Assembly: GCF_003387475.1 (NCBI RefSeq)
Contig: NZ_QUNO01000004.1
Location: forward strand, 124,001 to 188,000
Reading direction: 5' to 3'
DNA length: 64,000 nucleotides
DNA from: Kutzneria buriramensis
GTDB taxonomy: Bacteria > Actinomycetota > Actinomycetes > Mycobacteriales > Pseudonocardiaceae
Below, in pieces: positions 1 to 64,000 of the stretch (its first letter is position 1; the number at the start of each line of letters is the position of its first letter). The position numbers and the translations under genes were made by a program. Below the pieces are notes generated by a model, which ran no database searches, had not been told where the DNA came from, and saw nothing but the letters and a program-made list of their open reading frames with translations.

Positions 1-1
1 C

Positions 2-1093
2 ACGCACGTGCTGGCCGCGACCGAGAACGACACGGTCTACGCGCTGGATCCGGCGACCGGCCAGGTGCAGTGGCACACCCACCTGGGCACGCCGATGCCG
101 AAGCAGGGCCTGCCGTGCGGGGACATCGATCCGCTGGGCATCACCGGCACCATGGCGTACGACCGGCTCACCGGCCGGCTGTTCGCGGTGGCGGAGACCG
201 CGGGCGGCAGCCACACCCTGGTCGGCCTGGACGTCGACACCGGCACGGTCGAGGTGCAGGCGATCGCCGACCCGCCCAAGGGAGACACGGTCGCCTACGA
301 GCAGAGCGCCGCCCTTGCGGTGAACGATGGCCGGGTCTTCATCGCCTACGGCGGCCTGACCGGCGCCTGCGGCAACTACGTCGGCACGGTGCTGTCGGTC
401 CGCACCGATGGCACCGACGCGCACAGCTATCTGGTGCCGACCAGGGGCAAGGCGGGCTTCTCCGGTCCCGCCGGCGGCATCGTCGACAACTCGCGGCTGC
501 TGTTCGCCGCCGGCGCCGGCGCGTCGACCGGCGGCCAGTACGACGACAGCGACTCGGTGCTGGCGCTGACCACCGACACGTTGAACCGTACCGACATCTT
601 CACCCCGCCGACCTGGGACGACGACAATGCGCACGCGGTGGATCTCGGCGCGACGAGTCCGGTCCTGATGGGCACGCACGTGATCGTCACGGGCAAGCGC
701 GGTGTCACGTACGTGCTAGAACAGGCCGATCTCTCGCATGTGGTCTCGCAGGTGCCGACCTGTCCATCGCAGGGCGCGCCGGTGGTGGCCGCCAACACGC
801 TGGTCCTCCCGTGCCAGACCGGCCCCAAGGCGTTCAGCTACGCCAACAACGGGACGTTGACGCCGCTCTGGACCTCGCCGGTCGCGGCGGCCGGCTCGCC
901 CGCGGCCGGTGGTGCGGCGTTCTGGGTGATCGACCCGGCCAGTGGCGTGCTGTACGCGCTGGATCCGGCGACCGGCGCGGTGCGGAGCCAGCTGTCGATC
1001 GGCCCCACACCGCGCTACGCCTCGCCGACGCTGTCCGTCGACCACGCCTACGTGGGAACGATGGACGGCGTCGTTGCGGTGGCCGGCGCCTAG
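2..1093 (+). CDS. PQQ-type beta-propeller protein (5' truncated)
   Basis: The frame is open from the first bases of the window, so the start codon and any signal peptide lie outside it; 363 residues remain. Repeated blades of the form 'DTVYALDPATGQVQW' and 'GVLYALDPATGAV' near both ends are typical of the PQQ/quinoprotein-like beta-propeller repeat. No catalytic residues of a real PQQ dehydrogenase could be recognised, so it may be a secreted or anchored binding or scaffold propeller. Its TAG stop overlaps by four bases the stop of the next, convergent gene. The fold is fairly certain; the substrate is unknown. Confidence 0.75.
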   Translation, partial: THVLAATENDTVYALDPATGQVQWHTHLGTPMPKQGLPCGDIDPLGITGTMAYDRLTGRLFAVAETAGGSHTLVGLDVDTGTVEVQAIADPPKGDTVAYEQSAALAVNDGRVFIAYGGLTGACGNYVGTVLSVRTDGTDAHSYLVPTRGKAGFSGPAGGIVDNSRLLFAAGAGASTGGQYDDSDSVLALTTDTLNRTDIFTPPTWDDDNAHAVDLGATSPVLMGTHVIVTGKRGVTYVLEQADLSHVVSQVPTCPSQGAPVVAANTLVLPCQTGPKAFSYANNGTLTPLWTSPVAAAGSPAAGGAAFWVIDPASGVLYALDPATGAVRSQLSIGPTPRYASPTLSVDHAYVGTMDGVVAVAGA

Positions 1094-2250
1094 CGCACGG
1101 CCAGCGCGATCACCTGGGTGACCTGGGCGGCGCTGAAGTTGTTGTCGCTGACCAGCAGCAGGGTCCGCTCGCCGTCGGGCAGCGTCAGCCCCCAAGTGAT
1201 GCCCTCGATGTTGTCCACCTTGGGCAGGCCGAGCGTGTCCAGGTCGACCAGCAGCTTCTTGCTCACCGGCTTGATCTTCTTGCCGGCGATGGAGGCGACG
1301 TCCTTGATGTTGGTCGCGCCCTTGGTGTCGATCTCGTACACGCGGACCTTGTTGCCGACGCCGGTGACGAACGCCCGCTCCACCATCAGGTAGCGGGTGG
1401 GGTCGAAGGGGTCGTAGGCGACCATGCTCGACACACCGTTGGTGTCGTTGGCGTTCGGCGACGCCGCGAACAACGGGTCGATCGGGTACGCGTACTGCGC
1501 CAGCACCGGGCCGAACCGGCTCTGCACGGTGATCCGGGTCAGCGCGCCGGCGGTCGCCGTCGGGTTGGGGCCGTCCTGGAGCAGCGGGTCCTCCAGCTCG
1601 CTGACCAGCAGCGTGCCGGCGGCGGCGTAGGTGATGCCCTCCAGCGTCTGGTTCTGCCGCGGGCCGACGTTGTCGGTGGTCATCCGCTCGTTCGCGGGCA
1701 GCGGGTACTGGCCGACGTAGCTGCCGTCCGGCCGGACCTGCCGGATCGACGGGTCGAGCAGGGCGGTGGGGGGCGTCAGGATCCGCTCGCCCTCCTGGCT
1801 CCAGGTGATGTTCCCGGTCCACGGGTCGACCCGCAGCTCCTCCGGGTCGACGGTGCCGTCCCGGTCGCAGACCTCGCGCGAGGCGGCGCACGGCGTGGCG
1901 GTCCACTCCTTGATCGGCGGATACGTCTTGCCGTCCGGCCGCAGGAACGGGTGGGTGCCGGTGAAGTCCACTGAGTGGATGCCGGCGGCGTCCACATCGA
2001 TCTTGGCGGTGTAGAACCGGGCCGGGTTGATCGCCGACCGGTCGTCGCTGATCAGCACGTACTGGCCGGTCCGGGGATCACGGTCGATGGACGACAGGCC
2101 CCCCACGGTCGTTCCCTGAAATGCGAGATTGAGCGGCACGATCTGCTCGCCGAGCAGGCGGACCCGGGACGGACTCGCGGCGGCGACGCCCGCGGTGAGG
2201 CCGACGGCCAGCAGGGCGGTGGTGGCGATGGTCAGGGTGCGTCCGAACAT
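1090..2250 (-). CDS. Secreted esterase-like (phytase-fold) protein
   Basis: The 386-residue product starts with a clear signal peptide (MFGRTLTIATTALLAVGLT then AGVAAAS), which favours the ATG at 2250 over the upstream GTG at 2313. The mature part matches the 'esterase-like activity of phytase' family: GGLSSIDRDP near the start, NQTLEGITYA and NIEGITWG motifs, and many acidic residues expected on a six-bladed propeller that binds calcium. It is probably exported and hydrolyses a phosphate or carboxylic ester, but the substrate cannot be read from the sequence. It is convergent with the upstream gene and divergent from the SdpI-like gene, with 66 bp between the two starts. Confidence 0.8.
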   Translation of the reverse strand: MFGRTLTIATTALLAVGLTAGVAAASPSRVRLLGEQIVPLNLAFQGTTVGGLSSIDRDPRTGQYVLISDDRSAINPARFYTAKIDVDAAGIHSVDFTGTHPFLRPDGKTYPPIKEWTATPCAASREVCDRDGTVDPEELRVDPWTGNITWSQEGERILTPPTALLDPSIRQVRPDGSYVGQYPLPANERMTTDNVGPRQNQTLEGITYAAAGTLLVSELEDPLLQDGPNPTATAGALTRITVQSRFGPVLAQYAYPIDPLFAASPNANDTNGVSSMVAYDPFDPTRYLMVERAFVTGVGNKVRVYEIDTKGATNIKDVASIAGKKIKPVSKKLLVDLDTLGLPKVDNIEGITWGLTLPDGERTLLLVSDNNFSAAQVTQVIALAVR

Positions 2251-2303
2251 GGCGTGCAGCACATACGACCGGGGTGAAGTCCTGGTGGACACGGGATAAC
2301 GCC

Positions 2304-2309
2304 TACCCT
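2304..2309 (+). promoter_or_regulatory. -10 box of a leaderless promoter
   Basis: TACCCT lies 7 nt before the GTG at 2317, and no Shine-Dalgarno sequence lies between. This is the arrangement of actinobacterial leaderless mRNAs, where transcription starts at or next to the start codon. No -35 was identified. Confidence 0.5.
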
Positions 2310-2316
2310 CCACGGT

Positions 2317-2724
2317 GTGAACCTCGCAGTCACGACGGTATCGGTGGTTGTCCTGCTCGTCGGCATGTCCTTCGGCGTGATCGGCGGGCTCGGCCTGCGC
2401 GGCACGCTGCGCCGCAACCGGTTCTTCGGGGTGCGCACCGAGGCCGCCATGCGCAGCGACGAGGCGTTCACCCTGGCCAACCGGGTGGCCGGCCTGCCGA
2501 CCCTGGTCGCCGGCCTGGCCGGCGTGATCGGCGCGGCGACCTCGCTGGCGCTGCGCGACGCGATCCTGCCGCTGGGCGTGGGCGTGGTCGGCATGCTGGC
2601 GATCGTGCTGGCCGGCGCGGCGACCGGGAACAAGGCCGCCGAGGCCCTGCCGGAACCGGAGCCGACGCTACCGGCCGGGTGCGCCGGGTGCGCCTGTGGC
2701 GGGTGCAGCCTGGTGAAGCGCTGA
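2317..2724 (+). CDS. SdpI-like integral membrane protein
   Basis: The 135-residue protein has about three hydrophobic segments and the SdpI-family signature around residues 27-55 (GLRGTLRRNRFFGVRTEAA then DEAFTLANRVAG). SdpI family members include an immunity protein against a toxin in Bacillus, but most actinobacterial members are uncharacterised. The GTG start is chosen because it follows a TACCCT -10 box by 7 nt (leaderless). An odd feature is the cysteine-rich C-terminus (CAGCACGGCS), with four Cys in ten residues, which might bind metal or be acylated. The gene is single and convergent with the YqgE gene. Confidence 0.7.
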   Translation: MNLAVTTVSVVVLLVGMSFGVIGGLGLRGTLRRNRFFGVRTEAAMRSDEAFTLANRVAGLPTLVAGLAGVIGAATSLALRDAILPLGVGVVGMLAIVLAGAATGNKAAEALPEPEPTLPAGCAGCACGGCSLVKR

Positions 2725-2743
2725 GCCAACACTGCCCAACCGG

Positions 2744-3316
2744 TCAGTTCCGCAGCACGTCGCCCGGGTGACTGGCCTGCAACGCCAGCGGCATGCCCTG
2801 CCTGCGCAGCACCCGCCCCCACAGGTCGATGCCCGGCGGCGTCAGCACGTCGCCGGGCAGCCCGGCCACCACGTACCAGTCGCCGCGCTCGATCTCGCCG
2901 CCGAGCTGGTTGACGTCCCAGCCGGCGTAGCCGGCGAACACCCGTAAACCGCGCACCTTCGGCACCAGCGCCTCCGGGTCGGAGTCCAGGTCCACCATCG
3001 CCACCGGGCCGCGCACCGCGATCACCCCGTCGGTGCTGCCGACGTCCTCGCCGGTGTTCAGCGCGGCCAGGCACAGCGCCGTCTTCTGGTCCACGGGGCC
3101 GCCCACGAACACCGCCTGCGGCCGGCTGACGTAAGGGCCCCAGGCCGGCAGCACGTCGTGCACCGCGACCTCACTCGGCCGATTGAGCACCACGCCGAGC
3201 GTGCCCTCGCCCCGGTGGTCGATCACGTAGACCACGGTGCGGCGGAAGTTCGAGTCGAGCAGCTTCGGCGAGGCCACCAGCAGCGAACCGGGCTCGACTT
3301 CTCGGTCGGGGCGCAC
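2744..3316 (-). CDS. YqgE/AlgH family protein
   Basis: This 190-residue protein matches the YqgE/AlgH (DUF179) family over its whole length: EPGSLLVASPKL at the start, FRRTVVYVIDHRGEGTLGVVLNRPS, VFVGGPVD, and FAGYAGWDVNQLGGEIERGDWYVV in the second half. The biochemical role of the family is not established; it is one compact alpha/beta domain in the cytoplasm. The GTG at 3316 is the most upstream start in this frame and lies close to the divergent MFS gene at 3389. Length is normal for the family. Confidence 0.85.
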   Translation of the reverse strand: MRPDREVEPGSLLVASPKLLDSNFRRTVVYVIDHRGEGTLGVVLNRPSEVAVHDVLPAWGPYVSRPQAVFVGGPVDQKTALCLAALNTGEDVGSTDGVIAVRGPVAMVDLDSDPEALVPKVRGLRVFAGYAGWDVNQLGGEIERGDWYVVAGLPGDVLTPPGIDLWGRVLRRQGMPLALQASHPGDVLRN

Positions 3317-3376
3317 GCGTTGATGATCCCACTAAGCGAGACCCCGATATCGGCGACCGCGCCGATGCCGGCAACG

Positions 3377-3382
3377 TAGTCT
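3377..3382 (+). promoter_or_regulatory. -10 box of a leaderless promoter
   Basis: TAGTCT ends 6 nt before the GTG start of the MFS transporter gene, with no ribosome binding site between. Same architecture as the boxes near 2304, 6219, 12326, 18792, 46452, 59685 and 62027. Confidence 0.5.
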
Positions 3383-3388
3383 GCTGCC

Positions 3389-4672
3389 GTGGTCGCAGAC
3401 GGACACGCCGTGCGCAGGATGCTGGGTGATCCGGGGTTCCGGCGGCTGCTGTTCTGCCGGCTCGCCTCGCAATGGGCCGACGGCCTGTTCCAGGCCGGTC
3501 TGGCCGGCGCCGTGCTGTTCAACCCCGAACGACAGGCCGATCCGCTGGCCATCGCCGGCGGCTTCGCGGTGATCCTCATCCCGTATTCGGTGGTCGGCCC
3601 GTTCGCGGGCGCGCTGCTGGACCGCTGGGACCGCCGGCGGCTGCTGATCGTCGCCAACTTCGTGCGGGTGCTGCTGGTGCTGGTGGCCGCGGCGGCGGAC
3701 GGCTTCGGGCTGAGCAACGGTCCGCTCTACGCCGCCGCGCTGTTGGTGATGGGCGCGAGCCGGTTCACCGGCGCGGGCCTGTCGGCGGCGCTGCCACACG
3801 TCGTGGAGCAGCGCGACCTGGTCACCGGCAACTCGCTGGTGGCGACCCTGTCCTCGGTCGCGACGGCGATCGGCGGCGCGACCGCGTTCGGGCTGCGCAA
3901 CATCCTCGGCGCCGGCAACGTGGGCTCGGCCCAGGTGACGGCGGTGGCGATCGTCGGCGCGCTGGTGTCGGCGATGTTCGCGGCGCAGTTCGCGCCCGCC
4001 GCGCTGGGCCCGGACGAGGTCGACGAGCCGAGCCAGGCCTTCACGGCGGTGGCCAAGGGCATGGTCGACGGCGGCCGCGCGGCGCTGCGGGTGCCGAGCG
4101 TGGCCGCCGGTTTCATCGCGCTGACCGCGCACCGCATCGTCTACGGCGCCTCGCTGCTGGTGATCGTGCTGCTGATGAAGTACACGCTGCACAGCCACGG
4201 CATGCTGCGTGCCGGCGTGGGCGGCCTGAGCGAGGTTGTCGCGGCCGGCGCGGCCGGCCTCGTCCTCGCCGGCGTCTTCACCCCGGAGCTGGTCCGCCGC
4301 TTCGGCCGGCCGCTGGTGGTGGTCATCAGCCTGCTCGCGGCATGCGTCGGCCTGGTCGCCTTCGGACTGCCGACGACGGTGCCGACGCTGCTCGCCGCGG
4401 CGTTCGTCGTTACGTTCTGCGGACAGACCGTGAAGCTGAACGTGGACGCGGCCATCCAGCGCGACGTGGCCGACCAGTCCCGGGGGCGGGTGTTCGCTGT
4501 CTCCGACACCGTCTTCAACGCGGCGATGGTGATCGGCGTCGCGGTGGTGGCCCTCATCGTGCCGATGGACGGCCGGTCCCCGGGCGTGGTGATCGGCACC
4601 GCCGCGGTCTACCTTGTCGGCCTCGCCAGCTACCTGCTCGTGCTGCGGGCGCACCCCAACAGCCCGCGCTGA
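3389..4672 (+). CDS. MFS transporter
   Basis: The 427-residue protein has about 12 hydrophobic segments. The cytoplasmic loop between segments 2 and 3 reads GALLDRWDRRRLLI, a form of the major-facilitator GxLxDRxGRR motif. Many members of this branch export drugs or metabolites, but nothing visible identifies a substrate. The GTG at 3389 follows a TAGTCT -10 box by 6 nt, consistent with a leaderless transcript. The stop codon is directly followed by a parS-like palindrome and then by the convergent pcnA stop. Confidence 0.8.
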   Translation: MVADGHAVRRMLGDPGFRRLLFCRLASQWADGLFQAGLAGAVLFNPERQADPLAIAGGFAVILIPYSVVGPFAGALLDRWDRRRLLIVANFVRVLLVLVAAAADGFGLSNGPLYAAALLVMGASRFTGAGLSAALPHVVEQRDLVTGNSLVATLSSVATAIGGATAFGLRNILGAGNVGSAQVTAVAIVGALVSAMFAAQFAPAALGPDEVDEPSQAFTAVAKGMVDGGRAALRVPSVAAGFIALTAHRIVYGASLLVIVLLMKYTLHSHGMLRAGVGGLSEVVAAGAAGLVLAGVFTPELVRRFGRPLVVVISLLAACVGLVAFGLPTTVPTLLAAAFVVTFCGQTVKLNVDAAIQRDVADQSRGRVFAVSDTVFNAAMVIGVAVVALIVPMDGRSPGVVIGTAAVYLVGLASYLLVLRAHPNSPR

Positions 4673-4688
4673 CGTTTCACATGAAACA
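4673..4688. promoter_or_regulatory. parS-like site (degenerate)
   Basis: CGTTTCACATGAAACA differs from the parS consensus TGTTTCACGTGAAACA at two positions, including the centre (CACATG instead of CACGTG). It sits exactly between two convergent stop codons. ParB binding is plausible but may be weak. Confidence 0.45.
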
Positions 4689-6140
4689 TCAGTCGGGGAC
4701 CTGCACGCCCTGCTCACGGGCCCAGGCGAACAGTTCGGCCACCGCCTCGTCGTGCTCCAGCGGCCCGCGGTCCAGCCGCAGGTCCTTGAGGAAGGTCCAG
4801 GCCTTGCCGACGATCGGCCCCGGCGGCACGTTCAGCAGCCGCATGATCTCGTTGCCGTCCAGGTCCGGCCGCACCCGGGCCAGGTCCTCCTCGGCGGCCA
4901 GCCGCGCGATCCGCTCCTCGAGCTCGTCGTAGCTGCGCTGGAGGTTCTGCGCCTTGCGCTTGTTCCGGGTCGTGCAGTCGGCCCGCACCAGCTTGTGCAG
5001 GCGGCTGAGCAGGGGACCGGCGTCGGTGACGTAGCGGCGCACCGCGGAGTCGGTCCACTCGCCCTTGCCGTAGCCGTGGAACCGCAGGTGCAGGAACACC
5101 AGCTGGGCCACGTCGTTGGTGATCTCCTTGCTGTACTTCAGCTCGCGCAACCGCTTGCGGACCATCTTCGCGCCGACCACCTCGTGGTGGTGGAAGCTGA
5201 CGCCGCCGCCCTCCTCGAACCGCCGGGTCGGCGGCTTGCCGATGTCGTGCAGCAGCGCGGCGAGCCGCAGGATCAGGTCCGGACCGTCCTCCTCCTGGGC
5301 GATCGCCTGGTCGAGCACCACCAGCGAGTGCTGGTAGACGTCCTTGTGCTGGTGGTGCTCGTCGATCTCCAGCCGCATCGCCGGCAGCTCCGGCAGCACG
5401 TGCGCGGCCAGCCCGGTCTCCACCAGCAGCTCGATGCCGCGCTTGGGGTACGCGCCGCAGAGCAGCTTGGACACCTCGGTCTGCACCCGCTCCGCGGTGA
5501 TCCGGGTGATCTCGTCGGCCATCGACGTCATCGCCTCGACCACGCGGGGCGCCGGCGTGAAACCGAGCTGGCTCACGAAGCGGGCCGCCCGCAGCATGCG
5601 CAGCGGGTCGTCGGCGAAGGACTCCTGCGGGGTCGCCGGCGTGTCGAGCACCTTCGCCGCCAGCGCCTCGAGGCCGCCGTACGGGTCGACGAAGCGCCGC
5701 TCGCTGATCTCCACCGCCATCGCGTTCACGGTGAAGTCGCGGCGCAGCAGGTCCGCCTCGATCGAGTCGCCGAAGGTCACCTCGGGGTTGCGGCTGACCC
5801 GGTCGTAGCTGTCCGCCCGGAACGTGGTGATCTCGAGCTGGTGGCCCTGCTTGGCCAGGCCGACCGTGCCGTAGGTGATGCCCGTCTCCCACACCGCGTC
5901 GGCCCAGGGCCGGACCAGCGCCAGCACCTGCTGCGGCCGGGCGTCGGTGGTGAAGTCCAGGTCGCCAGCCAGCCGGCCCAGCATCGCGTCCCGGACGGGT
6001 CCCCCGACCAGGTACAGCTGATGGCCGGCGGCGGCGAAGCGGGCGGCGAGCTCCTCGGCTACCGGGGCGACACGCAGGAGTTCCACCACGGCATTCTCAC
6101 GCACGGAGTCGGACAGGACGGGGGATTTCGAACCGGGCAC
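4689..6140 (-). CDS. pcnA: CCA tRNA nucleotidyltransferase
   Basis: This class II nucleotidyltransferase adds or repairs the 3' CCA end of tRNAs. The head domain shows LVGGPVRDAMLGR and GDLDFTTDARP (the catalytic DxD carboxylates), followed by RRDFTVNAMAV and PLRMLRAARF. An HD-type domain follows with LLHDIGKP, as in other actinobacterial members. The frame is open further upstream; the GTG at 6140 is chosen because TACGCT ends 8 nt before it (leaderless pattern), giving 483 residues. The GTG at 6104 is an alternative. It is divergent from the Nudix gene, as in mycobacteria (Rv3907c/Rv3908). Confidence 0.9.
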   Translation of the reverse strand: MPGSKSPVLSDSVRENAVVELLRVAPVAEELAARFAAAGHQLYLVGGPVRDAMLGRLAGDLDFTTDARPQQVLALVRPWADAVWETGITYGTVGLAKQGHQLEITTFRADSYDRVSRNPEVTFGDSIEADLLRRDFTVNAMAVEISERRFVDPYGGLEALAAKVLDTPATPQESFADDPLRMLRAARFVSQLGFTPAPRVVEAMTSMADEITRITAERVQTEVSKLLCGAYPKRGIELLVETGLAAHVLPELPAMRLEIDEHHQHKDVYQHSLVVLDQAIAQEEDGPDLILRLAALLHDIGKPPTRRFEEGGGVSFHHHEVVGAKMVRKRLRELKYSKEITNDVAQLVFLHLRFHGYGKGEWTDSAVRRYVTDAGPLLSRLHKLVRADCTTRNKRKAQNLQRSYDELEERIARLAAEEDLARVRPDLDGNEIMRLLNVPPGPIVGKAWTFLKDLRLDRGPLEHDEAVAELFAWAREQGVQVPD

Positions 6141-6218
6141 GGCAAGGCAGCGTATCGGTAGCGGGCCCGGTGTCGGAGCGCGATCGCCCTGCAACGGCCA
6201 GCACACGCGGCTCACCAC

Positions 6219-6224
6219 TACCAT
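6219..6224 (+). promoter_or_regulatory. -10 box of a leaderless promoter
   Basis: TACCAT is placed 7 nt before the ATG of the Nudix gene. It lies in the short divergent gap opposite pcnA, whose own TACGCT box is on the other strand at 6149-6154. Confidence 0.5.
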
Positions 6225-6231
6225 CGCGTGC

Positions 6232-6762
6232 ATGTCCCCGTCGACCGGTCGTTCCGGCGGAACCAAGCCGGGGCGCCGCAACCGGCGCCGGGGTCGGCGG
6301 CTGCGGACCGTCGACGAGACCTCGGCCGGCGGGCTGGTGCTGGACGAGACACACGGCCACGCTGCGATCATTGGCCGGCTCGACCGGCGCGGCCGGCTGC
6401 TGTGGTCGCTGCCGAAGGGACACATCGAGGCCGGGGAGACCTCCGAGCAGACCGCCATCCGGGAGGTCAGCGAGGAGACCGGCATCGACAGCAAGGTGCT
6501 GCGGACGCTCGGCACGATCGACTACTGGTTCGTGGCCGAGGACCGGCGGGTGCACAAGACGGTCCACCACTTCCTGCTCGAAGCGGTGGGCGGAGAACTC
6601 TCAGACGAGGACGTGGAGGTCACCGAGGTGGCATGGGTGCCGCTGGGCGAGCTGGACGATCTGCTTGCCTACGCCGACGAGCGCCGCCTGGTGCGGTTGG
6701 CGCTCGACCTGCTCTCCGACGGGTCGGCCGCCAGCGGGCGTTCCGGGACGGGGTCGGCGTGA
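6232..6762 (+). CDS. mutT4: Nudix hydrolase (MutT4-type)
   Basis: The 176-residue protein has a perfect Nudix box at residues 63-85 (GHIEAGETSEQ followed by TAIREVSEETGI), the site that binds Mg2+ and hydrolyses a nucleoside diphosphate linked to another group. The basic N-terminus (about residues 11-26, rich in Arg) is outside the Nudix fold. Position next to pcnA and ahead of the DUF6049/murJ genes matches Rv3908 (MutT4) of mycobacteria, which is the basis for the name; the substrate is not visible. Its stop overlaps the next start as GTGA, so translation is likely coupled. Confidence 0.85.
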   Translation: MSPSTGRSGGTKPGRRNRRRGRRLRTVDETSAGGLVLDETHGHAAIIGRLDRRGRLLWSLPKGHIEAGETSEQTAIREVSEETGIDSKVLRTLGTIDYWFVAEDRRVHKTVHHFLLEAVGGELSDEDVEVTEVAWVPLGELDDLLAYADERRLVRLALDLLSDGSAASGRSGTGSA

Positions 6763-8987
6763 GCGAGCTTGCGAGCTCACCATGGAGCACGGGCAAAAAG
6801 CTGCTGGCCGTCGTGGCGGCGGCGGGCGTCGCCGCGCTGACCGTCACCCCGTCGAGCGCCACCGCACAGGAGTCCGACCAGCAGAACCGCATCAAGATCA
6901 GCATCACCCAGGTCACACCGGAGCCGGTCACCTCGACCCAGCCGGACACCGTCCAGGTCACCGGCACGCTGGCCAACGTCGGCGACCGGCGGGTGTCCAA
7001 CGCCCAGATCCGCCTGGAGCGCGGCGACCGGCTGGACGAGAACGGCCTGCGCACTGCGCTGTCCAAGCCGCAGACCGGCGTGAAGTTCAGCGAGTTCCAG
7101 CCGGCCGCGCCCTCGCTGGCCCCCGGCCAGCAGGTGAACTTCACCATCGCCGTCACGCTGCACGCGGTCAGCAACAACAGCCTCGAGGTCGACCAGCCCG
7201 GCGTGTACCCGCTGATGGTCAACGTCAACGGCGTGCCCGACTTCGGCGGCACGGCCAAGATCGGCGAGGCCACCACCCTGCTGCCCGTGCTGTCGGTGCC
7301 CGGCGGCGGCGAGCAGCAGAAGCCACAGACGCCGGCCAAGACCACCGTGCTGTGGCCGCTGGCCGACCGACCGCACCTGGTCACCGCCGACACCGCCGGC
7401 AACGCCGTGCTCGCCGACGACGACCTGGCCGATTCGCTGGCCCCCACCGGTCGGCTGACCAACCTGCTCGCCGCGTACGAGCAGGCCCCGCCCGGGCTGA
7501 CCCAGGCGATCTGCCTGGCCATCGACCCCGACCTGGTCGCCACCCTCCAGTCGATGTCCGCCGGCTACCGCGTGCAGACCCCGGCCGGCCTGGTGGCCGG
7601 CAAGGGGCAGTCCTACGCGCACGCGTGGCTGGACCGGCTCAAGGGGGACGTGCCCGGCCGCTGCGTGTTCGCGCTGCCCGGCGCCGACGCTGACCTGAAC
7701 GCGCTGGCCCGCGCCGGCGCCACCTCGCTCGTGCAGTACGCACTGGTCAACAACGAGCTGAAGACCGCGCTCGGCGTCGCCCCGTTGAGCGGCATGACCT
7801 GGCCGATCGACGGTCAGCTGGACCCGAAGACGCTGGCCGCGTTCACCGACAACTCGAAGAAGACTCTGGACACCAGCCTGTTGTCCGGGGCCAAGGTGAG
7901 CAGCGTGCTGCTGTCGGCCGCCACCGTGCCCGGCACCGACCCGGTGCAGCTCGGCGACAAGGGCCCGCGCGTGATCCGGGTCGACGACCTGGTCACGTCC
8001 GCGCTGGCCGCCGGCCCGACGGCCGCCCTGAGCGCGCTCCAGCTGCACGCCGGCTCGTCGCTGCCGATCGTGATCGCCCCGCCGCACGTGTGGACGGCCT
8101 CGCCGGCGGACGCCGCAACCCTGCTCAACGGCGTCCAGACGCTCGCCGACCAGCTGTACCTCGCGCCGACCGCGCTGGCCGCGCTGGCGTCCGGCCCCAC
8201 GCCGACCTCGAAGGTCGCCCCCGGCTACGGCGAACAGGCCACCGAGCTGTCGCCGACCGCCGCGGGCAACGTCGCCCAGGCCAACACGCACGCCTGGGAC
8301 CTGTACAACTCGATGGACCAGGAGCCGGCCTCCACGGTCACCCCCGACCAGGTGATGGCTCCCACCTTCGACGCGCTGCTGCGCGCCGGCTCCGGCGCCT
8401 GGCGCGGCAACGACGCCGCCGCGGCCCTGGCGCTGGCTGCGCCGGACGCGATGCTCCGCGACCTCCAGAGCCAGGTCGGCATCATGGAGCCGAAGAGCCC
8501 GATCACGCTGGCGTCCCAGGACAGCCCGCTGCTCGTGACCGTCTACAACCGCCTGCAGGTGCGGGTGAAGGTCGGCGTGAAGCTCCAGCCGCTGAACGGC
8601 ATCACCGCCGCGCCGTCGTACCAGTGGATCCCCGCCGGCCTGCCCCGCGACCTCCAGATCAACGCCAACGTGGCGCGCAGCGGCCGCTTCACCGTGGTGG
8701 TGTCGCTGGCCACCACCTCCGGCGCCACGGAGCTGGGCAGTCCGGCCCGGATCGACCTGACCTCCACCGCGTTCGGCACGGTCAACCTGATCATCACCGG
8801 GCTGGCCGCGTTCGTGCTGTTCGCGCTGTCCGGGCGGCGGATCTACCGCCGGATCGCCGCCGCCCGCAAGCGGCGCACCGAGCCGCCGGCCGAGACCGAC
8901 GCCGAGGTCACCGAGCCGATGCACACGCCGGTCCCGGAGAAGCTGACCGCCGGCGTGCCCGGCGACGAGAGGTCGAACGACAGGTGA
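6759..8987 (+). CDS. Membrane-anchored DUF6049-type protein (Rv3909-like)
   Basis: The 742-residue product has an N-terminal signal segment (KLLAVVAAAGVAALTVT, about residues 13-29), a large extracytoplasmic part that begins with an Ig-like region (about 45-170), and one C-terminal membrane span (VNLIITGLAAFVLFALSG) followed by a basic cytoplasmic tail. It is encoded between mutT4 and murJ with GTGA overlaps on both sides, as Rv3909 is in mycobacteria, so a role in peptidoglycan precursor export or wall assembly alongside MurJ is likely but inferred only from position. No enzymatic motif was recognised. Confidence 0.8.
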   Translation: MSELASSPWSTGKKLLAVVAAAGVAALTVTPSSATAQESDQQNRIKISITQVTPEPVTSTQPDTVQVTGTLANVGDRRVSNAQIRLERGDRLDENGLRTALSKPQTGVKFSEFQPAAPSLAPGQQVNFTIAVTLHAVSNNSLEVDQPGVYPLMVNVNGVPDFGGTAKIGEATTLLPVLSVPGGGEQQKPQTPAKTTVLWPLADRPHLVTADTAGNAVLADDDLADSLAPTGRLTNLLAAYEQAPPGLTQAICLAIDPDLVATLQSMSAGYRVQTPAGLVAGKGQSYAHAWLDRLKGDVPGRCVFALPGADADLNALARAGATSLVQYALVNNELKTALGVAPLSGMTWPIDGQLDPKTLAAFTDNSKKTLDTSLLSGAKVSSVLLSAATVPGTDPVQLGDKGPRVIRVDDLVTSALAAGPTAALSALQLHAGSSLPIVIAPPHVWTASPADAATLLNGVQTLADQLYLAPTALAALASGPTPTSKVAPGYGEQATELSPTAAGNVAQANTHAWDLYNSMDQEPASTVTPDQVMAPTFDALLRAGSGAWRGNDAAAALALAAPDAMLRDLQSQVGIMEPKSPITLASQDSPLLVTVYNRLQVRVKVGVKLQPLNGITAAPSYQWIPAGLPRDLQINANVARSGRFTVVVSLATTSGATELGSPARIDLTSTAFGTVNLIITGLAAFVLFALSGRRIYRRIAAARKRRTEPPAETDAEVTEPMHTPVPEKLTAGVPGDERSNDR

Positions 8988-10642
8988 GCGAGCCGGCGAC
9001 GATCATCATCAGAGCCGCTGACCTGCAGGGCGAAGAAAGTCCATCGCTGGCCAAGGCGAGCGGCTCGATGGCCATCGCCACGCTGATCAGCCGGGTGACC
9101 GGCTTCGGCTGGCGGCTGGCGCTGACCGTGCTACTGGGCATCACCGCGACCCAGGACGCCTACAACGCGGCCAACAACTTCCCGAACATGATCTACGAGC
9201 TGTTCGTCGGCAACGTGCTGACCAGCGTGATGATCCCGGTGCTGATCAAGGCCCGGCACGACGACGAGGACAGGGGCGTCGCCTACACCCAGCGCCTGGT
9301 CACCATGGGCACCGTCATGCTGCTCGCGGTCACCGTGCTCGCGGTGGCCTGCGCGCCGCTGCTGACCAGCGTGTTCGTCGACAGCTCGACCGGCCAGTCC
9401 CGGCCCGAGGTGGTCACCGCCTTCGGCTACCTGGTGCTGCCGGAGATCCTGTTCTACGGAATCAGCGCCCTGTTCAGCGCCATCCTCAACGCGCAGAACA
9501 TCTTCAAGGCGCCGGCCTGGGCGCCGGTGGCCAACAACGTGATCATGTTCGGCACGCTGGCGGCGTACGTGATCGTGCCCGGCGACCGGGACCTGAACCC
9601 GTTCCACTTCACCGACGCCAAGTTCCTGGTGCTGGGCATCGGCAGCACGCTGGGCGTGGCCGCGCAGGCTGTGGTGCTGGTGCCGGCGCTGCTGCGCAGC
9701 GGCTTCAAGCTGCGCTGGCGGTGGGGCTGGGACAAGCGGATCGGCCAGTTCGGCGGCCTGATGGGGTGGGCCTTCGGCTACGTTCTGGTCAGCCAGGTGA
9801 CGGTGTGGGCGACCACCCGCGTGGCCACCGGCGCGGCCGGCGGCGGCCTGTCGATCTACCTCCAGTCCTGGAACCTGCTCCAGGTGCCCTACGGCGTGCT
9901 GGGGGTGTCGCTGCTCACCGCGATCATGCCGAAGATGAGCCAGGCGGCCGCCGAGGGCGACGTGCCCGGCGTGCTGGACTACCTGTCCCAAGGCAGCCGG
10001 CTGACCGCCGTGATGCTGGTGCCGATCAGCGCCCTGATGACGGTCCTCGGCCCGGCCATGGGCGTCGCGCTGTTCTCGCTCAAGTCCTCGGAGGCCGCGG
10101 GCGCGTTCGAGCTGGGCTTAGGCGTGACGGCGTCGGCCTTCCTGCTGCTGCCCTACGCCGTCACGCTGTTGCAGCTGAGGGTGTTCTACGCGTTCAACGA
10201 CTCGCGCACGCCGACCGTGCTGCGCCTGTTCATGGTGATCTTCCAGGTCCCGCTGACCTTCGCCTGCCCGCTGGTGCTGCCCGCGCAGGACGTGGTCTAC
10301 GGCATCGCCTGCGTGAACGGCCTCACCTACGCGGTGGGCATGCTGATGGGGGAGATCTGGCTGCGCCGCCGGTTCGGCAAGCTCGGCAGCCGCCGCGTGG
10401 TGCGGACCTACGTCAAGACCGGCGTCAGCTCCGTGTGGGGCGCGGCCGCCGCGCTGGCCGTGGTCCTGCTGGTTACCCACTACATTCCCGGGGGTATCCA
10501 CCGGGCGGGCGGAGCCTGGGTGACCCTGCTCGGTGGCGGCCTGCTCGGCCTGGCCTGCGCGTTCGGCATGATGACGTTGCTCAGAGTGCACGAGCTCCAG
10601 CCGGCGCTGAGCCGAATCACCCGATTCGTGCGGCGGACCTGA
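8984..10642 (+). CDS. murJ: Lipid II flippase MurJ (MviN)
   Basis: The 552-residue MOP-superfamily membrane protein has about 14 membrane segments. Family motifs are clear: SMAIATLISRVTGFGWR at the start, NNFPNMIYELFVGN, and LLPYAVTLLQLRVFYAFNDSRTP in the second half. MurJ translocates lipid II across the membrane for peptidoglycan synthesis. The GTG start overlaps the upstream stop (GTGA). In Mycobacterium the same protein carries a C-terminal pseudokinase; here MurJ ends shortly after the last membrane segment (SRITRFVRRT) and the kinase-like part is a separate gene 69 bp downstream. Confidence 0.92.
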   Translation: MSEPATIIIRAADLQGEESPSLAKASGSMAIATLISRVTGFGWRLALTVLLGITATQDAYNAANNFPNMIYELFVGNVLTSVMIPVLIKARHDDEDRGVAYTQRLVTMGTVMLLAVTVLAVACAPLLTSVFVDSSTGQSRPEVVTAFGYLVLPEILFYGISALFSAILNAQNIFKAPAWAPVANNVIMFGTLAAYVIVPGDRDLNPFHFTDAKFLVLGIGSTLGVAAQAVVLVPALLRSGFKLRWRWGWDKRIGQFGGLMGWAFGYVLVSQVTVWATTRVATGAAGGGLSIYLQSWNLLQVPYGVLGVSLLTAIMPKMSQAAAEGDVPGVLDYLSQGSRLTAVMLVPISALMTVLGPAMGVALFSLKSSEAAGAFELGLGVTASAFLLLPYAVTLLQLRVFYAFNDSRTPTVLRLFMVIFQVPLTFACPLVLPAQDVVYGIACVNGLTYAVGMLMGEIWLRRRFGKLGSRRVVRTYVKTGVSSVWGAAAALAVVLLVTHYIPGGIHRAGGAWVTLLGGGLLGLACAFGMMTLLRVHELQPALSRITRFVRRT

Positions 10643-10711
10643 GGGTTCACCCACAGCCCGACCGACCTGTTTCACGTACCCTCGACCCCGAGCGGGACGG
10701 GAGAGCACGCG

Positions 10712-12283
10712 GTGAGCACCTGGCCGACCGAGATGGCCCCGCCCGGCAGAGGCACTGCCGGGCCGCCCAGCCCTGCCCTCCAACCGGGGGGCATGGTCGG
10801 CGACGGACGGTACCGGCTGCTCAGCTACTCCGGCACCGACGGGCGCTGCAACGCCCAGATGTGGCGGGCCCGCGACGGTCAGCTCGGCCGCGACGTGGCC
10901 CTGACGGTGTTGCTCGGTAACCAGGGTGACGCGCACGCGGCCGCAAGGGTTCGACGCACGCTGGAACGCGCCATGCACGGCGCCAGCTACGCGCACCCCG
11001 GCGTGTCCCGCATCCTCGACGTGCTCAGCCCCGGCAACGGCATCGCGCCGCGGGAGCACGTCCTCGGCATCGTCGTCGCCGAGTGGACCAACGGCACCGA
11101 CCTGATCGACCTGATCGCCGACGGCCCGCTGCCGGCCGCCACCGCGTCCCGCCTCCTGGAGCCGCTGGCCGCCGCCGTCGAGGGCGCGCACCACGCCGGC
11201 CTGGTGCTGGGCACCGAGCACCCCCAGCGCATCCGTGTGACGCCCGAGGGGCAGCTGCGGCTGGCCTTCCCGGGCCCGCGCGCGGAGGCCTCCTCCCGTG
11301 ACGACGTCAAGGGGCTCGGCGCGATCCTGTACCTGCTGCTGACCGGCCGCTGGGCGCTGCCCGGCGGGCCGCAGGGGCTGCCGGTCGCGCCGATCGGCCC
11401 CAACGGCAGCGTGGTCGCCCCCCGCAGCCTGCACCCGATGGTCCCGCACGCGCTGTCCGCGGTGGCCGTGCGCAGCCTGGAGGACACCAGCGTCGGCGGC
11501 ATCCGCACCGGCGCCGCGATCCTCCAGGTGCTCGACGAGATCGCCGAGGCGGAGGCCGAGACCGGGCTGATCCCGGTGGTCACCGAGCAGGAGCCCGAGG
11601 ACAACGTCGTCTGGACGACGCAGCGCCCGGTCAAGGACAAGACCCGCACCCGCAAGCTGGCCATCGGCGTCACCGCGCTGGCCGTGGCCACGCTGTTGGT
11701 GCTGGGCTGGATCGCCATGCAGGTGGTCGGCTTCTTCAACGAGAACAACACCAAGGGCGACAGCGGCCCGCCGCTGGTGATCAGCCAGGTGGTGCCGACC
11801 ACCGAGACCAAGCAGTCCATCAACAACGCGCCGACGCCGACGACCGGACCGGTCGCGCCGGCCAGCATCAGCGTGTTCAACGTGGCCAGCGACCCGGACA
11901 GCCCCAACAAGGGCGGGCTGGCCATCGACGGCGACCCGAACACCTCGTGGCGGACCGACAAGTACCTGTCCAACTTCCCGGCGCTCAAGCCCGGCATCGG
12001 CCTGATGGCGACCTTCGCCCAGCCGGTGAAGCTGGCCCAGGTCGTGATCACCTCGCCGAGCGCCGGCACCAAGGTGGAGATCCGCACCGCCGCCAGCGAC
12101 CAGCCGCAGCTCCAGCAGACGCTGGTCGTCGGCAGCGCCACGCTGGCCGCCGGCGACACCACCATCCCGGTCAAGATGACCGCGCCGGGCCAGCGCATCG
12201 TGGTGTGGATCACCAGCATGAGCCCCAGCGGCAAGCTGTGGGCGTCGCAGATCGCCGAGATCAAGTTCATCGGCGGTCGTTGA
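10712..12283 (+). CDS. Pseudokinase with extracytoplasmic discoidin-like domain
   Basis: Of 523 residues, about 30-285 resemble a Ser/Thr kinase but key residues are missing: the VAxKxL lysine is Thr65 (VALTVL), the HRDLKPxN loop reads LVLGTEHPQRI, and DFG is replaced by AFP near residue 186. A membrane span lies at 316-342 and a C-terminal beta domain (LAIDGDPNTSWRTDKYLS) resembles a discoidin/F5-8 domain. This is the same architecture as the C-terminal part of mycobacterial MviN, where the pseudokinase, when phosphorylated, recruits FhaA to limit lipid II export. Start GTG follows GGGACGGGAGAG. A similar regulatory role next to MurJ is inferred. Confidence 0.85.
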   Translation: MSTWPTEMAPPGRGTAGPPSPALQPGGMVGDGRYRLLSYSGTDGRCNAQMWRARDGQLGRDVALTVLLGNQGDAHAAARVRRTLERAMHGASYAHPGVSRILDVLSPGNGIAPREHVLGIVVAEWTNGTDLIDLIADGPLPAATASRLLEPLAAAVEGAHHAGLVLGTEHPQRIRVTPEGQLRLAFPGPRAEASSRDDVKGLGAILYLLLTGRWALPGGPQGLPVAPIGPNGSVVAPRSLHPMVPHALSAVAVRSLEDTSVGGIRTGAAILQVLDEIAEAEAETGLIPVVTEQEPEDNVVWTTQRPVKDKTRTRKLAIGVTALAVATLLVLGWIAMQVVGFFNENNTKGDSGPPLVISQVVPTTETKQSINNAPTPTTGPVAPASISVFNVASDPDSPNKGGLAIDGDPNTSWRTDKYLSNFPALKPGIGLMATFAQPVKLAQVVITSPSAGTKVEIRTAASDQPQLQQTLVVGSATLAAGDTTIPVKMTAPGQRIVVWITSMSPSGKLWASQIAEIKFIGGR

Positions 12284-12325
12284 TCACCCGATCGGCCGCG
12301 TCAAGAGGCCCGGAAGCAGTACCGA

Positions 12326-12331
12326 TATCCT
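12326..12331 (+). promoter_or_regulatory. -10 box of sigM leaderless promoter
   Basis: TATCCT ends 6 nt before the sigM GTG. It suggests that sigM is expressed from a housekeeping-type leaderless promoter; no ECF-type promoter was recognised in this short gap. Confidence 0.5.
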
Positions 12332-12337
12332 CAGCGG

Positions 12338-12955
12338 GTGACCGCAGCCGCCAGCTCGGACGCCGACCTGATAGCGGCTCATGCCGCCGGCGATCCGCAC
12401 GCGTTCGGGGAGCTGGTCAGGCGACATCGGGACCGGATGTGGGCGGTGGCCGTTCGCACCCTTCGCGATCCCGACGAGGCGGCTGACGCGCTCCAAGAGG
12501 CCTTCATCTCCGCGTTCCGGGCGGCCGGCTCGTTCCGGGCCGAATCGCAGGTGACCACCTGGCTGCACCGCATCGTGGTGAACGCCTGCCTGGACCGGAT
12601 CCGGCGACGTCAGGCCCGGCCGACCGTGCCGCTGCCGGAGGCCGGCGGGCAGGAGCCGTCCGTGCCCCGCGACGCCGTGGCCGAGCTCCAGACCCGGATG
12701 GTCGTCCAGGACGCGCTGCACGAGCTGCCCGCCGAGCAGCGCGTGCCGATCGTGCTGGTCGACGTCGAGGGATACTCGGTGGCGGAGACCGCCAAGATGC
12801 TGGGCATCGCCGAGGGCACCGTGAAGAGCCGCTGCGCCCGCGGTCGTACGAAGCTGGCGAAACTTCTCGGGCACCTGCGGAACCCAAGTGCAGATGCGAA
12901 CGTCCCAGGTAGTGCACCGGGTTCGCATCCGCAACGCCTCAGGGAGGGCCGATGA
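12338..12955 (+). CDS. sigM: ECF sigma factor SigM
   Basis: The 205-residue protein has region 2 at about 12-80 (ELVRRHRDRMWAVAVRTLR, DALQEAFISAFRAAGSF, TWLHRIVVNACLDRIRRR) and region 4 at about 128-185 (LPAEQRVPIVLVDVEGYSV, then AETAKMLGIAEGTVKSR). It directs RNA polymerase to an alternative regulon. Position after murJ and before an anti-sigma gene and trxBA is the SigM position of actinobacteria. ATGA overlap with the next gene indicates co-expression with its regulator. The GTG start follows TATCCT by 6 nt. Confidence 0.9.
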   Translation: MTAAASSDADLIAAHAAGDPHAFGELVRRHRDRMWAVAVRTLRDPDEAADALQEAFISAFRAAGSFRAESQVTTWLHRIVVNACLDRIRRRQARPTVPLPEAGGQEPSVPRDAVAELQTRMVVQDALHELPAEQRVPIVLVDVEGYSVAETAKMLGIAEGTVKSRCARGRTKLAKLLGHLRNPSADANVPGSAPGSHPQRLREGR

Positions 12956-13809
12956 ACGGGGATTCGCCCCACGGCGGGCAGCCGTGGTCCGTTGACCTGC
13001 TCGCCGACCTGCACGCGGACGGCGGCGACCGGACCGCCCTGGACGCCGACGCGCACGCGGTGCTGTCCGCCCTCGACACGACGCAGGCGGAGCTCGCCGC
13101 CCTGCCGCCGATGCGGATGCCCGACGACGTTGCGGCTCGTATCGACGCCGCCCTGGCAGTGGAGGCTGCCGCTCGCGCCGGTGCCGTGTCGCCGGTGACT
13201 CCGTTCCAGGCCGCCGCAGCCCCTGTGCCGCCGCAGGCCACCGGCGCAGCCGCCATGCCGTCCGCACCGGTGCCGTTGCGGCCCGCCGCCGCGCCCCCGG
13301 CCTATGCCCAGCACCCTGCGCCGGTCGTCGACCTCGCCGAGGCCCGTCGCCGTCGCAACCGCCGGCTCGGCATCGCCGGCGGCCTGATCACGGCCGCTGC
13401 CGCCGTCGCCGGCGTGGTGTTCGTGGTGCTGCCCGGCAACAACACCGCCGGCATCCCGCAGGCGGTCCCGCTGCCGACCACCTCGTCCAGCGTCCAGACC
13501 GACCCGCAGAACAACGGCCCGCTGACGCTGCGCGACGGCGACCTGCCGGCGGCCGGCATCAAGGCGGTCGGGTTCCACGACTACGGCCCGTTCGCCGACG
13601 CCGGCAAGCTCGACGCCTGCCTGACCGCCAACGGCCAGCCCGCCGGCACGAAGCCGATCTTCGGCCGGCCGGCCACCCTCGAGGGGCGGCCCGTCGAGAT
13701 GTTCCTGCTGTCCACCGGCAAGCCCGTGCGCTACCAGCTGCTGGTCGTCGGCGCCGAGTGCGCCGCCGGGAATCCGGCCACCGTCGCCAACAGCACCATC
13801 GGTCACTGA
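12952..13809 (+). CDS. Membrane-bound anti-SigM factor
   Basis: The 285-residue protein has a short cytoplasmic N-terminus (about 1-125, with DLLADLHADGGDRTALDADA), a basic stretch (RRRRNRR), one membrane span (LGIAGGLITAAAAVAGVVFVV, about residues 140-162) and an extracytoplasmic C-terminal half. It starts in overlap with sigM (ATGA), the usual arrangement for a sigma/anti-sigma pair, and corresponds in position to Rv3912. No HxxxCxxC zinc motif is present, so sensing is not by zinc-thiol oxidation. It presumably sequesters SigM until an envelope signal triggers release. Confidence 0.8.
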   Translation: MNGDSPHGGQPWSVDLLADLHADGGDRTALDADAHAVLSALDTTQAELAALPPMRMPDDVAARIDAALAVEAAARAGAVSPVTPFQAAAAPVPPQATGAAAMPSAPVPLRPAAAPPAYAQHPAPVVDLAEARRRRNRRLGIAGGLITAAAAVAGVVFVVLPGNNTAGIPQAVPLPTTSSSVQTDPQNNGPLTLRDGDLPAAGIKAVGFHDYGPFADAGKLDACLTANGQPAGTKPIFGRPATLEGRPVEMFLLSTGKPVRYQLLVVGAECAAGNPATVANSTIGH

Positions 13810-13820
13810 TCGACAGCGGT

Positions 13821-13845
13821 GACGGCCGGCCCGGTGCCGGCCGTC
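13821..13845 (+). terminator. Hairpin terminator after the sigM operon
   Basis: A 10-bp perfect stem, GACGGCCGGC and GCCGGCCGTC, with a 5-nt loop, lies 11 bp after the anti-sigma stop. It lacks a U-tract, as many actinobacterial hairpin terminators do. It separates the sigM operon from trxBA. Confidence 0.6.
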
Positions 13846-13857
13846 ACTCTCCGGTGC

Positions 13858-13884
13858 GGAATGCCGGACACCTACCATCGCGTT
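13858..13884 (+). promoter_or_regulatory. SigR/SigH-type promoter of trxBA
   Basis: GGAAT (13858-13862) is followed after 19 nt by GTT (13882-13884). This fits the GGAAT-N18/19-GTT consensus of the thiol-stress sigma factors SigR (Streptomyces) and SigH (Mycobacterium), which are known to control thioredoxin genes. A housekeeping-like TACCAT at 13873-13878 overlaps it. Confidence 0.55.
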
Positions 13885-13924
13885 CAACGGTACGTCTGGC
13901 GAACGCGATACGGAGGTCGTGTCA

Positions 13925-14902
13925 GTGGCGGCGGAATCAGAAGTCCGGAACCTGATCATCGTCGGGTCCGGCCCCGCGGGCTACACCGCGGCGGTGTACG
14001 CGGCCAGGGCGCAGTTGCAGCCGCTGGTGTTCGAGGGAACCCAGTTCGGCGGCGCCCTGATGACCACCACCGAGGTGGAGAACTACCCCGGGTTCCGCGA
14101 CGGCATCATGGGCCCCGAGCTGATGGAGCAGATGCGGGCGCAGGCCGAGCGGTTCGGCGCCGAGCTGCGCACCGAGGACGTGGAGCAGGTCGAGCTGACC
14201 GGCGACATCAAGTACGTCACCGCGAACGGCGTCCGCCACGCCGCCCGCGCGGTGATCCTCGCGATGGGCGCGGCGGCCCGCTACCTCGACGTGCCGGGCG
14301 AGCAGAAGCTGCTGGGCCGCGGCGTGTCGGCCTGTGCGACCTGTGACGGCTTCTTCTTCCGCGACCAGGACATCGCGGTGGTCGGCGGCGGCGACTCGGC
14401 GATGGAGGAGGCCACCTTCCTCACCCGCTTCGCCCGCAGCGTCACGATCATCCACCGGCGCGAGGAGTTCCGTGCCTCCCGGATCATGCTGGAGCGGGCC
14501 CGGGCCAACGACAAGATCAAGTGGCTGCTGAACGCCGAGGTCGTCGAGGTGCTCGGCGACACCACGGTGGCCGGCGCCAAGATCCGCGACACGCGCACCG
14601 GCGAGGAGTCGGAGCTGGCGGTCACCGGCCTGTTCATGGCCATCGGCCACGACCCGCGCAGCGCGCTGGTCGCCGACCAGGTCGACCTGGACGAGGACGG
14701 CTACGTGCGGGTGCTCGCGCCGTCCACCTACACCAAGCTCGACGGCGTGTTCGCGGCCGGCGACCTGGTGGACCACACCTATCGGCAGGCGATCACCGCG
14801 GCCGGCTCCGGTTGCGCCGCGGCCATCGACGCTGAACGCTGGCTGGCCGACCGGGCCGCCGACGACGCCGAACCCGAGGCGACCGCCGTCCCCGTCAACT
14901 GA
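13925..14902 (+). CDS. trxB: Thioredoxin reductase
   Basis: This FAD/NADPH enzyme reduces thioredoxin. It shows the FAD-binding [19 protein letters not shown] at the start, the redox-active CATC in [11 protein letters not shown] near residue 136, the NADPH-binding [15 protein letters not shown], and the C-terminal [26 protein letters not shown] at 13925 is preferred because GGAGGT ends 7 nt before it; the in-frame GTG at 13919 overlaps the expected spacing. Length (325 residues) is normal. It forms an operon with trxA, 31 bp downstream. Confidence 0.93.
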
Positions 14903-14933
14903 GCTTCGTCCCTTCACCCACGTAGGAGAGAAC

Positions 14934-15260
14934 ATGGCCGGCAACACCGTGACCGTCACGGACAAGTCCTTCGACCAGGACGTCCTCAAGAGCGAGAAGC
15001 CCGTGCTGGTGGACTTCTGGGCGACCTGGTGCGGTCCGTGCAAGATGGTCGCGCCGGTGCTGGAGGAGATCGCCGCCGAGCACGCGGACAAGCTGACCAT
15101 TGCCAAGCTGGACATCGACGCCAACCCGGCGATCGCCCGGGAGTACCAGATCATGTCGGTGCCGACCATGATCCTCTTCCAGAACGGCCTGCCGGCCAAG
15201 CAGATCGTCGGCGCCAAGCCGAAGGCCGCGATGCTCAAGGAGCTTTCCGCGGTGTTGTGA
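14934..15260 (+). CDS. trxA: Thioredoxin
   Basis: The 108-residue cytoplasmic disulfide reductase has the invariant active site FWATWCGPCKM and the cis-proline segment SVPTMILF. It is reduced by the TrxB encoded just upstream and has a good ribosome binding site (GTAGGAGAGAAC before ATG). It shares the thiol-stress promoter in front of trxB and is followed by a 12-bp hairpin terminator. Confidence 0.95.
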   Translation: MAGNTVTVTDKSFDQDVLKSEKPVLVDFWATWCGPCKMVAPVLEEIAAEHADKLTIAKLDIDANPAIAREYQIMSVPTMILFQNGLPAKQIVGAKPKAAMLKELSAVL

Positions 15261-15286
15261 CACGCCGCGAGGCAACCCGTTCGAGT

Positions 15287-15319
15287 GACCCGTGCGTCTT
15301 ACCCTTCGACGCACGGGTC
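15287..15319 (+). terminator. Hairpin terminator after trxBA
   Basis: GACCCGTGCGTC and GACGCACGGGTC form a perfect 12-bp stem with a 9-nt loop, 26 bp after the trxA stop. The U-tract is weak. Confidence 0.65.
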
Positions 15320-15464
15320 GCTGCGCTTCTGGGCCGTTCGGACCAGCTCCGTAGTGGGCCGAACGCTCTGCGTAGCCCTGTTCTGAGCATTGTCACGGGC
15401 AGGGCACAATAGGGCGTCACACACCGCGCCGGAGGTATCCGGCGCCCTAGACGAGCGAGGGTGT

Positions 15465-16610
15465 ATGCAGGTTCTCCGTCGCGGTGACGTCGGTCCGGCA
15501 GTTGCCGAGATCAGGTCGACTCTCATCGCGCTGGGGCTGCTGTCGGCGACCGCACGGGATGGCGAGGTCGTCTTCGACGCCGAGGTGGAGCACGCGGTGC
15601 GTGCCTTCCAGCAGCAGCGAGGCCTGATCACCGACGGCCTGGTCGGCCCGGCCACCTACGCAGCCCTGCGTGCCGCCACGTACCAGCTCGGCGACCGCCC
15701 GCTGACGTACCTGGTCTCGCACCCGCTGACGGGCGACGACGTGGCCACCCTCCAGGAGCGGCTGCTGGAGCTGGGCTTCGACGCGGGCCGCCACACCGGC
15801 GTGTTCGACCAGCAGACCGAGCTGGCGCTGCGCAGCTTCCAGCGGGAGTACGGCCTGACCGTCGACGGCATCTGCGGCGCGGAGACGGTCCGCGCGCTGC
15901 GCCAGCTGACGCCGAAGGTCCGCGGCGGCCGGCCGGTGCTGCTCCGCGAGCAGGAGCAGGTCCGCCAGGCCGGTCCGCGGCTGCGCGGCAAGCGCATCGT
16001 GATCGACCCGGGCCACGGCGGCCGGGACCGCGGCGTGGTCGTCGGCACGCACAGCGAGGCCGACGTGGTCTGGGACCTGGCCCGCCGGCTGGAGGGCCGC
16101 ATGCAGGCCACCGGCATGGAGGCGCTGCTGTCCCGCGGCCCCGACCAGTGCCCGCCGGAGCGGGAGCGGGCCCGGTTCGCCAACGAGGCGGGCGCGGACC
16201 TGATCCTGTCGCTGCACGTCGACGCGAACGCGTCGCCGCAGGCCAGCGGCGTGGCGACGTTCCACTACGGCACCGGCAACGGCACCACCACCTCGACGGT
16301 GGGCGAGACGCTGGCCGGCTTCATCCAGCGCGAGCTGGTGGCCCGCACCGGACTGCCGGACTGCCGCACGCACGGCCGCACCTGGGACATCCTGGTCGGC
16401 ACCCGCTGCCCGGCGGTGCGGATCGAGGTCGGCTACCTGACCAACGCCGCGGACCGGGGCAAGCTGGCCGATCCGACGTTCCGGGACACCGTGGCCGAGG
16501 GCATCCTGGTCGCGGTGAAGCGGCTCTACCTGCTGGGTGAGAACGACCAGCCGACCGGCACCTTCACGTTCGCCGACCTGATCCGGCACGAGCTGGCCAA
16601 GGCCGAGTAG
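15465..16610 (+). CDS. cwlM: CwlM-type amidase-fold protein
   Basis: The 381-residue product has two peptidoglycan-binding-like domains (about 1-65 and 70-145; 'HAVRAFQQQRGLITDGLVG', 'LALRSFQREYGLTVDGICG') and an amidase_3 domain (about 178-365). Zinc ligands and the catalytic Glu of that family are present: DPGHGGRD, SEADVVWD, LSLHVDAN and RIEVGYLTN. There is no signal peptide, so it is cytoplasmic. In mycobacteria CwlM is a PknB substrate that activates MurA; the C-terminal PTGTFTF resembles its phosphorylated tail. ATG at 15465 fits the start of the first domain. Confidence 0.88.
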   Translation: MQVLRRGDVGPAVAEIRSTLIALGLLSATARDGEVVFDAEVEHAVRAFQQQRGLITDGLVGPATYAALRAATYQLGDRPLTYLVSHPLTGDDVATLQERLLELGFDAGRHTGVFDQQTELALRSFQREYGLTVDGICGAETVRALRQLTPKVRGGRPVLLREQEQVRQAGPRLRGKRIVIDPGHGGRDRGVVVGTHSEADVVWDLARRLEGRMQATGMEALLSRGPDQCPPERERARFANEAGADLILSLHVDANASPQASGVATFHYGTGNGTTTSTVGETLAGFIQRELVARTGLPDCRTHGRTWDILVGTRCPAVRIEVGYLTNAADRGKLADPTFRDTVAEGILVAVKRLYLLGENDQPTGTFTFADLIRHELAKAE

Positions 16611-16627
16611 GCGAGAGATCGACAAAT

Positions 16628-16669
16628 CGCCCCTGCCCAGTGCTTCCCCTGCTGGTCAGGGGCGTTTTT
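16628..16669. terminator. Intrinsic terminator between cwlM and the GNAT gene
   Basis: CGCCCCTG and CAGGGGCG form the outer stem, with an inner CCAG/CTGG pair, followed by TTTTT on the plus strand. It ends the cwlM transcript and reaches the stop codon of the convergent GNAT gene. Confidence 0.8.
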
Positions 16670-17307
16670 CACGCCGGGCGCAGGCTGGGTTCGGCGCTGC
16701 CGACGCCGGTGATGGTGACGGTGCCGAGCAGCCGCTCCAGCGCCGCCTCGACGTCTTCCTTCCACGACAGGGCGGTGCGCAGCTCCAGGCGCAGCCGGGG
16801 CCAGCGCGGGTGCGGACGGACCGTCTTGAAGCCGACGGAGAGCAGGAAGTTCGCCGGGATCACGCAGCTGGACTCGTCGTCGATGGACGCGTCGCTGAAC
16901 GCCTCGATCGCCTTCACGCCGCGGCGGGTGAGGTCCTTGGCCACCGCCTGTACCAGCACCCGGCCCAGGCCGCCCCGTTCGAACTCGGGCAGCACCCGCA
17001 GCGCGGTCAGCAGCACGGCGTCGGCCGACACCGGGGCGGTGGGGAAGGCAACGGCACGGGGCACGGCGCTCGGCGGCGCGTACAGCGCGTAGCCGGCGGG
17101 CACGTTGTCCACGTAGATGATGCGACCGCAGGAGCCCCACTCCAGCAGCACGCTGGAGACCCAGGCCTCCTTCTCGAAGTCGGTCTGCCCGTACTCCTCG
17201 GCCTGCTCCTTCAGGTGCGGAGCCAGCTCCCAGAACACGCACTTACGGCACCGCTTAGGGAGGTGCTCCAGGTTGTCCAGAGTGACGCCCACAACGCGCC
17301 GCGACAC
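16669..17307 (-). CDS. GNAT-family acetyltransferase (Rv3916c-like)
   Basis: The 212-residue protein carries the acetyl-CoA-binding motif of the GNAT fold (VLPEFERGGLGRVLVQAVAK) and an N-terminal CRKCVFWEL segment whose paired cysteines could bind metal. Its place between cwlM and parAB matches Rv3916c. GTG at 17307 is preferred, because the only GGAGGT lies just before it and inside the longer reading from the GTG at 17319. The acceptor substrate is unknown. Confidence 0.8.
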   Translation of the reverse strand: MSRRVVGVTLDNLEHLPKRCRKCVFWELAPHLKEQAEEYGQTDFEKEAWVSSVLLEWGSCGRIIYVDNVPAGYALYAPPSAVPRAVAFPTAPVSADAVLLTALRVLPEFERGGLGRVLVQAVAKDLTRRGVKAIEAFSDASIDDESSCVIPANFLLSVGFKTVRPHPRWPRLRLELRTALSWKEDVEAALERLLGTVTITGVGSAEPSLRPA

Positions 17308-17463
17308 CCGACCTCCCACGCGCAGACCTGAACCCCGCGTGACCCCACGGGAACGCGAACCAGCATAGGCCGGTGTGACGAGCGCCGGAAGGACTCAGCC
17401 CCGATCGGGACGCCCGTTACACTCGTCTGATCTACCACGCCTCACATGTTGAGGGAGGCAGGC

Positions 17464-18783
17464 GTGAGCGACACCGGATCTCAGCCGGCGCACCAGGCCG
17501 GACGTAGCCTCGACCCGCACCTCGGCCGCTACGCGGCGCGGACGGCGGGCATGACGGCATCTGAGATCCGAGCGCTCTTCGCGGTGGCGAGCCGCCCCGA
17601 GGTTGTCTCCCTGGCCGGCGGCATGCCCTATCTTTCCGCACTTCCGCTGGACTCGCTCGCCGCCGACGTCGGCCAGCTGGTGGCGACCGAGGGCCTGACC
17701 GCGCTCCAGTACGGCTCCGCGCAGGGCACCGTCGAGCTGCGCGAGCAGATCTGCGAGGTGATGGCCCTGGAGGGGATCACCGCGCACCCCGACGACGTGG
17801 TGGTCACCGTCGGCTCCCAGATGGGGCTGGACATGGTCACCCGGGTGTTCTGCGACCCGGGTGACGTCGTGTTGGCCGAGGCCCCGTCCTACGTGGGCGC
17901 GCTGGGCACCTTCTCCGCCTACCAGGCGCAGGTGGTGCACGTCGAGATGGACGACGCCGGACTGGTGCCCGAGGCGCTGCGCCAGGCCCTGGCCGCGGTG
18001 CGCGCCCAGGGCCGCCGGGTGAAGTTCCTCTACACCATCCCCAACTTCCAGAACCCGGCCGGCGTGACGCTGTCGGTGCAGCGCCGCTCGGAGATCCTGG
18101 AGATCTGCGCCCAGCACGACGTGCTGGTGGTCGAGGACAACCCGTACGGGCTGCTCGGCTTCGACGGCCAGACCTACCCGGCGCTGCGGTCGGTGGAGCC
18201 GACCAACGTTGTGTACCTCGGGTCGTTCTCCAAGACCTTCGCCCCCGGCCTGCGGGTCGGCTGGGTGCTGGCGCCGCATGCGGTGCGGGAGAAGCTGGTG
18301 CTGGCCGCCGAGTCGGCGACGCTCTGCCCGCCGGCGTTCACCCAGGCCGTGGTGAGCCGCTACCTGTCGCAGCACGACTGGAAGGGCCAGATCAAGACCT
18401 ACCGGGAGGCGTACCGGGAGCGCCGGGACGCCACGCTGGCCGCGATGGAGCAGCAGCTGCCCGCCGGCTGCACATGGACCAAGCCCCAGGGCGGCTTCTA
18501 CGTGTGGTTGACGGTGCCGGAGGGTCTGGACACCAAGGCGATGCTGCCGCGGGCCGTCACGCAGCGCGTGGCCTACGTGCCGGGCACCGCGTTCTACGCG
18601 GACAGCTTCGGCAGCCGCCAGATGCGCCTGTCGTACTGCTACCCGACGCCGGAGCGGATCCGGGAGGGCGTGCGCCGGCTGGCCGCCGTGCTGGAGGGCG
18701 AGCTGGAGCTGCTGCACACCTTCGGCACGGTGTCGCACCGCCGGCTGTCCGGCGCGCAGACGCCGACTCCGGACACCGCCTGA
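17464..18783 (+). CDS. PLP-dependent aminotransferase (class I/II)
   Basis: The 439-residue fold-type I enzyme has the PLP lysine in YLGSFSKTFAPGLRVGW, the cofactor aspartate in VLVVEDNPYG, and TIPNFQNPAGVT, the signature of the 2-aminoadipate/MocR-like aminotransferase branch. There is no N-terminal DNA-binding domain, so it is an enzyme rather than a MocR regulator. GTG at 17464 has the ribosome binding site GAGGGAGG at proper distance. It is followed 21 bp later by the Ddl-like gene with its own promoter; a shared amino-acid pathway is possible but unproven. Confidence 0.85.
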   Translation: MSDTGSQPAHQAGRSLDPHLGRYAARTAGMTASEIRALFAVASRPEVVSLAGGMPYLSALPLDSLAADVGQLVATEGLTALQYGSAQGTVELREQICEVMALEGITAHPDDVVVTVGSQMGLDMVTRVFCDPGDVVLAEAPSYVGALGTFSAYQAQVVHVEMDDAGLVPEALRQALAAVRAQGRRVKFLYTIPNFQNPAGVTLSVQRRSEILEICAQHDVLVVEDNPYGLLGFDGQTYPALRSVEPTNVVYLGSFSKTFAPGLRVGWVLAPHAVREKLVLAAESATLCPPAFTQAVVSRYLSQHDWKGQIKTYREAYRERRDATLAAMEQQLPAGCTWTKPQGGFYVWLTVPEGLDTKAMLPRAVTQRVAYVPGTAFYADSFGSRQMRLSYCYPTPERIREGVRRLAAVLEGELELLHTFGTVSHRRLSGAQTPTPDTA

Positions 18784-18791
18784 CCGTCATC

Positions 18792-18797
18792 TACGGT
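18792..18797 (+). promoter_or_regulatory. -10 box of a leaderless promoter
   Basis: TACGGT ends 7 nt before the ATG at 18805, with no ribosome binding site, and so decides the start of the Ddl-like gene. Confidence 0.5.
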
Positions 18798-18804
18798 GAC
18801 TGCC

Positions 18805-19758
18805 ATGTCGGATCGCTGGGTCGCCGTGCTGTCGGGTGGGTTGTCGCACGAGCGGGACGTGTCGCTGCGCTCGGGTCGCCGGTTGTCGGCCGCGCTGCGG
18901 TCGGTGGGGTTGACCGTGGAGGAGTGGGACGCCGACGCCGGCCTGCTGGAGCGGCTGCGCACCAACAAGCCGGACGCGGTGGTCGTCGCGCTGCACGGCG
19001 GTGAGGGCGAGAACGGCTCCATCCAGTCGATCCTGGAGATGTTCGGCGTGCCCTACGTCGGCACCGACTCGCGGTCGTGCCGGCGGTCCTGGGACAAGCC
19101 GACCGCCAAGGCCGAGCTGGCCCGTGTCGGGCTGACCACGCCGGACTGGGTCGTGCTTCCCCACAGCACGTTCCGGGAGCTGGGCGCGCAGGCCGTGCTC
19201 GACGCGCTGGTGGACCGGATAGGGCTGCCGCTGATCCTCAAGCCCGACCAGGGCGGTTCCGCGCTGGGCACTCAGGTGGTCCGGGACGCCGCCGAGCTGC
19301 CGGCCGCGATGGTCGGCTGCCTGGCGTACGGCGACACCGTGCTGGCCGAGCAGTTCGTCGACGGCGTCGAGGTGGCCGTCGGCGTGCTGGAGGGTCCGGC
19401 CGGGCCGGAGGCACTGCCGGCGGTGGAGATCAGCCCGACCACCGGCACGTACGACTACACCGCCCGATACACCGCCGGCCTCACGGAGTTCCACACGCCC
19501 GCTCGGCTCGCGCCGGCGGTGGCCGTCGAGGTCGGCGAGCTGGCCGTCGCCGCGCACCGGCTCCTCGGGCTGCGGGACGTCTCGCGCACCACCGCGATCG
19601 TCGCCCCGGACGGCACGGTCAACTTCCTTCAGGTGAACGTGTCGCCCGGGCTGACCGAGACCTCGCTGCTGCCCATGGCCATCGAGGCTGCCGGCCGCTC
19701 GCTCGGCGACACCTTCGCGACCCTGATCGAGCGAGCCGTCGCCCGAGGCGCTCGCTGA
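18805..19758 (+). CDS. Ddl-like ATP-grasp protein with altered metal ligands
   Basis: The 317-residue protein aligns end to end with D-alanine-D-alanine ligase: SGGLSHERDVSL (Glu16), ALHGGEGENG, LILKPDQGGSALG, TGTYDYTARY, RTTAIVAPDG and FLQVNVSPGLTETSLLP. By alignment with E. coli DdlB as I recall it, the Mg2+ ligands Asp257 and Glu270 are Thr263 and Gln276 here; the third, Asn272, is kept as Asn278. It may therefore be inactive as a ligase, use a different metal arrangement, or be a regulator. ATG at 18805 follows TACGGT by 7 nt. A second, canonical Ddl is expected elsewhere in the genome. Confidence 0.8.
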   Translation: MSDRWVAVLSGGLSHERDVSLRSGRRLSAALRSVGLTVEEWDADAGLLERLRTNKPDAVVVALHGGEGENGSIQSILEMFGVPYVGTDSRSCRRSWDKPTAKAELARVGLTTPDWVVLPHSTFRELGAQAVLDALVDRIGLPLILKPDQGGSALGTQVVRDAAELPAAMVGCLAYGDTVLAEQFVDGVEVAVGVLEGPAGPEALPAVEISPTTGTYDYTARYTAGLTEFHTPARLAPAVAVEVGELAVAAHRLLGLRDVSRTTAIVAPDGTVNFLQVNVSPGLTETSLLPMAIEAAGRSLGDTFATLIERAVARGAR

Positions 19759-19769
19759 GCAACCGGAGC

Positions 19770-20390
19770 CCGCCGGCGCGACCCACTCCCGGTCCGCCGG
19801 CCCGGCCCTCCCGGAACGCTCTTCGCCACCGGCGCGACTCTCCTGGTTCCTGCCGGCTCGCCCCGCTCGACCTTCATCGCCGCCGGCACGCGAGTCACAT
19901 TCGATCCGCCAGCCCGGCCCTCCCGGAACGCTCTTCGCCACCGGCGCGACTCTCCTGGTTCCTGCCGGCTCGCCCCGCTCGACCTTCATCGCCACCGGCA
20001 CGCGAGTCACATTCGATCCGCCAGCCCGGCCCTCCCGGAACGCTCTTCGCCACCGGCGCGACTCTCCTGGTTCCTGCCGGCTCGCCCCACTCGACCTTCA
20101 TCGCCACCGGCACGCGAGTCACATTCGATCCGCCGGCTTGCCCCCGGTCGGAATCCCCTTCGTCACCGGCGCGACTCACCGTCGTTGCCGCCCGCCCGGC
20201 TCGAATCCTTGTCGTCGCCGGGCGCGGCTCTTCTTCATCCCCCACCGGCGCGTCCCGCTCGAAGTCCTCTCCGCCGACGGCGCGACTCACGCTTCGTTCC
20301 GCTGGCTCGCCCGGATCAGACCCCTTCGTCACCGGCGCGACTCATCCTCGTTCCCGCCGGCGTGTCCGCCCCGAAAAACCGCTTCGTCAC
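19770..20390. repeat. Tandem repeat, 112-bp unit (two ~56-bp halves)
   Basis: The 646 bp between the convergent Ddl-like and parB genes is filled by a tandem repeat. Three nearly identical 112-bp units begin at 19809, 19921 and 20033 (one or two substitutions apart until the third unit fades out). Flanking degenerate copies share the core CACCGGCGCGACTC at about 20165, 20244 and 20331. Each unit is itself two related halves of 54 and 58 bp. The period is not a multiple of three and every frame is broken in meaning, so it is non-coding. Confidence 0.85.
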
Positions 20391-20404
20391 CGTGACGTAA
20401 GTGG

Positions 20405-21394
20405 TCAAGGTGACTGGATGTCGTCGATCCGTGTCCGATTTGCCGCATCCGGCGCGATGAGGCCGACGATGCGTTCGAGGTCGTCGACCGACCCGAACTC
20501 GACCACGATCCGGCCCTTGCGACGTCCCAGCTCGACCTTGACCCGGGTGTCGAACGAGTCCGACAGCTTGTCGGCGAGGTCCTGGAGACCGGGGGCGTGG
20601 ATCGGCTTGCGGGGAGCGGGCTTCGGCTTGGCCGGCGCCTCGCTCTTCGCCAGCGTCACCGCTTCCTCGGTGGCCCGCACCGACAGCCCCTCGGCGACGA
20701 TCTTCGCCGCCAGATCCTCCTGCGAGCCGGAGTCCTCCAGGCCGAGCAGCGCCCTGGCGTGGCCCGCCGACAGCACGCCGGCGGCGACGCGGCGCTGCAC
20801 CGGCAGCGGCAGCTTCAGCAGCCGGATGGTGTTGGTGATGACCGGCCGGCTGCGGCCGATGCGGCTGGCCAGTTCCTCGTGCGTCACCTCGAACTCGTCC
20901 AGCAGCTGCTGATAGGCCGCCGCCTCTTCGAGCGGGTTCAGCTGCGCCCGGTGGATGTTCTCCAGCAACGCGTCGCGGAGCATCGCGTCGTCGGCGGTCT
21001 GCCGCACGATCGCCGGGATCGCGTCGAGGCCGGCACGCTGCGAGGCGCGCCAGCGGCGCTCGCCCATCACCAGCTCGTACGAGCCGCGGCCCAACTCGCG
21101 GACCACGATCGGCTGCATCAGCCCGAACTCGCGGATGGAGTGCTCCAGCTCGGCGAGCGCCTCCTCGTCGAAGACCTGCCGAGGCTGCTTCGGGTTCGGC
21201 TTGATCTCGGTGATCGGCACCTCGCGGTAGACCGCGCCGGCCACCGTGTTGCCGCCGACGACGGCCGGGGGAGCGCTGTCCGGGATGGTGCCGATCGTGA
21301 CACCGCCGCCGTTGGTCTCGCCCGGAGGCGGCCCCTGGGGGATCAGCGCCGCGAGGCCGCGGCCCAGACCACCCTTGCGTTCCGGCGGTGTCAT
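20405..21394 (-). CDS. parB: Chromosome partitioning protein ParB
   Basis: The 329-residue protein binds parS and spreads as a CTP-dependent clamp. It shows the N-terminal [13 protein letters not shown], the CTP-binding [14 protein letters not shown] and [14 protein letters not shown] motifs, a helix-turn-helix ([23 protein letters not shown]) at about 185-215, and the C-terminal dimerisation domain (about 270-329). The start overlaps the parA stop as ATGA, so the two are translationally coupled. Several parS-like sites lie within 3 kb. It is followed downstream by the 112-bp repeat. Confidence 0.95.
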
Positions 21395-22419
21395 GCGTTC
21401 TCCATCTCGGTGCCGCGGTCGGCGATCTCACGGGCGGCGTCCAGGTAGCTCATCGCGCCCCGGGAGCCCGGGTCGTAGGCGAGCACCGTCTGGCCGTAGC
21501 CAGGCGCCTCGGAGACCTTCACACTGCGTGGGATGACCGTCTGGAGGCAGGTGTCGCCGAAGTGCCCACGCACCTCGCTGGTCACCTGGTCGGCCAGCTT
21601 GGTGCGGCCGTCGTACATGGTGAGCAGGATGGTGGAGACGTCCAGCGCCGGGTTCAGGTGCGCCTTCACGAGGTCGATGTTGCGCAGTAGCTGGCCGAGC
21701 CCCTCGAGCGCGTAGTACTCGCACTGGATCGGGATCAGCACCTCCTTGGCCGCGACGAGCGCGTTGACCGTCAGCAGGCCGAGGGACGGCGGGCAGTCGA
21801 TGAAGACGTAGTCGATGCCGAGCTCGTCGAGCGCCTCGCTGGACAGCGCCTCCTTGAGCCGCGACTCGCGGGCGACCATGGACACGAGCTCGATCTCCGC
21901 GCCGGCGAGGTCGATGGTGGCCGGCACGCAGTAGAGATTCTCGGACTGCTCGCTGACCGCCGCCGCGTCGGCGATGGAGATCTCGCCGATCAGCACCTCG
22001 TAGACCGACGGCGTGCCGGACCGGTGCTCGATGGCGAGCGCGGTGCTGGCGTTGCCCTGCGGGTCTAGGTCGATCACGAGCGTCTTCAGACCGTGCAGGG
22101 CGAGGGCGGCGGCAAGGTTGACCGTGCTGGTCGTCTTGCCGACGCCACCCTTCTGGTTGGCCACCGTCAGGATGCGGCGGTGGGCCGGGCGGGGGAGCTT
22201 CAACGAATCCGGGTGCAGCACCTTGGCGGCGCGCTGAGCCTCGGCTTCGATCGGAGTCCAGGTGGCGCCTTCGCCGGCCATGACCGACTCGCTCATTGCT
22301 GGATTCATCGGGCGTAGTACCTCTCCGGCTCCGACGGGCCCGTCGTGTGCCTCTGCGAGTCTCGCTGTTTCACGTGGAACATGCGGCGCTCCGATCTGGG
22401 GATCCGAGTACACGCTCAC
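21391..22419 (-). CDS. parA: Chromosome partitioning ATPase ParA
   Basis: The Walker-type ATPase moves ParB-bound origins. The deviant P-loop [16 protein letters not shown] is at about 88-103, with [11 protein letters not shown] and [11 protein letters not shown] after it. A roughly 80-residue N-terminal extension precedes it, as in mycobacteria. The GTG at 22419 overlaps the rsmG stop (GTGA) and has AAGGATGG upstream, so translation probably starts there even though this places a parS-like site inside the coding sequence (encoding HVPRETA, residues 13-19). 342 residues. Confidence 0.93.
22366..22381. promoter_or_regulatory. parS-like site inside parA
   Basis: TGTTTCACGTGGAACA matches the parS consensus TGTTTCACGTGAAACA with one mismatch. 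It falls within the 5' end of parA, so ParB binding here could affect parAB transcription. Confidence 0.7.
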
Positions 22420-23102
22420 CCATCCTTCCGTCTCCGACGCCCGCCGTCACGACGCCCCACCTGTTCATCCCGCCCGATCACCACGACGGTCGTCGGCACC
22501 TCCAGCACGTCGGCGCCACACGTGGCCAACCGCTGCCGGCCGCCACCCGCCTTCGCCACCGCTGCCGCATCGCGATCCAGTTCCTCGGCCGCGCTGGCCC
22601 CCTTGAGCGCCAGCAGCTCGCCACCGGGCCGGAGGAGCGGCAGGCACCACTTGGCCAGTCGCTCCAGGGGAGCCACCGCCCGGGCGGTGACCACGTCGCT
22701 GCCACCGAGCCGGCGACGCACCTCGGGTTCCTCGGCCCGGCCCCGCATCACCTCGACGTCGAGACCGAGCGTGTCCACGACCTCCTGAAGCCAGGCGATG
22801 CGACGCGCCATCGGCTCTAGCAGAGTCAGCCGGATGTCCGGCCGCGTGATCGCCAACGGGATGCCAGGAAGTCCCGCCCCCGAGCCTACGTCCACCACCC
22901 GGCAGTTCTGCGGAACCAACTCGGCGAGTACGGCCGAGTTGAACAGATGGCGGTCCCAGAGCCGGTCCACCTCGCGCGGTCCGATCAGACCGCGCTCCAC
23001 TCCATGATCGGCCAGAAGCGCGGCGAACTTGATTGCCCCCGACGACCCGCCGCCGAACACCCGCTCCACGACGTCCATCGGCGGCTGCGACGCCTCGCTC
23101 AT
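22416..23102 (-). CDS. rsmG: 16S rRNA (guanine-N7) methyltransferase RsmG (GidB)
   Basis: The 228-residue SAM-dependent enzyme methylates a guanine of 16S rRNA in the 530 loop. The SAM site is VVDVGSGAGLPGIPLAI, followed by LTLLEPMARRIAWLQEVV and the TARAVAPLERL motif. ATG at 23102 has GGGAG 4 nt upstream; the GTG at 23123 would extend into the parS region. Order jag-rsmG-parA-parB is standard for actinobacteria. Loss of this enzyme gives low-level streptomycin resistance in several bacteria. Confidence 0.94.
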   Translation of the reverse strand: MSEASQPPMDVVERVFGGGSSGAIKFAALLADHGVERGLIGPREVDRLWDRHLFNSAVLAELVPQNCRVVDVGSGAGLPGIPLAITRPDIRLTLLEPMARRIAWLQEVVDTLGLDVEVMRGRAEEPEVRRRLGGSDVVTARAVAPLERLAKWCLPLLRPGGELLALKGASAAEELDRDAAAVAKAGGGRQRLATCGADVLEVPTTVVVIGRDEQVGRRDGGRRRRKDG

Positions 23103-23122
23103 ACGCTCCCAATCCGTCCGCA

Positions 23123-23138
23123 CGTTTCACGTGAAACC
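23123..23138. promoter_or_regulatory. parS site upstream of rsmG
   Basis: The 14-bp core GTTTCACGTGAAAC (23124-23137) is perfect. It lies just upstream of the rsmG start, 30 bp from the next site. Confidence 0.85.
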
Positions 23139-23166
23139 ATGTCGGACCCATCTTCCCTGACGACCC

Positions 23167-23182
23167 CGTTTCACGTGAAACA
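23167..23182. promoter_or_regulatory. parS site between jag and rsmG
   Basis: CGTTTCACGTGAAACA contains the perfect 14-bp core (23168-23181); 44 bp from the previous site, about four helical turns, so both could face the same side of the DNA. Confidence 0.85.
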
Positions 23183-23220
23183 CGGCGGCCAACGGACGCC
23201 ACGCGTCGCCGTGCGGCACA

Positions 23221-23257
23221 AAAAGCGCGGCCCGTTTCACGTGAAACGGGCCGCGCG
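23221..23257 (-). terminator. Intrinsic terminator of the jag operon with parS in its stem
   Basis: A perfect 32-bp palindrome spans 23226-23257: the half GCGCGGCCCGTTTCAC is repeated inverted. On the minus strand it is followed by TTTTT (23221-23225), 15 bp after the jag stop, so it has the form of an intrinsic terminator. Its central 14 bp (23235-23248) is a perfect parS core, GTTTCACGTGAAAC. One element therefore appears to serve as terminator and as ParB binding site. Confidence 0.8.
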
Positions 23258-23271
23258 TCGATCCTGCCGAG

Positions 23272-23808
23272 TTACTGCTCCTTGAAGACCACCACGCGAC
23301 GCTGAGGCTCCTCGCCCTCGCTCTCGCTGTAGGTGCCCTTCACGGCGGCAACCGCGTCGTGCACCACCTTGCGCTCGAACGGGGTCATCGGCTGGAGCCG
23401 CACCTTCTCTCCGGTGGACAGCACCTTCTCGGCCGCCGACTTGCCGAGCTCACGGAGCTCGGTCCGGCGACCCTCCCGCCACTGAGCGATGTCCAGCATC
23501 AGCCGGCTCCGCACGCCGGTCTCCTGCTGGACCGCGAGCCGGGTCAGCTCCTGAAGCGCCTCCAGCACGGTGCCGCGCTGGCCGACGAGCTTCTCCAACT
23601 CCTCGCCGCCGTCGATGCTCACGATCGCGCGGCCGGCCTCGACATCCAGGTCGATGTCGCCGTCGTAGTCGAGGACGTCCAGCAACTGCTCCAGGTAGTC
23701 ACCGGCGATGTCGCCCTCCTGGACGAGCAGATCCTCGGTGCTGGCCGACGACCGCTCCTCGGTCGTCTCCTCCTGGTCGGCATCGGCCGCCTGCACCGTC
23801 TCCGACAC
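23272..23808 (-). CDS. jag: Jag/KhpB-type RNA-binding protein
   Basis: The 178-residue protein contains a KH-type domain (about 60-110; IVSIDGGEELEKLVGQRGTVLEALQ) and an R3H domain (about 115-170; LMLDIAQWREGRRTELRELG and PFERKVVHDAVA). An acidic N-terminus (ADADQEETTEERSS) replaces the Jag_N domain, as in other actinobacteria. It likely binds RNA and may help membrane-protein biogenesis, because it is always next to yidC. GTG at 23808 follows GAGAGGAGAGAAC. Confidence 0.92.
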   Translation of the reverse strand: MSETVQAADADQEETTEERSSASTEDLLVQEGDIAGDYLEQLLDVLDYDGDIDLDVEAGRAIVSIDGGEELEKLVGQRGTVLEALQELTRLAVQQETGVRSRLMLDIAQWREGRRTELRELGKSAAEKVLSTGEKVRLQPMTPFERKVVHDAVAAVKGTYSESEGEEPQRRVVVFKEQ

Positions 23809-23836
23809 GTTCTCTCCTCTCCAGAAAAGCTCGGCC

Positions 23837-24928
23837 TCAGCGACGCTTCCGGCTCTGCTTCTTACGGGCTCGGTCCGGGGCCAGACCGGGGATCTTGGTC
23901 GACTCACCGCTGCCGTTGACGGCGCCGCCGGCCGGCGCGCTCGCCCCGTTGCTGCTGGAGTCGCTCTGCTCGGGCGCCTTGTCGGCCACCGTGTCCAAGG
24001 GGTCGGTCGCCGGGACGGCGTCCTGCGGCTTGGCCGGGCGGCGCACCTGCTGCATCGGCTTCTGTCCGGGCTTCGGGGCGAGGTTGTTGCGCTGCTCGAC
24101 CTTCTTCTGCTTCGCCTCCGCCTCTTCCCGGTCGATGCGGTGGTAGACGAGGTACTGCTGCCCGAGCGTCCACGCGTTGTTGCTCAGCCAGTAGAACAGC
24201 AGACCGATCTGAAGGAAGGCGCCGAACGCCAGCACACCGAGCGGGAACAAGTACAGGGTCAGCTTGTTCATGATCGCGGTCTGCGGGTTCGCGGTCACCG
24301 CGGCGGTCTGCCGGGCCACGTTGTGCCGGGCGGTCAGGTGGGTCGCGATGCTGGCGACGATCATCAGCGGGATCGAGACCAGGATGACGTCCAGCCGGTC
24401 CACGTGCGGCACGAAGGTGCCGAGGTCGGTGTCCGCGATGTACGAGGACAGCGGCGCGCCGAACAGTCGGGCCTGAAGGAACGACTTCACGTCGTCGGGC
24501 GGCAGCCAGTAGTTGGCGATCTTGATGTTCTGGTCGTAGGACAGACCCGGCCGGTTGAACGACCGCAGCACGTGGTTCAGGCCGATGAAGACGGGCGCCT
24601 GCAGCAGCACCGGCAGACAGCCGGCCAGCGGGTTAACGCCGTGCTCGGACTGGAGCTTCTGCATCTCCGCCGCGAGCTTCTGCTTGTCGTTGGCGTACTT
24701 CTTCTGCAGCTTCTTGATCTCGGGCTGGAACTCGGCCATCTTGCGCATCGACTTGACCTGCGCGACGAACGGCTTGAAGAGGATCACGCGCAGGGTGAAC
24801 ACGAGGAACACCACCGAGAGCGCCCAGCTGGCCGCGCCGCCGAAGGACCCGTCGCCGAGAATGAAGCCGAAGACCTTGTGCCACACCCACAAGATCCCCG
24901 ACACGGGGTAATAGATGAAGTTGAGCAC
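23837..24928 (-). CDS. yidC: Membrane protein insertase YidC/OxaA
   Basis: The 363-residue Oxa1-family insertase has about five membrane segments; there is no large periplasmic domain, as in other Gram-positives. Diagnostic parts are FTLRVILFKPFVAQVKSMRKM (the hydrophilic-groove arginine), a coiled cytoplasmic hairpin (about 65-95), NPLAGCLPVLLQAPVFIGL and YWLSNNAWTLGQQY. A basic tail (RARKKQSRKRR) probably contacts ribosomes. GTG at 24928 lies 6-7 nt after GAGGAG, which overlaps the end of yidD. Confidence 0.94.
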   Translation of the reverse strand: MLNFIYYPVSGILWVWHKVFGFILGDGSFGGAASWALSVVFLVFTLRVILFKPFVAQVKSMRKMAEFQPEIKKLQKKYANDKQKLAAEMQKLQSEHGVNPLAGCLPVLLQAPVFIGLNHVLRSFNRPGLSYDQNIKIANYWLPPDDVKSFLQARLFGAPLSSYIADTDLGTFVPHVDRLDVILVSIPLMIVASIATHLTARHNVARQTAAVTANPQTAIMNKLTLYLFPLGVLAFGAFLQIGLLFYWLSNNAWTLGQQYLVYHRIDREEAEAKQKKVEQRNNLAPKPGQKPMQQVRRPAKPQDAVPATDPLDTVADKAPEQSDSSSNGASAPAGGAVNGSGESTKIPGLAPDRARKKQSRKRR

Positions 24929-24932
24929 TGAG

Positions 24933-25199
24933 CTACTCCTCGGCAGCGGTGTTGGAACTGGCTCCGGTCCGCGGCTGCCGTGGCGGCACCGGGTCCAAGC
25001 CTCCAGGATGCCAGGGCCCGCAGCGCAGCAGCCGACGCACGGTCAGCCAGCTGCCACGCACCGCGCCATGGACGGTCAGCGCCTCCACCGCGTAAGCACT
25101 ACAGCTCGGGTAGAAGCGACAGCTCGGGGGGAACAGCGGGGAGATCCACCGCTGATACACCCGGATCGGGGCCACCAGCACCTTCGCCGCGACGGTCAC
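24933..25199 (-). CDS. yidD: Membrane insertion efficiency factor YidD
   Basis: The 88-residue protein matches YidD throughout: [33 protein letters not shown] with the three conserved cysteines, then [17 protein letters not shown]. YidD assists YidC-dependent insertion. Its GTG overlaps the rnpA stop (GTGA). Confidence 0.95.
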
Positions 25200-25582
25200 G
25201 AGGCACCTCCCGTCAGGCCGAGGCGGCGCAGCGCGGCGTCCAGGTCACGGCCGAGCTCGGCACTGGTCGCGGTGGCGGCGGGCGCCAGCGCCCGCACCAC
25301 CATCGCCGTACCGGCCGGCAGCTGCCCGAGTCGCTCCGCCATCTGGTGACGCAACCGCCGGCTGACCCGGTGGCGCACCACCGAGTTGCCGACGGCCTTG
25401 CTCACGACGAAGCCCACCCTGGTCCGAGCGGGCTCGGTCCGGGTGGGCGACGTCGGTGCTGAGATGTCCGCCGAGCTCGTCAGGGCATGCATGACGAGCC
25501 GGGGTCTGCCGGCTCGGCGACCCCGACGGACGACCAGGCCGAAGTCCTGGCCACTGGTCAGCCGGGCGGCCGCGGGGAGCAC
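25196..25582 (-). CDS. rnpA: Ribonuclease P protein component
   Basis: The 128-residue basic protein binds the RNase P RNA for 5' maturation of tRNAs. The RNR motif region reads [19 protein letters not shown], preceded by RVGFVV. GTG at 25582 starts 12 bp after rpmH. The rpmH-rnpA pairing is universal. Confidence 0.95.
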
Positions 25583-25594
25583 GGCGCGTCAGGG

Positions 25595-25738
25595 TCAGGC
25601 CGAGAGGCGGGCGCGGCCCTTGCCCCGGCGGGCAGCCAGGATCGCGCGACCCGCGCGGGTACGCATCCGCAGCCGGAACCCGTGGGTCTTGGCGCGACGA
25701 CGGTTGTTGGGCTGGAAGGTGCGCTTACCCTTGCTCAC
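25595..25738 (-). CDS. rpmH: 50S ribosomal protein L34
   Basis: The short frame encodes 47 residues starting [17 protein letters not shown], then [19 protein letters not shown] and a basic end [11 protein letters not shown]. This is the invariant L34 sequence. It starts with GTG at 25738 and is the first gene of the rpmH-rnpA-yidD-yidC-jag run, transcribed away from dnaA. Confidence 0.97.
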
Positions 25739-26308
25739 TTCTGGGTCTCCCGGTGCTCACTGCAAGCAGGTCTGGTGGTGTCCCCTGCCGCGACTCGCGC
25801 GGTCGCCGCAGTGCAACGGCCTGTCCGGACGAGAGTCGTGGGCGCCGGATCACGTTCCGACACTCAGTGGCACGGGCGCGCGAAGACGCCCGCTACCAGC
25901 GGGAGACCTTTCGAGGGTACGCAGCCGAGCGCCGGTTCTCAAATCGGCCCCTCCACCACCCCATCAGGCGACAGACGGGTCACGGTGGGGGAGTGACCGG
26001 CAGGTTCGTCTTGTGGCGGCTGCCACGCCTTGTTAGCGTGCTCCTCCGCGGTTTTGACTCGGGACCAGCCCGAGGCTCCCGACACGTGGCGCCGAGCCGT
26101 CCGCACGGAACCCGGACCCCGTCGCTGGCCAGACCCAGTGCGAGGCGCCGAAGTGTCCCGGCGTACCTTCGTGCACAGTTGTGGACAACCTGTGGACTAC
26201 ACGGTCCCGACGTCCACGACACCACCGGACGTGACGATCTGGGGCTGCTGCGCATTCGCCGGCCGACCCCGGCGTGAGCGGATCAGGCGAGGGGAGGGGA
26301 GCAGGGAC
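25739..26308. other. rpmH-dnaA divergent intergenic region
   Basis: The 570-bp gap holds the divergent promoters of rpmH and dnaA. I see no gene in it. Two DnaA boxes lie 110-130 bp before dnaA and are listed separately. No -10/-35 pair is convincing; TACCTT at 26164-26169 is a weak candidate for dnaA. Confidence 0.6.
26180..26199 (-). promoter_or_regulatory. DnaA boxes in the dnaA promoter region
   Basis: TGTGGACAA (26180-26188, the reverse complement of TTGTCCACA) and TGTGGACTA (26191-26199, one mismatch) are 11 bp apart. Such boxes upstream of dnaA usually mediate autorepression. Confidence 0.75.
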
Positions 26309-27862
26309 GTGTCCGACGACCAGACCAACCTCGGTCAGGTGTGGGACCAGGTCGTCCAGGAACTGCTCGCCGCGGGGGCCCTGTCCTCCCTACAGCGCGC
26401 CTGGATGCGGGTGACTCGGCCGATCGGGCTGCTGGACGGCACGGTCCTGCTCGGCGCGCCGAGCGACTTCGCCAAGGAAGCCATCGAGCGGGCGCTGCGC
26501 GATCCGATCACCGCCGCGCTGTCCCGGCGACTGGGCCGCCCGGTGTCACTGGCCGTCAAGGTCGACACCGTGGTGCCACGCACCGCCACCCCCGGCCCGC
26601 CGCCGCCCCCCGCCCCGCAGCCGATGCCGCTCCTCACCAACCCCACGCCGCGCCCGCCGGCCGTCGCGCCCGCGGAGCAGACCGCGCCGATGGCGGCGAT
26701 CACCGTGTCCGAGGACGGCGAATCCGAGGACGAGGTGGACGAGGAGCGCGAGGCGCTGGCCACCGTGCACGAGATCTGGCCGACGTTCAGCGGGCCGCCG
26801 GCCGCGCAGCCGAGCCAGACCAACTCGCAGACCCGGCTCAACGAGAAGTACACGTTCGACACGTTCGTCATCGGCGCGTCCAACCGGTTCGCCCACGCCG
26901 CCGCGGTGGCGGTGGCCGAGGCGCCGGCCCGCGCGTACAACCCGCTGTTCATCTGGGGCGAGTCCGGCCTGGGCAAGACCCACCTGCTGCACGCCGTCGG
27001 GCACTACGCCCAGCGGCTGTTCCCGGGGATGCGGGTGCGCTACGTGTCCACCGAGGAGTTCACCAACGACTTCATCAACTCCCTGCGGGACGACCGCAAG
27101 ATCGCCTTCCAGCGCCGCTACCGGGACATCGACGTGCTGCTCGTCGACGACATCCAGTTCCTGGAGGGCAAGGAAGGCACGCAGGAGGAGTTCTTCCACA
27201 CCTTCAACACGCTGCACAACTCGAACAAGCAGATCGTGGTGTCCTCCGACCGGCCGCCGAAACGGCTGGAGACCCTGGAGGACCGCCTGCGCACCCGGTT
27301 CGAGTGGGGCCTGATCACCGACATCCAGCCGCCCGAGCTGGAGACCCGGATCGCCATCCTGCGCAAGAAGGCCGCGCAGGACCGGCTGGCCGCGCCGGCA
27401 GAGGTGCTGGAGTTCATCGCCGCCCGGATCGAGCGCAACATCCGGGAGCTGGAGGGCGCGCTGATCCGGGTGACCGCGTTCGCGTCGCTGAACCGGCAGC
27501 CGGTGGACGTGCAGCTGGCCGAGATCGTGCTGCGGGACCTGATCCCGGACTCGCACGCCCCCGAGATCACCGCACCGACCATCATGGCCGTGACCGCCGA
27601 GTTCTTCGGCGTGACGATCGACGACCTGTGCGGGCCGGGCAAGACCAAGGCGCTGGCCCAGGCCCGGCAGATCTCCATGTACCTGTGCCGCGAGCTGACC
27701 GACCTGTCGCTGCCCAAGATCGGGCAGACCTTCGGCGGCCGCGACCACACCACGGTCATGCACGCGGACAAGAAGATCCGCAAGGAGATGGCCGAGCGCC
27801 GGCGCATCTACGACCAGGTGCAGGAGCTGACCTCCCGCATCAAGCAGCGCGCCCGCGCCTGA
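26309..27862 (+). CDS. dnaA: Chromosomal replication initiator DnaA
   Basis: The 517-residue initiator has domain I at about 8-85, a Pro-rich acidic linker (about 90-170), the AAA+ domain with [11 protein letters not shown] (217-227) and [13 protein letters not shown], and domain IV with [19 protein letters not shown] and the box-recognition signature [14 protein letters not shown] at 26309 gives the standard N-terminus [12 protein letters not shown] and follows a purine-rich AGGGGAGGGGAG. Autoregulation by the DnaA boxes upstream is likely. Confidence 0.97.
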
Positions 27863-27877
27863 CCCCGTTTCGCCCCT

Positions 27878-27907
27878 GAGCGGCCCCCGACTTTCGGCGG
27901 GCCGCTC
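27878..27907 (+). terminator. Hairpin after dnaA
   Basis: GAGCGGCCC and GGGCCGCTC form a 9-bp stem with a 12-nt loop, 15 bp after the dnaA stop, without U-tract. It probably keeps dnaA transcripts out of oriC. Confidence 0.55.
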
Positions 27908-27943
27908 GCGGCTGTCCGGCCCTTGGCCCGCGACGCCGACTCC

Positions 27944-28513
27944 TTTCTCACCGACCACCCCGGTCCGCCGCCGAGCACGGTGAGAAACCAGCCGGCCGAC
28001 GGCCGATCGGCGACGCATCTTTCTCACCGCGCCCTCGACAGCGTCACCCGACCCGGTGAGAAACCCCTTGCTTCGGTCGGCCCCTCCGCGCGCCGCCCCG
28101 CCCATCGACGGGCCGACCGGCACCTTTCTCAGGGAACGCGACCGGCGCCTTTCTGCTCGGCGCCGCGCCCCGGTCTGCCGCCTCGACCAGAAAAGTGCGC
28201 GCCGATCGGCGGCCCGTGGGTCCGGGCGAACTTTCTGAGAACCGTCCCGGCCCCGCCACCCGTCCCGTCAGAAAGGTCGGTGGCCGCGCCCCGGGGTCCC
28301 CACCCTCGCCTCGCGCCGGCCGGAGCTTTCTGGCCGACCGCCGGATCGGCCCGCCGGCCCCCTCAGAAAGGCGCCGCGACCTGCGTGCGGCATCGTGATC
28401 TTGGCGACGACGCGACCCGTCGCCGGCCGTCGACCCCGCCGTCCGCAACCCCCGGTCGATGAACTTTTCTGGCGGGCCGGGGTGCCCGATCAGCCCCGGC
28501 TCCCAGAAAAGTT
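27944..28513. repeat. Iterated TTTCT/AGAAA inverted repeats in the left half of oriC
   Basis: Thirteen TTTCT or AGAAA elements occur in very GC-rich DNA, mostly as inverted pairs. TTTCTCACCG/CGGTGAGAAA: 27944/27978 and again 28020/28054 (76-bp period). CTTTCTG with CAGAAAAG: 28149/28188. CTTTCTGA/TCAGAAAG: 28231/28268. CTTTCTG/CAGAAAG: 28326/28364. AACTTTTCTGG/CCAGAAAAGTT: 28462/28503, the last arm overlapping the first DnaA box. Arm spacing is 34-41 bp. One extra CTTTCTC is at 28124. I know no named oriC element of this form. Confidence 0.8.
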
Positions 28514-28520
28514 GTCCACA
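28512..28520 (+). promoter_or_regulatory. DnaA box (TTGTCCACA)
   Basis: Perfect actinobacterial DnaA box. It overlaps the right arm of the last inverted repeat of the left oriC array. Confidence 0.85.
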
Positions 28521-28602
28521 GTCACCCACATCGGGGAGACCTGGGCCACTTTCACCCTGTGCAACACCTGGGGACGGACCAGCCCACATCTGGGGATGGA
28601 TG

Positions 28603-28611
28603 TGTGGACAA
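28603..28611 (-). promoter_or_regulatory. DnaA box (TTGTCCACA, reverse)
   Basis: TGTGGACAA on the plus strand; it follows a CCCACATCTGGGGAT 15-mer (28583-28597) that recurs inside the dciA gene. Confidence 0.85.
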
Positions 28612-28649
28612 CTTCGCCGATCTGTGGACCGTTCGGAGCAGCCGGGAAG

Positions 28650-28678
28650 TTGTCCACGGGGTCCCCGAGTTGTCCACC
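28650..28678 (+). promoter_or_regulatory. Pair of DnaA box variants
   Basis: TTGTCCACG (28650-28658) and TTGTCCACC (28670-28678) are in direct orientation 20 bp apart; each has one mismatch at the last position. Confidence 0.65.
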
Positions 28679-28736
28679 GGTCACCCGGGGTACTTGCCCA
28701 CACCCCCGGCCATCACCTGAACAGCGCAAACCCCGG

Positions 28737-28745
28737 TTGTCCACA
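28737..28745 (+). promoter_or_regulatory. DnaA box next to the AT-rich stretch
   Basis: Perfect TTGTCCACA; a degenerate CAATCCACA follows at 28746. It is the box nearest the likely unwinding element. Confidence 0.8.
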
Positions 28746-28972
28746 CAATCCACACCCCTTACTGCTGTTACTGGATATCTCTTCGAAGAGATGAAAAGAA
28801 GAAAAACAGGGGGTGGCCGAAGTTGGGGACAGCGCCGGTTCGCGACGGGAAGCCCCGACATGACGAAGCGGCCCCGCACGCTCTACCGTTGGGCTCCCCT
28901 AGGACCCGGTCGTGTGCCGAGCCCGGACGACACGGGGACGACCACGGTCGTGCCGAAGGAAAGGACGCCCTC

Positions 28973-30109
28973 ATGAAGATCCGCGTCGAGCGCGACGGTC
29001 TAGCCGACGCCGTGGCCTGGGTCGCACGAAGCCTGCCGTCCAGGCCGCCGGTCCCGGTCCTCGGCGGTGTCCTACTGGACGCCGGCTCGGACGAGGGTGA
29101 CACCGGCGACGCGTTGACGGTGTCGGGCTTCGACTACGAGGTCTCGGCGCAGGTCGGCGTCCCGGCCACGATCGCGGCCGGCGGCAAGACCCTGGTCTCC
29201 GGCCGACTGCTCGCCGACATCACCAAGGCGCTGCCCAACCACCCGGTGGAGATCGCCGTCGACGGCGCCCGCGTCTCGATCACGTGTGGCAGCGCCAAGT
29301 TCAGCCTGCCGACCATGCCGGTCGAGGACTACCCGGCGCTGCCGGCGATGCCGCAGCGGGCGGGCGCGCTGGCCGGCGAGGTGTTCGCCGAGGCGGTCGG
29401 CCAGGTCGCGGTCGCCGCCGGCAAGGACGACACGCTGCCGATGCTCACCGGTGTCCGGGTCGAGTTCAACGGCGGCAAGCTGACCCTGGTCGCCACCGAC
29501 CGGTTCCGGCTGGCGATGCGCGAGTTCGACTGGGAGCCGGCCGACGAGGTCGACACCGCGGTCCTGGTGCCGGCCCGCAACCTGGCCGACGCGGCCAAGA
29601 CGCTGGGCGGCGCCGGCTCGACGGTCGAGCTCTCGCTGGCCTCCGGCGACGGCCTGCTCGGCCTGTCGGGCACCGGGCGGCGAACCACCAGTCGACTTCT
29701 GGATGCCGAATTCCCGAAGTACCGGCAACTTCTGCCCGCTGAGCACAACGCGGCTGCGATCATCGACGTGTCCTCGCTCCAGGACGCGATCAAGCGAGTC
29801 TCGCTGGTGGCCGAGCGCGGCACCCAGGTCCGGCTGGAGTTCAGCGACGGCGGCCTGCGGCTGTCCGCGGGCGGCGACGACGAGGGCAGCGCCGAGGAGG
29901 AGCTGCCGGTCGAGTTCACCGGCGAGCCCGTGACGATCGCGTTCAACCCGGGCTATCTGCTCGACGGCCTGGCGGCTGTGCGCACGGATCGTGCCCACTT
30001 GTCGTTCACCACACCGAGCCGGCCCGCGTTGATCAAGCCGGTGGGCGAGGATGGAGGCGTGGTGGAGGGCTACCTCTACCTGCTGATGCCGGTGCGCCTG
30101 CCCGGCTGA
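28973..30109 (+). CDS. dnaN: DNA polymerase III beta sliding clamp
   Basis: The 378-residue clamp starts [19 protein letters not shown] and shows the usual three-domain pattern: [10 protein letters not shown] in domain 1, [29 protein letters not shown] in domain 2, and the C-terminal [10 protein letters not shown] that ends all clamps. It encircles DNA and tethers the polymerase. ATG at 28973 follows GAAAGGACG. Gene order dnaA-oriC-dnaN is conserved. Confidence 0.97.
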
Positions 30110-30146
30110 CCCAGCTCGCTGCCTGTAACAGGAGAGGACCGCGATC

Positions 30147-31028
30147 GTGCAGCTCGGACTCATCGGCCTGGGCAAGATGGGCTTCAACATGCGGGAGCGG
30201 TTGCGCAAGGCCGGCCACGAGGTGGTGGGCTACGACCGCAACCCGGACGTCACCGACGTCGCCAGCCTGGCCGACCTGGTCGGCGCGCTGGAGGCGCCGC
30301 GGACAGTGTGGATCATGGTGCCGTCCGGCGACCCGACCCGGCAGACGGTGCAGCAGCTCGGCGAGCTGCTGTCCGAGGGCGACCTCGTGATCGACGGCGG
30401 CAACTCGCGGTTCACCGACGACTCGGCCAACGCCGCGCACCTGGACACCAAGGGCATCGGCTATCTCGACTGCGGCGTGTCCGGCGGCGTCTGGGGTCTG
30501 GACGTCGGCTACGGCCTGATGGTCGGCGGCGACAAGAAGCACGTCGAGCACGCAATGCCGATCTTCGACGCGCTCCGCCCGGAGGGCCCGCGCGAGGAGG
30601 GCTTCGCGCACGCCGGCCCGGTCGGCGCCGGCCACTTCTCGAAGATGGTGCACAACGGCATCGAGTACGGCCTGATGCAGGCCTACGCCGAGGGCTTCGA
30701 GCTGCTGGAGGCGTCCGAGCTGGTGACGGACGTGCCGGCGACGATCAAGGCCTGGCAGCGCGGCACCGTGGTCCGGTCGTGGCTGCTCGACCTGCTGGTC
30801 CGCGCCCTGGACTCCGACCCCGAGCTGGACGACCTGCGCGGCTACGTGGAGGACTCCGGTGAGGGCCGGTGGACCGTCGAGGAGGCGATCAACCACTCGG
30901 TGCCGGCGCCGGTGATCTCCGCCGCGCTGTTCGCCCGGTTCGCCTCCCGCCAGGACGACTCGCCGGCGATGCGGGCCGTCGCGGCGCTGCGCAACCAGTT
31001 CGGCGGCCACGCGGTTCAGAAAGCCTGA
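30147..31028 (+). CDS. gnd: 6-phosphogluconate dehydrogenase, decarboxylating (short form)
   Basis: The 293-residue enzyme converts 6-phosphogluconate to ribulose 5-phosphate. It has the dinucleotide motif [21 protein letters not shown], the substrate-binding [19 protein letters not shown], and the catalytic lysine in [13 protein letters not shown]. Length of about 300 marks the short, NAD-preferring class rather than the 470-residue class. GTG at 30147 follows GGAGAGGA. Its stop overlaps the recF start (TGATG), a typical actinobacterial arrangement. Confidence 0.92.
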
Positions 31029-32164
31029 TGTACGTCAGACATCTCCAGGTCGTCGACTTCCGCTCCTGGGCGCACGCCGATCTGGCGTTCGATCCGGGCG
31101 TGAGCGTGTTCGTCGGCTCCAACGGCCAGGGCAAGACCAACCTGGTCGAGGCGGTCGGGTACGTGGCCACCCTCGGTTCGCACCGAGTGGCCACGGACGC
31201 GCCGCTGGTCCGCACCGGCAGCCCGCGGGCGGTGATCCGCACGGCGGTGGTCAACGCCGGCCGCGAGCTGCTGGTCGAGCTGGAGATCACGCCGGGCAAG
31301 GCGAACCGGGCGCGGATCAACCGCGGCCCGGTGCCTCGCCCGCGTGAGGTGCTGGGCATCCTGCGCACCGTGTTGTTCGCGCCGGAGGACCTGGCGCTGG
31401 TGCGCGGTGATCCCGGCGAGCGTCGCAAGTTCATGGACGACCTCCTGGTCCTGCGGGCGCCGCGGTACGCCGGCATTCGCTCCGACTACGAACGTGTGCT
31501 CAAGCAGCGCAGCGCCCTGCTGAAGTCGGCGGGCGCCGCGCGCCGCGCCGGCGGGCGTGGCGACCTGAGCACGTTGGAGGTGTGGGACGGCCACTTGGCC
31601 AAGCAGGGTGCGTTGCTGCTCGCCGGCCGCCTCGACCTGATCGACGACATGGCTCCGCTGGTCGCGGCCGCGTATGCCGGGGTCGCCCCGGAGTCGCGGC
31701 CGGTCTCGATCCGGTACCGGTCGACGCTCGGCGACGCGCTGCCGCGGCGGGAGCGGGCCGACATCGACGAGTTGGAGGCGGCGCTGCTCGCCGAGATCGC
31801 CCGGGTCCGGTCGCAGGAGGTGGAGCGCGGCGTCTCGCTGGTCGGGCCGCACCGGGACGAGCTGGAGCTGACGCTCGGCGACAACCCGGCCAAGGGTTAC
31901 GCGAGTCACGGAGAGTCATGGTCCTTCGCGCTGGCGTTGCGGCTGGGCGCGTACGAGCTCTTGCGTGAGGATGGGGCCGAACCGGTCCTGGTGCTCGACG
32001 ACGTGTTCGCCGAGCTGGACCGCAGGCGCCGGCAGCAGCTGGCCAAGGTGGCGGCGAACGCGGAGCAGGTGCTGATCACCGCGGCGGTCGCCGAGGACGT
32101 GCCGGAGGAGTTGGCCGGCGCACGATACGAGGTCCGCGACGGCGAGGTGAACCGTGTCCGATGA
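31028..32164 (+). CDS. recF: DNA replication and repair protein RecF
   Basis: The 378-residue SMC-like ATPase helps load RecA at gaps. It begins [14 protein letters not shown], has Walker [12 protein letters not shown] at 30-37, the ABC-type signature in [15 protein letters not shown] and Walker [13 protein letters not shown]. It starts on the last base of the gnd stop and overlaps the next gene by 11 bp, so gnd-recF-dciA are cotranscribed. Confidence 0.95.
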
Positions 32165-32882
32165 GCCCGCGGGCAATCCGCCACTAGGGGTACGCATCTC
32201 CGGCCCAACTTCCCCCACATCTGGGGATAAACCTGTGGATGGTGTGGATAACTCGGTCACTCCGGGGCGTCGACCCACCGCGAAACCGTCCGATAATGCG
32301 GCGAACGGGGCAAATCGGACGGGATCTACCCCCAAGCCGTCACCTGAAGGTGGACAACCCGAACGGGTGGTCGACCGGCTGCCGGAGGGACTGAAGGGAT
32401 CGGATCTGGCCCGCGCGGCCCTCGCCGCCGCCCGCGAGGCGTCCAAGGCGCGCAAGCCGTCGAAGCGCGGCACGCCCGCGGTCAACCGCGGCCGGCGGCG
32501 GCGCTGGTCGGGTTCCGGCGCGGACGACCGTGACCCGCAGCCGCTCGGCCGGCTGGTGTCCCGGATGGCCAAGGACAGGGGCTGGGACGAGCAGCTCTCC
32601 GGCGGTCAGGTGTTCGCGAAGTGGCCACATCTGGTCGGGGCCGAGGTGGCCCAGCACGCGAAACCGGTGACGCTGCGTGAGGGCGAACTGGTGGTGCAGG
32701 CCGAGTCGACGGCGTGGGCGACCCAGCTCCGGCTGCTCCAGCGCCAACTGCTCCAGCAGATCGCCAAGGGCGTCGGCCCGAACGTGGTCAAGCGGCTCAA
32801 GGTGCAGGGCCCGTCGGCCCCCAACTGGCGATTCGGGCCGCTACATGCCCCAGGTCGCGGGCCACGTGACACCTACGGCTGA
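32154..32882 (+). CDS. dciA: DciA-type (DUF721) helicase-loading protein
   Basis: The 242-residue protein has a low-complexity N-terminal half and a C-terminal DUF721/DciA domain (about 130-235): [59 protein letters not shown]. DciA is the ancestral loader of the DnaB helicase and Rv0004 is its mycobacterial member. The GTG at 32154 lies inside recF, 8 bp before its stop codon. The first 35 codons contain three DnaA-box-like sequences (separate entry). Confidence 0.88.
32214..32251 (-). promoter_or_regulatory. DnaA-box cluster and oriC-like 15-mer inside dciA
   Basis: CCCACATCTGGGGAT at 32214-32228 is identical to oriC 28583-28597. It is followed by TGTGGATGG (32234-32242) and TGTGGATAA (32243-32251, perfect reverse complement of TTATCCACA); TGGGGATAA at 32222-32230 is one mismatch away. 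The boxes lie within coding sequence for [13 protein letters not shown]. Confidence 0.7.
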
Positions 32883-32889
32883 CACACCA

Positions 32890-32905
32890 TGTTTCACATG
32901 AAACA
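32890..32905. promoter_or_regulatory. parS-like site downstream of dciA
   Basis: TGTTTCACATGAAACA differs from the parS consensus only at the central position (CACATG for CACGTG), 8 bp after the dciA stop. Confidence 0.6.
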
Positions 32906-32981
32906 CGGCAGCGGGGAAATCACGGCTCACGGAGACGAACGTAGCCGGACCGAGTGACATCCCCAGCCCGGCGGACCCTAG

Positions 32982-35129
<2,148 letters not shown>

Positions 35130-35178
35130 CGTCCCGGCCCCACCGCCTCCTCGCCTTGTGTGAAAGGAACACCCAGCC

Positions 35179-37692
<2,514 letters not shown>

Positions 37693-37736
37693 GCACGGCA
37701 GGCAACTCCCAACGACAAGCTGACTGAGGACCGCTC

Positions 37737-38714
37737 GTGACAACTCCGGAGAACCCGGAAAAGCCGGACGCCAAGACCGAGTCGGACGGCGAGGTCGAGA
37801 AGAAGTCGGTGGCGACCGAGGAGGCTCCCGCCAAGCCGGAGCAGCCCGAGCCGGCCGCGCCGAAGCCGGCGGCCGCCGAACCGGCGACCAACGGCGCGGT
37901 CAGTCACGAGCAGGAGACGACGAAGTTCAAGAAGGAGGAGGCCGCCGCGCCCGCCGCGGCGGCTCCCTCTGCACCGGCGACTCCGGCTGCGGCCAGCACG
38001 CCGGCGGCATCGCCCGTTGCTTCGCCGACCGTTCCGGCGGCACCGGTCACTCCGGCACCCGTCGCTCCGACGGAGCCGGCGGCCTCGTCGGCGCCGCCGC
38101 CGTGGCAGCGGGTCACCGCCGACACCGCGGCGGCCGCGGCGGCGACCACCATCTCGTCCACGGCGTACGACAACGAGCCGGTCGACACCAGCTCGCAGGC
38201 CACCACCAACTTCCGCCCGGTCGGCCCGCCCCAGTCGGCGTCCCCGCTCGACTCGCCGACCGTGTCCACCCGGACGTCGGTCAACCTCGGCGGACCCACC
38301 ACCCCGCCCCGGGGCACCGCCGCGCCCACCGCGCTGCGCCGCCCCGGCCGTGGGCCCAGGCGGGCCAGCCTCCAGATCAAGCGCGTCGACCCGTGGTCGG
38401 TGCTCAAGCTGGCGCTGGTGCTCGGCTTCGCCATGTTCCTGGTCTGGATGGTCGCCGTCGGCGTGCTGTACAGCGTGCTCGGTGGCATGAACGTGTGGAC
38501 CAAGCTCAACGGCACCTACAACGACCTCGTGCAGGGCGGTGACAACAGCGGCGGCGACCTCATCAGCGCCGGCCGCGTGTTCGGCATCGCCGCCGTCGTC
38601 GGCCTGGTGAACGTGATCCTGTTCACTGCCATGGCCACCGTCAGCGCGTTCATCTACAACGTGTCCGCTGACCTGGCCGGAGGCGTCGAGGTCACCCTCT
38701 CCGAGCGGGAGTGA
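37737..38714 (+). CDS. DUF3566 membrane protein (Rv0007-like)
   Basis: Of 325 residues, the first 200 are disordered and rich in Ala, Pro, Glu and Thr. The C-terminal DUF3566 domain (about 215-325) begins RRASLQIKRVDPWSVLKLAL and has two membrane spans (FAMFLVWMVAVGVLYSVL and FGIAAVVGLVNVILFTAMA). It lies right after gyrA as in nearly all actinobacteria; the function is unknown. GTG at 37737 is preceded by TGAGGA, so it probably belongs to the gyrBA transcript. The long low-complexity head may have an interaction role. Confidence 0.88.
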   Translation: MTTPENPEKPDAKTESDGEVEKKSVATEEAPAKPEQPEPAAPKPAAAEPATNGAVSHEQETTKFKKEEAAAPAAAAPSAPATPAAASTPAASPVASPTVPAAPVTPAPVAPTEPAASSAPPPWQRVTADTAAAAAATTISSTAYDNEPVDTSSQATTNFRPVGPPQSASPLDSPTVSTRTSVNLGGPTTPPRGTAAPTALRRPGRGPRRASLQIKRVDPWSVLKLALVLGFAMFLVWMVAVGVLYSVLGGMNVWTKLNGTYNDLVQGGDNSGGDLISAGRVFGIAAVVGLVNVILFTAMATVSAFIYNVSADLAGGVEVTLSERE

Positions 38715-38762
38715 CCCGGTTTGGATCAGGGGAGAGGAGTGCGGTAATCTTCTCCCCCGTAA

Positions 38763-38836
38763 GGGCCCATAGCTCAGGCGGTTAGAGCGCTTCGCTGATA
38801 ACGAAGAGGTCGGAGGTTCAAGTCCTCCTGGGCCCA
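38763..38836 (+). tRNA. tRNA-Ile (GAT)
   Basis: 74 nt. Acceptor stem GGGCCCA/TGGGCCC with discriminator A, D-arm AGCTCAGGCGGTTAGAGCG, anticodon arm CTTCG-CTGATAA-CGAAG (anticodon GAT) and T-arm GGAGGTTCAAGTCCTCC. CCA is not encoded. The position after gyrA is conserved in actinobacteria. Confidence 0.97.
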
Positions 38837-38858
38837 CGCAACCGATTGGGTGACGTGT

Positions 38859-38891
38859 GCCTGGAAGCTTCGCTTCCAGGCCTTTATCGTT
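38859..38891 (+). terminator. Intrinsic terminator of tRNA-Ile
   Basis: GCCTGGAAGC and GCTTCCAGGC (38859-38868 and 38872-38881) form a 10-bp stem with a 3-nt loop, followed by CTTTATCGTTT. Confidence 0.8.
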
Positions 38892-38900
38892 TGCGGAGAT

Positions 38901-38955
38901 TGTGGGGCTCTCGCCCCACACCCCGAGCAAGGGGGCTCCGCCCCCTTGACCCCCG
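38901..38955 (+). repeat. tRNA-trailing double-hairpin repeat, copy 1
   Basis: TGTGGGGC-TCTC-GCCCCACA is followed by AAGGGGGC-TCC-GCCCCCTT and GACCCCC. The same two-hairpin unit follows the other two tRNA genes in this window. Confidence 0.75.
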
Positions 38956-39083
38956 ATCCGTGGTACCGGTGGCGGGTGGTTTGGGGGTGGTCCGTGGGCG
39001 GTGGCCTGGTCGGGGCGGACGTGTATGTTGGGTGCTACCTGTTCTTTCCCAAGGGGTGGCAAGCGCCAAGGAGGCGACCAGAC

Positions 39084-39203
39084 GTGAAGAAGCTCATCGC
39101 GCTCGTGGCTGTGGCTGGAGTCGTGCTGTTCTTCGTGAGGAAGCAGCGGTCGGCGAAGGCTGAGGCCGACCTGTGGCGCGAGGCTACGGCGCCGACCGAC
39201 TGA
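39084..39203 (+). CDS. DLW-39 family small membrane protein
   Basis: The 39-residue peptide has one hydrophobic segment (LIALVAVAGVVLFFV), a basic turn (RKQRSAK) and the DLWREAT motif that, with its length of 39, names the DLW-39 family. It is conserved in actinobacteria at this spot between tRNA-Ile and tRNA-Ala; the function is unknown. GTG at 39084 is set by AAGGAGG at 39068-39074; a longer reading upstream runs through repeat DNA and is rejected. Confidence 0.9.
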   Translation: MKKLIALVAVAGVVLFFVRKQRSAKAEADLWREATAPTD

Positions 39204-39246
39204 GGTCGGGCGAACACCGGGGCACGGCCCGTAGCCGGGTCCCATC

Positions 39247-39319
39247 GGGGACATAGCTCAATTGGCAGAGCACCGCCTTTGCAAGGCGGGGGTTAGGGGT
39301 TCGATTCCCCTTGTCTCCA
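39247..39319 (+). tRNA. tRNA-Ala (TGC)
   Basis: 73 nt. Acceptor GGGGACA/TGTCTCC with one G-T pair, discriminator A, anticodon arm CCGCC-TTTGCAA-GGCGG (anticodon TGC), T-arm AGGGGTTCGATTCCCCT. CCA is not encoded. Confidence 0.97.
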
Positions 39320-39382
39320 CTCGCGAGTGGGCGAGGTGTGCGTAGCGGCTGCGCCGCTCTCGCCGCCTCGCTCGTCGTATTT

Positions 39383-39437
39383 GCGGGGCTCTCGCCCCAC
39401 ACCCCAAGGCAGGAGGGGCTTCGCCCCCTGCACCCCC
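39383..39437 (+). repeat. tRNA-trailing double-hairpin repeat, copy 2
   Basis: GGGGC-TCTC-GCCCC followed by ACACCCCAAGGC and GGGGC-TTC-GCCCCC, about 64 bp after tRNA-Ala. A related GGGC/GCCC element and TTGACCCC follow up to about 39468. Confidence 0.75.
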
Positions 39438-39510
39438 TTCGGGCTCGCTTCGCGTCGCCCTTGACCCCGATCTCCGTTGCCGGTGGGGCATGGTCGAGAC
39501 TCTGGTGGCT

Positions 39511-40065
39511 ATGAGGAACGCCGTGTTGTTCGCCGGAGTCCTGGTCGCCGCCGCAGCCGTGTCGGGGTGCTCGTCGCCGCAGGCTGCGCCTGTCACTTCG
39601 ACAACGCCGGCGCCGACTTCGAGTAGCACTGCTGCGCCTACTACGACCAGTGCTGTTGCGCCGGCGGATCCGGTGGCGGCGGCTACGGGGCAGTGTCCGT
39701 ATCTGTCGTCCGACTTTGTGGCGGATGCCAACGGGGAGAAGGTCACGAAGGTGATGATCTCCGCGGACCAGCCGCATCCGGCGTGCTTCTTCTACAGCTT
39801 CGGCAATGACAAGCAGTTGACGGTGCAGGTGTACGTGGGGTCGGCGGGGGCGGCTACGGCGTTGGTGAACAAGGCCGCGCCGATCGAGACGTCGGACAAG
39901 GCGGATCTGCCGGGCGGGTGGAGTGGGGGGTCGGAGGCCACGGCTACGGGGGCGGTGTTCGCGGTGTCCAAGGGTGGGTCTGCGGTGGTGGCGGTGACCG
40001 ATCAGAAGCAGACGATCAAGGCCAAGCAGGTGGTGAAGCAGGCGATCGCCGCCCTCGGGTTGTGA
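39511..40065 (+). CDS. DUF2020 lipoprotein
   Basis: The 184-residue product has a lipoprotein signal (MRNAVLFAGVLVAAAA then VSGC lipobox), a Thr/Pro/Ala linker, and a DUF2020-type domain (GQCPYLSSDFVADANGEKV; HPACFFYSFG). The two conserved Cys of the domain may form a disulfide outside the cell. The ATG at 39511 gives the proper signal peptide; the ATG at 39490 would add seven residues in front. Codon use is slightly less GC-strict than the neighbours (many GCG/GGG and T-ending codons). Function unknown. Confidence 0.75.
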   Translation: MRNAVLFAGVLVAAAAVSGCSSPQAAPVTSTTPAPTSSSTAAPTTTSAVAPADPVAAATGQCPYLSSDFVADANGEKVTKVMISADQPHPACFFYSFGNDKQLTVQVYVGSAGAATALVNKAAPIETSDKADLPGGWSGGSEATATGAVFAVSKGGSAVVAVTDQKQTIKAKQVVKQAIAALGL

Positions 40066-40108
40066 GGGGCGGCGATCGCCTGGGTTCTTCGTCCTCTTGT
40101 CGGTTCTG

Positions 40109-41728
40109 TTAGTGCTGGACTGCCTTTTCGGCGTGGGCGCCGGTGAGGGCGCGGACTTCCATCTCGGCGAACTTGGACTCGTCGGCGCGGTCCTTGCCGA
40201 GGACGGTGCCGAGGTAGCCGAGCAGGAAGGACAGGGGGATCGACACCAGGCCGGGGTTGCTGAGCGGGAACCAGTCGAAGTGGGCGGTGGGGAAGATCGA
40301 GGTCTTCGCGCCCGAGACGACCGGCGAGAAGATGATCAGCCCGATGGTGATCACCAGGCCGCCGTACATGCTCCAGAGGGCGCCGGTGGTGGTGAAGCGC
40401 TTCCAGAACAGCGAGTACAGGATCGTCGGCAGGTTGGCGGCGGCCGCGATGGCGAACGCGAGGGCCACCAGGAAGGCGACGTTCTGACCGTTGGTGAGGA
40501 TGCCGCCGACGATCGCCAGCAGGCCGATGACAACCGCGGCCCAGCGGGCGACCTTGACCTCGGACTTGGCGCTCTCCCGATCACCCTTCTTGATCACGTT
40601 GACGTAGATGTCGTGGGCGAACGAGGCCGACGCGGTGATGGTCAGGCCGGCGACCACCGCCAGGATGGTGGCGAAGGCGACGGCGGCGATGAGGCCGAGC
40701 AGGATCGGGCCGCCCAGCGCCTGGGCCAGCAGCGGGGCGGCGGAGTTGACCTTGCCGGGGGCGGCGTTGATCTTCTCCGGGCCGACCAGCGCACCGGCGC
40801 CGTAGCCGAGCACCAGCGTGAACAGGTAGAACACGCCGATCAGCACGATCGCCCACACCACCGAGCGCCGCGCCTCCTTGGCCGACGGCACGGTGTAGAA
40901 CCGCATCAGCACGTGCGGCAGGCCGGCAGTGCCCAGCACCAGGGCGATGCCCAGGGACAGGAAGTCCAGCCGCGAGGTGCCGGTGGCGCCGTACTGCTTG
41001 CCCGGGCCGAGCAGCGCCTCTCCGGTCTTGCCGCCGTGGTCGACGGCGTCGCCGAGCAGTGACGACAGGTTGAAGCCGTAGCGTCCGAGCACCCAGACCG
41101 TCATCACGAACGCACCGGCGATCAGCAGCACGGCCTTGATGATCTGCACCCAGGTGGTGCCGCGCATGCCGCCGACCAGCACATAGATGATCATGACGAC
41201 GCCGACCACGGAGACCACCAGCGCCTGGCCGGCCGTGCTGGTCACGCCCAGCAGCAGCGCCACCAGGCCGCCGGCGCCGTTCATCTGCGCCAGCAGGTAG
41301 AAGAACGACACGGCCAGCGTCGAGATGGCAGCCGCGGTGCGTACCGGGCCCTGCTTCATCCGGAAGCTGAGCACGTCGGCCATGGTGAACCGGCCGGTGT
41401 TGCGCAGCAGCTCGGCGACCAGCAGCAGCGCCACCAGCCAGGCCACCAGGAAGCCGATCGAGTACAGGAAGCCGTCGTAGCCGTAGATGGCGATCGCGCC
41501 GGCGATGCCCAGGAACGAGGCGGCCGACAGGTAGTCGCCGGACAGCGCGATGCCGTTCTGCGGGCCGGTGAACGCGCGGCCGGCCGCGTAGAAGTCGGTG
41601 GTGGTCTTCGTGCTCCGGCTGGCCCGGAACACGATCACGAGGGTGATCACCACGAAGACGGCGAAGATGGAGATGTTGAGCGCCGAGTTGCTGCCCTCGA
41701 CGCCGGCCGCGACCACGGAGTTCCTCAC
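40109..41728 (-). CDS. actP: Cation/acetate symporter (SSS family)
   Basis: The 539-residue sodium:solute symporter has about 13 membrane segments. It matches ActP-type acetate carriers: GIALSGDYLSAASFLGIAGA, YVLVGGMRGTTWVQIIKAVLL, LVLGTAGLPHVLMRFYTVPS, and TITASASFAHDIY. It likely takes up acetate or a similar short carboxylate with Na+. The GTG start overlaps the stop of the DUF485 gene (GTGA), its usual partner. Confidence 0.88.
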   Translation of the reverse strand: MRNSVVAAGVEGSNSALNISIFAVFVVITLVIVFRASRSTKTTTDFYAAGRAFTGPQNGIALSGDYLSAASFLGIAGAIAIYGYDGFLYSIGFLVAWLVALLLVAELLRNTGRFTMADVLSFRMKQGPVRTAAAISTLAVSFFYLLAQMNGAGGLVALLLGVTSTAGQALVVSVVGVVMIIYVLVGGMRGTTWVQIIKAVLLIAGAFVMTVWVLGRYGFNLSSLLGDAVDHGGKTGEALLGPGKQYGATGTSRLDFLSLGIALVLGTAGLPHVLMRFYTVPSAKEARRSVVWAIVLIGVFYLFTLVLGYGAGALVGPEKINAAPGKVNSAAPLLAQALGGPILLGLIAAVAFATILAVVAGLTITASASFAHDIYVNVIKKGDRESAKSEVKVARWAAVVIGLLAIVGGILTNGQNVAFLVALAFAIAAAANLPTILYSLFWKRFTTTGALWSMYGGLVITIGLIIFSPVVSGAKTSIFPTAHFDWFPLSNPGLVSIPLSFLLGYLGTVLGKDRADESKFAEMEVRALTGAHAEKAVQH

Positions 41729-42072
41729 TGGTCGTCCCCCTCGATCTCGTGCCGGATCTTGTCGGCGGCCGGGTCCACGACCCGGTTGGCGAACCGGACG
41801 TAGAGGCCGGTGATCACGAAGGTGGAGACGAACTGGAGCAGGCCGAACACCAGGCCGACGGTGATGTTGCCGAACAGCTTTGTCGACATGAAGCCATGGG
41901 CGTAGTCGGCGAGCAGGACGTACAGCAGATACCAGGCCAGGAACAGCCCGGCCATCGGGAACACGAAGCCGCGCAGGCGGCGTCGCAGCTCGGCGAAGTC
42001 AGGACTGGCCTGGACCTCGCTCCAGTCGGTCGTCGCCGGCGTCGCGGCGGCGGGGTCTTCGGTGGTGCCCAC
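41725..42072 (-). CDS. DUF485 membrane protein, symporter partner
   Basis: The 115-residue protein has two membrane helices ([20 protein letters not shown] and [22 protein letters not shown]) and the DUF485 signature [17 protein letters not shown]. It occurs upstream of ActP in many bacteria (as YjcH in E. coli), probably as a small companion subunit. GTG at 42072 follows GGGAGGT. Confidence 0.88.
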
Positions 42073-42244
42073 GGCAACCTCCCGGACGGGGCATAGTTAC
42101 CCGCCGTAACCTAGGAGATGCAGGTCACATCGGCAGCACTCAATCGGGCATATGCGACCAGCGGGACCGGGGCGCCGCAGGAACGGTGTCGTTTTCGCGA
42201 CGAACGGCGCCCCGCCCAGCTCAGCGGGCGGAGCGCCGCCCGGC

Positions 42245-42766
42245 TCACTTGTCCGCGGTGTTCGACGCCTGGGTCCGGGGCGCCTCCCGTCCATTTCGGG
42301 ACGGCTCGGGCACCGGGACCGCGCCCGGCGCGTCGTCCTGCACGTCCTCCAGCCGCACCTCACGCGGCCGCCGCGAGAGCATCACGGCGACGCCCGCCGC
42401 GCCGGCCACCAGCACCGCGAGCAGCCACGGCCATCGCCTGCGCCGCTTCGGCCGCGGATCGATGGTGTCGGCCAGGTCCTCGGCGACCCTGCGCGCCTGC
42501 TTGCGGATCTGGTTCGCGTTGCGGGCGGCCTCCGCCCGCGCCTTGCCGGTGCTGCGTTTGAAGTCCTTGCGGGCCTGCTTGGCCATCCGCCGGGCGGCCT
42601 TGCGGGTCGGCTTGAACTCCTCCGCCGCGAAATCCACCAGTTCGTGTGTCCGTTCGATGCCGGCCTGGCCCGCGCGAGCGGCCCGCCGGCGGGCGGCGCG
42701 GACCGCCTTGCCGACCGCCTCGCCCGCCTTCGCGCCGGCCTCGGCCATGGTCTCGACCTCGTCCAT
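42245..42766 (-). CDS. cwsA: CwsA-like cell-wall/shape protein
   Basis: The 173-residue protein is very rich in Ala, Arg and Lys, predicted largely helical (about 1-110), with one membrane span ([19 protein letters not shown]) near residue 125 and an acidic-Pro tail. Mycobacterial CwsA (Rv0008c), which works with Wag31 and CrgA at poles and septum, has the same layout and the same position next to ppiA; sequence similarity itself is weak. ATG at 42766 follows TTGGAGCAGCTG. Confidence 0.6.
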
Positions 42767-42857
42767 CAGCTGCTCCAAGCCTGTCGATCGGTACCGATCT
42801 GACCGATCCAGTCTGCCCCTACCGCCGGGATCCCGCCGTGGATGGCACGATGGCGTC

Positions 42858-43388
42858 GTGGCTGACAACGACATCGTCGGGGCGACCCTGCACACCACGC
42901 AGGGCGACATCCGCCTCTACCTCTTCCCCAACCACGCCCCGAAGACGGTCCGCAACTTCGTCGGGCTGGCCGAGGGCACCAAGGACTACTCCACCCAGAA
43001 CGCGCGCGGCGAGAAGACGGGCCCGTTCTACGACGGCTCCGTGTTCCACCGGGTGATCGCCGGCTTCATGCTCCAGGGCGGCGACCCGACCGGCACCGGC
43101 CGCGGCGGCCCCGGCTACCAGTTCGAGGACGAGTTCCACTCGGAGCTGGTGTTCAACAAGCCGTACCTGCTGGCCATGGCCAACGCCGGGCCCGGCACCA
43201 ACGGCTCGCAGTTCTTCATCACGGTGGGCCCGACCCCGCACCTCAACCGCCGGCACACCATCTTCGGCGAGGTGCGCGACGAGGAGTCCCGCAAGGTGGT
43301 CGACGCGATCGCCAACACGGCCACCGACCGCAGCGACCGGCCGCTGACCGACGTCGCCATCGAGAAGATCACGATCGACCGCGGCTGA
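42858..43388 (+). CDS. ppiA: Peptidyl-prolyl cis-trans isomerase (cyclophilin)
   Basis: The 176-residue cyclophilin has the active-site stretch [24 protein letters not shown] (catalytic Arg and Phe in FHRVI, Gln in MLQGG), [14 protein letters not shown] and HTIFGEV. No signal peptide, so it is cytoplasmic. It corresponds to Rv0009. GTG at 42858 is used; the rhomboid gene begins 1 bp after its stop codon, so the two are cotranscribed. Confidence 0.95.
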
Positions 43389-43389
43389 C

Positions 43390-44271
43390 ATGACCGCGCC
43401 GTACGGGCAGCCGACCGACGCGCTGCCCGCCTGCTATCGGCACCCCGGCCGGCACACCGGACTGCGCTGCACCCGGTGTGACCGGCCGACCTGCCCGGAG
43501 TGCCTGCGCGACGCCGCGGTAGGGCAGCAGTGCGTGGAGTGCGTCAACGAGGGGCGGCGGGCGACCCGCCAGCCCGTCACGTGGGCCGGCGCCCGGGTGG
43601 CCAACCGGCAGCCCGTGCTGGTCTACCTGCTGATCGCCGTCAACGTGGTGATCTACGCGATCACCGCGGTGGAGGCCGGCAGCTTCGCCGGCAACACGAA
43701 CTCGCCGCTGTTCTACGACTGGGTGATGTGGCCGCAGCAGGCCGCGACGCAGGGCGAGTGGTGGCGGGTCCTCACGTCCGGGTTCCTGCACATCGGCTTC
43801 ATCCACCTCGCGGTCAACATGTTCTCGCTGTGGATGATCGGCCGGGACCTGGAGCGGGTGCTCGGCCGGATCCGGTTCGCCGCGGTGTACTTCCTGTCGC
43901 TGATCGGCGGCTCGATCGGCGTGATGCTGTTCGCCGCCCCGAACAGCGGCGCGGCCGGCGCCTCCACCGCCCTCTACGGCCTGCTCGGCTGCTACCTGGT
44001 GGCCGTCGTGCGGCTGAAGATGAACCCGCGCCCGATCCTGATCACGCTGGCGATCAACGTCTTCCTGACGTTCTCGCTCGGCCTGTCCATCCAGGGGCAC
44101 TTCGGTGGCCTGGTGGTGGGCGCGATCGCGATGGCCGCGATCGTGTACGCGCCGCAGGCCAACCGGGCGCGCTGGCAGGGCATCGCGCTGTCGGCGCTGT
44201 TCGTGGTGCTGGTGCTGATCTACGCGACCAGGGCGGCGCAGCTGGCGTCAGCCCTGGGGCCAGGGTCGTAG
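43390..44271 (+). CDS. Rhomboid intramembrane serine protease with N-terminal zinc finger
   Basis: The 293-residue protein has a B-box-like zinc finger at 15-51 (Cys15, His18, Cys27, Cys30, Cys35, Cys38, Cys48 and Cys51) followed by six membrane helices. The catalytic dyad is Ser192 in GAAGASTALYG and His237 in GHFGGLVVG. ATG follows the ppiA stop directly. Its last 24 bp overlap the convergent PH-domain gene. Substrates are unknown; such zinc-finger rhomboids are common in actinobacteria. Confidence 0.9.
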   Translation: MTAPYGQPTDALPACYRHPGRHTGLRCTRCDRPTCPECLRDAAVGQQCVECVNEGRRATRQPVTWAGARVANRQPVLVYLLIAVNVVIYAITAVEAGSFAGNTNSPLFYDWVMWPQQAATQGEWWRVLTSGFLHIGFIHLAVNMFSLWMIGRDLERVLGRIRFAAVYFLSLIGGSIGVMLFAAPNSGAAGASTALYGLLGCYLVAVVRLKMNPRPILITLAINVFLTFSLGLSIQGHFGGLVVGAIAMAAIVYAPQANRARWQGIALSALFVVLVLIYATRAAQLASALGPGS

Positions 44272-44679
44272 CGCCTGGAGCTGCTCGACGACGTCCGCCG
44301 GGTCCTCACCGAGGTCCAGCTTGCCGAACACGATCAGGCCGTCGTCGTGCAGCACCGTCAGCTCCACGGTCGAGGTGACGCGGCCCAGCCGCCGGTTGTG
44401 GGCCAGCCGGATCCGCACCTCCGGCCAGGTCCAGGACCGGCTGGAGAACAGGCCGCGCACCGTCACGCCCTCGGCGTCGGCGCGCAGCCGCGGCCGGGCC
44501 AGCGTGCCGAACAGCGAGATCGCCGCCAGCATCAGCGCCGCGATGGCCAGCAGCACCCGCCCGCCGGGGTCGGAGTTGACCACCACGAACAGCGCCGCGA
44601 TCGCGGTGAGCACCCAGCCGATGCCGACCAGCGGCGCCTGCGGGGCCCAGCGGTGCTCCGTGGTCGTGGGCTCGGTCAT
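44248..44679 (-). CDS. PH-domain membrane protein (Rv0010c-like)
   Basis: The 143-residue protein has two membrane helices at about 17-60 (VGIGWVLTAIAALFVVV; LLAIAALMLAAISLFGTL) and a small bacterial PH domain after them (RLRADAEGVTVRGLFSSRSW; ELTVLHDDGLIVFGKLDL). It corresponds in position to Rv0010c, beside crgA. ATG at 44679 follows GGAGCGTGCAC. Two DnaA-box-like sequences lie just upstream. Function unknown. Confidence 0.75.
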   Translation of the reverse strand: MTEPTTTEHRWAPQAPLVGIGWVLTAIAALFVVVNSDPGGRVLLAIAALMLAAISLFGTLARPRLRADAEGVTVRGLFSSRSWTWPEVRIRLAHNRRLGRVTSTVELTVLHDDGLIVFGKLDLGEDPADVVEQLQALRPWPQG

Positions 44680-44715
44680 GTGCACGCTCCGGCGCTTGTG
44701 CTTTATTGCGCAAAG

Positions 44716-44737
44716 TTGTCCACAGGAGTTGTCCCCA
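44716..44737 (+). promoter_or_regulatory. DnaA boxes upstream of the PH-domain gene
   Basis: TTGTCCACA (44716-44724, perfect) and TTGTCCCCA (44729-44737, one mismatch) are 13 bp apart, 36-57 bp before the minus-strand start at 44679, in the position of a promoter. Confidence 0.6.
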
Positions 44738-44808
44738 GTGGGGATGACTTACACGCATGTCGTTCGATGACCGTGCGGTGAACTGGCTGAACGGCCGGGG
44801 AACAGACA

Positions 44809-44837
44809 ACGACCCGGACGTGGCACGCCCGGGTCGT
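44809..44837 (-). terminator. Hairpin terminator after crgA
   Basis: ACGACCCGG and CCGGGTCGT form a 9-bp stem with an 11-nt loop 20 bp after the crgA stop on the minus strand; GTTGTCTGTT follows. Confidence 0.6.
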
Positions 44838-44856
44838 CGTCACGCTGAGTGAGCCG

Positions 44857-45123
44857 TCAGCGCCACTTCATCGTCATCAGCAGGCCGATGATCATCAGTG
44901 CGAAGCCGATCAGGAAGTTCCACGCGCCCAGTGACTCCATCACCGGGATCCCGTTCGGGACCAGGTAATAGGCCACCAACCAGGCCAGACCCAGCAGCAT
45001 CATGCCGAGCATGATCGTCACGTACACCGGGTGGGACGGGCCGACCGCCTTCACCTTGACCGGCGTGCGCCGATCCGTCGGCGGCGTGTAGACGGTCTTC
45101 TTGCGGACCTTCGACTTGGGCAT
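44857..45123 (-). CDS. crgA: Cell division protein CrgA
   Basis: The 88-residue protein has a basic N-terminus ([20 protein letters not shown]), then two membrane helices ([22 protein letters not shown] and [16 protein letters not shown]) joined by a short PNGIPVM loop. This is the CrgA pattern; CrgA inhibits or coordinates FtsZ-ring and septal synthesis in actinobacteria (Rv0011c). ATG at 45123 follows GAGGAAAG, so the open frame upstream is not used. Confidence 0.93.
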
Positions 45124-45256
45124 CTTTCCTCGCCTGACCTCGCGCGCTGAGGCATCGGTGGCTGCGCGGGGCAACCACTGCCAGGGGTAACACGTTAACG
45201 TAAACGAGGATGCCAGCGAACCACTAGTTGAGGTCAGGGGCACAGGAGGCGTTCAC

Positions 45257-46297
45257 GTGAGCTACGACCCGCCGCCGGCAGCGGGACGGCCCCCCGGCTG
45301 GCGGCCTCGGCCTGCCCCCGAACAGCCCACCGCCTTCATCCCGAAGATCGATGTGCTGGCCCAGGGCCGGCCGGGCACGAAGTTCGGCCGTCGACCGGAG
45401 GACGACGACACCGGCCGGATCGACGACTTCGCCACCGACAACTTCGGGGCCGAGGACTTCGAGGAGCCGGCCGACGACGCCCCGCCGCCCAAGGACACCG
45501 CGCGCCGGGTCGTGCGCACCTTCGGCGAGCTGTTCATCACCGCCGGCCTGGTGATCCTGCTGTTCGTGGTCTACGAGGTGTATTGGACCGACCTCATCTC
45601 CGCCGGCAAGCAGAACCAGGCCACGTCCTCGCTGAACGACAAGTGGAAGGACCAGGACACGGTCGGGACCGGGCCGCAGCGCGGCACCCACTACGACCTG
45701 ACCGAGGGCCAGGGCTTCGCCAAGATCTACGTGCCGGCGCTCGGCGCCGACTACCACTTCACGATCGTCGAAGGCACCACCGACGCCGACCTGGACATCG
45801 GCCCCGGCCACTACATCGGCAGCGCGCTGCCCGGCCAGCCCGGCGACTTCGCCGTCGCCGGCCACCGGGTCGGCAAGGGCGCGCCGTTCAACGACCTGGA
45901 CCTGGTCAGCTCCTGCGACGCGATCGTGGTGGAGACCTCGACCGACTGGTTCGTCTACCGGATGCTGCCCACCAGCGGTGAGGTCGCCGGCTGGGCCGCC
46001 GGCAAGGGCGCCCAGCCCCAGTGCAAGGGCGTCGCGCCGCTCGGCGGCCCGTACGCCGGGCTGGTCGGGCAGGAGACCGTGCTGCCGTCCGAGGGCGACG
46101 TCATCGCCCCCGTGCCGCACAAGGCCAACCTCCAGCTGCCCGCCGGCCAGCAGGTCGCGCTGATGACGCTGACCACCTGCACGCCGAAGTTCTCCGCCTC
46201 CCACCGGCTGATCCTGCACGCCGTGCTCACCAACCAGTACGCCAAGGATCCGAAGAACCCGGACAAGGCGCCGCCGGAGCTGAAGGAGACCGACTGA
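45257..46297 (+). CDS. srtE: Class E sortase
   Basis: The 346-residue protein has a Pro-rich cytoplasmic N-terminus, one membrane helix (LFITAGLVILLFVVYEVYW, about 92-110) and an extracellular sortase domain. The catalytic residues are His203 (AVAGHRVG), Cys308 (LTTCTPKF) and Arg317 (SASHRLIL). Class E sortases are the housekeeping enzymes of high-GC Gram-positives and attach LAxTG-type proteins to peptidoglycan. GTG at 45257 has CAGGAGG upstream. It begins an operon with a 51-residue membrane peptide; no substrate gene is seen nearby. Confidence 0.9.
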   Translation: MSYDPPPAAGRPPGWRPRPAPEQPTAFIPKIDVLAQGRPGTKFGRRPEDDDTGRIDDFATDNFGAEDFEEPADDAPPPKDTARRVVRTFGELFITAGLVILLFVVYEVYWTDLISAGKQNQATSSLNDKWKDQDTVGTGPQRGTHYDLTEGQGFAKIYVPALGADYHFTIVEGTTDADLDIGPGHYIGSALPGQPGDFAVAGHRVGKGAPFNDLDLVSSCDAIVVETSTDWFVYRMLPTSGEVAGWAAGKGAQPQCKGVAPLGGPYAGLVGQETVLPSEGDVIAPVPHKANLQLPAGQQVALMTLTTCTPKFSASHRLILHAVLTNQYAKDPKNPDKAPPELKETD

Positions 46298-46298
46298 C

Positions 46299-46454
46299 GT
46301 GTACGCCTGGATCTGGCGGCACCTCCCCGGCCCCACGGCGGCCAAGGTGGTCGAGGCGCTGGTGCTCGTCCTCGGTGTGGTCGCGCTGCTGATGCTCGTG
46401 GTGTTCCCGTGGGTTGAGCCGTTGCTGCCCTTCAACCAGGTGACGACGGGGTAG
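46299..46454 (+). CDS. 51-residue membrane peptide
   Basis: The short frame begins MYAWIWRHLPGPTAAK and has one membrane helix (VVEALVLVLGVVALLMLVVF) followed by PWVEPLLPFNQVTTG. It starts one base after the sortase stop codon. The well-formed helix between conserved-looking ends, tight spacing and good codon use indicate a real gene; similar peptides sit beside sortase/pabA in other actinobacteria as far as I recall. Its TAG stop codon also forms the first three bases of the pabA -10 box. Confidence 0.75.
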   Translation: MYAWIWRHLPGPTAAKVVEALVLVLGVVALLMLVVFPWVEPLLPFNQVTTG

Positions 46455-46457
46455 GTT
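46452..46457 (+). promoter_or_regulatory. -10 box of pabA leaderless promoter
   Basis: TAGGTT ends 6 nt before the pabA ATG, without a ribosome binding site. The first three bases are the stop codon of the preceding peptide gene. Confidence 0.5.
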
Positions 46458-46463
46458 CCTTCC

Positions 46464-47108
46464 ATGCGCGTCCTGGTCGTCGACAACTACGACAGCTTCG
46501 TCTACAACCTCGTGCAGTACCTGGCCCAGCTCGGGGCCGAGTGCGTGGTGCGCCGCAACGACGTCGTGCAGCTGTCCGACGTCGACGCCGCGGACGGGGT
46601 GCTCATCAGCCCCGGCCCCAGCACACCCGAGCGGGCCGGCGCCAGCATGGATGTCATCCGCTACTGCGCCGACAAGCGCGTGCCGGTGCTCGGCGTCTGC
46701 CTCGGCCACCAGGCCATCGGCGTCGTCTTCGGCGGCACCGTCGACCGCGCCCCCGAACTGCTGCACGGCAAGACCAGCCTCGTCGAACACTCCGGCGCCG
46801 GCGTGCTGGCCGGTGTGCCGTCGCCGTTCGTCGCCACCCGGTACCACTCGCTGACCGTGCTGCCGGAGACCGTGCCGGCCGAGCTGGAGGTCACCGGGCG
46901 GACCGAGACCGGCATCGTGATGGCCATGCGGCACCGCGAGCTGCCCATCGACGGCGTGCAGTTCCACCCCGAGTCGGTGCTGACCGACGGCGGCCACCGG
47001 ATGCTGGCCAACTGGATGACCGCCGCCGGCTTCCCGGTCGCCCCGGAGCGCGTCGACGAGCTCGAGGCCGGCATGCGCCGCCTGGCCGCGGCGGCCGCGG
47101 CCGTCTGA
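46464..47108 (+). CDS. pabA: Glutamine amidotransferase of aminodeoxychorismate/anthranilate synthase
   Basis: The 214-residue class I amidotransferase supplies ammonia from glutamine for 4-aminobenzoate or anthranilate synthesis. The catalytic triad is Cys79 (GVCLGHQAIG), His168 and Glu170 (QFHPES); LLISPGPSTPERAG-type text appears at 46-60 as LISPGPSTPERAG. Its position beside pknB matches Rv0013 (trpG/pabA). There is no synthase partner gene nearby, so it may serve both pathways. ATG follows TAGGTT by 6 nt. Confidence 0.92.
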   Translation: MRVLVVDNYDSFVYNLVQYLAQLGAECVVRRNDVVQLSDVDAADGVLISPGPSTPERAGASMDVIRYCADKRVPVLGVCLGHQAIGVVFGGTVDRAPELLHGKTSLVEHSGAGVLAGVPSPFVATRYHSLTVLPETVPAELEVTGRTETGIVMAMRHRELPIDGVQFHPESVLTDGGHRMLANWMTAAGFPVAPERVDELEAGMRRLAAAAAAV

Positions 47109-47119
47109 CTCCGGACAGA

Positions 47120-47158
47120 CGAAAGGGCCCGGCACCTCGCAGGTGCCGGGCCCTTTCG
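47120..47158. terminator. Bidirectional terminator between pabA and pknB
   Basis: A perfect 18-bp stem starts CGAAAGGGCCCGGCACCT with a 3-nt loop; A- and T-rich bases close the stem on both sides, so it can end both convergent transcripts. Confidence 0.88.
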
Positions 47159-47164
47159 CTTGGC

Positions 47165-49183
47165 TCAGTTGTGTGGCGTCGTCGTTGTCGGTCCACCGCT
47201 GCCCGGGAACTGGAACACCTGGATCTGGATCGTCTGGTTGATGCCGACGGTCTGGTTGGCATCGGGGTTGGACGACTCGATGGTGTTCACCTTCTGGTTG
47301 TCCAGCGTCGTGTCCGTCGTCTGGCTGAACTGGCCCTTCCAGCCGAGCTGCTGGAGCTTGCTCTGCGCGGCGGAGACGGTCAGGCCGACGAGATCGGGCA
47401 TCGTGATCTGGTCGCCCAGCGACACGGTCAGCGTGATGGTGCTGTTCGGCGCGGCCTTGCCGCCGCCCTGCGGGCTCTGGCTGAGCACCTGGTTCTTCGG
47501 CTTGGTGCTGGACTGGGTCTGCTGCACGACCTTGAAGCCGAGACCCTCGAGATTGCTCTTGGCGGCGGAGTAGTCCTGGCCGGTCTCGTCCGGCACGTCC
47601 ACCTGGTCCGGCGCCTTGCCGATGCTCAGCGTGATGGACTGCCCCTGGGTGACCTGCGAGCCGACCGGCGGATTGGTCGAGCTGACCTTGCCGATCAGCT
47701 TCGGGTCGGTCACCGTCTCCGGGGTCGTGGTCGGCGAGACGATCAGCTTCAGCTTCTCCAGCGCCGCGGTGGCGTCCGCCTGACTCTGCCCGCTCACGTC
47801 CGGCAGCGAGAACGCGTCCGGCGCCTTGCCGACGGTCAGGTTGATCGCGGTCGACTTGTCGACGTTGTTGGCCGAGGCCGGGTCCTGCTTGATGACGTTG
47901 CCGATCTGGTCCTTCGTGCACGGCTGTGGGGAGCCGTCCGGGGTCGGCGCGCAGGCGACGTAGTTGACCGGGGCGTTGTTGTAGCCGGCCGCCTTGAGCG
48001 TCTCCTGCGCCTTGGCCTGCGTCATGTTGACGACATTGGGCAGGTTGCCGGAGTTGCTGGCGCCGGCGCCATTGCCACCGAGGAACATGGTGGTCAGCCA
48101 GGCGGCCAGCGCCAGCACGGCGATGCAGACGAGCACCACGCCGGCGATGGTCAGGGCGCGCTTGCGGCGGGCCTTGCGCTCGGCCTCCTCGTCGGCCTCG
48201 TAGTCGTACGCGTCGTACTCGGGCTCCTCGGCGGCGGGCGCGGGGCGGTGCCGGCCGGTGACGACCTGGGTGCGGGCGCCGGCGCCGTTGCCCATGAACG
48301 CGGTCCGCTCCTCGGCGGACATCACGGCAGGCGCGGACGGCCGCTGACCGGACAGCACGCGCACCAGGTCGGCCCGCATCTCGGCGGCCGACTGGTAGCG
48401 GTTGGCCGGGCCCTTGGCCATGGCCTTGAGCACGATGGAGTCCAGCGCCGGCGTGACCTGCGGGTTCACCGAGGACGGGGCCGGCGGCTCCTCCCGCACG
48501 TGCTGGTAGGCGACGGCGACCGGGGAGTCGCCGGTGAACGGCGGCTGGCCGGTCATCAGCTCGAACAGCACGCAGCCGGCGGCGTAGACGTCGGACCGGG
48601 CGTCCACCGCCTCACCCCGCGCCTGCTCCGGCGACAGGTACTGCGCGGTGCCGATGACGGCGGCGGTCTGCGTGACGGCGGCCTGGCCGTCGTGGATGGC
48701 GCGGGCGATGCCGAAGTCCATCACCTTGACCGCGCCGGTCTTGGTGATCATGACGTTGGCCGGCTTCACGTCCCGGTGGATGATGCCGTGCCGGTGACTG
48801 AAGTCCAGCGCCGCGCAGACGTCGGCCATGACCTCCATGGCCCGCTTGCCCGACAGCGGCCCCTGGGTCTTGATGATGTCCCGCAGCGTCCGCCCGTCCA
48901 CGTACTCCATGACGATGTAGGGCAGCGGGCCGTACTCGGTCTTGGTCTCGCCGGTGTCGTAGACGGCGACGATCGCGGGGTGGTTCAGCGCGGCGGCGTT
49001 CTGCGCCTCGCGGCGGAAGCGCTCCTGGAACTGCGGGTCCCGGGCGAGGTCGGCGCGCAGCACCTTGACGGCGACGTCCCGGCCGAGACGGACGTCGCGG
49101 CCTTTGTGGACCTCCGACATCCCACCGTAGCCGAGGGTCTCGCCCAGTTCGTAACGGTTGGAGAGCAGTCGCGGAGTGCTCAT
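47165..49183 (-). CDS. pknB: Ser/Thr protein kinase PknB with PASTA repeats
   Basis: The 672-residue receptor kinase has its catalytic domain at 11-275: GYGGMSEV, Lys40 in VAVKVL, HRDVKPANVM, MDFGIA, and the activation loop TQTAAVIGTAQ with the two Thr phosphorylated in Mtb PknB. One membrane helix (about 344-366) leads to four extracellular PASTA repeats that bind muropeptide/lipid II. It controls growth and wall synthesis (CwlM, the MurJ-linked pseudokinase). ATG at 49183; last gene of the fhaA-pknB operon. Confidence 0.96.
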   Translation of the reverse strand: MSTPRLLSNRYELGETLGYGGMSEVHKGRDVRLGRDVAVKVLRADLARDPQFQERFRREAQNAAALNHPAIVAVYDTGETKTEYGPLPYIVMEYVDGRTLRDIIKTQGPLSGKRAMEVMADVCAALDFSHRHGIIHRDVKPANVMITKTGAVKVMDFGIARAIHDGQAAVTQTAAVIGTAQYLSPEQARGEAVDARSDVYAAGCVLFELMTGQPPFTGDSPVAVAYQHVREEPPAPSSVNPQVTPALDSIVLKAMAKGPANRYQSAAEMRADLVRVLSGQRPSAPAVMSAEERTAFMGNGAGARTQVVTGRHRPAPAAEEPEYDAYDYEADEEAERKARRKRALTIAGVVLVCIAVLALAAWLTTMFLGGNGAGASNSGNLPNVVNMTQAKAQETLKAAGYNNAPVNYVACAPTPDGSPQPCTKDQIGNVIKQDPASANNVDKSTAINLTVGKAPDAFSLPDVSGQSQADATAALEKLKLIVSPTTTPETVTDPKLIGKVSSTNPPVGSQVTQGQSITLSIGKAPDQVDVPDETGQDYSAAKSNLEGLGFKVVQQTQSSTKPKNQVLSQSPQGGGKAAPNSTITLTVSLGDQITMPDLVGLTVSAAQSKLQQLGWKGQFSQTTDTTLDNQKVNTIESSNPDANQTVGINQTIQIQVFQFPGSGGPTTTTPHN

Positions 49184-49240
49184 CGGTGCGTCGTCTCGTT
49201 CCTCGTCAACAGTGGTCCCATCATGCTCCTGCCACCCGCC

Positions 49241-50476
49241 TCAGCCACCTGGACCCCGCCACGCGCACGGGACCGCCCCCACACATCGGTCCTGCGCCGG
49301 GCGATCGCCGGTCAGTTTGGCCGTCGTCGGCCTGCCGGTGCCCTCGGTCCCCGACCCCGAGCGCTGCCATTCGCGAATCCCCCAGACCGCGAGCAGACCC
49401 ACCAGAATCACCACCAACAACGCCAGCAGGACCCACAGTCCCGTCCGGTTCGGCCGAGGTTGAGGCGGCGGTCCCAGGAGGAAGGTACCGGTGCCGGACC
49501 CCATCGGAGCACCCGTTGGGGGCACCTGCGGCGGAACCACCGGAATGGCCCCCGGCGGATAGGTCGGCGGCCCGGCCTGCGGAAGGCGCTGCTGCTGCAT
49601 CGGGATGGCCATCGCCAACCCGGACGGCGCCGGCAGCGGCAGCCCGGCCCGGACCGCGCCGACCGCGGCCGCGAACTCGCCGCCGCTGCGGTAACGCTGC
49701 CGCGGGTCCTTCACCAGCGTCGCCTCGATCAGCGCCCGGACCCCGGGTGGCACGTCCGGCGGCAGCGGCGGCGGCAGCTCCCGGATGTGCATCATCGCGA
49801 CCGTGACCGCGTTCTCGGACAGGAACGGCCGCCGCCCGGCCAGGCATTCGTACCCCACCACGGCCAGCGAGTAGACGTCGCTGGCCGGCTCGGCCTCCTG
49901 GCCCACGGCCTGCTCCGGCGCGATGTAGTGCGCCGTGCCCATCACCATGCCCGACCTTGTCACGGGCGCCGCGTCGGCGGCCTTCGCGATGCCGAAGTCG
50001 GTCAGCTTCACCTTGCCGTTGGGCGTGACCAAAATGTTGCCGGGCTTCACGTCTCGGTGCACGTAGCCGCGCTCGTGCGCAGCCTGGAGCGCGGCCCCGC
50101 ACTGCTGGAGCATGTCCAGCGTGTGGTCGGCGGTCAGCCGGCCCTGGCCGGCCAGGATCGCCGCCAGCGGGTCGCCGTTCACCAGCTCCATCACCAGGTA
50201 GGCGGTGTCCTCCGGGCCGTCCGGCTCGGACGCCGTCTCGCCGTAGTCGTGCACCGCGGCGATGCCCGGGTGGTTGAGGGAGGCGGTGGTCCGGGCCTCG
50301 GTCCGGAACCGGTGCAGGAACTCGGGGTCCCCGGACAGCTCGGGCTTGAGCACCTTCACCGCGACGGCCCGGTCCAGGCGGGAGTCGGTCGCCTCCCACA
50401 CCTCGCCCATGCCGCCGACCGCGATCCGGCGCGACAACCGGTAGCGGTCGGCGAGCAGCTGCCCGGTGGTCAGCAT
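49241..50476 (-). CDS. pknA: Ser/Thr protein kinase PknA
   Basis: The 411-residue kinase has AVGGMGEV, Lys41 in [18 protein letters not shown] and TDFGIAKA, and a Pro-rich juxtamembrane region (about 285-345) before one membrane helix ([20 protein letters not shown]). Only a short outside tail follows, with no PASTA domain. It pairs with PknB in regulating cell shape and division. ATG at 50476 lies one base after the pbpA stop codon. Confidence 0.95.
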
Positions 50477-50477
50477 C

Positions 50478-51968
50478 TCAGCCTCCCCCGGCCAGATACG
50501 CGTTGATGGTGGCGCGGCCGACGCCCGCGGCCACGGAGCTGCCGGTCGCGGCCAGGCCGCGGTCGCCGCCGTTCTCCACTACAACGCACACCGCGATCTG
50601 TGGGTTGTCCGCCGGCGCGAACGCCACGTACCAGGCGTGCGGCGGGGTGTTCTTCGGGTCGGTGCCGTGCTCGGCGGTGCCGGTCTTGGACGCGATGCTG
50701 ATGTTGGCCTGCTTGCCCGTGCCGCCGGTGTGCTGCTCGGACAGCTTCATCATCGCCTTGATCTGGTCCGCCACGTCCTTGCTGATCGCGGGGCCGCCCG
50801 GGGCCTCCTGCGGCGAGAACGTGGAGATCGGCGACATGTCCGGGGCCAGGATGTTCTTCACCAGCTGCGGCTGCATGCGCACGCCGCCGTTGGCGATGGT
50901 CGCCGCCACCATGGCGTCCTGGAGCGGGGTCAGCTTCACGTCGCGCTGGCCGATGCCGCTCTGGAAGAGCGCCGCGTCGTCCGGGATGGACCCGACGGTC
51001 GACGGCGCCACCGACAGCGGCACCGTCAGATCGGTCTGGCCGATGCCGAACTTGGACGCCTGCGCGATCAGGTTGTCCTTGCCGACCTTGCCGGCCAGCG
51101 TGGAGAACGCGGTGTTGCAGGAGTACTCGATCGCGATCGTCACCGACACCTGGCCGTTCGTGCTCTCCGGGCAGGTCTCGTTGGCGAAGTTGGACAACGT
51201 GGTGGTGGTGCCCGGCAGCGTGATCGTCGGATCGGCCGGCAGGTTCTTGGTGTTCGCGTCGTCCACGCCGTCGGACAGCGCGGCGGAGGCCACCACCAGC
51301 TTGAACGTGGAGCCCGGCGGCAACGTCTCCTGCGTCGCGCGGTTGAGCGCCGGCTTGTTCGGGTCGTCGTCCAGCTTGGTGATGGTGTCGCGCTGGGTGC
51401 CGTTGTCGTGCGAGGCCAGCGGGTTCGGGTCGAACGACGGAGTGCTCACCATCGCCAGGATCTCGCCGGTCGACGGCTTGATCGCGACCACCGCACCGCT
51501 GAAGTTCTTCGCCGTCATGCCGGCGTAGGCCGCGTCCTGGGCCTTGGGGTCGACGGTCAGCTGCACGTTGCCGCCGCGCGGGTCCCGGCCCGTGATCAGG
51601 TCGGACAGCCGGCGCACGAACAGCTTCGACGACGAGCCGTTGAGCACGTCGTCCTCGGCCCGCTCGATGCCGGTCGCGCCGAAGATCGACGAGTAGTAGC
51701 CGGTGACCGGGGCGTACTCCGGGCCGTTCTTGTAGACCCGCTGGTAGTGCTGGGCGTCCTTGGTCTCCACCGAGTTGGCCAGGATGGTGCCGGTGGCGCT
51801 GACGATCTGGCCGCGCTGCCGGCCGTACTCCTCCATCACGCTGCGGCGGTTGCTCGGGTTGTTGGCGTACGTGTCGGCGTTGATCACCTGCACGTAGGTG
51901 AGATTGGCCAGCAGGAGCAGGACCATCACCATCATGGTGAGGCCGACCCGGCGAAGTGGCTTGTTCAC
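50478..51968 (-). CDS. pbpA: Penicillin-binding protein PbpA (class B transpeptidase)
   Basis: The 496-residue protein has an N-terminal membrane anchor (about 10-27), a short pedestal and the transpeptidase domain with the three active-site motifs: Ser220-TFK (PPGSTFK), Ser283-Cys-Asn (EYSCNTAF) and KTGT ([10 protein letters not shown]). It cross-links septal or polar peptidoglycan and pairs with the SEDS protein RodA just upstream. GTG at 51968 overlaps the rodA stop (GTGA). Confidence 0.95.
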
Positions 51969-53416
51969 GTCGGTCGCTCCACGAGGACGGTGCTTGCCTC
52001 GGCGATCGGCGCCTGTGGCTTGGGACGGCTGGCCTGCGGGCGGCGCGCGGCGTCGGAGATCCGCAGCAGCAGCGCCACCATGATGTAGCTGGCCAGCAGG
52101 GACGAGCCGCCGGCGGACAGGAACGGGGCGGTCAGACCCGTCTGCGGGATGAGCTTGCTGATGCCGCCGATGACCACGAAGATCTGCCACATCAGCAGGA
52201 AGGACAGGCCGCCGGCGAGCAGCTTGCCGAAGGTGTCGCGCACCGCCAGGCCGCTGCGCAGGCCGCGCATCGCCAGCAGCATGTACACCATGATCATGGC
52301 GGCCAGGCCGATGAAGCCCAGCTCCTCGCCGAACGCGGCCACGATGAAGTCGCTGTTGATCACCGGTACCAGCTCCGGATGGCCGCCGCCCAGCCCGGCG
52401 CCGGCGATGCCGCCGCTGCCCAGGCTGAACAGGGACTGCACCATCTGGTAGCCGTCACCCTGGGCGTCGGCGAAGGGATCGACCCAGTTCGCCACCCGGG
52501 TCTGCACGTGCGTGAACAACCGGTCGGCCACGGTGGCGCCGCCCATGAACAGCACGATGCCGATCCACACCCAGGAGGACCGCTCGGTGGCCAGGTAGAG
52601 CATGGCCAGCACGGTGCCGAAGAACATCAGCGACGCGCCGAGCTCCTTCTCGATCATCAGGACGAGGATCGCGACCGCCCACGCGATCAGCAGCGGGCCC
52701 ATGTCCCGCGGCCGGGGCAGTTCGAGGCCGACGAACTTGCGGCCGGCGATGGTGAACAGGTCCCGCTTGGACACCAGGAAGGCGGCCACGAACAGGATGA
52801 TCAGCACCTTGGCGAACTCGCCGGGCTGGATCGAGACCGGGCCGATGATGATCCACAGCTTCGCGCCGGCCACGCAGGAGATGCTGCACGGCAGCACGCC
52901 CGGCAGCACCAGCAGCACCAGGCCGGCCAGGCCGAAGGTGTAGCCGTAGCGGGACAGCGTTCGGTGGTCCTTGATCAGCCACAGCACCGCGATCATCGCC
53001 AGCAGCGACAGGCCGGTCCAGATCAGCTGCTTCGGGGCTGCGTTGGAGTAGCCGTTCCCGCCCGAGAAGGCGATCTCGGCCAGCGGTGGGTCCAGCCGGT
53101 ACAGCATCGCGATGCTCAGGCCGTTGAGCATCGCGGCGCACGGCAGGATCAGCGGATCCGCGTACGGCGCGAACTTGCGCACCGCCAGGTGTGCCACCCC
53201 GAACAGCACCGCGTAGCCGGCGATGTAGAGCAGGATCTCCGGCTTGATGCTCTGCGACTGGTTCTCCGAGATCAGCACGAAGGCGAGCACGACCAGTCCG
53301 AGCACGAAACCGAGCAGCGTGAGCTCGGTGCCGCGGCGGGTCGGTGTGGCGGGGGTCGACCCCGGCGCAGTCATGTGCGTCGTCGCCGAACCCAGCACAC
53401 CGGGCGGCAGGGCCAT
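51965..53416 (-). CDS. rodA: SEDS peptidoglycan polymerase RodA
   Basis: The 483-residue membrane protein has about 12 helices. SEDS motifs are clear: AKLWIIIGPVSIQPGEFAKVLIILF, DLGPLL-like RDMGPLLIAWAVAILVLMIEKELGASLMFFG, and LGGGHPELVPVINSDFIVAAFGEELGFIG, then PQTGLTAPFLSAGGSS. It polymerises glycan strands together with PbpA. ATG at 53416 uses the last base of the pstP stop codon (TGATG). Confidence 0.95.
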   Translation of the reverse strand: MALPPGVLGSATTHMTAPGSTPATPTRRGTELTLLGFVLGLVVLAFVLISENQSQSIKPEILLYIAGYAVLFGVAHLAVRKFAPYADPLILPCAAMLNGLSIAMLYRLDPPLAEIAFSGGNGYSNAAPKQLIWTGLSLLAMIAVLWLIKDHRTLSRYGYTFGLAGLVLLVLPGVLPCSISCVAGAKLWIIIGPVSIQPGEFAKVLIILFVAAFLVSKRDLFTIAGRKFVGLELPRPRDMGPLLIAWAVAILVLMIEKELGASLMFFGTVLAMLYLATERSSWVWIGIVLFMGGATVADRLFTHVQTRVANWVDPFADAQGDGYQMVQSLFSLGSGGIAGAGLGGGHPELVPVINSDFIVAAFGEELGFIGLAAMIMVYMLLAMRGLRSGLAVRDTFGKLLAGGLSFLLMWQIFVVIGGISKLIPQTGLTAPFLSAGGSSLLASYIMVALLLRISDAARRPQASRPKPQAPIAEASTVLVERPT

Positions 53417-54816
53417 CAGCCCTCCCTACAGTTCTTGCCCGGCTGCTGCGGTGCGCTGGTCAGCGTGGGCGTGGAGCTGGTCGAACTGGCGGCGCCGTTC
53501 GGCGCGCCGGTGGTGGTGGCGCCCGCCGCCGTGGTCGTCGTCGTGGTGGTGGTCGTGGTCCCCGTGGTCGTGCACAGCGGCAGCAGCGAGCCCAGCCACA
53601 GCCGGTGCACCGCCTCGCGCGCGCCGTCCACACCCGCGTTCTCCGGGATCACGCCCTGGCGCACGGCCTCACGCGCCGACTCCTGGAGCTGGTCCAGGGT
53701 CAGCGGCTGGCAGTTCGCCTGCGTCGGGATCAGGCACGAGCTCTCGGCCACCCGGTGCAGCGGGATGCCCAGCACCGGGCCGCCGCGCACGCCCTCGAAG
53801 ATCGCGACATGGTTGTCCTCGGTGGCGCCCACGTAGTACTGGCCGAGCACCCACCACACGGTGCCGCCAGCGCCCAGCCCCAGCACGATCAGGACCGCCA
53901 CGATCCAGACGAGTAACCGGACCCTCTTGCGATTCCTCGCCTTGGGGTCCGGTGTCGGTGCTACCTGCGCCATCGCTTGTGGCGGCGGCGTCCGCGGTGC
54001 GGTTATCGCGCCGGCGCGGGACGCCGGCGAGTCCGGTGGCGGCTGGTCCTGGCTGCCGTCCCCGGCGGCGCCGCCGACGATCGCCACGTCGTCGCCGTAG
54101 TCCACGTCCACCACGTCGGCGATGATCACCGTCACGTTGTCCGGGCCGCCGGCCTTGAGCGCCAGCTCGATCATCCGGTCCGCGCAGGCCTGCGGGTCCG
54201 GGATCAGGATCGCCTCGGCCAGCGTCTCGTGGCTGACGTACGAGCACAGCCCGTCCGAGCACAGCAGGTACCGATCGCCGGCGCGGGCCTCGCGGACCGC
54301 CAGGCTCGGCTCCACCTCGTGGCCGGTCAACGCGCGCAGCAGCAGCGACCGCTGCGGGTGCACGTTGGCCTCCTCCTCGGTGATCCGGCCCTCGTCGATC
54401 AGCGACTGGACGAACGTGTCGTCGTGCGTGATCTGGGTGAACTGGCCGCCGCGCAGCAGATAGGCGCGGGAGTCGCCGACGTGCACGAGACCGAGCCGGT
54501 TGCCGGAGAACAGCACCGCGGTCAGCGTGGTGCCCATCCCGTCGAGGTCCGGATCGTGCGACACCAGCTCGGCGATGGCGCCGTTGCCGTCCAGCACCGC
54601 GCCGCGGAGCTGGTCGAGCAGGTCGTCGCCGGGCTCGTCGTCGTCGAGCGGGGCCAGGGCGGCGACAACCACCTTGCTGGCCACCTCACCGGCGGCGTGG
54701 CCGCCCATGCCGTCGGCGAGGGCGAGCAGGCGGGGGCCCGCGTAGACGGAGTCCTGGTTGTTGGCACGAACCAGGCCCCGGTCACTGCGGGCCGCATAGC
54801 GGAGGACGAGGGTCAT
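53416..54816 (-). CDS. pstP: PP2C-family Ser/Thr phosphatase PstP
   Basis: The 466-residue phosphatase reverses PknA/PknB phosphorylation. The PP2C domain (about 1-240) shows SDRGLVRANNQDS, ALADGMGGHAAGEVAS, GDSRAYLLR, CSDGLCSYV and GGPDNVTVI; its Asp residues hold the Mn2+/Mg2+ cluster. A basic linker, one membrane helix (LLVWIVAVLIVLGLGAGGTVWWVL) and an outside domain follow, ending in a Thr-rich tail (ten Thr in a row within it). ATGA overlap with the FHA gene upstream. Confidence 0.95.
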   Translation of the reverse strand: MTLVLRYAARSDRGLVRANNQDSVYAGPRLLALADGMGGHAAGEVASKVVVAALAPLDDDEPGDDLLDQLRGAVLDGNGAIAELVSHDPDLDGMGTTLTAVLFSGNRLGLVHVGDSRAYLLRGGQFTQITHDDTFVQSLIDEGRITEEEANVHPQRSLLLRALTGHEVEPSLAVREARAGDRYLLCSDGLCSYVSHETLAEAILIPDPQACADRMIELALKAGGPDNVTVIIADVVDVDYGDDVAIVGGAAGDGSQDQPPPDSPASRAGAITAPRTPPPQAMAQVAPTPDPKARNRKRVRLLVWIVAVLIVLGLGAGGTVWWVLGQYYVGATEDNHVAIFEGVRGGPVLGIPLHRVAESSCLIPTQANCQPLTLDQLQESAREAVRQGVIPENAGVDGAREAVHRLWLGSLLPLCTTTGTTTTTTTTTTAAGATTTGAPNGAASSTSSTPTLTSAPQQPGKNCREG

Positions 54817-55274
54817 GTGCGCAGCTCGATCACTGTCTTGCCGATGCGTATCGGGGCACCGAGCGGGACCCGCAGCGGTGCCGTCACCTTCGCCCGGTCT
54901 AGGTATGTTCCGTTCGTGGAGCCGAGATCCTCCACGTACCAGTCGCTGCCACGCAGCGACAGCCTCGCGTGTCTGGTCGAGGCGAAGTCGTCATCGAGCA
55001 CGAGCGTGGAGTCGTCGGCGCGACCGATCAGGATCGGTCTGCCGTCGAGCGAGATGCGGGTGCCCGTGAGCGCACCGTGGGTGACCACAAGCTGCTTGGC
55101 CGTCTTCCCCTTGGCCAGTTGCTTGCCACCCTTGCGGAACCCTCCGGGCACCGCGACTCTCAGCCCCGACGCGGCGTAGATGTCGGATCGGACCACGCGC
55201 AGCGCGGCCAGCACGAACAACCAGAGCAGGGCGAGAAACCCTGCTCTGGTCAGCTGCAACACCAGCTCTGGCAC
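54813..55274 (-). CDS. fhaB: FHA-domain membrane protein FhaB (FipA)
   Basis: The 153-residue protein has an N-terminal membrane helix (AGFLALLWLFVLAAL) and a C-terminal forkhead-associated domain (about 70-150): ILIGRADDSTLVLDDDFASTRHARL and DLGSTNGTYLDR, which bind phosphothreonine. Mycobacterial FipA links PknA/B signalling to FtsZ and FtsQ. GTG at 55274; stop overlaps pstP start. Confidence 0.93.
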   Translation of the reverse strand: MPELVLQLTRAGFLALLWLFVLAALRVVRSDIYAASGLRVAVPGGFRKGGKQLAKGKTAKQLVVTHGALTGTRISLDGRPILIGRADDSTLVLDDDFASTRHARLSLRGSDWYVEDLGSTNGTYLDRAKVTAPLRVPLGAPIRIGKTVIELRT

Positions 55275-55320
55275 CTGTAGTGACCGCTCCCTGCCTGCCT
55301 CGTACCCGCCCGCGACCGCC

Positions 55321-56517
55321 TCAGCCCTGCGTGCGGAACACGAGTGACGAGTGGCCGACCCGGACGACGTCGCCGTCCGCGAGCTGCCAGGTCTGCACCG
55401 GGGTGCCGTTCACCGTGCTGCCGTTCGTGGAGCCGAGGTCCGCGAGCATCGCACTCTGACCATCCCAGGTGATCTCCAGGTGCCTCCTGGAGACCCCCGT
55501 GTCGGGCAGACGGAAGTCCGCGTCCTGGCCACGGCCGACCACGTTGCCGCCCTGCTTCAGGTTGTACGTGCGGTTGGAACCGTCGTCCAGCTGCAGGATC
55601 GCGGTGATCTGGCGCGGGCCCGGCGGCGGGCCGGGAGGCGCCCCGTACGGGTCCTGCTGGCCGTAGCCGCCCTGCTGCCCGTACTGGTCGTAGCCGCCCT
55701 GCTGCTGACCGTAGCCGCCCTGCTGGCCGTACTGGTCGTAGCCGCCGCCCTGCTGACCGTAACCACCCTGCTGCGGGTAGCCCTGGTCATAGCCGCCGCC
55801 ACCGCCCTGCTGCGGGTAGCCCTGCTCGTAACCACCGCCACCCTGCGGCGGGTAGCCGCCGCCCTGCTGGGGGTAGCCCTGCTCGTAACCACCGCCACCC
55901 TGCTGCGGGTAGCCGTGCTGGTCGTAACCGCCACCCTGCTGCTGGCCGTACTGGTCGTACCCGCCCTGCTGCTGTTGCTGCTGCTGCGGGTAGCCGCCCT
56001 GCTGCGGGTAGCCCTGGTCATAGCCGTAACCCTGCTGACCCTGGTGCTGACCGTAGGGGTCCTGCGGGGGGTACTGGCCTGGTGGCTGGCTCATGGATCG
56101 GTCTCCTGCGGTGCGAGGTGGTGCTGGCCGTCGTACGTCAGGGTCGACGGACGAGTTGGTTCGGAACTGTCCCGTGTGCAGCGCGTCGGAGCGCTCCAGG
56201 GAGACTACGACGTCACCATAGGTATCCCATCCGTGCTCTGCGAGGTGCTCCCGGACGCAGTCCTCGAGCAGCTCCGTTATGCGCTGTTCGTCCTGCCCCG
56301 CACCCGCCAAACGGTCGTGGTCGGCTGCGCCGAGCAGCACCCGATAGCTGTTGGGCGCCAGCAACCTGTCCCCGGCGAGCTCCTTGACGTTCAGCTCGGC
56401 CTCGCGTTGCAGCGCCTGCGCCACCTCCTGCGGCACGACGCTACCGCCGAACACGCGTGCGAAGGCGTTGCCCACAGCGCCCTCAAGGCGGCGCTCGAAG
56501 CGCTGCACGCGTCCCAC
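55321..56517 (-). CDS. fhaA: FHA-domain protein FhaA with long Q/G/Y-rich linker
   Basis: The 398-residue protein has an N-terminal DUF3662/FhaA_N domain (about 1-115; [20 protein letters not shown]), a long linker of about 165 residues made of [11 protein letters not shown]-like repeats, and a C-terminal FHA domain (about 315-395; [35 protein letters not shown]). FhaA binds phosphorylated MviN pseudokinase in mycobacteria. GTG at 56517 follows GAGAGGAACAG; TACGAT on the minus strand (56551-56556) is the likely -10 of the operon. First gene of fhaA-pknB. Confidence 0.93.
55640..56060 (-). repeat. Degenerate DNA repeats encoding the FhaA low-complexity linker
   Basis: On the minus strand, units of the form GGCGGCTACGACCAGTACGG and GGGCTACCCGCAGCAGGG recur about 15 times. 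All lengths keep the reading frame, so the repeat is under coding constraint, unlike the 112-bp repeat near parB. Confidence 0.75.
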
Positions 56518-56632
56518 GGCTGTTCCTCTCGCTACGGACTTCCTGACTCGATCGTATCCGGGCCCGCGAGTGGCGACACGGCCCAATTAGGAGACCGCCC
56601 CACAGCCGTGCTAGGGTTCCTCTCGTCGCTCC

Positions 56633-56715
56633 GGGCGAGTGGCGGAATGGCAGACGCGCACGGTTCAGGTCCGTGTGTCCGAAAGGACGTGGGGGTTCAA
56701 CTCCCCCCTCGCCCA
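56633..56715 (+). tRNA. tRNA-Leu (CAG)
   Basis: 83 nt with a class II variable arm. Acceptor GGGCGAG/CTCGCCC, discriminator A, anticodon arm CACGG-TTCAGGT-CCGTG (anticodon CAG), T-arm GGGGGTTCAACTCCCCC. CCA is not encoded. Confidence 0.96.
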
Positions 56716-56727
56716 CTCAAGAGTGAG

Positions 56728-56772
56728 AGAGCCCCGTTCGCGGAATGCGCGAACGGGGCTCTTTCGTTTTTC
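56728..56772 (+). terminator. Intrinsic terminator of tRNA-Leu
   Basis: AGCCCCGTTCGC and GCGAACGGGGCT (56730-56741 and 56749-56760) form a 12-bp stem that extends by two more pairs, followed by CTTTCGTTTTTC. Confidence 0.9.
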
Positions 56773-56775
56773 ACA

Positions 56776-56832
56776 CTGGGGCTCTCGCCCCAGACCCCAA
56801 GCAAGGAGGGGCTTCGCCCCCCTTGACCCCCC
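56776..56832 (+). repeat. tRNA-trailing double-hairpin repeat, copy 3
   Basis: CTGGGGC-TCTC-GCCCCAG, then ACCCCAAGCAAGG and GGGGC-TTC-GCCCC, ending CCTTGACCCCCCC. It lies directly after the tRNA-Leu terminator, in the same orientation as copies 1 and 2. Confidence 0.75.
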
Positions 56833-57348
56833 CAAGTGTGGTTGGGGATGGGTTGGGTTCGGGTGGGGTGGTTTTGTGGGGCCGGCTTGGGGTGGGGTGT
56901 GATTTGTGCAACCCCGGGGTGCGGTGGTCATTGGGTGGCTTCCCTGGACGTAGGAGTCGGCGCCTGAGTCGGTTTGTCGGGGTGTGTTTCGTCGTCAGGT
57001 GATCCGCAGAGGTTCGGGGGCGCCGCGAGCCGGCTGTGCCGGTCGCGTGTGAGGTGCTGTGCGGGCCGGGGGCCGGGGTGCTCGTCTGCGGGCTTCGGGG
57101 GGAGTCGATCGGCGTGCGAGGCGGTGGCGGGGGCTCGGCTGGGTTTTTGTCCGGGAGCGATGGCGATGGTCGGGTGTTTTTGTCGCTCGGCGGATGCTTT
57201 GGGGGCTGGGTGTTTGGTGGACTTTTGTGCGGCGGTGCTTCGTTGGGCCATTTGTTTGTGGCGGGTGTGGGTGGGCCCCGTTTCGCGGGGAGCGAAACGG
57301 GGGTGGGGGTGCAAGGGGGGCGAAAATCGTCTGACTGGGTGACGTCGG
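56833..57348. other. GT-rich non-coding stretch
   Basis: About 500 bp with a strong excess of G and T over A and C on the plus strand, including several TTTTG tracts. Open frames exist on both strands but read as Pro/Thr/His- or Gly/Val-rich low complexity without ribosome binding sites, so I call no gene. A hairpin near its right end is listed separately. Confidence 0.55.
57276..57302 (-). terminator. Hairpin terminator of the 57349-58473 gene
   Basis: CCCCGTTTCGC and GCGAAACGGGG form an 11-bp stem with a 5-nt loop 46 bp after the stop codon on the minus strand. No U-tract. Confidence 0.55.
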
Positions 57349-58473
57349 TCACTGAGGGAGGGGCGACGGGGGCTGGGTCGACTGCCGGGGGAAGGTCGGA
57401 TTGGCGGCGGAGAGAACTCGATGCCAGGCCGCCCACGGGGCGGTGTGGGAGCGCCAGCCGGGGCTGGCCAATTCCAGCGGACCGTCCGGGAACGGCGCGG
57501 GGCGCACGACCAGGACGGGCGGACCCGACGCGGGGTGCATGGGGCAGCGCGGAGCGTGCGGATCGGTGACGGTCAGGCCGGCCTCGTCGAAGTAGCGGAC
57601 GTGATGGCCGTCGCCGGGCAGGCCGAACAGCGGATGCATGAGCAGTCGCGTCACCCGTCCGAGTGACGGTTGCGGAACCCAGTCGACCTTCGTGGTCTCG
57701 CAGCCCTGTGACCACACGACGAACCACAGGGCGTCGCCGAAGATGCGGGCCCGCCGCAGCAGCGCGCTGTTCAGGCCGGCGGGGCCCGGCGCGCGGTGCC
57801 GGACGTCGAGCGCCGACCGTTCGGCGTCGATGAGCGGTGCGGGGTCGTTGCCCAGCCAGCGCAGTTCGCCCATGTCGACGAGCGACTCGGCGAACGCCAG
57901 CGCCGCCGTCCACTGGCGGTAGGACACATTGGACAGGTGCACGGTCGCCGAGACGTCGTCGACCAGGAAGAGCTCGACGTGCCGGCGGTGCAGGCGGGCG
58001 CGCAGGCCCGGCATGCCGACCAACCCCTCCGGCGTCACCCGGGGCATCAGCTCGGCCAGGATCGGGCCGAGCGCGGTCGACTCCAGGTGCAGCACCATCT
58101 CGTGGGCGTGCGGGCGGACCATCCGGAACACCCGGGCCGGCCGCAGCAGATCGGCCGGCATGCGCAGGTGCAGGTGGTTCACCGCGAGACCGGCGGCGGT
58201 CAGGATGCCCGACTCCAACTCCCGCTGGCCCTCGGTCGGGGCGTCGGCCAGCATCGCCCGGCGCACGTGGACCGGCAGCGGGGTCAGCTCGTCGTCGCCG
58301 AACAGCCGGCCCACGTTGTCGGTGTCCAGCACCTCGTGCAGCAGTTGCCGGTCCTCGGGGCCCAACTGCTGCAGGCCCGCCGTGATCGCGGGCAGCAGCG
58401 TCGAATCGGTCTCGCCGGTGTACATGCGGCGCAGCATCGCCAGGCGCCGGACCAGGGAAAGTCTGTGTGGCAT
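57349..58473 (-). CDS. Protein of unknown function (374 residues)
   Basis: I do not recognise the family. The product is soluble, without signal peptide or membrane helix. It begins MPHRLSLVRRLAMLRRMYTGET, has a helical first third (GLQQLGPEDRQLLHEVLDT), then mixed sequence with many His/Arg/Pro (HLHLRMPADLLRPARVFRMV; RLHRRHVELFLVDDVSATVHL). ATG at 58473 follows GAGCGAGGACCC. It is divergent from the gene at 59062 across a 588-bp region rich in inverted repeats. Gene-like codon bias supports it. Confidence 0.7.
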   Translation of the reverse strand: MPHRLSLVRRLAMLRRMYTGETDSTLLPAITAGLQQLGPEDRQLLHEVLDTDNVGRLFGDDELTPLPVHVRRAMLADAPTEGQRELESGILTAAGLAVNHLHLRMPADLLRPARVFRMVRPHAHEMVLHLESTALGPILAELMPRVTPEGLVGMPGLRARLHRRHVELFLVDDVSATVHLSNVSYRQWTAALAFAESLVDMGELRWLGNDPAPLIDAERSALDVRHRAPGPAGLNSALLRRARIFGDALWFVVWSQGCETTKVDWVPQPSLGRVTRLLMHPLFGLPGDGHHVRYFDEAGLTVTDPHAPRCPMHPASGPPVLVVRPAPFPDGPLELASPGWRSHTAPWAAWHRVLSAANPTFPRQSTQPPSPLPQ

Positions 58474-59061
58474 GGGTCCTCGCTCCTCGCCGCCCGGCTC
58501 GGCGAAGGGCAAGAAGGCAGCCGTCGTCGAGTCACAAGAAAACGGTGGTGCGCGGAGACAACCGTCGGCGGTCTGTTCCACCCGTCGGCCGGGATCAGAA
58601 GGTGGACCTGCCAGGCATCCGTGAATGCCGGTGACGGACTGTACCGGTTTTGTCACCTCGATTGTGCGGGACCACGCCGACCGTTCGTCGCGTGGTGGTC
58701 CCGTCACCGTGCGACGAACGGTCGGCGTTCACCCGTTCAGCGGCCTGCGCGGCTGGTCAGCGGCGTCGATACCACCACTCGCGTGAACGCTACCGGGGCC
58801 CGTTCCTGCGCAGATGCACGTGCATCGTGCTGCGCGTGACCGCTGGCCGACCGTCGACCGTCCGACGGAGCCGTTCACACGAACGGCAGCACCGCCGGAC
58901 CGAAGTCCGATTCGGGGCTGGCGACCGGTCATCGACCGCTTGTTGCCGCCAACCGCACACCGCGACGGAGCGCGGGATCACCGCCGGTCAGACCTGGTAC
59001 TCCAGTAACCGGAAGAAATCGCGACGGCGCAGTCGTCGAGGCTGATGAGGAGGCGAAGTTC
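58474..59061. promoter_or_regulatory. Divergent intergenic region with inverted repeats
   Basis: The 588-bp gap between two divergent unknown genes holds an 18-bp perfect inverted repeat, ACGCCGACCGTTCGTCGC (58674-58691) and its complement (58711-58728), with a 19-nt loop. It also has a 14-bp palindrome GATGCACGTGCATC (58813-58826) and GCCGTTC-ACAC-GAACGGC (58870-58887). CCGTTCG/CGAACGG half-sites are shared by the first and third. I see no gene here. Confidence 0.65.
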
Positions 59062-59682
59062 GTGAGCCGCTCCGCTGGCAACACGGCAGCAGTCCACAAG
59101 AACGCCAAGACCCTGCCGTCCCGCGCGGTCCCCGCGGTCGAACTTCCGGCGCCGTCCGAGGAACTCGCCGTCAAGGCGGTCGAGCGGTTGGGCTGGAAGG
59201 GCGTGCTGCTGCCGCAGCTGACCCTGCTCGGCCGCAAGGTCTTCGTGGTCGCCGAGCTGCTGCCCGACGCGCACGCCGAGCGCCTGTGCTTCGGCGTCGG
59301 CCCGGTCGTCGACCGCACCACGGTCGCCACCTGGGTGTGGCCGGAGCTGGCGGGCAAGGTGCCGCCGGCCGCCGTGCGCATCGTCGGTGTGCTGGCCGTC
59401 GCCAAGCACTGGCGCACCGGTCTCGCCTCCGCCGTGCCGTTCGCGCTGCACGGTGACGCCGCCGTCGTGCTGCCGTCGTCCGTCGCGCTGACCGACGACT
59501 ACCTGAGCAACTGCCTGCCGCGCGCCCGCCGCTACGGCCTGTCCATCGTCACCGCCGACCCGGACGGCACCGTCTCCATGGACCTCGCCGGCACGCCCGA
59601 GCACATCAGCCTCGAGCAGACCGCCGTCACCCGTTGGGTCAACGAGGTCGTCTACGAGCAGGTGCTGGCCACCGCCAGCTGA
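59062..59682 (+). CDS. Protein of unknown function (206 residues)
   Basis: I do not recognise the family. The soluble alpha/beta protein has alternating hydrophobic strands (WKGVLLPQLTLLGRKVFVVAELL; AAVRIVGVLAVAKHW; AVPFALHGDAAVVLPSSVAL) and no catalytic motif I can name. GTG at 59062 is supported by GATGAGGAGGCGAAG just before it. It ends 16 bp before the next gene but that gene has its own -10 box. The long divergent promoter region upstream suggests regulated expression. Confidence 0.75.
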   Translation: MSRSAGNTAAVHKNAKTLPSRAVPAVELPAPSEELAVKAVERLGWKGVLLPQLTLLGRKVFVVAELLPDAHAERLCFGVGPVVDRTTVATWVWPELAGKVPPAAVRIVGVLAVAKHWRTGLASAVPFALHGDAAVVLPSSVALTDDYLSNCLPRARRYGLSIVTADPDGTVSMDLAGTPEHISLEQTAVTRWVNEVVYEQVLATAS

Positions 59683-59684
59683 AC

Positions 59685-59690
59685 TAGTGT
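59685..59690 (+). promoter_or_regulatory. -10 box of a leaderless promoter
   Basis: TAGTGT ends 8 nt before the ATG at 59699, which supports that start over the GTG at 59687 located inside the box. Confidence 0.45.
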
Positions 59691-59698
59691 CGGACCAC

Positions 59699-60361
59699 AT
59701 GCGCGTAGTGATCGCCGGCGGACACGGCCAGATCGCCCTCGTACTGGAGCGACTGCTCTCCGGTCGGGGCGACAACCCGGTCGGGTTGGTGCGAAACCCC
59801 GCCCACGCCGACGATCTGGCCGTCGCCGGAGCCGAAGCGGTGGTGTGCGACCTCGAGTCCGCCACCGCCGACGAGCTCGCCGGCCACCTCAAGGACGCCG
59901 ACGCCGTGGTGTTCGCCGCGGGCGCCGGTCCGAACAGCGGGACCGATCGCAAGGACACCGTCGACCGGGCGGCCGCCGTGCTGCTGGCCGAGGCCGCGGT
60001 GCTCGCCGGGATCCGTCGCTACCTGTTGGTGAGCTCGATGGGCGTCGGCCGACCGCTCGCCGCCGGCTCCGACGAGTCGTGGACCGCGTACATCGCGGCC
60101 AAGACCGCCGCGGAGGACGCGGTGCGCGGGTACGACTTCGACTGGACGGTGCTGCGTCCCGGTGCACTCACCAACGACGCGCCCACCGGTCGGATCCGGT
60201 TGGAGACTCCCGGCACCACGCGGGGCACCGTCACTCGGGCGGATGTCGCCGCGGTGTTGGTCGCGCTGCTCGACGCGCCGGCGACCGCCGGGCTGACCCT
60301 GGAGTTGATCGCCGGCGAGGACGACATCCCGGCCGCCGTCGCCGCCGTGAGCCGCCCATGA
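59699..60361 (+). CDS. NAD(P)-binding Rossmann (atypical SDR) protein
   Basis: The 220-residue protein starts MRVVIAGGHGQIALVLERLL, the glycine-rich dinucleotide loop of NmrA-like/atypical short-chain dehydrogenases, followed by LVRNPAH and VVCDLESAT, AVVFAAGAG, and a YIAAKTAAED segment (Tyr and Lys of the SDR YxxxK reduced to a related form). It likely binds NADPH as a reductase or a redox sensor. ATG at 59699 follows TAGTGT by 8 nt. Substrate unknown. Confidence 0.85.
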   Translation: MRVVIAGGHGQIALVLERLLSGRGDNPVGLVRNPAHADDLAVAGAEAVVCDLESATADELAGHLKDADAVVFAAGAGPNSGTDRKDTVDRAAAVLLAEAAVLAGIRRYLLVSSMGVGRPLAAGSDESWTAYIAAKTAAEDAVRGYDFDWTVLRPGALTNDAPTGRIRLETPGTTRGTVTRADVAAVLVALLDAPATAGLTLELIAGEDDIPAAVAAVSRP

Positions 60362-60500
60362 CCCAGCGGCGATGATCACCGCCACCCACCCGCCACGCGT
60401 GCTCCTCCGTACTACCGGCATCCCCCACCCGATCCCGGGGGGCGACCCCGCTGCCAGCCTATCGGGGGTGGGGTGGAGTTGATCTTTGACGGAAGGCGCC

Positions 60501-60528
60501 TGTGGATAACTCGGGTGCCTGTGGACAA
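60501..60528 (-). promoter_or_regulatory. Pair of DnaA boxes 32 kb from oriC
   Basis: TGTGGATAA (60501-60509) and TGTGGACAA (60520-60528) are perfect reverse-orientation DnaA boxes 19 bp apart in the gap between two convergent genes, where they cannot be a promoter of either. The rest of the 245-bp gap shows no gene. Confidence 0.6.
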
Positions 60529-60606
60529 GCGTTTGCGTATCGGTTGACCTGCGGTGTTGGGGCGCAGTGAGGGTTTTACTGCGCGGGTTGCCCCCATGAC
60601 CGAATG

Positions 60607-61950
60607 TCACGGGGCGCCCAGCACCGTGTCCAGGTAGGCGTTGCGGAACACGCCGGTCGGGTCGACCTTGGCCCGCACCGCGCGGAACTCCTCGAACTTG
60701 GGATACCGCTCGGCCAGCACGGCGGCGTCGAGGGTGTGCATCTTGCCCCAGTGCGGGCGTCCGCCGACCGCGCCGGCGATCTTCTCGAAGGTGTCGAAGT
60801 ACTCCCGGTACGGCATGCCGACGTACTGGTGGATGGCGATGTACGCGCTGTCCCGGCCGAAAGCGGTCGACAGCGGGATGTCGTCGGCGGCCGCGACCCG
60901 CACCTCGACGGGCACGATCACCGGATGCCGGAGCCGGGGGATGGCCGACCGGAACTCGCGGAGCACGCCGTGCAGTGATTCACGTGGAACCGCGTACTCG
61001 GTCTCGACGAACCGCACCCGCCGCGGCGTGGTGAACACCCGGAACGACTGGTCGCTGTACGAGCGCTCGGACCACAGCGAGGCGCACACGCGGTTCAGGG
61101 TCGGCACGACGGACGGCACGGCGCGGCCCAGCTTGCACACCAGGCTGAAGGCGCCGTTCTCCATCACCTCGTACTCGTAGAACTGGCGTGCCTTCGACAG
61201 CGGCTGGGCCGCGGCCTCTGCGGGCAGCCGAACGTTGTGCTTGACCTGCACCCGGTCGCTGTGCGGGAACCAGTGGAACTCGACGTGGTCCTCGGACGCC
61301 GTCATGTCGTCGAACTTGTCCAGGATCCCGTCCAGTGGCTGCGGGAACTCCCGGGCGCGCAGCACGAAGGCGGGCACGCACTGCAACGTCACGGTGCTGA
61401 TCACGCCAAGGGCGCCGAGGCCGACCCGGGCGGCGCTGAACAGGTCCGGTCGCTCGTCGGGGGAACAGGTGACCACCGTGCCGTCGGCGAGCACCAGCTC
61501 CAGGGCCCTGACCTGCGTGGACAGGCCGCCGAGGCGGGCGCCGGTGCCGTGCGTGCCGGTGGAGATGGCGCCGGAAATGGTCTGGGCATCGATGTCGCCG
61601 AGGTTGGCCATGGCCAGGCCGAGGCGGTGCAGCTCGACGTTCAACCGGTGCAGCGGCGTGCCGGATCGCACCGTGACCAGGCCCTTCTCCAGGTCGGCGC
61701 GCACGACGCCGGACCACTCGCCCAGGTCGATGGCCACGCCGTCGGTGGCGGCGATGCTGGTGAACGAGTGTCCACTGCCCCGCGGCCGCACGGTGAAGCC
61801 GTCCTTGGCCGCGACGGTCACCGCCTCGGCGATCTCGCTCACGTCACGCGGGCGAGCCACGTGCACCGGCTGTGACCGCGCCGTACCCGCCCAGTTCCGC
61901 CACGGCGCCGGGCGTGCCGTATCGCTGCCCAACCGGAGACGTCCGACCAT
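60607..61950 (-). CDS. FAD-dependent aldonolactone oxidase (D-arabinono-1,4-lactone oxidase type)
   Basis: The 447-residue VAO-family flavoenzyme has the FAD-binding segment FTVRPRGSGHSFTSIAAT, DIDAQTISGAISTGTHGTG and, near the C-terminus, the GGRPHWGKMHTL motif typical of aldonolactone oxidases. Such enzymes oxidise sugar lactones to ascorbate-like products using O2. ATG at 61950 follows CGGAGGACAG. It is divergent from the PLP deaminase gene with an operator-like palindrome between them. Confidence 0.88.
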   Translation of the reverse strand: MVGRLRLGSDTARPAPWRNWAGTARSQPVHVARPRDVSEIAEAVTVAAKDGFTVRPRGSGHSFTSIAATDGVAIDLGEWSGVVRADLEKGLVTVRSGTPLHRLNVELHRLGLAMANLGDIDAQTISGAISTGTHGTGARLGGLSTQVRALELVLADGTVVTCSPDERPDLFSAARVGLGALGVISTVTLQCVPAFVLRAREFPQPLDGILDKFDDMTASEDHVEFHWFPHSDRVQVKHNVRLPAEAAAQPLSKARQFYEYEVMENGAFSLVCKLGRAVPSVVPTLNRVCASLWSERSYSDQSFRVFTTPRRVRFVETEYAVPRESLHGVLREFRSAIPRLRHPVIVPVEVRVAAADDIPLSTAFGRDSAYIAIHQYVGMPYREYFDTFEKIAGAVGGRPHWGKMHTLDAAVLAERYPKFEEFRAVRAKVDPTGVFRNAYLDTVLGAP

Positions 61951-61992
61951 CGCTGTCCTCCGTGACCCTGTGATGCGCTGCACACAAGCTAG

Positions 61993-62007
61993 GTGAAAAG
62001 TATTCAC
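61993..62007. promoter_or_regulatory. Operator-like inverted repeat between divergent genes
   Basis: GTGAA-AAGTA-TTCAC is a perfect 5-bp inverted repeat with a 5-bp centre, 43 bp from the oxidase start and 32 bp from the deaminase start, in position to control both. TetR- or GntR-type regulators bind such sites. Confidence 0.5.
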
Positions 62008-62026
62008 ATTTCAATGCGTCTCGACG

Positions 62027-62032
62027 TACCGT
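62027..62032 (+). promoter_or_regulatory. -10 box of a leaderless promoter
   Basis: TACCGT ends 6 nt before the GTG at 62039, with no ribosome binding site. Confidence 0.5.
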
Positions 62033-62038
62033 GCAACT

Positions 62039-63244
62039 GTGTCACCGCAGCAGCAGCGCGTCCGGTTCGACTCCGCGACCGAGGGCTTCGATCCGCCGTT
62101 CGCCCTGGTCGACCTCGACGCCTTCGACCACAACGCCACCGAGCTGGTGCGCAGGGCCGGCGGCACGCCGATCCGCGTCGCCAGCAAGTCCGTGCGCGTC
62201 CGCGCCCTGCTCGATCGGGTGCTGGCGATGCCGGGCTACGCCGGCCTGATGACCTATTCGCTGGCCGAGGCGATGTGGTTGTTCGCCGAGGGAACCAGCG
62301 ACGACCTGCTGGTCGGCTACCCGACGACGGACCGCGCGACGCTCCAGAAGCTCGCCGTGGACGAGGCCGCGCGCAGCGCGATCACGGTCATGGTCGACTC
62401 GGTCGAGCACCTCGACCTCATCGACGACGCGCTCGGCCCGGGCCACCCGGAGATCCGGGTCTGCATCGAGCTCGACGCCTCCTGGCGGCCGCTCAACGGC
62501 TCGCGGCGGCTGCACGTCGGACCACTGCGCTCGCCGGTGCACACCGCGGCCCAGGCCACCGAGCTGACCAAACGAATCGTCGATCGGCCGGGCTTCAAGG
62601 CGGTCGGGATCATGGCCTACGAGGGGCAGATCGCCGGCATCGGCGACGCGCCCCCCGGCAACCCCCTGCGCGGCGCCGCGGTGCGCTGGATGCAGGCGAA
62701 ATCGGCCGCCGAGCTGGCGGAACGGCGGGCGGCGGTGGTCGCAGCGGTGCGGGCGCTGGCCCCGCTGGAGTTCGTCAACGGCGGCGGCACCGGCAGCCTC
62801 GAGGGCACGTCCAGCGAACAGGCCGTCACCGAGGTCGCGGCCGGCTCCGGCCTGCTCGGGCCGACGCTGTTCGACGGCTACCGGTCTTTCCAGCCGCGGC
62901 CGGCCGCCCTGTTCGCGCTGCCGGTCGTCCGCCGCCCCGGCCCGAACGTGGCGACGCTGTTCACCGGCGGCTACCCGGCGTCCGGGCCGATCGGCGAGGA
63001 CCGGCTGCCCTCGCCCTACCTGCCGGCCGGGCTGAAGCTGACCAAGCTGGAGGCGGCCGGCGAGGTGCAGACGCCCGTCACCGGCAAGGCCGCCGACCGG
63101 CTGCGGATCGGCGACCGGGTCTGGATGCGGCACGCCAAGGCCGGCGAGCTGGCCGAGCGGTTCCGGGAGTTCCACCTGGTCCGGGGCTATCAGGTCGAGC
63201 GCACGGCCCCCACCTACCGGGGCGAGGGCCAGGCGTTCGGGTGA
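62039..63244 (+). CDS. PLP-dependent amino acid deaminase/aldolase (alanine racemase fold)
   Basis: The 401-residue fold-type III PLP enzyme has the cofactor lysine Lys50 in IRVASKSVRV, FALVDLDAFDHNA at the start of the barrel, GIMAYEGQIAG, and LEFVNGGGTGS for phosphate binding. It resembles D-threonine aldolase / D-serine dehydratase-like proteins. Pairing with a lactone oxidase and a TetR gene recurs in actinobacteria, as far as I recall, so a joint pathway is likely but unknown. GTG at 62039 fits the leaderless pattern. Confidence 0.85.
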   Translation: MSPQQQRVRFDSATEGFDPPFALVDLDAFDHNATELVRRAGGTPIRVASKSVRVRALLDRVLAMPGYAGLMTYSLAEAMWLFAEGTSDDLLVGYPTTDRATLQKLAVDEAARSAITVMVDSVEHLDLIDDALGPGHPEIRVCIELDASWRPLNGSRRLHVGPLRSPVHTAAQATELTKRIVDRPGFKAVGIMAYEGQIAGIGDAPPGNPLRGAAVRWMQAKSAAELAERRAAVVAAVRALAPLEFVNGGGTGSLEGTSSEQAVTEVAAGSGLLGPTLFDGYRSFQPRPAALFALPVVRRPGPNVATLFTGGYPASGPIGEDRLPSPYLPAGLKLTKLEAAGEVQTPVTGKAADRLRIGDRVWMRHAKAGELAERFREFHLVRGYQVERTAPTYRGEGQAFG

Positions 63245-63245
63245 C

Positions 63246-63914
63246 CTACTCGGGGTCGCCGAGCCGGGTCGACAGATAGCCCTTGATCAGGGCCTTCGCC
63301 TCGTCGACCACCACCTGGTCGCCGCGGTCGTTGCGGCGGAAGGCGAACTTCAGCACGCCGTCCGCCGCCTCGATGGCGATCGCGACCGGCAGTTGTAGTT
63401 CCTCCATCGAGCGGCCGAACCGCTCGGAGATCAGCGCGGCCAGCCCCTCGGCGATCACCGCGTTGTTGTCCTTGCCCTCGTCCAGCAGCCGGGTGTCCAC
63501 CACGTCGCCGAAGTGCAGCCGGCTGAACGCGGGCACCGTCCGGTGCATCTCCACGTACACGTCGAACATCGAGTCGACGGCGTCCCACCAGTGCTCCAGC
63601 TCGGCGGAGTCGAAGCGCTGGACCACGTTGGCCATGAAGCGCTCCAGGTTGCGCAGGGTCAGCGCCTGCACGACCGCGCGCTTGTCCGGGAAGAACTGGT
63701 AGAGCGACCCGACCGCGACACCCGCCCGCTCGGCGATCAGTGTGGTCGTCACGCCGTCGTAGCCCAGTTCCTCGATCAGCGAGGCACAGGCCTCGAGCAT
63801 TCGCTCCACCCGCTGGGCGCTGCGCTGCTGGACGGGCTTGCGACGCAGCGGACCCACGTCGGTGCTCAGGTCGGCGGACACTCGGACTCCTTGGCTGGCG
63901 GCTGTGGCAGGCAT
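63246..63914 (-). CDS. TetR-family transcriptional regulator
   Basis: The 222-residue protein has a helix-turn-helix of the TetR type at about 45-75 (GYDGVTTTLIAERAGVAVGSLYQFFPDKRAVV) and a ligand domain. It is convergent with the deaminase gene (one base between stop codons) and may control the divergent oxidase/deaminase promoters. ATG at 63914 follows AAGGGCGAG; later in-frame starts are possible because the first 25 residues are poorly conserved in style. Confidence 0.9.
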   Translation of the reverse strand: MPATAASQGVRVSADLSTDVGPLRRKPVQQRSAQRVERMLEACASLIEELGYDGVTTTLIAERAGVAVGSLYQFFPDKRAVVQALTLRNLERFMANVVQRFDSAELEHWWDAVDSMFDVYVEMHRTVPAFSRLHFGDVVDTRLLDEGKDNNAVIAEGLAALISERFGRSMEELQLPVAIAIEAADGVLKFAFRRNDRGDQVVVDEAKALIKGYLSTRLGDPE

Positions 63915-63986
63915 TCTCGCCCTTGACGGGTGCCGGGCACTTCCCTGTGACCCCGCACACGCCTACTATCCGAACAAATTTCACGT

Positions 63987-64000
63987 CTACTCGGCAGTAG
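63987..64000. promoter_or_regulatory. Inverted repeat upstream of the TetR gene
   Basis: CTACT-CGGC-AGTAG at the window edge has a form common to TetR operators and could serve for autoregulation or for the next gene outside the window. Confidence 0.4.

What the first reader, a model, noticed from the sequence alone, without database searches (positions are those of the whole stretch)
27944..28513. Iterated inverted-repeat array fills the left half of oriC
Between dnaA and the first DnaA box, thirteen TTTCT/AGAAA elements occur in otherwise extremely GC-rich DNA, mostly as inverted pairs with 34-41 bp between matching arms. Two pairs share CGGTGAGAAACC and repeat with an exact 76-bp period (27944/27978 and 28020/28054). 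The last pair has 11-bp perfect arms (28462/28503), and its right arm overlaps the first DnaA box. Alternating orientation and even spacing suggest a protein that binds as dimers or wraps DNA next to DnaA, or hairpins on single strands. I know no named oriC element like it.
Basis: partly seen in the sequence, partly recalled or inferred. Interest (0 to 1): 0.78.

Follow-up and report, generated by a model that had tools for sequence, protein, structure and literature searches.

The report
Paired-repeat array at replication origin
Next to the DnaA sites of the chromosome origin, this actinobacterium and a number of its relatives carry paired short DNA sites held 38 to 41 bases apart, which look like docking places of an unidentified protein that acts at the start of DNA replication.

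Summary
Thirteen TTTCT[GC] sites lie in 570 bp between dnaA and the first DnaA box, against 3 in the other 63,430 bp of the window. Twelve form six convergent pairs, TTTCTS-N31/32-SAGAAA, starts 38-39 bp apart; shuffles give none. All 5 same-genus oriCs fetched, and 13 of 44 sampled genera of the family (Pseudonocardiaceae, inferred), have such pairs: 128 at 38-41 bp in 101 oriC stretches, against 1 divergent pair and 0.1 per shuffle round. In the 7 same-genus genomes searched, 29 of 31 pairs at 38-41 bp lie at oriC. The arms do not covary within genera, and the base after TTTCT is G or C independently in each arm, so hairpins are disfavoured. Best reading: each pair is the duplex site of a protein dimer with two well-separated DNA-binding units, arrayed beside DnaA and controlling origin firing. 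The protein is unknown. AdpA, MtrA, DnaA, parS, LexA, EspR and Lrp motifs do not fit. Eight origin-related library searches listed no paper that describes it.

The parts
26279..27862 (+). dnaA, the upstream border of the region
   Evidence: Pfam Bac_DnaA and Bac_DnaA_C; stop codon at 27860-27862
27944..27987 (.). module 1: TTTCTC-N32-GAGAAA, start-to-start 39 bp
28020..28063 (.). module 2: same, 39 bp; 76 bp after module 1
28125..28130 (+). single unpaired half-site TTTCTC
28150..28193 (.). module 3: TTTCTG ... CAGAAA, 39 bp
28232..28274 (.). module 4: TTTCTG ... CAGAAA, 38 bp
28327..28369 (.). module 5: TTTCTG ... CAGAAA, 38 bp
28462..28513 (.). module 6: core 28466-28509, 39 bp, with 11-bp perfect arms AACTTTTCTGG / CCAGAAAAGTT; the right arm shares 2 bp with the first DnaA box
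   Evidence: the same arrangement in the 4 same-genus oriCs readable there (L091, L092, L094, L095)
28512..28520 (+). first DnaA box TTGTCCACA, start of the DnaA-box cluster
28603..28745 (.). rest of the DnaA-box cluster (TGTGGACAA 28603; TTGTCCAC 28650, 28670; TTGTCCACA 28737)
   Evidence: read directly; repeats D1 and I24
28770..28815 (.). AT-rich tract, probable unwinding element
   Evidence: role inferred
28973..30109 (+). dnaN, the downstream border of the region
   Evidence: Pfam DNA_pol3_beta domains

Best explanation
Shown: the left half of this oriC is an array of about 44-bp modules, each made of two inverted half-sites, consensus (R)A-N2-TTTCT-(G>C), 39 bp apart (38-41 across the family), in oriC DNA on the dnaA side and rarely elsewhere in the genome. 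Inferred: each module is bound as duplex DNA by a sequence-specific protein whose dimer (or larger oligomer) holds two DNA-binding units nearly four turns apart. The protein loads several modules to form a nucleoprotein patch beside the DnaA cluster. In this genus the last module shares 2 bp with the first DnaA box, so occupancy should help or hinder DnaA loading there. The likeliest role is control of initiation, more probably restraint than help, as with AdpA at the 5' end of Streptomyces oriC; the sign is a guess.
For: Tight convergent spacing: 128 of 160 convergent TTTCTS pairs within 120 bp lie at 38-41 bp; 1 divergent pair at 38-41 bp, and 0.1 convergent pairs per shuffle round. The own genus and 12 further genera carry it. 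Spacing is genus-specific within that range: mostly 39 in the own genus, 40 in every pair of g25 and g13 and in 13 of 15 pairs of g46. Location: 29 of 31 pairs at 38-41 bp in 7 same-genus genomes lie at oriC. A base outside the search pattern confirms it: A at -3 stands in both arms of 75 of 128 oriC pairs and in at least one arm of 112, but in both arms of 1 and in at least one of 4 of the 12 off-origin pairs. Site columns are more conserved than other aligned columns in 4 of 4 same-genus comparisons. Arms vary independently within genera. In oriCs with pairs, 256 of 347 sites are paired. The last 327 residues of DnaA are 97-99% identical to the window's in 8 genomes of g8, which have no exact pair, so a changed DnaA is an unlikely reader.
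Against: No binding protein, footprint or phenotype is known. 31 of 44 sampled genera show no exact pair, so it cannot be essential to initiation across the family. Modules differ in number (1-6) and position between species. No helical phasing between modules remained after de-duplication. Overlap with a DnaA box at the module's edge was seen in this genus only. Off-origin pairs exist: among matches listed for 14 other array-bearing genomes, 30 of 39 at 38-41 bp are at oriC, and G090 has 4 elsewhere against 3 at oriC (listing truncated).
Confidence: 0.72

Rival explanations
1. The pairs are hairpins or cruciforms, formed on single-stranded origin DNA or in the 3' end of the dnaA transcript, and act through structure.
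For: Inverted repeats by construction; module 6 has 11-bp perfect arms and a further partly complementary interior (I4); in 60 of 77 non-redundant modules the RNA minimum-energy fold pairs all five core bases; pooled arm matching is slightly above permuted (0.397 against 0.367, p=0.0097), and p<0.0001 in the own genus when orthologous pairs are all counted.
Against: Non-redundant within-genus tests are not significant (own genus p=0.063, others p=0.338). The base after TTTCT mismatches in 20 of 77 pairs, as independence predicts. Mean loop-shuffle z is only -0.28. A hairpin with a loop of about 30 nt gives no reason for a fixed 38-41 bp spacing. No Rfam match reached a gathering score.
Confidence: 0.1
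2. The half-sites are divergent low-affinity DnaA sites.
For: They lie beside the DnaA cluster; DnaA-like words (at most 1 mismatch) are commoner inside modules than between them (3.34 against 0.80 per kb).
Against: At the best fixed offset only 8 of 154 arms fit TTNTCCACA with 2 mismatches. Relatives without exact pairs have nearly the same DnaA (g8). The fixed convergent geometry differs from that of the DnaA cluster in this window.
Confidence: 0.06
3. The array is recognised by a known global actinobacterial regulator (AdpA, MtrA, an EspR-like or Lrp-like nucleoid protein) that also binds elsewhere.
For: AdpA binds the 5' end of Streptomyces oriC (PMC3411110); MtrA binds M. tuberculosis oriC (PMC4285127); EspR uses TTTGC[TC][GA] with an inverted pair CAGCAAA<16>TTTGCTC (PMC3315491).
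Against: AdpA and MtrA consensus words are not found at a fixed offset in most arms. The EspR core differs and its pair points the other way. The outer half of a Lrp box (recalled) is absent: A at -8 is 5-8%. Such regulators bind many loci; these pairs are concentrated at oriC.
Confidence: 0.15
4. Remnants of a mobile element or MITE that duplicated inside the intergenic region.
For: 76-bp tandem period of modules 1-2; copy number varies between species.
Against: Few copies elsewhere in the genome; the DNA inside modules differs while spacing and arms persist in 13 genera.
Confidence: 0.02

Closest known systems
AdpA boxes at the 5' end of Streptomyces coelicolor oriC (PMC3411110, abstract and passages seen)
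   Same: Non-DnaA sites at the 5' end of an actinobacterial oriC, beside DnaA boxes; the protein competes with DnaA
   Different: Consensus TGGCSNGWWY, three boxes, two of them overlapping, no such dyad described; AdpA also regulates many genes
MtrA boxes in Mycobacterium tuberculosis oriC (PMC4285127, passages seen)
   Same: Regulator sites inside an actinobacterial oriC
   Different: Direct repeats of a GTCACAgcg-like word, dispersed among the DnaA boxes
RctB 39-mers of Vibrio cholerae ori2 (PMC5395669, passages seen)
   Same: A second class of long site beside an origin, there inhibitory; functional analogy only
   Different: Bound by the initiator RctB itself, as monomers; another replicon type
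EspR sites of M. tuberculosis (PMC3315491, passages seen)
   Same: Inverted T-rich half-sites with a long spacer, read by dimers that form higher oligomers
   Different: TTTGC[TC][GA] core, divergent pair with 16-bp spacer, hundreds of sites genome-wide

Membership tests
AdpA-binding oriC sites | TGGCSNGWWY consensus at the site | tested here: not met
   best fixed offset: 2 of 154 arms with at most 1 mismatch (0.2 expected), 11 of 154 with at most 2 (1.7 expected)
AdpA-binding oriC sites | located at the dnaA-proximal (5') end of oriC next to DnaA boxes | tested here: met
   in the window the array lies between dnaA and the first DnaA box
MtrA boxes | direct repeats of GTCACAGCG-like words | tested here: not met
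   0 of 154 arms with 1 mismatch, 2 of 154 with 2; the loose half-word GTNAC fits 35 of 154 arms with 1 mismatch over the TTTC core (5.4 expected); the pairs are inverted
DnaA boxes | TTNTCCACA word | tested here: not met
   best fixed offset 3 of 154 arms (1 mismatch), 8 of 154 (2 mismatches)
parS / ParB sites | GTTTCACGTGAAAC (recalled) | tested here: not met
   0 of 154 arms with at most 2 mismatches
LexA/SOS boxes | GAAC-N4-GTTC (recalled) | tested here: not met
   best fixed offset 0 of 154 arms (1 mismatch), 5 of 154 (2 mismatches)
EspR sites | TTTGC[TC][GA] core, genome-wide distribution | tested here: not met
   core here is TTTCT[GC]; pairs are concentrated at oriC; EspR motif from PMC3315491
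Lrp/AsnC boxes | 15-bp palindrome YAGHAWATTWTDCTR (recalled) | tested here: not met
   the outer YAG half is absent: A at -8 is 5-8%, G at -7 is 31-35%
oriC regulator-binding sites in general | bound by a protein that changes initiation | not testable with these tools
   needs binding and replication assays

The most novel reading that the evidence does not exclude
Part of the family Pseudonocardiaceae has a dedicated, undescribed replication-control protein whose main target is oriC: a long-span dimer that reads paired TTTCTS half-sites nearly four helical turns apart and titrates or gates DnaA loading. Module number (1 to 6 in the sampled genomes) tunes its strength, and lineages such as Amycolatopsis have lost it.
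Probability: 0.5. Interest if true: 0.85.

Novelty: new variant of a known kind. Interest (0 to 1): 0.74.

Why it matters
Origin-binding regulators are known in detail in few bacteria; for actinomycetes the review seen here (PMC4285127, passages) names AdpA, MtrA and IciA. This array is a precise bait: one labelled 60-bp fragment and an arm-mutated control could pull out an unknown replication regulator from antibiotic producers such as Saccharopolyspora. It also gives a sequence signature for annotating oriC in part of this family.

Tried and rejected
Hairpin reading: tested by arm permutation and loop-shuffle folding and disfavoured. The first version gave p<0.0001 in the own genus, where orthologous pairs were counted repeatedly; the non-redundant test gave p=0.063.

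Helical phasing between modules: p=0.0008 on raw gaps; p=0.50 (gaps up to 170 bp) and 0.19 (up to 320 bp) after collapsing repeated gaps within a genus; rejected.

Degenerate pairs in genomes without exact pairs: a PWM scan found a few, and an unbiased inverted-repeat scan showed no distinct peak at 39 bp (39 and 41 were among many similar values).

Off-origin pairs at 38-41 bp: I fetched all 12 that searches list and that do not lie at oriC (loci L100, L200-L203, L205-L211). One has A at -3 in both arms (L202, a near-perfect inverted repeat close behind an open frame, terminator-like); two are the same conserved place in two species (L200, L201); two lie inside long high-GC3 open frames. Open frames beside the pairs in L200 (two) and L202 (one) gave no Pfam family; L200 and L201 hold no tRNA. 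Read as chance or terminators.

Viral contigs: one hit, in a 46% GC contig with other repeats; taken as unrelated. Plasmids: no match to the intergenic region. A strict ACTTTTCTG pair occurs in 1 of 200 genomes of the order, the own one. The ten proteins scanned around oriC are the usual ones, with no extra DNA-binding gene among them; rpmH and the gyrases were not scanned.

Full report
What was checked. The stretch 27944-28513 lies between dnaA (26279-27862) and dnaN (from 28973) in the usual actinobacterial origin neighbourhood: ParA-like, GidB/RsmG, R3H (Jag-like), YidC-like, RnpA, DnaA, DnaN, 6PGD-like, RecF-like, DciA. It holds 13 TTTCT/AGAAA words, all followed by G or C on the TTTCT strand. 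The rest of the window holds 3 such TTTCTS words in 63,430 bp, so density is about 480 times higher in the array. Twelve of the 13 form six convergent pairs with TTTCT-to-AGAAA distances of 39, 39, 39, 38, 38 and 39 bp. No shuffle reproduced a single pair (2000 shuffles of 658 bp; 100 whole-window shuffles).

Where it occurs. Of the 7 genomes of the genus, own included, 6 have a DnaA match (G005 has none). The 5 other oriCs fetched all carry pairs, 2 to 6 each, though L093 is largely masked with N. A first set of 63 oriC stretches (57 from other genera of the family, drawn one or more per genus before I knew which had pairs, plus the 6 of the genus) had at least one exact pair in 21. Two fetched stretches of 41 and 44 bp (L133, L160) were dropped as unusable, and G017 gave no DnaA match. 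A second set of 38 was chosen after that, 32 of them from genera known to have pairs, so percentages over the total are not unbiased. Over all 101 stretches, 50 genomes and 13 of 44 genera have at least one pair, 128 pairs in all. dnaN was found in 86 of the 101 stretches; in the others the intergenic region may continue beyond what I fetched. Among the 80 named dnaA loci, most of them outside the family and some outside the phylum, only the Saccharopolyspora locus L015 holds a pair at 38-41 bp (31 of the 80 were also listed site by site).

How tight it is. In the 101 stretches there are 160 convergent TTTCTS pairs within 120 bp, of which 10, 51, 62 and 5 lie at 38, 39, 40 and 41 bp. Divergent pairs at 38-41 bp number 1; shuffles give 0.1 of each per round (20 rounds). 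The own genus uses 38-40 bp, mostly 39; g25 and g13 use 40 throughout; g17 uses 41, 39 and (in 3 of 5 genomes) 38 at successive modules. In oriCs with pairs, 256 of 347 sites are in a pair.

Where else in the genome. Pattern TTTCTSN{22,50}SAGAAA in the 7 same-genus genomes: in the own genome 12 places, 6 at oriC. Over the 7 genomes, 31 places have a spacing of 38-41 bp, of which 29 are at oriC; the others are G000:C46:7092 and G004:C1:11200045 (counted from its listing). The strict version with ACYG extensions matched 5 of 297 family genomes: four of the own genus, all at oriC, and one of another genus (G156) on a contig that does not hold its dnaA. In 14 further array-bearing genomes 30 of 39 listed places at 38-41 bp are at oriC; the listing was cut, so G018, G057 and part of G104 are not in this count. 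The exception is G090 (g17), with 4 places elsewhere against 3 at oriC. To see whether off-origin places are the same thing I read the base at -3, which is not part of the pattern: in the 128 oriC pairs both arms have A in 75, one arm in 37, none in 16; in the 12 off-origin pairs both in 1, one in 3, none in 8. Off-origin pairs thus mostly lack the flanking signature.

What the half-site is. Over 77 non-redundant pairs the half-site reads (R)A-N2-TTTCT-(G>C): A at -3 in 75% of left and 62% of right arms, G at +5 in 90% and 74%. TTTCTS itself was the search seed, so its invariance is by construction; A at -3 and the spacing are not. Against the window sequence, site columns are more conserved than other aligned columns in each of 4 relatives (0.79 against 0.61; 0.79/0.65; 0.65/0.56; 0.79/0.50).

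Hairpin or protein. If arms paired with each other, a change in one should be matched in the other. Within genera there is no significant excess (own genus p=0.063, other genera p=0.338; the pooled set reaches p=0.0097, which mixes genera of different composition). At the base next to the core the left/right combinations are GG 53, GC 16, CG 4, CC 4, as expected for independent arms. Folding against shuffled interiors gives a mean z of -0.28. I therefore read the modules as duplex binding sites.

Higher order. Adjacent modules in the own genus often have a 37-bp gap, giving the 76-bp period. I tested whether all gaps follow the helical repeat; the apparent signal disappeared after collapsing repeated gaps. 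So geometry is strict within modules and loose between them. That argues for an independent dimer per module rather than one continuous filament. 39-40 bp is about 3.7-3.8 turns, so the two half-sites are not on the same face of straight B-DNA; some bending or a flexible linker is implied (inference).

Relation to DnaA. In the window, and in L091, L092, L094 and L095, the last module shares 2 bp with the first perfect TTGTCCACA box. In other genera the last module may end more than 200 bp before the first perfect box, enclose one (g2, g29, one g22), or lie beyond one (some g46, one g17). The last 327 residues of DnaA are 91-99% identical to the window's in the 59 genomes matched, and 97-99% in the 8 of g8, which have no exact pair, so a changed DnaA is an unlikely reader.

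Evolution. On a DnaN tree of 58 rows (quick method, many open forks) presence needs 7 changes against 18.3 for shuffled labels, and array-bearing genera sit in several deep branches. This fits an old trait with losses, for example in the Amycolatopsis branch, but the root and several forks are unsure; several gains are not excluded. g8 may keep one degenerate pair (CTTTCTG ... CTGGAAAAGTC and variants) in a conserved stretch; both arms are visible in 5 of the 8 stretches printed.

Known systems. AdpA, MtrA, DnaA, parS and LexA motifs do not fit most arms. The EspR motif was compared from PMC3315491, the Lrp box from memory. The analogues of function are AdpA at Streptomyces oriC (PMC3411110), MtrA (PMC4285127) and, more loosely, the inhibitory RctB 39-mers (PMC5395669). 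The only text I opened on an origin in this family, Kutzneria albida (PMC4210621, passages), calls its oriC a 1,044-nt region without classic DnaA boxes; the passages seen describe no such array. Eight origin-related library searches listed no paper on this element by title and abstract start; the lists were capped, only the papers named here were opened, and most subscription journals are not held.

Verdict. The feature is real, conserved, concentrated at oriC and, as far as I could search, undescribed. That it is a protein-binding array is well supported by sequence; the protein and the sign of its effect are unknown.

Noticed in passing
G116:C50:273026-273063 (genus g27): A perfect long palindrome joins two TTTCTG half-sites to DnaA-box-like words: TTTCTGGGGCTGTGGACAACTCTCCACAGCCCCAGAAA, spacing 33 bp, in the part of oriC nearer dnaN.
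   Followed up: no
L102, L103, L106, L107, L108 (genus g8), roughly 190 bp into the intergenic region: These five g8 oriCs share a conserved stretch with one degenerate convergent pair, CTTTCTG ... CTGGAAAAGTC and variants, perhaps a remnant of the module.
   Followed up: partly
window 28786-28815: The tract GAGATGAAAAGAAGAAAAACAGGGGGTGG is nearly identical in L091, L092, L094 and L095, and ACCCCCTGTTTTTCTT (its reverse strand) recurs in L105, L111 and L114 of other genera; probably part of the unwinding element.
   Followed up: no
window 27800-28500: The array region is C-rich on the + strand (GC skew about -0.11 to -0.24 in 200-bp windows), more so than the flanking genes.
   Followed up: no
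genus g27 (L131, L134, L170, L174, L175, L176, L178): Arrays vary inside one genus: 5 of 7 sampled oriCs have 2-5 pairs, 2 have none.
   Followed up: no
L121 (680-723), L104 (447-490) and L162 (279-322), intergenic coordinates: In genera g2, g29 and one g22 genome a perfect DnaA box lies inside a module, between its two half-sites.
   Followed up: partly
G224:C1:5595371-5595415 (L202): A near-perfect off-origin inverted repeat with the same spacing of 40 bp and A at -3 in both arms, 12 bp behind an open frame without a Pfam match; terminator or a rare second target.
   Followed up: partly
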